Part shown: piece after piece, positions 1 to 34,603 of the stretch
How positions within the stretch are numbered: the first letter of the stretch is position 1
Layout of the letters: each line of letters opens with the position of its first letter
Source: Hyphomicrobiales bacterium
GTDB taxonomy: Bacteria; Pseudomonadota; Alphaproteobacteria; Rhizobiales; Methyloligellaceae
Assembly: GCA_003135455.1 (NCBI GenBank)
Contig: PLBV01000097.1
Location: 10,598-45,200 of the forward strand
DNA: 34,603 nt
Reading direction: 5' to 3'
The notes under the pieces: model-generated
Told to the model about the DNA's origin: nothing
The model's input: the letters and a program-made list of their open reading frames with translations, nothing else
Databases searched by the model: none
Translations under genes and position numbers: made by a program

Positions 1-495
1 CGCCGCTTCTGGCGCATCCCGGTGATGGACGGCGAGTTCGTCTGCGAGGCGACGACCGGCATGACCAAGTCCGCCGTGGGCGGGGGCAATCTCCTGGTGC
101 TGGGCCGCTCCCATGCCGGCGTGCTCAGCGCCTGCGAACGGGCAGTGAAAGCGATCGGCGCGGTGCCCGACGCCATCGCCCCCTTCCCCGGCGGCATCGT
201 GCGCTCGGGCTCCAAGGTCGGCTCTCGTTACAAGGGCCAGATCGCCTCGACCAACGATGCTTACTGCCCGACGCTCAAGGCGGTGGTGGACACCGCGCTT
301 CCCCTCGATGTGGAGGCGGTGCTGGAGATCGTCATCGACGGCTTGAGCGCCGACGCCGTGGCGGCGGCCATGCGCGCCGGCCTCTTCGCCATCGTCGAAG
401 GCGGCGCCGAGCAGGGCATCACCCACATCACCGCCGGCAATTATGGCGGCAATCTCGGGCCCCATCACTTCCATCTCAAGGAGATCATCAGTTGA
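1..495 (+). CDS. fhcD: Formylmethanofuran--tetrahydromethanopterin N-formyltransferase, C-terminal part (5' truncated by window)
   Basis: Open from base 1 in the frame of the 22..495 ORF (RRFWRIPVMDGEFVCEATTGMTKSAVGGGNLLVLGRSH...ITAGNYGGNLGPHHFHLKEIIS). Ftr/FhcD-like C-terminus; directly coupled to the FhcC-like gene. Confidence 0.9.
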   Translation, partial: RRFWRIPVMDGEFVCEATTGMTKSAVGGGNLLVLGRSHAGVLSACERAVKAIGAVPDAIAPFPGGIVRSGSKVGSRYKGQIASTNDAYCPTLKAVVDTALPLDVEAVLEIVIDGLSADAVAAAMRAGLFAIVEGGAEQGITHITAGNYGGNLGPHHFHLKEIIS

Positions 496-1298
496 GCGCG
501 CTGACCCTTGAGCTGGCGCGGAAGCCCGACCAGCGGCTCGACCTTTCGCCGCTTCTCCCGAGGCGCCTCGCCGGCCTGAAGCCGAAGGAGATCGAGGCGC
601 TTCAGATCGGCACGACGCGGGCTCGCCTCGTGGTCGGCGATCTGTTCAAGCTGAAGGGCTCGGGCGATGGGGGCATGCTCCGCCTCGTCGGCACCGATGC
701 ACGCTGCGACCGCATCGGACACGAGCTTGCCGAGGGTGAGATCGTGGTAGAGGGCGACGTCGGCGCCTATCTCGGCGCCGCCATGACGGGCGGCAAGATC
801 AGCATCAGTGGCCGGGCCGGCCCGGTCGCCGGCGCTGGCATGGCGGGCGGCACCATCGCCATCGGCGGCGATTCCGATGAGCGCGCCGGCGGGATTCTGG
901 TGGGTGGCACCCACGGCATGCGTGGAGGGCTGATCACCATCGGCGGCAATGCCGGGCCCATGCTCGGCGAGCGCATGCGGCGCGGCCTCATTATCGTCAA
1001 TGGCGGCGCGTCCGACTACGCCGCGGCCCGCATGATCGCGGGCACCATCATCGTCAAGGGCACGGTCGCTCGCTTTGCGGGCTATGGCTTGCGGCGCGGC
1101 ACGCTGATCCTGACCAAGGAGCCCAAGGACCTATTGCCGACCTTCGGCGATTGCGGGGTGATGGACTTCAACTATCTAGCGCTGCTCGACCGGCAGCTGC
1201 GCGCCTTGGGCATCGACGCCAAGCTCCGCAGCCGCGCCCGCAGGCTGATGGGCGACATGGCCACGCTCGGCAAGGGCGAGATGCTGATTTTGGCCTGA
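492..1298 (+). CDS. fhcC: Formylmethanofuran dehydrogenase subunit C / FhcC
   Basis: Repeated GG-x-I-x-I-x-G-x-A-G beta-helix pattern (GAAMTGGKISISGRAGPVAGAGMAGGTIAIGG...). TTG start overlaps the fhcD stop. Confidence 0.9.
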   Translation: MSALTLELARKPDQRLDLSPLLPRRLAGLKPKEIEALQIGTTRARLVVGDLFKLKGSGDGGMLRLVGTDARCDRIGHELAEGEIVVEGDVGAYLGAAMTGGKISISGRAGPVAGAGMAGGTIAIGGDSDERAGGILVGGTHGMRGGLITIGGNAGPMLGERMRRGLIIVNGGASDYAAARMIAGTIIVKGTVARFAGYGLRRGTLILTKEPKDLLPTFGDCGVMDFNYLALLDRQLRALGIDAKLRSRARRLMGDMATLGKGEMLILA

Positions 1299-1386
1299 AC
1301 GGCTGGATCAAGCCTCGATGATGGGTTAAGCGCCTCCCATATCCGCTATGCTCGTTTCGGCGGCGGCGCGCGCTTTAAAGTGAAAG

Positions 1387-3234
1387 ATGACCGCACCTCC
1401 TTTCGTTCTCCTCGATGACAGCCTGACTCAAGGCGCGGCCCGTACCAGCCTGCTCTATGAGGCGCCGGAGCGGGTGGTCGTGGCGTATGAGGCCCATGAG
1501 GTCGAGGCTGGCCTCGACGCCATCAGCGAGGGGCTCGCCGCCGGGCTCGAGGCGGCAGGCTTCTTCTCCTATGAGCTGGGCTATTGCCTTGAGCCCAAGC
1601 TCGCTCGCCTATTGCCTGAGGAGCGGCGCCAGCCTCTGTTCTGGATCGGCCTCTTCCGCTCCTCGCGCCGTCTCGACGACGCGGAGACCCGTGCCTGGCT
1701 CGATGCCCATGGTGCCGAGCGCAGCGCGAGCTTCACCGACCTGCACCTGTCTTGGACGCGCGATGACTACGCCTGCGCCTTCGAGGCCGTGCAGGACTAT
1801 ATCGCCGCCGGCGACGTCTATCAGATCAACCTCACGCTCAAATATCTCTTCGCTTTTGCCGGCGATCCGGTCGCGCTCTACACAGCGCTGAGGCGCAAGC
1901 AGCGCGTGGCCTATGGCGCGCTGATCGGCACGCCCGACTTTCACGTGCTGTCGCTGTCGCCTGAGCTGTTCTTCCGCCGAGAGGGCAAGCAGATCATGGC
2001 GCGCCCCATGAAGGGCACCGCACCCCGGGGGCGCAACTCCCGGGAGGACGCGCGGCTCAAGACCTGGCTCGCCATGGACGAGAAGCAGCGGGCCGAGAAC
2101 TTGATGATCGTGGACTTGTTGCGCAACGATCTCGGCCGCATCGCGAAGATCGGCTCGGTCGAGGTCACCGACCTCTTCACCGTGGAGACCTATCGCTCGG
2201 TGCTCCAGATGACCTCGGGCATCACCGCCGAGCTTCGCGGCGACATGGGGCTCAAGGATACCTTACGCGCGCTGTTCCCTTGCGGCTCGGTGACGGGTGC
2301 GCCCAAGGTCCGCGCCATGGAGATCATCCGCGAGCTGGAGGCCGGCGCCAGAGGCGTCTATACCGGCGCCATCGGCCGCATCGCGCCTGGCGGCGATGCG
2401 CAGTTCAACGTCGCCATCCGCACGGTGGTCATCGACGCGGAAGGCGGGGAGATGGGTATCGGCAGCGGCATCGTCGCCGACTCCAAGATGGAGGCCGAGT
2501 TCGAGGAATGTCTGCTGAAGGCCCAGTTCCTCACCAAGGCCGATGCCTCCTTCGAGCTGATCGAGACGCTGCGCTTCGAGCCCGACCACGGTTTCCATCT
2601 GCTCGAGCGCCATCTCGCCCGGCTCAAATCCTCGGCCGCCCATTTCGGCTATCCCTATGACCGCGACGCCGTGCTCGCCGCGATTGAGGGGGAGGCGGCG
2701 CGGCTCGAAACGCCGGTCAATATGGTGCGGCTCCTGCTCGCCGAGGACGGCAGGCTCACCGTGACCTCGACCGCCATCGAGCTGCCGGCTCGCGGCACCG
2801 TGTGGAAGTTCGTCATCTCCGATCAGCGGCTCGACGAGAAGGACCCGCTCTTCTTCCACAAGACCACGCGGCGGCAGTTTTTCGATGCCGAGCTCGAGCG
2901 GCAAAGGGCGCTTCAGCCTTGCGACGAGGTGGTCTTCCTCAACAAACGCGGCGAGCTGACCGAAGGCACCCGCACCAATCTATTTATCGAGCAGGACGGG
3001 CGGCTGTTCACCCCCGCACTCGCCTGCGGGCTCCTGCCCGGCACCTTGCGCGAGGAGCTGATCGACCTCCCCCGGGCTGCAGCGAGCGAGGCGGTGCTGA
3101 GCCTTGAGGACCTGAAGCACGCCGACCGCGTCTATCTCGGCAATTCGGTGCGCGGCCTGATCCGCGCCGAGGCCATCGGGATCACGGCCACGGAAAAAGC
3201 GCACCAAGCTGAGCCCGAAGCGGCTTTACCCTGA
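1387..3234 (+). CDS. pabB: Fused aminodeoxychorismate synthase component I / 4-amino-4-deoxychorismate lyase (PabB-PabC)
   Basis: Chorismate-binding signatures (GDVYQINLT, RPMKGTAPRG, LFPCGSVTGAPKVRAMEII, GSGIVADS) followed by a class IV aminotransferase-like domain (DEVVFLNKRGELTEGTRTNLFI). Confidence 0.92.
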   Translation: MTAPPFVLLDDSLTQGAARTSLLYEAPERVVVAYEAHEVEAGLDAISEGLAAGLEAAGFFSYELGYCLEPKLARLLPEERRQPLFWIGLFRSSRRLDDAETRAWLDAHGAERSASFTDLHLSWTRDDYACAFEAVQDYIAAGDVYQINLTLKYLFAFAGDPVALYTALRRKQRVAYGALIGTPDFHVLSLSPELFFRREGKQIMARPMKGTAPRGRNSREDARLKTWLAMDEKQRAENLMIVDLLRNDLGRIAKIGSVEVTDLFTVETYRSVLQMTSGITAELRGDMGLKDTLRALFPCGSVTGAPKVRAMEIIRELEAGARGVYTGAIGRIAPGGDAQFNVAIRTVVIDAEGGEMGIGSGIVADSKMEAEFEECLLKAQFLTKADASFELIETLRFEPDHGFHLLERHLARLKSSAAHFGYPYDRDAVLAAIEGEAARLETPVNMVRLLLAEDGRLTVTSTAIELPARGTVWKFVISDQRLDEKDPLFFHKTTRRQFFDAELERQRALQPCDEVVFLNKRGELTEGTRTNLFIEQDGRLFTPALACGLLPGTLREELIDLPRAAASEAVLSLEDLKHADRVYLGNSVRGLIRAEAIGITATEKAHQAEPEAALP

Positions 3235-3254
3235 CACGGACGACACCGGTCGCT

Positions 3255-3357
3255 GACCGTCATCCTGAGGTGGCCGCGGAAAGCGGCCCTCGAAGGATGA
3301 CTTTGGGGAGGCCGTCGCCCTTCGAGGCTCGCTACACTCGCACCTCAGGGTGACGGG
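3255..3357. repeat. Dispersed imperfect inverted repeat (GTCATCCTGAGGTG...CACCTCAGGGTGACGG type)
   Basis: CATCCTGAGGTGgCCGC..GCGGCCCTCGAAGGATGA and CCCTTCGAGGCTCGCTACACTCGCACCTCAGGGTGACGG have complementary ends; a common intergenic repeat type in Hyphomicrobiales genomes. Confidence 0.6.
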
Positions 3358-3370
3358 GAGAGTCAGCAAC

Positions 3371-3398
3371 AAAAAAAGCCCGGGCACGAGGCCCGGGC
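3371..3398 (-). terminator. Rho-independent terminator for the minus-strand gene 3425..4054
   Basis: Minus strand GCCCGGGC-CTCGT-GCCCGGGC-TTTTTTT: perfect 8-bp stem, 5-nt loop, 7 T. Confidence 0.85.
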
Positions 3399-3424
3399 CA
3401 GTCAGGAGCGCTAGGGGGAGAGAA

Positions 3425-4054
3425 CTATTCGCAGTCGTCGTAGCTCGGGCTGTGGCTGTAGCTGTGGCTGTAGCTATGGCTGTCGCTGTGGCCGTAACCG
3501 TGGCTGTGATGGGCGGCCTTGTAGAGCGCATAGAGATAGGCGTAGGCGGCGGCCGTATCGGTGCTGTCGTCGCCATGAGCCTGCTGCTGCTCAGCGGGCC
3601 CGGCCTCAGCCGGCGCGGCCGGGGCTTCGGCGGCAGGAGCCTCTGGCGCGGGTGCCTCATCGGCAGAGGCGGCATCGGAAGGGTCGGCATCCGGGGCCGG
3701 CGCTGCGTCGGCTGCATCTTGCGCGGAAGCGGGCTCGGCGTCAGCCGTCTCCTTGAGCTCGGCCAGCTTGACCGGCTTCGCCACCGTCTTCGACAGGGCA
3801 ATCTTCTGCACCACCGGCGCCTTGCCGTTCTCCTCGACCACGATCTGGCGAGTCTTGTCGCCGGCATTGCTGCTGGCGAGCACGCCGCCGGTGTCTTGGC
3901 CCCGGGGTGCCTTGGGCGCCACGATCGACTTGGCGCCGACTGGCACGCCGCCGCCGGGTTGCAGGTCTTTGGCCTCTGCGGTGGCCGCCATCAACAGGGC
4001 AAAAGCGGCAAACGACGTGAGCGCGATAAAAGCTTGGCGGGAATTCGATGTCAT
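3425..4054 (-). CDS. Secreted Ala/Pro/Glu-rich protein with His/Ser/Tyr-rich C-terminus
   Basis: ATG start, signal-peptide-like N-terminus (MTSNSRQAFIALTSFAAFALLMAATAEA), tail AAHHSHGYGHSDSHSYSHSYSHSPSYDDCE, followed by a terminator on the same strand. Confidence 0.7.
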   Translation of the reverse strand: MTSNSRQAFIALTSFAAFALLMAATAEAKDLQPGGGVPVGAKSIVAPKAPRGQDTGGVLASSNAGDKTRQIVVEENGKAPVVQKIALSKTVAKPVKLAELKETADAEPASAQDAADAAPAPDADPSDAASADEAPAPEAPAAEAPAAPAEAGPAEQQQAHGDDSTDTAAAYAYLYALYKAAHHSHGYGHSDSHSYSHSYSHSPSYDDCE

Positions 4055-4268
4055 GGCTGCGATCTCCTCGGTGAAAGTGGGGCTCCGTCTTGAGCGTGAT
4101 GACGGTTGTAACGGGCGCGGGCTGAACCGAGCCTGAGGCCGCCATTCACCTCCCGTTCAGCCGAAAAACGCGATTTTGGGCCTCGCTCGGCTTTGGCAGC
4201 GCCCGCCTTGACGCCATGCGCGAAGGGGCCATGCTGTCTTGGCCACCCTCTTTTGGGAGACTGCTGCA

Positions 4269-7187
4269 ATGCTATGGACTAGCCGAGCGATGGACCGGCG
4301 CTTAGCCGCTTGCCTGGCGGCGGTCGTGCTTTTCCTGGCCGTGGCTCACGCCCGTGCCGCCGAAGGGCCGTATCTGGAGCTCGACACCAAGGGCCACATG
4401 GCCCTCATCCGGAGCCTCGTCTTCAGTCCGGACGGCCGTACCCTCATCTCGGCCAGCGATGACAAGACCATCCGCGTTTGGGACGCCGATACCGGCCGCA
4501 TCATGCAGACGATCAGGGGCGAGATCGGTGAGGGCGATCCTGGCAAGATCTATGCGCTCGCCATCTCCCGCGATGGGCGTTTCCTGGCTGCCGGGGGGCG
4601 CACCGGCGGCGCCGACGGGGAGGGACAGCCGATCCGCCTCTACGACCTCGAGGCAGGGACCTTGATCGGCCTGCTCAAAGGCCATGACGACGCGGTGCTG
4701 TCGCTCGACTTCTCGCCGGACGGCGACCGGCTTGTCTCGGGCAGCACCGACGATACCGCCATCATCTGGGACCTGCATAGCAAGACGCCGCTGTACCGTC
4801 TTACCGGGCACCAGGGCGACGTGAATGCCGCCCGCTTCACCGCCGACGGCTCGGCCGTGGTGACAGCGAGCGACGACGACACGCTGAAGCTTTGGGACGT
4901 GACCGACGGCACCCTCCTCAGGACCTTGACCGGGCACACCGACAAGGTGGTGGCGCTCGCCGTCTCCGTCCGCGACGGCACGGTCGCGTCTGGCGGGCTC
5001 GACGGCACCATCCGGCTTTGGGACCTGCACACTGGCCGCACGGTCAAGGAGATCACCCAAGGCACCGAGGTGATGAGCTTGTCGTTCAGCCCGGACGGCA
5101 GGCTGCTCCTGTCGGGCGTGGGGCGTGCGCCCTATCAATGCCATGTGTGGGAGGCGGCGAGCGGCCAAGAGGTCGCCACCTATGACGGCCACGACAATAT
5201 CGTGCTCGCCACGGCCATCGCGCCCGACGGCGTCACGGCCGCCACCGCCGGCGGCGACAATAACGAGATCCATCTTTGGGATGTGCATAGCGGCAAGCTC
5301 ACCCGCGTTATGATCGGCGTCGGCCGCGCCGTCTGGTCGGTGGGTTTCTCCCCCGATGGCGGCAGCATCGCCTGGGGCGTCGACAAGGCAGAAGGCGCGC
5401 CGGAGCGGCCGGGCCCGCTCGGCTTCGGGCTGCGACTGCCCACACCGGACACGTCGACGGGCGAGCCGAAGCCGCTTCGCTCAAGCGAGGGCTTCGCCCG
5501 TGCCACCACGAAGCTCGGGCCCCTTAGCCTGCAAACCCGGGCGAGCGGGGAGTTCGGCTATCTCGACCTGCTCGACGTGGTGAAGGGTGGCGCGGTCGTC
5601 GCCACCATCAAGCGCGGCGAGGACGCGGGCTACGCCCACAACACCTATACCTTCACCCCCGACGGCAAGACGGTGATCAGCGGCGGTGGTCATGGCTTCC
5701 TCTCTACCTATGACCTGCAGGGGCGAAAAGTGGCCGAGTTCGTCGGCCATACCAGCGACGTCTGGGCGGTGGCGGTGTCGCCCGACGGGCGCTGGCTTCT
5801 CTCCGGCAGCGACGACCAGACGGTGCGGCTGTGGAACCTGGCGACCCATGAGAACGTCGCCTCGCTGTTCTATGGCAAGAACGGCGAATGGGTGCTGTGG
5901 ACGCCGCAAGGCTATTACGCCGCTTCGCCGTCCGGCGACGCCCATGTGGGCTGGCACGTCAATGAAGGGGAGGGGAGCCCCGCCCGCTTCGTCAGCGCCG
6001 CCCAGCTCAAGAAGCATTTCTACCGGCCCGACATCGTCACCCGCGCGCTGATCCTAAGAAGCGCCGAGCGCGCCGTGCAGGAGGCCAACGGCACCGACTT
6101 CGCGCTCGACGAGCTCTTGCAGCGGAAGCCGCCGGACTTCTCGATTGCCGGACCTGCCGACCGTTCGCAGCAGAAATCCGATACGGCCCCGATCACGCTC
6201 AGGGTGCCACCAGCTACCGACGCCGTTGACGGCTTCGACATCACCGTGAACGGGCGCCGAATAGCCTCACGCGCCGCAGGCGATAGGGCCGCCGATGACC
6301 CAAGCGGAGAGTTGAGGACCTTCCAGGTGCCGCTGTCAGGCGGAGAGAACGCCATCGAGATCAAGGGCTACAACGCCATCGGCCAGACGGCGCAAACCCT
6401 GACCTTGCTCCGACCGGGCCAGGCCGCGCTCGACCGGCGCAACACCCTCTATGTGGTGGCCATCGGCGTCGACGACTATCCGAACTTCAACCAGAACCTG
6501 ACCTTCGCCGGCGCCGACGCCCGCGGCTTCCAGGAGGTGCTGGTGGCCAAAGCGGGCGCCCTGCATGCAAGGATCAAGAGCCTGGTGCTCGCCAACAAGG
6601 GCGGCGACGAGCCGCCGACGGCGGCCAACATTAGGGCTGCGCTCGAGGCTTTTCGTGAGGCGGGTCCCGACGACACCATCGTGCTGTTCCTCGCCGGCCA
6701 CGGCGTCAATGACGGGCCTGATTATCTGTTCCTGCCCACCGACGCCAAGATCGACGGCAAGGTGTGGGACAAGAGCACGGTGATCGCCTGGGAGGCGCTG
6801 CAGGATGCAATCGAGACGAGCAAAGGCCGCCGCATCATGCTGGTCGACACCTGCCATTCCGGCAACGCCTTCAATCCGAGGCTGATCAAGGATGCGGCGG
6901 ATGCGAGCATCGCCGTCTATGCCGCCACTGACGCCGAGACGCTGGCGCAGGAGCGCCCGGCGCTTGGCCATGGCGTCTTCACCTATGCCGTCATCGAGGG
7001 GCTGAAAGGCGGCGCCGATCTCTCCAAGGACAAACGGGTCGAGGCTGAGGAGCTCTCGACCTATGTGGCGGCCACGGTGCGCAAGCTGACCGACGACAAA
7101 CAGCAGCCGATCTTCTCCGAATCGGGAGGGACCGACTTCGTCATCGCCACGGTGAAGGGAAGCGCGCCGGCGTCATCAGGACCCTAG
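4269..7187 (+). CDS. WD40-repeat / caspase-like (peptidase C14 family) protein, predicted exported
   Basis: Multiple WD40 repeats (FSPDGRTLISASDDKTIRVWD etc.), then a caspase fold with LFLAGHGV (His) and LVDTCHSGNAF (Cys). Signal-peptide-like MDRRLAACLAAVVLFLAVAHARAA. Start could be TTG 4239, ATG 4269 or ATG 4290; 4269 has the best upstream GGGAG. Confidence 0.88.
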   Translation: MLWTSRAMDRRLAACLAAVVLFLAVAHARAAEGPYLELDTKGHMALIRSLVFSPDGRTLISASDDKTIRVWDADTGRIMQTIRGEIGEGDPGKIYALAISRDGRFLAAGGRTGGADGEGQPIRLYDLEAGTLIGLLKGHDDAVLSLDFSPDGDRLVSGSTDDTAIIWDLHSKTPLYRLTGHQGDVNAARFTADGSAVVTASDDDTLKLWDVTDGTLLRTLTGHTDKVVALAVSVRDGTVASGGLDGTIRLWDLHTGRTVKEITQGTEVMSLSFSPDGRLLLSGVGRAPYQCHVWEAASGQEVATYDGHDNIVLATAIAPDGVTAATAGGDNNEIHLWDVHSGKLTRVMIGVGRAVWSVGFSPDGGSIAWGVDKAEGAPERPGPLGFGLRLPTPDTSTGEPKPLRSSEGFARATTKLGPLSLQTRASGEFGYLDLLDVVKGGAVVATIKRGEDAGYAHNTYTFTPDGKTVISGGGHGFLSTYDLQGRKVAEFVGHTSDVWAVAVSPDGRWLLSGSDDQTVRLWNLATHENVASLFYGKNGEWVLWTPQGYYAASPSGDAHVGWHVNEGEGSPARFVSAAQLKKHFYRPDIVTRALILRSAERAVQEANGTDFALDELLQRKPPDFSIAGPADRSQQKSDTAPITLRVPPATDAVDGFDITVNGRRIASRAAGDRAADDPSGELRTFQVPLSGGENAIEIKGYNAIGQTAQTLTLLRPGQAALDRRNTLYVVAIGVDDYPNFNQNLTFAGADARGFQEVLVAKAGALHARIKSLVLANKGGDEPPTAANIRAALEAFREAGPDDTIVLFLAGHGVNDGPDYLFLPTDAKIDGKVWDKSTVIAWEALQDAIETSKGRRIMLVDTCHSGNAFNPRLIKDAADASIAVYAATDAETLAQERPALGHGVFTYAVIEGLKGGADLSKDKRVEAEELSTYVAATVRKLTDDKQQPIFSESGGTDFVIATVKGSAPASSGP

Positions 7188-7226
7188 AGCGCTATCGCCT
7201 GAAATTGAATCGCGACAGCGCTCTAG
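7184..7226. repeat. Palindromic dispersed repeat, CTAGAGCGCTaTCGC...GCGAcAGCGCTCTAG
   Basis: Perfect 10-bp outer arms CTAGAGCGCT/AGCGCTCTAG plus inner TCGC/GCGA. Related copies at 9119, 11139, 14572 and 15260. Confidence 0.75.
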
Positions 7227-7241
7227 CTTTTTGATCATGCT

Positions 7242-7769
7242 CTAAGGAACGTCGCGACGCTCAGAAGAGGACGGGGCAGGCGGGGTAGAGGGCCCCGACG
7301 AAATGTCCGATTGCAGCCGGCCGGCAGCCTTGCCGAAAGAGGCACGCAGCTCCGACCAGGCCCGCGTCAGGCCATCGCCAACGTCGCGGGCGCCCTGGCG
7401 CAACGGCTCCGCCCGCTCCCATACCTGGCGCGCCGCCTCCTTCGAGCGCTCCCGCGCGTCCCCAAAAGCCGTCTGTGCTTCGCCTGCTTGGCGTGAAGTC
7501 TCGCCGCGAAGCTCTTCGAGCTGGCGTTCCGTCAGCCGCTGCCAATCGTGCGCGCGGGCCCTCACCTCTTGGAAGCGCGTCTCGAGGTTCGCCACGACAT
7601 GCTCGCCCAAGGAGTAGCTATGGCCGCGGAGCTCGGAAAGCTGACGGCCAAGCGCATCGAGGTCGCGCTCGAATTCCGTCCATTCGCGGCGGGAGGCGCT
7701 ATCCTTCGCGCCGCGTGGGGCCGCTTCGGCCGGGCTGCCGCTATTCTGGGAAAAGGGGTCGTTCTGCAT
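7242..7769 (-). CDS. Hypothetical coiled-coil protein
   Basis: Long ORF, helix-rich heptad-like composition (RQLSELRGHSYSLGEHVVANLETRFQEVRARAHDWQRLTERQLEELRGE); in line with 7797..8246 and 8259..8411. Confidence 0.65.
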   Translation of the reverse strand: MQNDPFSQNSGSPAEAAPRGAKDSASRREWTEFERDLDALGRQLSELRGHSYSLGEHVVANLETRFQEVRARAHDWQRLTERQLEELRGETSRQAGEAQTAFGDARERSKEAARQVWERAEPLRQGARDVGDGLTRAWSELRASFGKAAGRLQSDISSGPSTPPAPSSSERRDVP

Positions 7770-7796
7770 TCTTGCCTCGCTGTTACCGGAGGACCC

Positions 7797-8246
7797 TCAG
7801 ACGTGAGTCCCGTCCTGCTCCTCCGTCTCCGACTGGTTGCGCATCCAGGCCGCAATGCGCTCCAGCGTCTCCGCCGTTGAGCGTTGCATCTTGGCCCAGG
7901 ACTGGACGGCCACCGCCATCCAACTGTCGAGCGTCGTGGCCGCGTCCCGATTGAGTGTGGCGAACTTGGCTTTCTGCTCGCTTAACGCCGCGCCGACGCT
8001 CTCCACATGCGTCCGCATGCGGTCCTTGAAGGTGATGACCGTCTGCTCGGTCCGCTCGACCGCCCGCTCGCTGACCGCCGCCGCCCGCTCGGTCTGCGCC
8101 TTGACGGAGGCCGCGAACCTATCCATGCGGCTGTGGAAAGAATTATTGGCTCCGGAGCGAAGAGGCTCGGCCAAGCTCAGGCTTGCCGCCGATGCCACCA
8201 GAGCTGCCGCCAGCAACAGGGTGCCGGGCCATCGAAGATGTCGCAT
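7797..8246 (-). CDS. Hypothetical exported coiled-coil protein
   Basis: Signal-peptide-like MRHLRWPGTLLLAAALVASAASLSLAEP followed by a helical region; same strand and spacing as neighbours. Confidence 0.65.
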   Translation of the reverse strand: MRHLRWPGTLLLAAALVASAASLSLAEPLRSGANNSFHSRMDRFAASVKAQTERAAAVSERAVERTEQTVITFKDRMRTHVESVGAALSEQKAKFATLNRDAATTLDSWMAVAVQSWAKMQRSTAETLERIAAWMRNQSETEEQDGTHV

Positions 8247-8258
8247 CTGATCCTCCGA

Positions 8259-8411
8259 TCACCCCGTTGGCGACCACGGCAGGCTGACCCAGCCTACCGC
8301 CAGTAGGAACCCGGCAATGATCGCGAGAATGAGGGAGAAGACAAGGACCCAAAGCATGGCCTTTGGTCGCGTTCCCTGCCGGGCCTCGGTCGTGGTGAGC
8401 ACTTTTGCCAT
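8259..8411 (-). CDS. Small single-pass membrane protein (50 aa)
   Basis: Translation MAKVLTTTEARQGTRPKAMLWVLVFSLILAIIAGFLLAVGWVSLPWSPTG*; not in the supplied ORF track (too short). Preceded by an EcfG-type promoter at 8486..8511. Confidence 0.6.
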   Translation of the reverse strand: MAKVLTTTEARQGTRPKAMLWVLVFSLILAIIAGFLLAVGWVSLPWSPTG

Positions 8412-8485
8412 CAGCCAGTTCTCCCGTTCTATTCAATTGGGCGCGGCGATCCGCGCATAGGGGGCACGTCCCATCAGCCTTGGGT

Positions 8486-8511
8486 AACGCAAGCGCCCTG
8501 GTGGCCGTTCC
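8486..8511 (-). promoter_or_regulatory. EcfG (sigma-EcfG) type promoter GGAAC-N17-CGTT
   Basis: Plus-strand AACG (8486-8489), 17 nt, GTTCC (8507-8511); -10 is 75 nt upstream of the ATG at 8411. Confidence 0.7.
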
Positions 8512-8556
8512 AGAGGAGGGACGAGTAAGCGGGACGCAAAGGCGGCTAAGGCCGCG

Positions 8557-8805
8557 TCAATTGCCGGGTTCGAGGCTCTCGATGGCCTCGTGCACGGCGC
8601 GCAGCAACTCGGCCGGGCTGCGGTTCTCGTTCATGCCTTCGCCGGTTGCCCTGAGCAGCGCCTCGGCGTCGGCCTCCCACCGAACCAGGATCGAGCGCTT
8701 GTCGTCGACCGAGAGGCCGGTCGTGTGCAGCACATCCTTCGGCGCCAAGAACACCGAGGCGGGGTCGAGCTTGGCCTTGTCGAGATCGATGGCGACGACG
8801 GTCAT
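8557..8805 (-). CDS. Hypothetical protein (82 aa)
   Basis: MTVVAIDLDKAKLDPASVFLAPKDVLHTTGLSVDDKRSILVRWEADAEALLRATGEGMNENRSPAELLRAVHEAIESLEPGN. Internal ATG at 8805 preferred over 8919 because the candidate promoter (8842..8867) lies inside the longer ORF. Confidence 0.65.
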   Translation of the reverse strand: MTVVAIDLDKAKLDPASVFLAPKDVLHTTGLSVDDKRSILVRWEADAEALLRATGEGMNENRSPAELLRAVHEAIESLEPGN

Positions 8806-8841
8806 CCGGAAGCCTTTCTCCGATTGTCCACTGGCAGGGGA

Positions 8842-8867
8842 AACTTTTAGCGGGCAGGTCGCGTTCC
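8842..8867 (-). promoter_or_regulatory. Candidate EcfG-type promoter GGAAC-N17-AGTT
   Basis: Plus-strand AACT (8842-8845), 17 nt, GTTCC (8863-8867), upstream of 8557..8805. Confidence 0.45.
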
Positions 8868-8944
8868 CCGCGATAAGATGTTTAGCGCGCGCCACGAGAA
8901 CGGCATCAAAATCGCGCAAACGGGATCAAAGGAGAATGTAAGAA

Positions 8945-9121
8945 ATGTTTGGTTGGGCGCTGACCTTTCTCATCATCGCACTCATCGCCGCTGCCCTCGG
9001 CTTCGGTGGCATCGCCGGCGCAGCCGTATCGATTGCCAAGCTCATTTTCGTGGTGGCCTTGCTCCTGCTCGCACTACCCATTCTCGCCAACATCTTTGTC
9101 GGCCGCCGTCCGCCGGTCTAG
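8945..9121 (+). CDS. DUF1328/YtjA-type small membrane protein
   Basis: [58 protein letters not shown]; characteristic GFGGIAGAA motif. Not in the ORF track. Confidence 0.8.
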
Positions 9122-9161
9122 CGCGCTATCGCATGAAATAGAATCGCGACAGCGCTTCTAG
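9119..9161. repeat. Palindromic dispersed repeat (degenerate copy)
   Basis: TAGCGCGCTATCGCATGAAATAGAATCGCGACAGCGCTTCTAG, related to 7184..7226. Confidence 0.65.
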
Positions 9162-9224
9162 CTTCTTATTTGAGCATCGCGAACCTAGCGTCCCCGGCGG
9201 CCGCCCAGCGAGGCGGCCGAGAAC

Positions 9225-9779
9225 TCAAGCGGTTCTGGGAATGCCGATAGGCGCCGTAGGACTGTCTTCGGGCGCGACGTCGGACTCCGACAATCCGAGC
9301 ATGTCAGCCAGGCGGTTCCGCGCGCGGTTGACGCGGCTCTTGATGGTGCCGACGGCGCAGCCGCAGATGTCGGCCGCCTCCTCATAGGAGAAGCCGGCGG
9401 CGCCCACCAGGATCAGCGCCTCGCGCTGATCGGCGGGAAGGCGGGTAAGCACGTTGCGGAAATCCTGCATGTCCATATGGCCGTACTGCTCGGGATGGGT
9501 GGAGAGTCTGGCGGCATAGCTGCCGTCGGCATCCTCCACCTCGCGCCGCCGCTTGCGCCGTTCGGAGAAGTAGGTGTTGCGCAGGATGGTGAACAGCCAC
9601 GCCTTCAGGTTCGTCCCTTCACGAAACGAATCGAGATGGTTCCATGCCTTGAACAGCGTCTCCTGCACCAGATCGTCCGCCCGCTCTTTGTCACCGCAGA
9701 GCGAGACGGCGAAGGCCCGCAAGTTGGACATCTCCGCTACGAGCGAATCCCTAAGGCTCGCCGACACTTTGGGTCGCAC
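9225..9779 (-). CDS. ecfG: EcfG-family RNA polymerase sigma factor (general stress response)
   Basis: LVQETLFKAWNHLDSFREGTNLKAWLFTILRNTYFSERRKRRREVED...LPADQREALILVGAAGFSYEEAADICGCAVGTIKSRVNRAR. GTG start abuts the nepR stop; next to nepR and phyR. Confidence 0.93.
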   Translation of the reverse strand: MRPKVSASLRDSLVAEMSNLRAFAVSLCGDKERADDLVQETLFKAWNHLDSFREGTNLKAWLFTILRNTYFSERRKRRREVEDADGSYAARLSTHPEQYGHMDMQDFRNVLTRLPADQREALILVGAAGFSYEEAADICGCAVGTIKSRVNRARNRLADMLGLSESDVAPEDSPTAPIGIPRTA

Positions 9780-10073
9780 TTATTTGTCTCCGCTCCGCTC
9801 GAGATCTTTCAGAAGCTGTAGGAGACGATCGGGGATTGGCTCGCGAGCGACCTCGTCGAACAGCGCGCGGACGTGCCGGCCGATATGAGCTTGCAGGTTG
9901 AGGGTTAGTCCGTCTTCCATGTTCGTCTCAGGCGCGGCATTGTGTTGCAGCTTGCCCTGAGCCTCTGCTGACTGGTCCATGATTTTGCTGGCACCGGGCG
10001 TTTTTGGCCGGCGGTCCTTTTTCTTCGCTTGCTCGTCCACGCTCAGTCCCCTATCCGCCGGGTTCGCTTGCAC
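9780..10073 (-). CDS. nepR: NepR-type anti-sigma factor
   Basis: IGRHVRALFDEVAREPIPDRLLQLLKDLE core; GTG start with AGGAGG upstream; between ecfG and phyR. Confidence 0.9.
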   Translation of the reverse strand: MQANPADRGLSVDEQAKKKDRRPKTPGASKIMDQSAEAQGKLQHNAAPETNMEDGLTLNLQAHIGRHVRALFDEVAREPIPDRLLQLLKDLERSGDK

Positions 10074-10103
10074 AGCGGGGTCCTCCTGCTTTGTAGGCTA
10101 AAA

Positions 10104-10128
10104 AACACCCAAGGCGTCAATTGGTTCC
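10104..10128 (-). promoter_or_regulatory. EcfG-type promoter GGAAC-N16-TGTT for nepR-ecfG
   Basis: Plus-strand AACA (10104-10107), 16 nt, GTTCC (10124-10128); -10 is 31 nt from the nepR start. Confidence 0.75.
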
Positions 10129-10137
10129 CGGTTGTCG

Positions 10138-10162
10138 GGAACCGGAGGCCGGCTTGGGCGTT
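10138..10162 (+). promoter_or_regulatory. EcfG-type promoter GGAAC-N16-CGTT for phyR
   Basis: GGAAC (10138-10142), CGGAGGCCGGCTTGGG (16 nt), CGTT (10159-10162). Confidence 0.75.
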
Positions 10163-10275
10163 GGTTGTAGCTGCCCTGCGGTATGGCGCTTGCCACCCGC
10201 GTCGGGGTTTTCCAGTTGCTACCTTAAGCCCCGTCATGCGAATGGGGTTTCCCCAGGCCCATCACCGAAAGTCAG

Positions 10276-11091
10276 ATGCGGATGTCAATATCGAAAGCGA
10301 TCGCACCTCACCTTCCTTATTTGCGGCGTTTCGCGCGCGCCCTTGCCGGGACGCAAGCTGCCGGCGACTCCTATGTCGCCGCGACATTGGAGGTGCTGAT
10401 CGAAGACCCCTCCATGTTCGACAGCGCGCTCGACCCGCGTGTCGCTCTATACCGGACTTTCGTTGGGCTTTGGAACTCCGTCGACATCAATCTTAAGCCC
10501 GAGGCGCCGGCGGGTTCCATCACCCCGGTCGACCGCAAGCTCGAATCGATCACGCCGCTGCCGCGGCAGGCGTTCCTGCTCTTCGCGGTGGAGGGGTTCT
10601 CGGAAGCGGAAGCTGCACAGATACTCGACACCGATCCCGAGGCGGTAGCGAAGCTCATCGACGTCGCCGGCCGCGAGATTGCGGAACAGGTGGCGACCGA
10701 GGTGCTGATCATCGAGGACGAGCCGATGATCGCCATGGACCTAGAAGCCATCGTCGAAGGCCTCGGCCACCGCGTCACGGCCGTGGCGCGCACGCATTCC
10801 GAAGCCGTGAAGGCTGTAACGAAGACGAAGCCCGGGCTGGTGCTGGCCGACATCCAGCTGGCGGACGGCAGCTCAGGGCTCGACGCCGTCAATGAGATGC
10901 TGGCGAGCTTCGAGGTGCCGGTGATCTTCATCACCGCCTATCCCGACAGGCTGCTCACCGGCGAGCGGCCGGAGCCGGCCTTCCTCATCACCAAGCCCTA
11001 TCAGCCCGACACGGTGAAGGCGATCGTAAGCCAGGCGCTCTTCTTCGAGCGCCGCGCGCGTCTCCGCGATCGGCCGTCGGTGACCGCTTAA
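10276..11091 (+). CDS. phyR: PhyR: sigma-like domain plus receiver, anti-anti-sigma response regulator
   Basis: N-terminal ECF-like region (LPRQAFLLFAVEGFSEAEAAQILDTDPEAVAKLID) and C-terminal receiver (VLIIEDEPMIAMDLEAIVEGLGHRV...LADIQLADGSSGLDAV...VIFITAYPDRLLTGERPEPAFLITKPY). Confidence 0.95.
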   Translation: MRMSISKAIAPHLPYLRRFARALAGTQAAGDSYVAATLEVLIEDPSMFDSALDPRVALYRTFVGLWNSVDINLKPEAPAGSITPVDRKLESITPLPRQAFLLFAVEGFSEAEAAQILDTDPEAVAKLIDVAGREIAEQVATEVLIIEDEPMIAMDLEAIVEGLGHRVTAVARTHSEAVKAVTKTKPGLVLADIQLADGSSGLDAVNEMLASFEVPVIFITAYPDRLLTGERPEPAFLITKPYQPDTVKAIVSQALFFERRARLRDRPSVTA

Positions 11092-11138
11092 GCCGTCCAG
11101 TGCGATGGGAAAGGTGGAGCGGACCTCAAGCAAATGGC

Positions 11139-11170
11139 TTAGAGCGCTGTCGCAGGCGATAGCGCTCTAG
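11139..11170. repeat. Short copy of the palindromic dispersed repeat
   Basis: TTAGAGCGCTGTCGCAGGCGATAGCGCTCTAG. Confidence 0.7.
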
Positions 11171-11197
11171 GGGCCGCTCCCGATGCGTAGCTCGGGG

Positions 11198-11353
11198 TTA
11201 GATTTTGCCGAGCAGAAGCAGGATGAGAAGAACAACGAGGATCAATCCAACGACGCCCGAAGGGCCATAGCCCCAAGCGCGGCTATGCGGCCAGGCGGGG
11301 AAGGCGCCGACGAGGATCAGGATCAGAATAATAATAAGGATCGTGCTCAGCAT
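11198..11353 (-). CDS. DUF3309-type small membrane protein (51 aa)
   Basis: MLSTILIIILILILVGAFPAWPHSRAWGYGPSGVVGLILVVLLILLLLGKI*; conserved WPHSRxWGYGPSG motif. Not in the ORF track. Confidence 0.8.
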   Translation of the reverse strand: MLSTILIIILILILVGAFPAWPHSRAWGYGPSGVVGLILVVLLILLLLGKI

Positions 11354-11638
11354 GTTAGCCTCCTAAGGATCCCGGAAAGGCGACGGATGCGCTGCCTAAG
11401 GGCCGAATGAGGACAGGGACACGCGACACGCTAGACTTATCCTGCCCGAGCTTCTTGCCTACCGCACTCGGGTTTCCCCTCAAAGCGCGCAAAAAACATC
11501 AAGACTTGAAATCGCATTTAGCCCCCAGCGTCCTCAACGGACGCCAGGTTCGGCGAAGTTAAGAGATTCGCCCCCAACCAACAACGACGCCGCGCCTCCA
11601 AGGGAAAAAGTCCCAAGAAGGCTGCGGCGATATTGGCG

Positions 11639-11836
11639 CTAAGCGTTGCTCAGCCAGGTATCGACTTGCTTCTCGGCTACGTCCTTGGCAATGCCGTAGC
11701 GCTCCTGGATCTTGCCGATTAGCTGGACCCTGCGGCCTTCGACCAGGTTGAGGTCGTCATCGGTAAGCTTGCCCCATTGCTGCTGCACCTTACCGCGGAA
11801 CTGCTTCCAATTGCCTTCGATGCGATCCCAATTCAT
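11639..11836 (-). CDS. CsbD-family stress protein (65 aa)
   Basis: MNWDRIEGNWKQFRGKVQQQWGKLTDDDLNLVEGRRVQLIGKIQERYGIAKDVAEKQVDTWLSNA; CsbD signature. The long 263-aa ORF start in the track is an over-extension. Confidence 0.9.
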   Translation of the reverse strand: MNWDRIEGNWKQFRGKVQQQWGKLTDDDLNLVEGRRVQLIGKIQERYGIAKDVAEKQVDTWLSNA

Positions 11837-11902
11837 GCGTCGCCTCCATTTGCTTGGCCCCACTAGGCGCGGGTGGCCCACGGTTGATCCGAAGATAGAG
11901 AA

Positions 11903-11928
11903 AACGCCTCGCCGTGCGCCCGGGTTCC
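11903..11928 (-). promoter_or_regulatory. EcfG-type promoter GGAAC-N17-CGTT for csbD-like gene
   Basis: Plus-strand AACG (11903-11906), 17 nt, GTTCC (11924-11928); -10 is 67 nt from the ATG at 11836. Confidence 0.7.
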
Positions 11929-12025
11929 GTCGACAGCAGGTGGTTGGTGTCGAACACGCCTGACTTAACCGGCGCCAATGGCTTAAAGCGCGGCGTTGGA
12001 GTAGGCTCGCCGCCGGGGGGAAAGC

Positions 12026-12382
12026 ATGGCAACGAAGCGCATCCTCGTGGTCGAGGACGAGTTTCTCATCGCGCTCGATATTGCGGGCGTGTTGGAGCAG
12101 GCCGGCCTCGACGTCATCGGGCCTCACGGCACCATCAGCGCGGCGCTCCGGGCGATCCAAGGCGAAGAGGTGCATGGCGCGCTCTTGGATGCCAATCTCG
12201 GCGGCGAGTCGGTTGGCGTCATCGCCGATGCGCTCGCGGCGCGCAGCATTCCGTTTGCCTTTGTCAGCGGCTACGGACGCGAGCAGCTCCCGGCGCCCCA
12301 CGGCGGGGCACCCCTGATCAAGAAGCCGTTCACCGGCAAGGAGCTGCTCACCGTCGTCGCAGCCTTTGTCGCGGGGCCCTAA
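12026..12382 (+). CDS. Single-domain response regulator (receiver only)
   Basis: ATKRILVVEDEFLIALDIAGVLEQAGLDVIGP...GALLDANLGGESV...FAFVSGYGREQLPAPHGGAPLIKKPFTGKEL. Confidence 0.88.
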   Translation: MATKRILVVEDEFLIALDIAGVLEQAGLDVIGPHGTISAALRAIQGEEVHGALLDANLGGESVGVIADALAARSIPFAFVSGYGREQLPAPHGGAPLIKKPFTGKELLTVVAAFVAGP

Positions 12383-12411
12383 CAGCCTCGCGGGAGAGAC
12401 TTGCCTCGATT

Positions 12412-12436
12412 GGAACAAAATTCGGCCCAACGCGTT
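12412..12436 (+). promoter_or_regulatory. EcfG-type promoter GGAAC-N16-CGTT
   Basis: GGAAC (12412-12416), AAAATTCGGCCCAACG (16 nt), CGTT (12433-12436); 48 nt upstream of the ATG at 12484. Confidence 0.75.
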
Positions 12437-12483
12437 AAAGTGGGCTTTTCCCGTGGCCGGCCTTCAACCTTCGAGGTTCCTTC

Positions 12484-12639
12484 ATGCTCTATTGGGCGTT
12501 AGTTTTCGCCGTTGTGGCCTTGGTGGCAGGGGTGTTCGGCTTCGGGGGCGTTGCCTCTGCGGCGGCGGGCATCGCGCGCATCCTGTTCTTCATCTTCATT
12601 GTGATTTTCCTCATCACCCTCGTCGCGGCCATCGTTTAG
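12484..12639 (+). CDS. DUF1328/YtjA-type small membrane protein, second copy
   Basis: [51 protein letters not shown]; paralogous to 8945..9121. Not in the ORF track. Confidence 0.8.
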
Positions 12640-12741
12640 GGAGCGGCCCTCTCTAGAATGGAGGTTCGGGGGTCCGTTCGTTGATCCCCGTCCTTCACAC
12701 GCGCTGGCAACAGGCTGATTGATCAGATAAAAGTGCTTACG

Positions 12742-12782
12742 AAAAAAAACGCCTGCGACCAGGGGAGGGGATCGGTCACGGC
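12742..12782 (-). terminator. Rho-independent terminator with C-rich loop
   Basis: 9-bp stem with one bulged A and a 13-nt loop, followed by eight T on the minus strand (12742-12749). Confidence 0.75.
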
Positions 12783-12836
12783 CGCTGGTTCGACCGCCGC
12801 GGGAGGGGCGGGGAGGTTCGCGTGCGCTCGAACGTC
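12742..12836 (-). ncRNA. Candidate EcfG-dependent small RNA with C-rich loop (GsrN-like in concept)
   Basis: EcfG-type promoter at 12842..12867 pointing left; ~95 nt; terminal hairpin GCC-GUGACC-[GAUCCCCUCCCCU]-GGUCGC-A-GGC followed by G and U8; no convincing ORF downstream of the promoter. Confidence 0.6.
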
Positions 12837-12841
12837 CTCTA

Positions 12842-12867
12842 AACGAGAAACAGGAGTGAACGGTTCC
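12842..12867 (-). promoter_or_regulatory. EcfG-type promoter GGAAC-N17-CGTT with no evident protein-coding target
   Basis: Plus-strand AACG (12842-12845), AGAAACAGGAGTGAACG (17 nt), GTTCC (12863-12867). Confidence 0.7.
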
Positions 12868-13064
12868 ATTGCCTCTGTACGGAAAATAAAGGCCGCCAGG
12901 TGACCACGGGTAAATGCCGCTCGCGGCGGACCATCGGCGGCAAAAATGTCTACCCCATCAAGAACGAACACCGCCCGGTCGGGTTTAGGAATTAAACGTG
13001 GACGCGGGGCGGATGCCGGAACCGCCGCCGCGTTTAACTCACCTGCTGGCCAAGACCAAAGACA

Positions 13065-14507
13065 ATGCAAAGCTGGTTCAACTTCCTGTTCGGCTCTGAG
13101 GGGTCATCGGTCCGCTCGACTGGCTGGCCCCCGGGCCTCGTCCTGATCGAGACGGGCGCTGACGGGATTATTGCCGCCGCCTTCCTCGTCATCGCCGCGG
13201 CGCTCCTCTACATGCGATGGAAGCCGCCCGGCCGGAACCCCGGCGAGACGGCACTGCTCTGGCTTTTCATTCTCTTCATCTCCGCTAGTGGCCTCGCCCA
13301 TCTTGCTTCGCTGTTCGCGCTGTGGTGGCCGGTGCAGGGCTTAGAAGGGCTGCTGAAGGCCGCGGCCGCACTGTTCGCGCTCACCACCGCCATCGTCATC
13401 TGGAAGCTGACGCCGCAGCTGTTGCGGCTGCCCTCGCGCGATCGCCTGCAGGCCGAGATCGCCGCCCATTTGCGCACCTTCGAGGAGCTGAAAGCGGCGA
13501 GGCATCAGCTCGAGGAGCGGGTCGAGGCACGTACCAAGGAGCTGGCAGAAGCCAAGCAGCGCTTCGAGATCGCGCTTCGCGGCTCGCCCATCACGGTGTT
13601 CAGCCAGGACAAGGACATGCGCTTCAACTGGATGCATAACCCTCCAGCCGGGCTGATACCGGACCGCGTGATCGGCAAGACTGACGCCGAGGTGCTGCCG
13701 CCGGAAGCGGCAGTCCCCATCGCGGCGGCCAAGCGCAAAGCCATGGAGACGGGCGACTCCCAAGAGCTCGAGGTCAGTTGCGAGCTGTTCGGGCGCCGCA
13801 GGTCCTTCTATCTCTTGATCGAGCCCTTGCGAGACGTCGGCGACGCCGTGATGGGCACGACCTCGGTCGCCGTCGACATCACCGAACGCAAGGCGTCGGA
13901 GGACCAGCTCCGCCTGCTGCTGCGCGAGCTGACCCACCGCTCGAAGAATCTTTTGACGGTCATCCATGCCATCGCGCGGCAAACCGCGTCACGCACCAGG
14001 TCGATCGACGATTTCCTGCAGCATTTCAGCAACCGCCTCATGGCCATCGGCTGCTCCCACGATCTTCTGATCGCCGACGACTGGCATGGCGCCTCGCTGC
14101 GTACCCTGGTCGAGCGGCAATTGAGTGCGCATGCCGACCTCTTCGGCGAGCAGATCGCCATAGAGGGCGAGGACGTCATGCTGAAGCCGGAGGCGATTCA
14201 GAATCTCGGCCTGGCGCTACACGAGCTTGCCACCAACGCCCAGAAATATGGGGCACTGTCGAGTGACAGCGGCCGTGTCGCCATCCGCTGGCAATTCTGC
14301 GAGGGGGACGCCTCCAAGCTGAAGCTCCTCTGGGAGGAGCAGGGCGGTCCGCCCGTGACCGAACCCGAACGGTCGGGTTTCGGCCGTGCCATGATCGAGA
14401 CGGTCGTGAGCCGGGCATTGGAAGGCGAGGTGGAGCTCACCTTTCCGACCCAGGGCGTGCGTTGCGTTATCGTCATTCCCGCCGCGCAAGTGGCGTCGCG
14501 CGGATGA
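13065..14507 (+). CDS. HWE-family sensor histidine kinase with ethylene-receptor-like membrane region and PAS domain (PhyK-like by context)
   Basis: HWE-type motifs RELTHRSKNLLTVIHAIARQT and LALHELATNAQKYGALS; PAS-like FEIALRGSPITVFSQDKDMRFNWMHNPP; three N-terminal transmembrane segments; next to phyR-nepR-ecfG. Confidence 0.9.
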   Translation: MQSWFNFLFGSEGSSVRSTGWPPGLVLIETGADGIIAAAFLVIAAALLYMRWKPPGRNPGETALLWLFILFISASGLAHLASLFALWWPVQGLEGLLKAAAALFALTTAIVIWKLTPQLLRLPSRDRLQAEIAAHLRTFEELKAARHQLEERVEARTKELAEAKQRFEIALRGSPITVFSQDKDMRFNWMHNPPAGLIPDRVIGKTDAEVLPPEAAVPIAAAKRKAMETGDSQELEVSCELFGRRRSFYLLIEPLRDVGDAVMGTTSVAVDITERKASEDQLRLLLRELTHRSKNLLTVIHAIARQTASRTRSIDDFLQHFSNRLMAIGCSHDLLIADDWHGASLRTLVERQLSAHADLFGEQIAIEGEDVMLKPEAIQNLGLALHELATNAQKYGALSSDSGRVAIRWQFCEGDASKLKLLWEEQGGPPVTEPERSGFGRAMIETVVSRALEGEVELTFPTQGVRCVIVIPAAQVASRG

Positions 14508-14509
14508 CC

Positions 14510-14559
14510 AGAGCATGATCCGGAAAAGTGGATGCCGATTTTCCGAAAAGATCATGCTC
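14510..14559. repeat. Palindromic dispersed repeat, GAGCATGATCCGGAAAA...TTTTCCGAAAAGATCATGCTC
   Basis: Arms GAGCATGATC/GATCATGCTC and inner CGGAAAA/TTTTCCG; a known intergenic element type in Hyphomicrobiales. Confidence 0.75.
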
Positions 14560-14571
14560 AATCAAAAAAAA

Positions 14572-14613
14572 TAGAGCGCTATCGCGATTCTATTTGACCC
14601 GATAGCGCTCTAA
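14572..14613. repeat. Palindromic dispersed repeat AGAGCGCTATCG...CGATAGCGCTCT
   Basis: TAGAGCGCTATCGCGATTCTATTTGACCCGATAGCGCTCTAA. Confidence 0.75.
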
Positions 14614-14756
14614 GGCTGGTGGAATAGGCGTCCCGTTCGATCAACGCGGTCGTGATTGGGCGTGCGCGCAAGTTGAATTGCCCGCCATCAGCCTCAGTTT
14701 ATGCTCGTGCCTAGAAATGATGGGCGGGCAAGAAGCCAAGCTGGCGAGGAGACAGC

Positions 14757-15263
14757 ATGATCACAAGACGCGACATCACCCTTGGCGCGGTCGGCGTCGC
14801 CGCCGTCGCGGTGACTGGCGCGGGACTGCTCAAGGCGCTGACCGCGCGCGCTCGCAGCGCCGAGACCTTCGAGGTCAACCACACGCCAGAGGAATGGCGG
14901 AAGCTGCTGACGCCGGAGCAATATGCGGTGTTGCGCGAGGAGGACACCGAGCGGCCCTTCACCAGCCCCTTAAACCATGAGAAGCAGACCGGCATGTTCG
15001 ATTGCGCGGGCTGCGATCTGCCGCTGTTTGCGTCGGCCACCAAGTTCGACAGCGGCACCGGCTGGCCGAGCTTTTATGCGCCGATCGAAGGGGCGGTCGC
15101 GAGTACCTCGGATAACACCTTCGGCATGGAGCGCACCGAGGTGCATTGCCGCCGCTGCGGCGGGCATCAAGGCCACGTCTTCAACGACGGCCCGAAGCCG
15201 ACAGGCTTGCGCTACTGCATCAACGGGGTGGCGCTGAAATTCGTCGCTCAAACAAAAAGCTAG
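14757..15263 (+). CDS. msrB: Peptide-methionine (R)-S-oxide reductase MsrB with N-terminal export-like leader
   Basis: CXXC pairs (CAGC, CRRC), [47 protein letters not shown]; leader [25 protein letters not shown]. Confidence 0.93.
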
Positions 15264-15303
15264 AGCGCTGTCGCGATTGGAACCTGACGCGAAAGCGCTC
15301 TAG
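15260..15303. repeat. Palindromic dispersed repeat
   Basis: CTAGAGCGCTGTCGCGATTGGAACCTGACGCGAAAGCGCTCTAG; first TAG is the msrB stop. Confidence 0.7.
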
Positions 15304-15595
15304 GCGATAACCGCTGGCGCCGAAGCACGCTGGCTCGAGGCTGGTGACACGCACCAGGCTCCGCTTGCGGAAGGGAGTTGGCTCCGGACCTATGCCGTCC
15401 CTTTTGCGTTTCGGTAGAAAGCAGTATCCTCTTTAGAACATTGATCTAATTGGGTCCCTTGCGCAAAGTGAGGTACCGCAGCCGGCGATCTTCCGCCAGA
15501 GCGGCCGTGGACCAGCTTCGAATAAGTTGCGCAACTCTCCACGCGAGCGCGGCGACAACCGTTCACCTGTTTCGGAGTGAGGCTGACAGAGCACC

Positions 15596-16594
15596 GTGTC
15601 TAACAAAGATTGCGCGTTCGTAACTGGAGCCGCGGGCTTTGTCGGCTCCGCCGTTGTCAGAAAACTTTTGGCGGCAGGATTCAGAGTCCGCGCACTCGTG
15701 CGCCGACAGAGCCCCCGAACGAATCTTGATGGCCTCGACATCGAAATTGTCGAAGGCGACATGCTGGACAAAGACGCGATTGTCTCTGCGACGAGCGGCG
15801 CGCGCTACGTTTTCCACCTGGCGGCCGATTACCGGCTGTGGGCCCCGGACCCGGAGGAGATCATGCGGGCCAATTTGGAGGGGACGCGGGTGGTCATGGA
15901 GGCGGCGCGCGCTGTTGGAGTTGAGCGCATCGTCTATACCTCGAGCGTGGCGACCCTTAAGCTCCGCCAGGACGGATCGCCGGCGGACGAGACGACGCCT
16001 CTTTCGGAGAACGAGGGGATCGGCGCCTATAAGCGCAGCAAGATTGCCGCCGAGAGAATCGTTGAGCGCATGATCGGCAACGGCCTCCCGGCGATCATCG
16101 TCAATCCGTCGACTCCCATTGGGCCGCGCGACCTGCGCCCGACGCCCACGGGGCGCATGATCCTCGAAGCGGCGTTGCGCCGCATACCGGCCTTCGTGGA
16201 TACCGGCCTCAATCTGGTGCATGTCGACGATGTCGCCGCGGGGCATCTTGCTGCGCTCCGGCAAGGCCGGATCGGCGAGCGTTATATACTGGGCGGGGAG
16301 AACATGACGCTTTCCGAGATCCTCGGCAAAATCGCTTCCCTCATGGGTCACCGTCCGCCGCGCATGCGACTGCCACGCAGCCTCATCTACCCGCTCGCGT
16401 TCGGTGCTGAGGCCATTGCCCGCTTCACGAAGCGCGAGCCCTTGGTGACGCTTGATGGTCTTAGGATGGCCAAGCACCGGATGTTCTTCACTTCGGCGAA
16501 GGCGGAACGTGAGCTTGGCTATGGAGCGAGGCCGGCCGAGCAAGGTCTTCGCGATGCGCTGGACTGGTTCCGCCAAGCGGGCTTTCTGGCGTGA
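15596..16594 (+). CDS. hpnA: Hopanoid-associated sugar epimerase/dehydrogenase HpnA
   Basis: NAD-binding FVTGAAGFVGSAVVRKLLAAGFRVRALVRR; SDR extended fold (VYTSSVATL, YKRSK); first gene of the hpn cluster; GTG start. Confidence 0.93.
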   Translation: MSNKDCAFVTGAAGFVGSAVVRKLLAAGFRVRALVRRQSPRTNLDGLDIEIVEGDMLDKDAIVSATSGARYVFHLAADYRLWAPDPEEIMRANLEGTRVVMEAARAVGVERIVYTSSVATLKLRQDGSPADETTPLSENEGIGAYKRSKIAAERIVERMIGNGLPAIIVNPSTPIGPRDLRPTPTGRMILEAALRRIPAFVDTGLNLVHVDDVAAGHLAALRQGRIGERYILGGENMTLSEILGKIASLMGHRPPRMRLPRSLIYPLAFGAEAIARFTKREPLVTLDGLRMAKHRMFFTSAKAERELGYGARPAEQGLRDALDWFRQAGFLA

Positions 16595-17754
16595 CGGTCA
16601 GCGTGACAATTGCCTCCTTCGCCCTTGGCATTTGGCTCTACCTCATCTTTGCGCATGGCGCCTTCTGGCTTGGGCGCGAGTGCGATGATGAGGATCCGCC
16701 GGCGCTGCCAAAGGGACATCGCTGGCCAAGCGTTGTTGCGGTGGTGCCTGCACGCAACGAAGCCAACATGCTGCCCCGCAGCCTTGCCTCGCTATTGGCC
16801 CAGGACTATCCGGGGTCGCTTTCGCTCCTGATCGTCGACGACCAGAGCGACGACGGCACAGCGGCGGTCGCAGGGTCAATGGCTTCCGGCGCTTCCCGTG
16901 AGCTCGTCGTGGTGCAGGGCAGACCGCTGCCTGCTGAGTGGACGGGAAAGGTCTGGGCCATGCAACAGGGCGTTGCTCATGCCGAGATGCTCGGCAAGCG
17001 GCCTGACTATCTGCTGCTCACCGACGCTGACATCGAATATGCACCTGAGGCCCTGAGGCGTCTTGTGGTGCGGGCCGACGCCATGGGCCTGGTGCTGACG
17101 TCGCTTTTGGCGAAGCTCAATTGCGAGAGCCTCGCCGAGCGCGCGCTCATTCCCCCGTTCGTATTCTTCTTCCAAATGCTCTACCCGTTTGGCTGGGTGA
17201 ACCGCAGCACCAGCGCAATGGCGGCAGCGGCCGGTGGCTGCATGTTGGTCGAACGGCTGGCGCTCCAGAAAGCTGGCGGTATTGCAGTCATCCGCGCCGC
17301 GCTGATCGACGACTGTGCACTCGCGAAACTGATGAAGGCAGAAGGGCCAATCTGGCTGGGGCTGACCGACCGCGTCCGCAGTCTGCGACCGTATCCCCGT
17401 GTCCGCGATATTCGTCACATGGTTTCGCGGTCGGCCTATGCACAGCTTCGCTTCTCGCCGTGGCTGCTTTTCGGCACCTTGGTTGGCATGGTGGTGACAT
17501 ACCTCGCGGCGCCTATCCTCGCCATCTTTGCACCTTACCCTGCCAACGCGCTCGCCGCCCTAGCCTGGATACTGATGATGCTCGCTTTCCAGCCGACTTT
17601 GCGTCGCTATCGGCTGTCGCCCCTCTGGGGCGCCACGCTGCCCTTGGCTGCGGTAGCGTATTTGGCGTTCACTCTCGATTCCGCCTACCAGCACTGGCAA
17701 GGGCGCGGAGGAGCGTGGAAAGGACGGGTTCAGGCCCTTCCGGTGAAGCGATGA
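16591..17754 (+). CDS. hpnB: Hopene-associated glycosyltransferase HpnB
   Basis: GT2 features VVAVVPARNEANMLPRSLASLL, LLIVDDQSDDGTA, LLLTDADIEY; GTGA overlap with hpnA. Confidence 0.93.
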   Translation: MTVSVTIASFALGIWLYLIFAHGAFWLGRECDDEDPPALPKGHRWPSVVAVVPARNEANMLPRSLASLLAQDYPGSLSLLIVDDQSDDGTAAVAGSMASGASRELVVVQGRPLPAEWTGKVWAMQQGVAHAEMLGKRPDYLLLTDADIEYAPEALRRLVVRADAMGLVLTSLLAKLNCESLAERALIPPFVFFFQMLYPFGWVNRSTSAMAAAAGGCMLVERLALQKAGGIAVIRAALIDDCALAKLMKAEGPIWLGLTDRVRSLRPYPRVRDIRHMVSRSAYAQLRFSPWLLFGTLVGMVVTYLAAPILAIFAPYPANALAALAWILMMLAFQPTLRRYRLSPLWGATLPLAAVAYLAFTLDSAYQHWQGRGGAWKGRVQALPVKR

Positions 17755-18623
17755 GGGTCGCAGCCAACTTCCATTCCGGCAAGACCGAACACGACGAGAA
17801 TTTTCCGGTTGCCTCGTTTCTCATCGCTCCACGCTTGCGTCGGCCGATCCTCAGCTTTTACCGCTTTGCCCGTGCGGCGGATGATGTCGCCGACCATGCT
17901 TCGCTTGGGGAAGGCGAGAAGCTCGCCTTGCTGGATGCGCTCGAAGACACCCTGCTCGGCAAGTCCGACGCCGCCGCAGATGCCCTGCCGCTGCGCGAGG
18001 TCCTGGCCGAGACTGGCCTCAAGCCAACGCACCCGCTCGATCTCCTGACCGCCTTCCGCGCCGACGTGTCCAAGCATCGCTACGCCGATTGGGCGGAGCT
18101 CATGGAGTATTGCCGTTATTCCGCCATGCCCGTCGGGCGCTTCGTGCTCGATCTGCACGGCGAGGCGCGCTCCGTCTGGACCTATGCCGACCCGCTCTGT
18201 GCCGCCTTGCAAATCATCAATCATATGCAGGATTGCGGAGGCGATTATCGCGCGCTGGATCGGGTCTACCTGCCGCTCGATATCTTGGAGGCTCATGGAA
18301 TAGGCGTGAACGTCTTGGCCTCACCCAGGGCCTCTCCGGCTCTGCGGTCTTGCCTTAGGTCCATTGCCGGGAGGACCGCTCAACTTTTATCGGAAGCCTC
18401 GAAACTTCCGCTCGCCGTAGAGGACACCCGGCTCGGCCTTGAGACCGGCATTGTCGTAAGGCTCGCGCAGAGGCTGATCGCGCTTCTGATGATCCGCGAT
18501 CCGCTGAGCGAGCGTGTGCACCTGACCAGGGCGGGTGCCGCTCTGCAGGCGGCACAAGGAGCGGCAGCCACGCTTGCGGCGAGGCTCGCTCAACCTTGGA
18601 CCTCTTCGTGGGCAGTTAAATAG
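17751..18623 (+). CDS. hpnC: HpnC (squalene synthase-like; presqualene diphosphate to hydroxysqualene)
   Basis: SGKTEHDENFPVASFLIAPRLRRPILSFYRFARAADDVADH; ATGA overlap with hpnB. The 500-aa ORF in the track over-extends upstream. Confidence 0.92.
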   Translation: MRVAANFHSGKTEHDENFPVASFLIAPRLRRPILSFYRFARAADDVADHASLGEGEKLALLDALEDTLLGKSDAAADALPLREVLAETGLKPTHPLDLLTAFRADVSKHRYADWAELMEYCRYSAMPVGRFVLDLHGEARSVWTYADPLCAALQIINHMQDCGGDYRALDRVYLPLDILEAHGIGVNVLASPRASPALRSCLRSIAGRTAQLLSEASKLPLAVEDTRLGLETGIVVRLAQRLIALLMIRDPLSERVHLTRAGAALQAAQGAAATLAARLAQPWTSSWAVK

Positions 18624-18625
18624 CG

Positions 18626-19474
18626 ATGAGCGGTATGGAGCGGCAGAAGGAAGCGCCTACAGCGCCGGCATCGACCGCGTCGCGAAGCTCCTTCTACCTC
18701 GCCATGCGTATGCTCGCCTCCAAGCAGCGACAGGCCATGTACGAGATCTACGCCTTCTGTCGCGCGGTCGACGATATCGCCGATGACGGAGGTCCACGAT
18801 CGGAGCGGCTCGCGATGCTCGATCGCTGGCGGGCGGATATTGCGCAGCTTTATGCGGGAGGCGGACCAACCGAGCTGACCAAGGGGCTCGCCATGCTCGT
18901 GCAGAGGTTCAGTTTGCGGAAGGAGGATTTCCTTTCCATCATCGATGGCATGGAGATGGACGTGCTTCGCGACATGCGAGCTCCGGATTGGGAGGCGTTT
19001 GATCTTTATTGCGATCGTGTGGCCTCGGCGGTCGGGCGGCTCTCGGTCAGGATTTTCGGCGTGGAGGAGGGGAAGGGGCAGCAATTGGCGCATCACCTCG
19101 GGCGCGCCTTGCAGATGACCAACATCCTCCGCGATCTAGACGAGGACGCAAAGCTAGGCCGTCTCTATCTGCCGAAAGAGGCCTTGGCGGAGGCGGGCAT
19201 AAGCGACGAGGACATCGGCAACGTGCTTGCGCATCCGGCGCTCGGCAACGTTTGCGCAGCCGTGGTCGCCCGCGCGCGATGGCATTTCGATGAAGCGTCG
19301 GCGGTGATGTTGCGCTGCAGCCGGGAAAGCGTACGCTCGCCGCGGATCATGGCCTCTGTCTATCGCGCCCTTCTCGATAAGCTTGTGGCGCGTGGCTGGT
19401 GGGCGCCACGAGAAGAAGTGCGCCCCTCGAAGCTTCAGTTTCTCTGGGCGGCTATGCGGTACGGCATTGTGTGA
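18626..19474 (+). CDS. hpnD: HpnD (presqualene diphosphate synthase)
   Basis: SSFYLAMRMLASKQRQAMYEIYAFCRAVDDIADD, ALQMTNILRDLDEDAKLGRLYLP. Confidence 0.94.
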   Translation: MSGMERQKEAPTAPASTASRSSFYLAMRMLASKQRQAMYEIYAFCRAVDDIADDGGPRSERLAMLDRWRADIAQLYAGGGPTELTKGLAMLVQRFSLRKEDFLSIIDGMEMDVLRDMRAPDWEAFDLYCDRVASAVGRLSVRIFGVEEGKGQQLAHHLGRALQMTNILRDLDEDAKLGRLYLPKEALAEAGISDEDIGNVLAHPALGNVCAAVVARARWHFDEASAVMLRCSRESVRSPRIMASVYRALLDKLVARGWWAPREEVRPSKLQFLWAAMRYGIV

Positions 19475-20766
19475 TGGGATGCGGAACGGTGCATATCGTG
19501 GGCGCCGGTCTTGCGGGCCTTGCCGCGGCGATCGGGCTCGTCGGCACCGGCCGTGAGCTCGTTGTGCACGAGCTCGCACGTCACGCGGGCGGCCGTTGTC
19601 GCTCCTATTTTGAGCCCGCTTTGGGGCTTACCATCGACAACGGCAATCATCTCCTACTATCCGCCAATCATGCGGCGCTGGCTTTTCTGAAGACGATCGG
19701 CAGCGAGGAAAAACTCGTAGGGCCGGAGGAGGCCGAATTTGCCTTCGCCGATCTTGCGTCGGGCGACCGCTGGGTGCTCCATCCGAATAAAGGGCGCCTT
19801 CCTTGGTGGATTCTTTCCAAGGCCCGGCGCGTGCCTGGCACGCGGCCGGTCGATTATTTGTCGCTGATGCGGCTGCTGCCGGAACGTCGCGATCGCACGC
19901 TGGGCGACGTCATTGAATGCGAGGGAATGCTCTACGAGCGCCTCTGGCGCCCCTTGTTTCTGGCGGCACTGAACACCGAACCCTCCGAAGCTTCGGCTCT
20001 GCTCGCGCGCGCCGTCCTGCGCGAAACGCTTGCACGCGGGGGCAGCGCCTGCCGTCCGCTGGTCGCGCAAGGGGGGCTTGGTCCGGCCTTCATCGCGCCC
20101 GCGCTCGACTACCTCGAGCGCAATGGGGGCAAGCTGCGCTTCGACCATCAGCTCCGCCGATTGGAGCTTGTGGGCGAGAAGGTGCGCGCGCTCGATTTTG
20201 GCGAGGATCTCGTGACCCTTACCGACGCCGACAGCGTCATTCTCGCAGTCCCGGCTTCGGTCGCTTCGCTGTTCCTGCCGGACCTGCCTGTGCCGACTAA
20301 ATTCCGTGCGATCGTCAATGCGCATTTCAAGCTCGACCCTCCCAAGAGCGTCCCCAGCGTCCTCGGCCTTGTCAACGGAACGGCGGAATGGCTGTTCGCC
20401 TTTCCCGGCCGCCTCTCCGCCACCATCAGCGCCGCTGACCGATGGATCGAAGTGCCCCGCGAGGTCCTGGCAACAAAGATTTGGGCGGACATCGCAAGAC
20501 TGACCGGTGCTGGTGACGAGCTCCCGCCTTGGCAGATCGTCAAGGAGCGACGTGCGACCTTTGCCGCACTTCCGCACGAGAACGCCAAACGCCCGCCGCC
20601 GCAAACGCGCTGGCGTAATCTTTTTCTTGCCGGTGACTGGACCGCGACGGGGCTCCCCGCCACCATTGAGGGCGCGATCAGGTCCGGCAACAGCGCCGCC
20701 CGTCTGGTGAAGACGGCGGCTCAAGCCCGATCTCTCAATGGCAGTGGAAGAGGAATGCGCTCATGA
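19474..20766 (+). CDS. hpnE: HpnE (hydroxysqualene dehydroxylase, FAD-dependent)
   Basis: MGCGTVHIVGAGLAGLAAAIGLVGTGRELVVHELARHAGGRCRSY dinucleotide fold; LFLAGDWTATGLPATIEGAIRSGNSAA. Confidence 0.93.
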   Translation: MGCGTVHIVGAGLAGLAAAIGLVGTGRELVVHELARHAGGRCRSYFEPALGLTIDNGNHLLLSANHAALAFLKTIGSEEKLVGPEEAEFAFADLASGDRWVLHPNKGRLPWWILSKARRVPGTRPVDYLSLMRLLPERRDRTLGDVIECEGMLYERLWRPLFLAALNTEPSEASALLARAVLRETLARGGSACRPLVAQGGLGPAFIAPALDYLERNGGKLRFDHQLRRLELVGEKVRALDFGEDLVTLTDADSVILAVPASVASLFLPDLPVPTKFRAIVNAHFKLDPPKSVPSVLGLVNGTAEWLFAFPGRLSATISAADRWIEVPREVLATKIWADIARLTGAGDELPPWQIVKERRATFAALPHENAKRPPPQTRWRNLFLAGDWTATGLPATIEGAIRSGNSAARLVKTAAQARSLNGSGRGMRS

Positions 20767-22751
20767 GGAGCCAGGCGCTAACCGAAATGGGCTCCGCTGC
20801 TCCATTGGACGCTGGGAACAGCCTTGAGGCGTCGATCGCCTCGGCAACGCAGGCGCTTTGGGCGCTGCAGCGGTCGGACGGACATTTCGTCTTCGAGCTC
20901 GAAGCCGATGCCACGATCCCGGCCGAATATGTGCTGCTCCGCCACTATCTCGCCGAGCCCGTCGACCCCGGTCTTGAGCAGAAGATCGCGCGATATCTCC
21001 GTCGCATTCAGTCCGCCGATGGCGGTTGGCCGCTGTTCTGCGCGGGCCAGTCCAATATCAGTGCAAGCGTCAAAGCCTATTTCGCGTTGAAGATGATCGG
21101 CGATGCCTCGGACGCCTCCCATATGACGCGCGCGCGGGACTGGATCCTCGCCCATGACGGCGCCGCGAACAGCAATGTGTTTACGCGAAATCTGCTCGCG
21201 CTCTTTGGCGCAATCCCGTGGCGCGGCGTGCCGGTGATGCCGGTCGAGATCATGCTCCTGCCGCGTTGGTTCCCGTTCCACCTCGACAAGGTCTCCTATT
21301 GGGCGCGCACCGTGATGGTGCCGCTGATGGTGCTGAATACGCTGAAGCCGCGGGCGCGCAATCGCAGAGGCATCCGCATTGACGAGCTTTTCGTCACTCC
21401 GCCCGAGAAGGTTCGGCATTGGCCGAAGGGCGCGCATCAGACATGGCCTTGGGCCGAATTGTTCGGTGGCATCGACCGGGTTTTGCGCAGCTTCGACCCC
21501 TATTTCCCAAAGGCCCTCCGCGCCCGTGCCATCGACAAGGCGGTCACCTTCGTCACGGAGCGGCTGAATGGAGAGGACGGGCTCGGCGCCATCTTTCCGG
21601 CAATGGCAAATTCGGTGCTGATGTTCGATGCCTTGGGCTATGCCAAGGACGACGCGAAGGTCCGGACGGCGAGGGCTTCGCTCGAAAAATTGCTGCTGAT
21701 CAAGGAGGATGAAGCCTATTGCCAGCCCTGCCTCTCGCCCGTCTGGGACACAGCGCTTACCGCTCACGCTCTGCTCGAGGTGGGTGGCCCAGATTGCGAG
21801 CAGCGCGCTCTCGACAGCCTCGACTGGCTGCGTCCCCTGCAGGTGCTTGACAGGATCGGAGATTGGGCGGCAAGCCGGCCCGGCATCCGCCCCGGCGGCT
21901 GGGCCTTCCAATACGCAAATCCGCATTATCCCGACCTCGACGACACAGCCGTCGTCGTCATGGCCATGGATCGCGCTTGCGCATGCATGACGAACGGGTC
22001 GGATGACAAGTACCGGGAGGCGATTGATCGCGGGCAGGAATGGATCATTGGCATGCAGAGCAGCAATGGCGGCTGGGCTGCCTTCGATGCCGATAACGAA
22101 TATTACTACCTCAACCAGATTCCGTTCTCCGATCACGGCGCCTTGTTGGACCCTCCGACCGCCGACGTCACCGCGCGTTGCGTGTCGATGCTCGCTCAGC
22201 TTGGGGCGAGGCCCGGCGAGAGCGAGGCGCTCGATAGGGGCATCGCCTATCTTCTCAAGACGCAGGAGAAAGACGGAAGCTGGCATGGCCGTTGGGGCAT
22301 GAACTACATCTACGGGACGTGGTCGGCGCTCTCCGCTTTGAACGCGGTGGGCATGGACTCCTCATCGCCCGAGATGTGGAAGGCAGTGAGATGGCTACTA
22401 TCGATCCAGAATGCCGAGGGGGGCTGGGGTGAGGGCGGCGAAAGCTACAAGCTCGACTATAAAGGACATGAGCCCGTGCCCAGCACGGCCTCACAAACCG
22501 CCTGGGCGTTGCTCGGATTGATGGCGGCAGGCGAGGTGGATCATCCGGCGGTCGCCAATGGCATCGGCTACCTCACGGAGACGCAAGGTGAGGACGGCTT
22601 CTGGGATGAGGCACTGTTCACCGCGACTGGATTTCCACGCGTCTTTTATCTCCGCTACCACGGCTATTCGAAATTCTTTCCGCTTTGGGCGATGGTCCGC
22701 TACCGCAATCTCAAAGCCGCCAACACCAAGACCGTTCTGGTCGGGATGTGA
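20763..22751 (+). CDS. shc: Squalene-hopene cyclase
   Basis: QW motifs, PDLDDTAVVVMAMDRA (catalytic DXDD), GRWGMNYIYGTWSAL, GGWGEGGESY. Confidence 0.97.
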   Translation: MRSQALTEMGSAAPLDAGNSLEASIASATQALWALQRSDGHFVFELEADATIPAEYVLLRHYLAEPVDPGLEQKIARYLRRIQSADGGWPLFCAGQSNISASVKAYFALKMIGDASDASHMTRARDWILAHDGAANSNVFTRNLLALFGAIPWRGVPVMPVEIMLLPRWFPFHLDKVSYWARTVMVPLMVLNTLKPRARNRRGIRIDELFVTPPEKVRHWPKGAHQTWPWAELFGGIDRVLRSFDPYFPKALRARAIDKAVTFVTERLNGEDGLGAIFPAMANSVLMFDALGYAKDDAKVRTARASLEKLLLIKEDEAYCQPCLSPVWDTALTAHALLEVGGPDCEQRALDSLDWLRPLQVLDRIGDWAASRPGIRPGGWAFQYANPHYPDLDDTAVVVMAMDRACACMTNGSDDKYREAIDRGQEWIIGMQSSNGGWAAFDADNEYYYLNQIPFSDHGALLDPPTADVTARCVSMLAQLGARPGESEALDRGIAYLLKTQEKDGSWHGRWGMNYIYGTWSALSALNAVGMDSSSPEMWKAVRWLLSIQNAEGGWGEGGESYKLDYKGHEPVPSTASQTAWALLGLMAAGEVDHPAVANGIGYLTETQGEDGFWDEALFTATGFPRVFYLRYHGYSKFFPLWAMVRYRNLKAANTKTVLVGM

Positions 22752-23443
22752 GCTTGAGGGGGGAAACGCCGGGCTTCGTCATCGCCGCGGGAGGTCTCCG
22801 CATCGAGGCCCAAATCGCGGCGCGATCGGCCCGCGTCAGATCCGTGGCCGGGGGAGGGGACGGAGCGCGGCTTGAAGAGCTCATCGAGCATTCGGTTGCC
22901 GAGGGAGGCCAAGCCATCATCAGCTTCGGCATTGCCGCAGGCCTCGCGCCGGGTATGGCGGCCGGAGCGTGTCTTATCGGCAGCGAGGTCCTCCATGAAG
23001 GCCAATCCTATTCCGCCGACGCGGCCTGGACGGCGCGTCTAGAGGAGTTGCTTGGCAGCGCTCATCTCGTCGCAATCGCTGGCGTTGATCGCCCGCTGAT
23101 ATCAGCTTTGGAAAAGCGGGCGCTCCACGCGGAGAGCGGCGCCGTCGCGGCTGATATGGAAAGCCATATTGTCGCTCGTCTTGCCACGCGGCATGGGCTG
23201 CCCTTTGCCGTGCTGCGCGTGATCGCCGATCCTGCCGAGCGGGAAATACCGGCCGCGGCGCTTGCCGGCATGCGGAGAGACGGAGGGGTCGACCTTCTAG
23301 CGGTGCTCGCCTCGCTCTTAAAGCACCCAGGCCAACTCCCGGCGCTCCTTCGCCTGGCCGCCGATTCGCGGCGCGCCGTGGCCACGCTACTCCGCTGCCA
23401 CAACCTCTTGGGTCCGGGCCTCGGCTTTGCGGATCTCGACTAG
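22748..23443 (+). CDS. hpnG: HpnG (adenosylhopane nucleosidase / phosphorylase-like)
   Basis: ISFGIAAGLAPGMAAGACLIGSEVL, ADMESHIVARLATRHGLPFAVLRVIADPAEREIPAAAL; GTG start overlaps the shc stop. Confidence 0.9.
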   Translation: MSLRGETPGFVIAAGGLRIEAQIAARSARVRSVAGGGDGARLEELIEHSVAEGGQAIISFGIAAGLAPGMAAGACLIGSEVLHEGQSYSADAAWTARLEELLGSAHLVAIAGVDRPLISALEKRALHAESGAVAADMESHIVARLATRHGLPFAVLRVIADPAEREIPAAALAGMRRDGGVDLLAVLASLLKHPGQLPALLRLAADSRRAVATLLRCHNLLGPGLGFADLD

Positions 23444-24532
23444 CTTTTCCTCGACGTGCCTGGTGAAGACGTATTCCGCTGGCCGCTGCCGGTCGAGCGG
23501 AATATCCGGGGCCATCGGCCCGTCGGTCTTGATGCCCGCAAGCGCCACTTTCGCGGCCTTCCACGGCTTCTTGACCGCGTCCATGACGGCAGAGGCTTCG
23601 AAGCCGCTATGCACCATGCAGTCGGCGCATTTCTCGTAATTGCCCGTACCGTATCTGTCCCAGTCGGTATCCTCCATCAGCTCCTTGAAGGTCTTGGCAT
23701 AGCCTTCGCCGAGCAGATAGCAGGGGCGCTGCCAGCCGAACACCGTCCGCGTCGGGTTGCCCCAGGGCGTGCAGTGATAGGTCTGATTGCCGGCGAGAAA
23801 ATCGAGGAACAGTCGCGACTGGAAGATCGGCCAGCGCGGCTTTCCCTCGCTGCGGAAGATGTCCCGGAACAGCTGCTTAGTCCTGGTGCGATTGAGGAAA
23901 TGCTGCTGGTCCGGTGCGCGCTCATAGGCGTAGCCGGGCGAAAGCGTGATGCCGTCGATACCCAGCGACACGACGCTATCGAAGAACTTGGCCACGCGCT
24001 CAGGCTCAGCATTGCTGAACAACGTGCAGTTGATGTTGACGCGGAAGCCTCTCGCCTTGGCCGACTTTATGGCTGCGACGGCGCGGTCATAGACCCCCGT
24101 CTTGCAAACCGACCTGTCGTGCATCTCTTTGTCGCCATCCAGATGCACCGACCAATTGAACCGGCTGTGGGGCTGATATTGGCCGAGCTTCTTCTCCATC
24201 AACAGCGCATTGGTGCACACGGTGATATATTTGCCCTTGGCCAGCGCGCCTACGACAATCTCGGGAAGCTCTTTGTGTAGCAGTGGCTCACCGCCGGCGA
24301 GTACGACCACGGGGGCCCCGCATTCGTCGATTGCCTGCATGCAATCGGCAACCGGCAGCCGCTGGTCCAGGATCTTGTCGGGATAATCGATCTTGCCGCA
24401 GCCCGCACAGGCGAGGTTGCAGCGAAAAAGCGGCTCGAGCATCAGCACCAGAGGGTAACGTTTTCGACCCCTCAAATGTTGGCGGACGACATACGCCCCA
24501 ACGACTAAGGCCTGACTGAGAGGAATACCCAC
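23387..24532 (-). CDS. hpnH: HpnH (radical SAM, adenosylhopane synthase)
   Basis: LEPLFRCNLACAGCGKIDYP (CX3CX2C), VLAGGEPLLHKELPEIV. Confidence 0.96.
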   Translation of the reverse strand: MGIPLSQALVVGAYVVRQHLRGRKRYPLVLMLEPLFRCNLACAGCGKIDYPDKILDQRLPVADCMQAIDECGAPVVVLAGGEPLLHKELPEIVVGALAKGKYITVCTNALLMEKKLGQYQPHSRFNWSVHLDGDKEMHDRSVCKTGVYDRAVAAIKSAKARGFRVNINCTLFSNAEPERVAKFFDSVVSLGIDGITLSPGYAYERAPDQQHFLNRTRTKQLFRDIFRSEGKPRWPIFQSRLFLDFLAGNQTYHCTPWGNPTRTVFGWQRPCYLLGEGYAKTFKELMEDTDWDRYGTGNYEKCADCMVHSGFEASAVMDAVKKPWKAAKVALAGIKTDGPMAPDIPLDRQRPAEYVFTRHVEEKLVEIRKAEARTQEVVAAE

Positions 24533-24580
24533 TACCGGCTCCGTGGTTGTGTTCGCGCCGCGAAAAACATGGAAATCGGT

Positions 24581-25507
24581 TTACGCTACCACGAGCGCTT
24601 GAGGAATCCGGAAGTGAACTTTTTCCTCGATCCCGGACAGGGTCGATAGCTCCACCGGCCCTAAGCGCCCGAGAGCATTGATAACGTCATCGACCAGCAC
24701 CTCGGGCGCCGACGCCCCTGCGGTCAATCCGATCGTCGTCATGCCTGCGAACCATTCCTGCTTGAGCGCGCTCCCGTCGGGCACGAGGTAGCTCGGGACG
24801 CCGGCCTCTGCCCCTATCTCGCGCAGGCGGTTTGAATTCGAGCTGTTGCTCGCGCCAACGACGAGGATCAGCTCGACCAAACGAGCGAGCTCGCGAACGG
24901 CTGTTTGTCGGTTCTGCGTAGCGTAGCAGATGTCGCGGGTCTCGGGACCTACAACATCGCTGAACCCATTCCTGACCGCCGCGATGGTGGCACGGGTGTC
25001 GTCCACACTCAGCGTTGTCTGAGTGATGTAGGCTATGGGCGCATCGGCGGGGATATCGAGCCGTCCGACATCGTCCTTGCTTTGAATGAGATGCACCTCG
25101 CCCTTGAGCTGGCCCATCGTTCCCTCGATCTCGGGATGCCCGGCATGACCGATCAGGATCAGGATGCGGCCTTGGTCGATATAGCGCTGGCCCTCGTGAT
25201 GGACCTTCGCAACGAGAGGGCAGACCGCGTCCAGCACCGACAAGCCTCGCGCCTTGGCATCCATCTCGACGGCACGCGACACCCCATGGGCGCTGAAAAT
25301 CGTCACCGCGCCTGGGGGCACTTCGGAAAGGTCCTCCACGAAGCGAGCCCCTTTAGCCTTAAGGCTCTCGACGACATGGCGGTTGTGCACTATCTCGTGG
25401 CGCACATAGACGGGCGCGCCGAATTTATCGAGCGCCCGCTCCACGATCTCAATTGCTCGGACAACGCCGGCACAGAAGCCGCGCGGCTGCGCTAAGATGA
25501 CCTTCAT
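24581..25507 (-). CDS. ispH: 4-hydroxy-3-methylbut-2-enyl diphosphate reductase
   Basis: [68 protein letters not shown]. Confidence 0.97.
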
Positions 25508-25866
25508 GAGGCCCGTCCAGTGTAGGAAACCCCTCGCGCCGGCCGAACCGTGCCGACGCCCACATTAGCCCGCCGCCGAGGCAAGCGGTCAAGATGCTTC
25601 CGTGTCGCTGATGCGGCGTAAACCAGTGAAAACATAGGTGATCGTCTTCCTATTCGGGCGGGTTCGCGTCAAATAGGTTCCCAAAGAGGGCCCAAAAGAT
25701 GACGCCAAGTGGGGACCAGTCCATGCTCATGGAGCCCCGTCGTATCGTCTAGGCCGTCGTCAAGCCAAGAGGATGATTGAGTCATCCGACGCATGTGGGG
25801 TCGCCATCGCCAACCGCCGAACCAACGCTGCTGCAACTCGTAAGAAGCTCTAGAGACGGTCTGGAT

Positions 25867-28455
25867 ATGCTTGAAAGGGCCATCGCTGCGGTTGCCACAG
25901 CATGTTGTCGGGTTCCCTGGTTTACGGTGTTCATCGCGTCGACGGTAACTTCCGGCGCGATTATCTACGCCTTCCAACATTTTGCAATTAACACGGACAC
26001 GAGCGCGTTAATTTCATCGAGGCTTCCGTGGCGCCAGCACGAATTGAAGCTCGATGCGGCATTTCCGCAACGGTCCGATACGATCTTGGTGGTTCTGGAC
26101 GGGGCGACGCCTGAGCTTGCCGAGGGCGCAACGCGGGCACTTGCAGCTGCCCTCATCGAGAATCCCGACCATATCGAAACGGTTTATCGGCCCGACGGAG
26201 GCGCCTTTTTTGAGAAGAGTGGGCTGCTGTTCTTGCCTGTCGAAGGGGTGCAGCGCTCGACCGAGCAGCTGATTCGGGCCCAGCCCTTTCTCGGCACGCT
26301 GGCCGCCGACCCATCGCTGCGTGGCCTCGCCGATGCGCTATCCCTCATTCCGCGGGGGATGAAAGAAGGCCAGATCGAAATCAAAGACTTCGCCGCACCG
26401 CTTTCGCGTGTGTCCGCCGCCATCGAAGATATCATCGACGGGCGCTCCGCTGCGTTCTCCTGGAACGAGCTTCTGACCGGCGCGGCGTCTGACCCAGGCG
26501 AGCTGCGCCGCTTCATCCGCGTCAAGCCGATCCTCGATTATGGTTCGCTGGAGCCGGGTGCCGCGGCATCGGAGACGATCCGCAGCGCCGCCGCCAAGCT
26601 CGGTCTTGTGCCCGATCACGGTATCAAAGTCCGTCTTACCGGCCCCATTGCCATTGCCGATGAGGAATTCGCAACGCTTGCCGACGGCGCGCTGCTCAAC
26701 ATCCTCTTGACGACCGGGGTGGTGTTGCTCGTTCTCTGGCTCGCGCTGCGCTCGGGTCGGATTATCCTCGCAGTCGTTCTCAGTCTCTTCGCTGGCCTTG
26801 CCGCGACTGCCGCCTCAGGTCTGGCGATGCTGGGCGCCTTCAATCCTATTTCAGTCGCCTTTGCCGTCCTCTTCGTCGGTATCGGGGTCGATTTCGGCAT
26901 CCAAGTGTCTGTGCGCTACCGAAAGGAACGGCACATCAACGACGATCTAAACGCCGCGCTCGGGGCGGCCGTCGCCGGAATAGCGAATCCCTTGACTCTG
27001 GCCGCGGCCGCCACGGCAGCCGGCTTCTATGCTTTTTTGCCCACCGACTATCGCGGCGTATCGGAATTGGGGCTCGTCGCCGGCACGGGCATGATCATCG
27101 CCTTCATCACCAGCATTACGCTCTTGCCCGCACTCTTGACGATTTTGAAGCCGCCGGGGGAGTCGAGCGAGATCGGGTACCGCAGGCTCGCTCCGGTCGA
27201 CCGCTTCATGGCGCGCCATAGAGTTTCGATCCTGCTTCTCACCGGTATTTTGGTTGCGGCAGGTCTGCCGCTCCTCAATGACCTCAAATTCGAGTTCAAT
27301 CCGCTGAGCTTGAGGAGTGCAAAAGTCGAATCGGTAGCAACGCTGATCGAGCTCATGAAGGACCCGGCGAACACCCTTAGCGGGGTCGACGTCCTTGCTC
27401 CGTCACTGGAGGACGCTAAGGTGATTGCGCAACGCTTGGAGAGGCTCCCTGAGGTTTCCGGCGCGACGACGCTGGCAAGCTTCGCGCCGCAGCAGCAGGA
27501 TGAGAAGCTAGCCCTGATCGAAGATGCGGCTTCTCTGCTTGGTCCTACCATCGACGTTTCGGAGCCTAGGCCGCTCCCAACCGACGACGAGACAAAGGAA
27601 GCACTCACCAATGCGGCTCAGGGCTTTACGGTAGCCGCGGGCCAAGGTTCCGACGCCTCGTTAAGCAGCGTTGCCGCGGCGCTGACGAAGCTCGCCGGCA
27701 CCGATCCAGCGCGCCGAGCCGCTGTCGGAAACGCCCTTCTCGATGGCCTGAGACTTCGGCTTGAGCAGATCCGCATCGCGCTACGGCCGGAGCGCGTCTT
27801 AATCGATCGAATGCCGCAGGACCTGGTGCGCGAATGGGTGGCCTCCGATGGTTCGGCCCGCGTCGAAGTCGCCCCCAAAGGCGATCAAAACGACGACGAA
27901 ACGATGCGACGCTTTGCCTCCGCTGTGCTCGCGGTCGCACCGGAAGCGACGGGCTTGCCGATCCTAGTCCAGCAGTCGGCGCGCACTGTTGTGCGCGCGT
28001 TCCTGCAAGCTGGCGCTCTCGCGCTGGTCTCGATCACGGTGCTCTTGCTCGTCGTTTTGCGGCGCGTCAGGGACGTGCTGGTGACGCTCGTGCCTCTGCT
28101 GCTTGCAGGTGTCGTAACGTTGGAGCTGACGGTGCTCTTAGGATTGCCGCTCAATTTCGCCAACATCATTGCGCTGCCGCTGCTGCTTGGTGTTGGGGTG
28201 GCGTTCAAGGTTTACTACGTGCTCGCCTGGCGAGGAGGCGAGATAAGCCCACTCGCATCGTCGCTGACGCGCGCCGTTATATTCAGCGCGATGACGACGG
28301 CAACCGCTTTCGCAAGCCTATGGTTGTCGAATCATCCCGGCACGTCCAGCATGGGAAAGCTTTTATGCCTGTCGCTCGTCACCACACTCGCTGCGGCCGT
28401 GCTGTTTCAGCCAATCCTGATGGGGCCGCCCCGGCAGCCGGCGCAGCCGAGTTAG
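25867..28455 (+). CDS. hpnN: HpnN, hopanoid RND transporter
   Basis: RND/MMPL architecture with TM clusters (LLTTGVVLLVLWLALRSGRIILAVVLSLFAGLAATAASGLAML; VLFVGIGVDFGIQVSVRYR). Start ATG 25867 preferred over TTG 25777. Confidence 0.92.
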   Translation: MLERAIAAVATACCRVPWFTVFIASTVTSGAIIYAFQHFAINTDTSALISSRLPWRQHELKLDAAFPQRSDTILVVLDGATPELAEGATRALAAALIENPDHIETVYRPDGGAFFEKSGLLFLPVEGVQRSTEQLIRAQPFLGTLAADPSLRGLADALSLIPRGMKEGQIEIKDFAAPLSRVSAAIEDIIDGRSAAFSWNELLTGAASDPGELRRFIRVKPILDYGSLEPGAAASETIRSAAAKLGLVPDHGIKVRLTGPIAIADEEFATLADGALLNILLTTGVVLLVLWLALRSGRIILAVVLSLFAGLAATAASGLAMLGAFNPISVAFAVLFVGIGVDFGIQVSVRYRKERHINDDLNAALGAAVAGIANPLTLAAAATAAGFYAFLPTDYRGVSELGLVAGTGMIIAFITSITLLPALLTILKPPGESSEIGYRRLAPVDRFMARHRVSILLLTGILVAAGLPLLNDLKFEFNPLSLRSAKVESVATLIELMKDPANTLSGVDVLAPSLEDAKVIAQRLERLPEVSGATTLASFAPQQQDEKLALIEDAASLLGPTIDVSEPRPLPTDDETKEALTNAAQGFTVAAGQGSDASLSSVAAALTKLAGTDPARRAAVGNALLDGLRLRLEQIRIALRPERVLIDRMPQDLVREWVASDGSARVEVAPKGDQNDDETMRRFASAVLAVAPEATGLPILVQQSARTVVRAFLQAGALALVSITVLLLVVLRRVRDVLVTLVPLLLAGVVTLELTVLLGLPLNFANIIALPLLLGVGVAFKVYYVLAWRGGEISPLASSLTRAVIFSAMTTATAFASLWLSNHPGTSSMGKLLCLSLVTTLAAAVLFQPILMGPPRQPAQPS

Positions 28456-28479
28456 CGTGCCCGCGGTGCCGATTAGCGG

Positions 28480-29907
28480 TCAGGCGCCGACGTCACGCCT
28501 CTCGCGCAGGAAGCGGAAAAATTCCAAACCCTCGCGCAGCCGGCGCTTCATCATCTCGGGGCTGCGCACCATCTCGCCGACGATGGCGGCGATCTTTGGG
28601 GCACGGAAGTAGAACCGCTTATAGAAGGCTTCGACCGAGTCGAAGATCTCGGTATGGCTCAGATGCGGATAGGACAGGGGCGCGATTTGCGTTCCAAGCT
28701 CGGTCAAGAGTTCCTGGTTCTCATCGAACAGCCATTTGTTCTCGCGCGCCTGATTGTACAGGAAGGTGCCGGGGTAGGGTGCGGCCAGCGACACCTGGAT
28801 CGTGTGCGGGTTGATCTCGTTGGCGAAGCGGATCGTCTCCTCGATCGTCTCCGTGGTCTCGCCGGGAAGGCCGAGAATGAAAGTGCCGTGAATGACGATG
28901 CCGAGCTCGTGGCAGTCCTTGGTGAAACGGCGGGCGAAGTCGACGCGCACGCCCTTCTTGATATTGTACAGGATCTGCTGATTACCGGTCTCATAGCCGA
29001 CCAGCAGCAGCCGCAAGCCATTGTCCTTCATCACCTTCAGCGTCTCGCGCGGGACGTTGGCCTTGGCGTTGCAGGACCAAGTTAGGCCAAGCTTGCCGAT
29101 CTCCTTGGCGAGCGCCTCGACGCGCGGCAGATTGTCGGTGAGCGTGTCGTCGTCGAAAAAGAACTCCTTGACCTGTGGGAACGCAGCCGCAGCCCATTTC
29201 AGCTCTTCTATGACATTGCCGACGCTGCGCACGCGGTAGCGATGACCGCCGACGGTCTGAGGCCAAAGGCAGAAGGTGCAGCGCGATTTGCAGCCGCGGC
29301 CGGTGTAGAAGGAGATGTAGGGATGCTTGAGATAGCCGCCGAAATAATTCTCGACGACGAGGTCGCGCTTATAGACCGGCGTGACGAAGGGCAGTGAGTC
29401 CATGTCCTCCAGTGTCGGGCGTTCGGCGTTGTGAACAATGACGCCGTCCGCATTGCGATAGGACAGGCCGACGATCTTGCTCCAGTCCCGTCCTTCCGAC
29501 ACTTCCTTGATGGTGTAATCGAACTCGTTGCGGGCAACGAAATCGATAGCCCATGACGCTTTCAGGCTTTCCTCGGGCTGCACAGCGACCTTGGCGCCGA
29601 TGAAGCCGATCTTGAGGCTCGGATTGAGCTCCTTCATCGCCTCCGCGGTCTTCACGTCGCTCGCGAACGATGGTGACGACGTATGCAGGACAAGCAGCTC
29701 GTATTGGCGCGCGTAAGGGGCGATATCGGCAAAGCTGAGATCGTGCGGCGGCGCGTCGATAAGTTTTGAGTTCTCAACCAGGGCTGCAGGCTGCGCAAGC
29801 CAGGTCGGGTACCAGAACGAGCGAACTTCGCGGCGCATTTGGTAACGGGCGCCTGCGCCGCCATCAAAGCCGTCATAGGACGGAGCTTGCAGGAAGAGCG
29901 TTCGCAT
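28480..29907 (-). CDS. hpnJ: HpnJ, B12-binding radical SAM protein
   Basis: MRTLFLQAPSYDGFDGGAGARYQMRREVRSFWYPTWLAQPAALV; FYTGRGCKSRCTFCLWPQTVGG. Confidence 0.95.
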   Translation of the reverse strand: MRTLFLQAPSYDGFDGGAGARYQMRREVRSFWYPTWLAQPAALVENSKLIDAPPHDLSFADIAPYARQYELLVLHTSSPSFASDVKTAEAMKELNPSLKIGFIGAKVAVQPEESLKASWAIDFVARNEFDYTIKEVSEGRDWSKIVGLSYRNADGVIVHNAERPTLEDMDSLPFVTPVYKRDLVVENYFGGYLKHPYISFYTGRGCKSRCTFCLWPQTVGGHRYRVRSVGNVIEELKWAAAAFPQVKEFFFDDDTLTDNLPRVEALAKEIGKLGLTWSCNAKANVPRETLKVMKDNGLRLLLVGYETGNQQILYNIKKGVRVDFARRFTKDCHELGIVIHGTFILGLPGETTETIEETIRFANEINPHTIQVSLAAPYPGTFLYNQARENKWLFDENQELLTELGTQIAPLSYPHLSHTEIFDSVEAFYKRFYFRAPKIAAIVGEMVRSPEMMKRRLREGLEFFRFLRERRDVGA

Positions 29908-29921
29908 ATGCGTCTGTCCCC

Positions 29922-31082
29922 TCAGTTCGGCGTAAGGGTTCCATCGGACTGAAGCGCGTACCGACTACCCCGCCAGATCATTGGCCCTGGCAGAAAGCTC
30001 GCCAGGAAAATTGCAAAGCTCAGTAGATCGCGAAGGGGACTAAGCCAGGGCGAAACTCTCCTTCCGCTCCCGTCGCGCATAGATTCGACTTGTATCGAAA
30101 CCGCGAGCCGACAAGCAAGCGCAAGCGCAACCAGTCCGATGCCGATGGCGCCGAAGCCTTGTAGTGCCGCCGCGGCGAGCGCCAAGGGCAAAGCATGGGT
30201 AAGCACCAAACCCACATAACCCCATGGGTCAAGCAGGCGCAGGGTGCGCGCCCAGCGCAGCTCGTGGCTGAGCAGCTCGCCAAAGCTTTGCTCGGAGCAG
30301 ATGTGGCTGAGGAGGAGCCGAGGAATTGCAACCCTAAGTCCCAACCCGCGAACGGCCTCCCCCATCGCGTAGTCGTCGGCGAGCTGGTCGGAGAAAGCCC
30401 TAAACCCACCAATACGATTGAGGGTCTCGGCTCGGAGCGCAATGGTCGCGCCAAAGCATGGCCTGGCGAGCCCAAGCTTGAGACCCACCAAGACGCTGGG
30501 TAAAAAATGCTGATTGATTGCCGCGGCAGAAAGGCTGGACCAAAGCCCACCAACAGGGTACCCGCGGTACAAGCAGGTCACGAGCCCTATGCCTGGCGCA
30601 GAGAGCGCCGATACCACGTCTGGGAGATACTCCCGCTCGACCCTAATGTCGCTGTCCGACACCACGATGATATCATGGCGGGCACGGTTCAACATATTGA
30701 CAAGATTAGAAACTTTTCGATTGCTGCCATGGAGGCTTGGGTCGACCACGAGCTCGATGTCGTGATCCGGAAACCGTTCGCTGAGACGCCGTATCACCGC
30801 CCCCGCCGGATCGGCCGCATCGTGGACGCCAAAGACGAGTTGGATGCTGCCGCCGGAGTCTTGGCTGCAGAAAGAGGCTAAGTTCGTGCTAAGTTCCGAC
30901 TCAGCCCCACAAAGCGGCTTTAGAATTGTGAGGCCTGGGCTTGACTGCAGGGTAGTGGGCGATTTTTGGGCAAATCGCCGCAGGAGCGCCGCCGCAAAAA
31001 GAGCATAGATGCAGCCTGATATGGCGCAGAGGGTAAAAATTGGCCAGAGCCAAGAAGCAAGTTTCAACGTAAACTCATCCAT
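29922..31082 (-). CDS. hpnI: HpnI, hopanoid glycosyltransferase
   Basis: Ceramide-glucosyltransferase-like GT: LTILKPLCGAESELSTNLASFCSQDSG, IIVVSDSDIRVEREYLPDVVSAL. Start placed at MDEFTLKLASWLWP. Confidence 0.93.
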   Translation of the reverse strand: MDEFTLKLASWLWPIFTLCAISGCIYALFAAALLRRFAQKSPTTLQSSPGLTILKPLCGAESELSTNLASFCSQDSGGSIQLVFGVHDAADPAGAVIRRLSERFPDHDIELVVDPSLHGSNRKVSNLVNMLNRARHDIIVVSDSDIRVEREYLPDVVSALSAPGIGLVTCLYRGYPVGGLWSSLSAAAINQHFLPSVLVGLKLGLARPCFGATIALRAETLNRIGGFRAFSDQLADDYAMGEAVRGLGLRVAIPRLLLSHICSEQSFGELLSHELRWARTLRLLDPWGYVGLVLTHALPLALAAAALQGFGAIGIGLVALALACRLAVSIQVESMRDGSGRRVSPWLSPLRDLLSFAIFLASFLPGPMIWRGSRYALQSDGTLTPN

Positions 31083-31164
31083 TGAGGGGACCTTCGGCCT
31101 GCGCCTGCCCAAGCTGCGGCAGACCGGACGATAAGTATAGACCCCTGAACGGGGTTTGGGGGCG

Positions 31165-32157
31165 ATGAGAGCCAGGGCGCGTTCCATTCTCGGTCGGATA
31201 GCCGCCATTGCGCTTGCGGCCGCGCTCTCAGCTTGCGCGGCGGGCGGTCCGTCCGTTCCGCCGCCCGAGCTCCTTGCGTCCCATAACTCCTCCGACGAAC
31301 CCAAAGTCGTCCAGGCTGGGCTCGGCGCACCGACGGACGTGGCTGGTCTGCCGGACGAACCCAAAGAGGTCTCCGATCCGCTGGAAAAGATGAACCGCTC
31401 GGTATTTGAGCGCAACCAGCGCTTCAATCACGCGGTGGTGTATCCGGTTGCCAAGGCGTACCGCGATGTCGTGCCGGAAGCGGTTCGCGATACGGTTGAA
31501 TCCTTCGCCGGCAACCTCGCCGAGCCCATGGTCTTCGCCAACGATGTCCTGCAGCTGCGTTTGCAGGCGGCAGCGACCACTGCGGGCCGCTTTGCCTTCA
31601 ACTCGACATTCGGCCTGGCCGGCCTGTTCGATGTCGCAGCTCCCAGGGGTCTGCCGCACCAATCCGGCGACCTCGGACAGACACTCTATGTTTGGGGTAT
31701 GCGCGATAGCGCTTACCTCGTCGTGCCGATTATCGGGCCGACCAACCTTCGCGATCTGGTTGGGACCACCGTTGAATTCGTTGCTGCGATCCCGGCCGGA
31801 GGGTTGCTGTCAACGCAGATCGCTTCCACCGTAAACAACCTAACCATCGCCGGCACGGTTGCGAGCCCGTTCACCAAATTAGGCCAAGCCGACCAGATGG
31901 CGGAACTCGAGGAGAGCTCGATCGACTTTTATTCCATGCTGCGCAGCGTTGTGTATCAGAAGCGGCAGGCGGAGCTGCAAGAAGCTCTCGAGACGAGCGG
32001 CTGGACCGGTTCCCGCTATGCGGCCAGTCCGGCTGGAGAAGCAGGAACAGCAGAAGCAGGAACAGCGTCAGTCTCGACCGCCTCCCTTTTCGGTGTGCCA
32101 ATTCCCGCGCCAAAGGAGCAGGGGTTGGTGGCTAACACGTTCCAAGGCGGCCAATGA
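31165..32157 (+). CDS. mlaA: MlaA/VacJ-family lipoprotein
   Basis: Lipobox-like LSAC; DPLEKMNRSVFERNQRFNHAVVYPVAKAYRDVVPEAVRDTVESFAGNLAEPMVFANDVLQ; SGDLGQTLYVWGM. Confidence 0.92.
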   Translation: MRARARSILGRIAAIALAAALSACAAGGPSVPPPELLASHNSSDEPKVVQAGLGAPTDVAGLPDEPKEVSDPLEKMNRSVFERNQRFNHAVVYPVAKAYRDVVPEAVRDTVESFAGNLAEPMVFANDVLQLRLQAAATTAGRFAFNSTFGLAGLFDVAAPRGLPHQSGDLGQTLYVWGMRDSAYLVVPIIGPTNLRDLVGTTVEFVAAIPAGGLLSTQIASTVNNLTIAGTVASPFTKLGQADQMAELEESSIDFYSMLRSVVYQKRQAELQEALETSGWTGSRYAASPAGEAGTAEAGTASVSTASLFGVPIPAPKEQGLVANTFQGGQ

Positions 32158-32795
32158 CTGGGTCGCGAGGCCATATCTGCAGGCGCGCGTCCATCATGGT
32201 CTCACTTGGGCTCGCGCTGTCTCTTCTTGTGCCGATCAAGGGATATGGCGAGAGCACGGATCCTGCTGCGTCGCGCATCGATAGTTTCTATAACGCCCTG
32301 CTCGACACGATGAAGCAGGCAAAGCAGCTCGGCCTCAAGGGGCGCTACGACAAGCTCGCTCCCGTTCTCACCAAGACCTACGATCTTGCGTCAATGTCGA
32401 GGATCGCCGTCGGGCAAAGCTGGAACGCACTTCCCCCGCAGCAACAGCTGAGCATCGTCAATGCCTTTACGAGGATGACGACAGCCACCTATGCGACCCG
32501 GTTCGATGATTTCTCTGGCGAGCAGTTCGAGATTTTGCAGACTGTCGATCAGCCGAACGGGGACAAGATCGTCAAGACTCGCATCATTCAGTCCAACGGA
32601 AAACCCGTGGCGCTCAACTATTCGATGCGCAAGACAGACGCCGATTGGAAGATTGTCGACGTGTACCTCGATGGCACCATCAGCGAGCTTGCAAGCCGGC
32701 GGGCGGAATTCGGGGCGATCCTCAAGTCAGGCGGCCCCGATGCGCTCGTCAGCTCGCTTGTCAAAAAGGGTGACAAGCTGTTGGCAGGGAGCTGA
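32154..32795 (+). CDS. hpnM: HpnM, MlaC/Ttg2-type periplasmic lipid-binding protein
   Basis: MlaC-like: [67 protein letters not shown] overlap with the mlaA-like gene. Confidence 0.88.
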
Positions 32796-32860
32796 CGAAG
32801 CTTGATGGTCATAAGCCGCACGTATCTTCGCGAGTGAGCCTCGCGAGCCGAAAGGAGTCC

Positions 32861-34603
32861 ATGGACATAAAGGCGCCCCAAGCATCGAAGACGCCACTCC
32901 TCGATCGGCTGCACACGCCCGAGGATCTGCGCAAGCTACCCGAAACGGACTTGCCGCAGCTTGCCGCCGAGCTCAGGCTGGAGACAATCGATGCGGTGTC
33001 GATAACCGGGGGCCACCTGGGTGCCGGTCTCGGCGTCATCGAGCTGACCGTGGCGCTGCATTACCTGTTCGACACGCCGCGTGATCGGCTCATCTGGGAC
33101 GTCAGCCACCAAGCCTATCCACACAAGATTTTGACGGGCAGGCGAGGGCAAATTAGCACCCTGCGTCAGCCCGGCGGGCTGTCGGGCTTCACGCGGCGCG
33201 TCGAGAGCGAATACGACCCCTTCGGGGCCGCCCATTCATCGACCTCAATCTCTGCCGGCCTCGGTATGGCGGTTGCGCGTGACCTCCGCGGCGCCGACAA
33301 CCGAGTTGTTTGCGTCATTGGCGATGGTGCCATGAGTGCGGGCATGGCCTATGAAGCAATGAACAATGCAGGAGCTCGCGACGCCCGCCTGATTGTCGTT
33401 CTCAACGATAACGCGATGTCGATTGCCCCGCCGACGGGTGCCTTGTCGGCCTATCTCGCCCGTATAACGTCGAGCCGTTCCTACTTTTTTTGGCGTAATT
33501 TCGCCAAGCGGCTCGCCCGGCGCTTGCCGAAGACTTGGGAACGCCGCCTAGCCCGTCTGGAAGAATATACTCGCCATCTCTGGCAGGGTGGCGCCTGGTT
33601 CGAGGAGCTTGGTTTCTACTATATCGGCCCTATCGACGGGCACGACCTCAATCAGCTCCTGGCCGTGCTGAAAAATGTCCGCGACGCGCGCCAAGGCCCA
33701 ATTCTCGTTCATATCGTCACCAAGAAGGGCAAAGGCTACCAGCCCGCAGAGGCCTCCGCCGACAAGTATCATGGTGTCGCCAAGTTCAATGTGGTGACCG
33801 GCGCGCAAGTGAAGTCGGCATCAAAGGCACCGACATACACGCGGGTCTTCGCCGACAGCCTCATCGCTGAAGCGAGAAAAGACGGGACGATCGTCGCCAT
33901 TACGGCGGCCATGCCGGACGGAACGGGGCTCGACCGATTCGCCAAGGAGTTTCCCGAGCGAACCTTCGACGTTGGAATCGCCGAGCAACATGCCGTGACC
34001 TTCGCCGCAGGCTTGGCATGCGAGGGGCTGAAACCATTCGCTGTGATCTATTCCACATTCCTCCAGCGCGCTTACGACCAAGTCGTGCACGACGTCGCCA
34101 TACAGAAGCTGCCGGTGCGCTTTGCCATCGACCGTGCCGGTCTCGTCGGCACCGACGGGCCGACCCACGCTGGCTCTTTCGATCTCGCTTATCTTGGCTG
34201 TCTGCCTGATTTTGTCATTATGGCTGCCGCCGACGAGGCGGAGCTGAGGCATATGGTGGCGACCCAGGTCCTCATTGAGGACCGGCCATCGGCGTTACGT
34301 TATCCGCGCGGCGAGGGCACCGGTGTCGATCTGCCCGCGCAAGGTTCGGCGATTGAGATCGGCAAGGGCCGCATCATGCGCGAAGGCACCACGATTGCCA
34401 TCCTATCGCTCGGCACCCGGCTAGCGGAATGCTTGAAGGCAGCGGATCAGCTTGAGACTTTCGGGTTTTCGGCGACTGTCGCCGACGCGCGCTTTATGAA
34501 GCCTCTCGATCGGGACCTGATCAGCCGGTTGGCCCGCGAGCACGAGGTGCTCGTGACCGTGGAAGAAGGCTCGATTGGAGGCTTCGGCAGCCATGTGCTG
34601 CAT
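32861..34603 (+). CDS. dxs: 1-deoxy-D-xylulose-5-phosphate synthase, 3' truncated by window
   Basis: ATG 32861, open to the window end (581 codons): [90 protein letters not shown]. Missing from the ORF track because there is no stop in the window. Confidence 0.96.

Follow-up and report, generated by a model that had tools for sequence, protein, structure and literature searches.

The closest described counterpart of the small RNA (sRNA) considered here is GsrN of Caulobacter crescentus, an EcfG-class-dependent sRNA that pairs with the katG leader through its 5' C-rich loop (PMC5869019). Homologues of GsrN were found by BLASTn only within the Caulobacteraceae (PMC5869019, eLife 2018), and GsrN-like RNAs have been predicted at the general stress response (GSR) loci of Rhizobiaceae, Brucella, Rhodopseudomonas and Bradyrhizobium (PMC5869019, Fig. 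9). Since EcfG-controlled sRNAs at GSR loci have already been predicted as an alphaproteobacterial class (PMC5869019), the idea of such an RNA is less novel than it may seem, and the sRNA analysed here is best introduced as a credible further example of a described kind of GSR small RNA, without a match to any Rfam family. A second point of comparison is offered by ar14/SmelA075 and CcsR (RF02344, RF02791), which resemble it in their C-rich, anti-Shine-Dalgarno-like loops, in the C-rich loop of the terminator hairpin and in their association with stress (PMC3927594, PMC10253847).

The window, i.e. the whole stretch of 34,603 nucleotides that was analysed, belongs to a draft genome that is 84% complete and has named Methyloceanibacter among its genus-level relatives and Methyloligella at the family level. 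Judged by its sequence, the locus in this window is the GSR locus of a Methyloceanibacter (Methyloligellaceae, Hyphomicrobiales). The core regulators lie together on mixed strands (9225..11091) and were recognized by Pfam as EcfG (9225-9779, minus strand), NepR (9780-10073, minus strand) and PhyR (10276-11091, plus strand), the sigma factor being named EcfG because of its sigma-70 domains and its position adjoining NepR. Pfam also placed a CsbD gene in the locus, together with three plus-strand genes: a stand-alone receiver (12026-12382; weak match), a DUF1328 small membrane protein (12484..12639; PF07043, E 2.3e-14) and an HWE histidine kinase (13065..14507; PF07536, E 2.2e-23; PF25487; PF08448). 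At its N terminus the kinase has a domain resembling that of ethylene receptors (ETR1_N, E 1.7e-20), and it also carries PAS. Two similar inverted repeats, AGAGCGCTATCG...CGATAGCGCTCT and CTAGAGCGCT...AGCGCTCTAG, were noticed 3' of the kinase gene (14560-14665) and 3' of an msrB-like gene (15260-15310), and these are perhaps terminators or members of a repeat family. EcfG-type sites of the form GGAAC-N15-17-YGTT are enriched in the window, with six observed against 1.06 expected, a number reached in none of 100 shuffles. All six fall inside the GSR locus (8486-12867) and none elsewhere in the window; five are placed before EcfG/NepR, PhyR, CsbD, DUF1328 and the sRNA, and the sixth is located at 8511 on the minus strand. 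The site upstream of the DUF1328 gene reads GGAAC-N16-CGTT (12412..12436, plus strand).

The predicted sRNA, of about 95 nt, occupies 12742..12836 on the minus strand, with a start that is uncertain by a few nucleotides, and is spanned over its whole length by our covariance model R1. It is convergent to the DUF1328 gene, divergent from the kinase gene, and separated from ecfG-nepR-phyR by approximately 2-3 kb. The perfect GGAAC-N17-CGTT promoter proposed for it in the earlier note was confirmed by direct reading, since the minus strand from 12867 to 12842 reads GGAAC-CGTTCACTCCTGTTTCT-CGTT, with the -35 box at 12867..12863 and the -10 box at 12845..12842. Downstream follow GGACGTTCGAGCGCACGCGAACCTCCCCGCCCCTCCC and then GCCGTGACC-GATCCCCTCCCCT-GGTCGCAGGC-G-TTTTTTTT with its end at 12742, i.e. 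the hairpin and the G-U8 stretch are indeed present as described. In the predicted fold the 5' arm of stem 1 (GUUCGAGCGCACGCG, 12819..12833, conserved and including one pair with changes on both sides) folds with the likewise conserved 3' arm (CGCGGCGGUCGAAC, 12788..12801, minus strand), and the apical loop 1 between them (AACCUCCCCGCCCCUCC, 12802..12818), the predicted seed region, is C-rich in all six copies known to us and has an unpaired probability of about 1.0. The terminator hairpin (12748..12786) carries a second C-rich loop (AUCCCCUCCCC, 12772..12762), which according to the computed pairing probabilities is also unpaired, and ends in a directly read U8 tail (12742..12749), the counterpart of which, a U-rich end after the hairpin, is found in six of six copies. 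The local 5' GUUCG/CGAAC hairpin suggested earlier did not hold up, as it is neither the predicted nor the conserved fold; instead, GUUCGA (nt 4-9) pairs with UCGAAC (nt 44-49) some 40 nt downstream and encloses the fully unpaired 17-nt C-rich loop. In agreement with the earlier view that no plausible protein is encoded after the promoter, neither a protein family nor a plausible open reading frame was found there. A small-protein reading was rejected, given the lack of a family and of a start codon context, and given that the lengths in relatives differ by numbers not divisible by three.

A DNA similarity search of 60 relatives returned a single weak match, in Methyloligella sp. GL2 (G018), which occupies the corresponding position between kinase and PhyR and has an unchanged orientation. 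When the GSR loci of relatives were extracted and compared for the promoter-RNA-terminator arrangement, it recurred in five of them, namely G001 (UBA4118), G016 (Methyloceanibacter PFL27), G009, G018 and G023 (M. halotolerans), two of which (G018 and G023) are Methyloligella. In all of these relatives GGAAC-N16/17-CGTT precedes a strong hairpin with a U-rich end, and between them, other than in G023, which has diverged, lie GUUCGA, a C-rich stretch and UCGAA. Both promoter boxes are kept in all six syntenic loci, the -35 box being identical in every copy, and the alignment splits this identical box because the spacers, which are 16 or 17 nt long and unalignable, differ by one base. Four relatives were initially detected by the promoter pattern and G018 by DNA similarity without it, so that the perfect conservation of the promoter is partly selected. 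Pairwise identity over the six sequences amounts to 0.55-0.65 in the RNA segments versus 0.27 in the upstream and downstream flanks, and to 1.0 in CGTT versus 0.35 in the promoter spacer. The earlier note had named a lack of conservation of hairpin and promoter in relatives among the findings that would refute its proposal, and both were recovered in the GSR loci of five related genomes. The promoter, the two stems with their two unpaired C-rich loops, the terminator and the synteny can be read or computed from the sequences themselves.

The structure was evaluated on a five-sequence alignment (A2), from which G023, with its shifted stem, was excluded. Here 90.8% of the cells form the two-stem structure, compared with 36-41% when it is slid along the alignment, and four pairs are changed on both sides versus 1.4 expected by shuffling, in a comparison that comprises five sequences and a control that ignores their relatedness. 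Three of the pairs with changes on both sides across the five sequences lie in the terminator hairpin, and RNAalifold returned essentially the same two-stem fold when it was given no structure. Two pairs in the terminator stem of the window copy are non-standard within this consensus, and loop 2 of the G018 copy is not clearly C-rich. The exact GGAAC-N17-CGTT pattern is not enriched in the window genome (15 matches versus 28 for the reversed control pattern), so the promoter string alone proves nothing; the single-sequence fold of the window sRNA is only moderately stable (z = -1.84), and neither observation therefore proves anything on its own. Both would fit an arrangement of motif, palindromes and T-run by mere chance, an explanation rendered extremely improbable by the presence of the arrangement, with covariation, at the corresponding position in five other genomes.

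The same data bear on the strand. The hairpins fold on both strands, the single-sequence energies are lower on the plus strand in four of five cases, and the second hairpin of G023 lies between an A-run and a T-run and could terminate in both directions, all of which would suit an element that acts on the plus strand, either as a terminator of the DUF1328 gene or as a leader of the kinase mRNA, with an incidental minus-strand promoter. However, the minus strand gives the better consensus fold (-36.6 versus -32.3) and is favored by an excess of G-U over A-C cells (7 to 3); it also bears the U-rich end in every copy and, in six of six, a suitably spaced EcfG promoter, leaving a plus-strand element quite unlikely. 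It is even less likely that transcription from the promoter yields a longer antisense RNA of the DUF1328 gene, with the sRNA portion as no more than its leader. Although that gene is convergent and lies about 100 nt beyond the terminator, the hairpin with its U-rich end is kept in all six copies and the flank between terminator and DUF1328 is unalignable. A separate minus-strand sRNA thus remains the preferred reading.

With GsrN this sRNA shares a near-consensus EcfG/SigT promoter, a length of about 100 nt, an intrinsic terminator and the usual position near ecfG-nepR-phyR (PMC5869019), as well as a 5' stem-loop with an exposed C-rich loop, which is assigned here by predicted fold; unlike in GsrN, the terminator loop is C-rich as well. 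By sequence pattern, the EcfG-type promoter is present in all six copies, the proximity to ecfG-nepR-phyR applies to the window and the five relatives, the exposed 17-nt loop is conserved with an unpaired probability near 1, and the intrinsic terminator and a total length of 95-100 nt are found in every copy. The likeness is one of design and position, and the earlier note was right not to claim homology to GsrN; model R1 gave no convincing match in a sample of 385 genomes of the class, which was scanned with strict filters. The GsrN-like RNAs predicted previously (PMC5869019) are likewise associated with an EcfG site and a GSR-locus position and, in the Rhizobiaceae set, with an exposed C-rich loop. 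They come from other genera and are likened to the present sRNA by these criteria and not by sequence, and the Methyloligellaceae set adds to them covariation across related genomes.

Model R1 scored 82.8 bits in the window and 88-102 bits in G001, G016, G009 and G018, all of which belong to its seed, and 23.6 bits in G023, a weak but syntenic match outside the seed. Among 30 genomes of the family, full-length copies occur only in the window genome (G000) and in these four seed relatives. Several other Methyloceanibacter have a DUF1328-kinase gap that is too short to accommodate the sRNA or contains no model match, and the lineage can therefore do without it. The scans of 298 genomes of the order and of the 385 of the class, whose strict filters can lose weak matches, yielded only weak matches without an EcfG promoter and no convincing copy outside the Methyloligellaceae. 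The covariance search across Hyphomicrobiales that had been proposed earlier thus bore out conservation as far as six Methyloligellaceae copies are concerned, but not in the other families sampled. A pattern search found no EcfG promoter just upstream of the weak matches in other families of the order, and a class match beside a hisD-like gene (L175) was rejected, with no EcfG promoter seen. Our literature search found no paper combining "Methyloceanibacter" and "small RNA".

Two of the weak order-wide matches, at L086:1466-1587 and L093:1464-1586, are ar14 sRNAs (RF02344) according to Rfam and hence not copies of this sRNA, and several others carry CCUCCUCCC-type loops. True ar14 RNAs among the weak matches, a sub-threshold CcsR1 match in the window (15.4 bits), and the anti-Shine-Dalgarno-like C-rich loops and terminator common to both could be taken to place the sRNA among the CCUCCUCCC-loop stress sRNAs of the ar14/CcsR ("cuckoo") family and not in a GSR class of its own. 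However, no Rfam family was matched at gathering score by the sRNA, either in the window or in its homologues, CcsR1 falling far short of the 65.3 bits needed. In addition, ar14/CcsR display CCUCCUCCC loops in several hairpins, whereas the loops here are of the CCCCUCCCC type and no copy in alignment A1 contains CCUCCUCCC. Finally, CcsR and a DUF1127 gene share a transcript that is reported to start from an RpoHI/RpoHII promoter (PMC10253847), in contrast to the EcfG-type promoter found here. We regard membership in that family as highly improbable and continue to treat the sRNA as a GSR RNA.

A second, unrelated EcfG-promoted structured RNA was observed beyond the kinase, adjoining an msrB-like gene, in most other Methyloceanibacter GSR loci, with examples at L125:8440-8560, L127:10300-10400 and L131:5333-5450 (all plus strand). 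Model R2 detected it in 13 Methyloceanibacter genomes (L184-L196), including G001 and G016, which also possess the C-rich sRNA; there is no detectable copy in the window genome, and none was seen elsewhere in the order sample. This RNA is G-rich and forms three hairpins, in which 98.7% of the cells are paired and four pairs show changes on both sides; its consensus energy is -42.6, compared with -24.9 on the other strand. No U-run terminator is obvious, and the nine loci scanned gave no Rfam match for this RNA. In M. marginalis a Guanidine-I riboswitch (L131:5583-5685, plus strand) lies shortly 3' of it. Tentatively, the C-rich sRNA might represent a lineage-specific Methyloligellaceae family of GSR sRNAs that arose independently of GsrN and reached a common design by convergence, with an EcfG promoter, C-rich loops and a place in the GSR locus, beside this unrelated EcfG-promoted RNA of Methyloceanibacter. 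If so, post-transcriptional arms of the GSR would have been repeatedly reinvented.

The interpretation that we hold with good confidence is that the segment is the gene of a trans-acting sRNA of the general stress response, whose C-rich loops most likely pair with G-rich sites in mRNAs. It upholds the earlier proposal of a GSR-controlled, C-rich-loop sRNA beside the HWE kinase as the best reading, given that NepR, EcfG and PhyR are encoded in the same locus and that promoter boxes, two-stem fold, C-rich loops and U-rich end are kept in six genomes while the flanks are not. To judge from its promoter, the sRNA is probably turned on by the EcfG stress system itself, and by analogy it probably tunes other genes via its two C-rich loops; from this we infer its transcription, its EcfG dependence, its pairing with G-rich mRNA sites and its effect on targets. 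Under stress, activation of the HWE kinase/PhyR/NepR switch would free EcfG, and EcfG-RNA polymerase would start near 12836 on the minus strand from the conserved promoter and stop at the conserved hairpin-U8 near 12742. The transcript is predicted, with support from covariation, to fold into two stem-loops that each display an unpaired C-rich tract. These tracts would by analogy most likely pair with Shine-Dalgarno regions or G-rich leaders, and such pairing may alter how target mRNAs are translated or how stable they are under stress, in the way the GsrN loop acts on katG in Caulobacter. As a conserved target katG was rejected, the duplexes with its leaders in G009, G016 and G023 being no better than with shuffled sequences; the gene was not found in the window draft genome or in G001, both of which are incomplete, and is present in the four others. 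A sponge relation between the C-rich sRNA and the second, G-rich RNA of G001 and G016 was also discarded, as the cofold gain did not exceed that of shuffled sequences.

Taken together, promoter, covariation and synteny provide comparative evidence that Methyloceanibacter and Methyloligella possess a GSR-controlled sRNA. With its start, stop and loops predicted, this sRNA can be tested directly in cultured Methyloligella. The evidence also lends support to the proposal that, among the Alphaproteobacteria, the stress response recurrently includes a post-transcriptional arm that works with C-rich loops.
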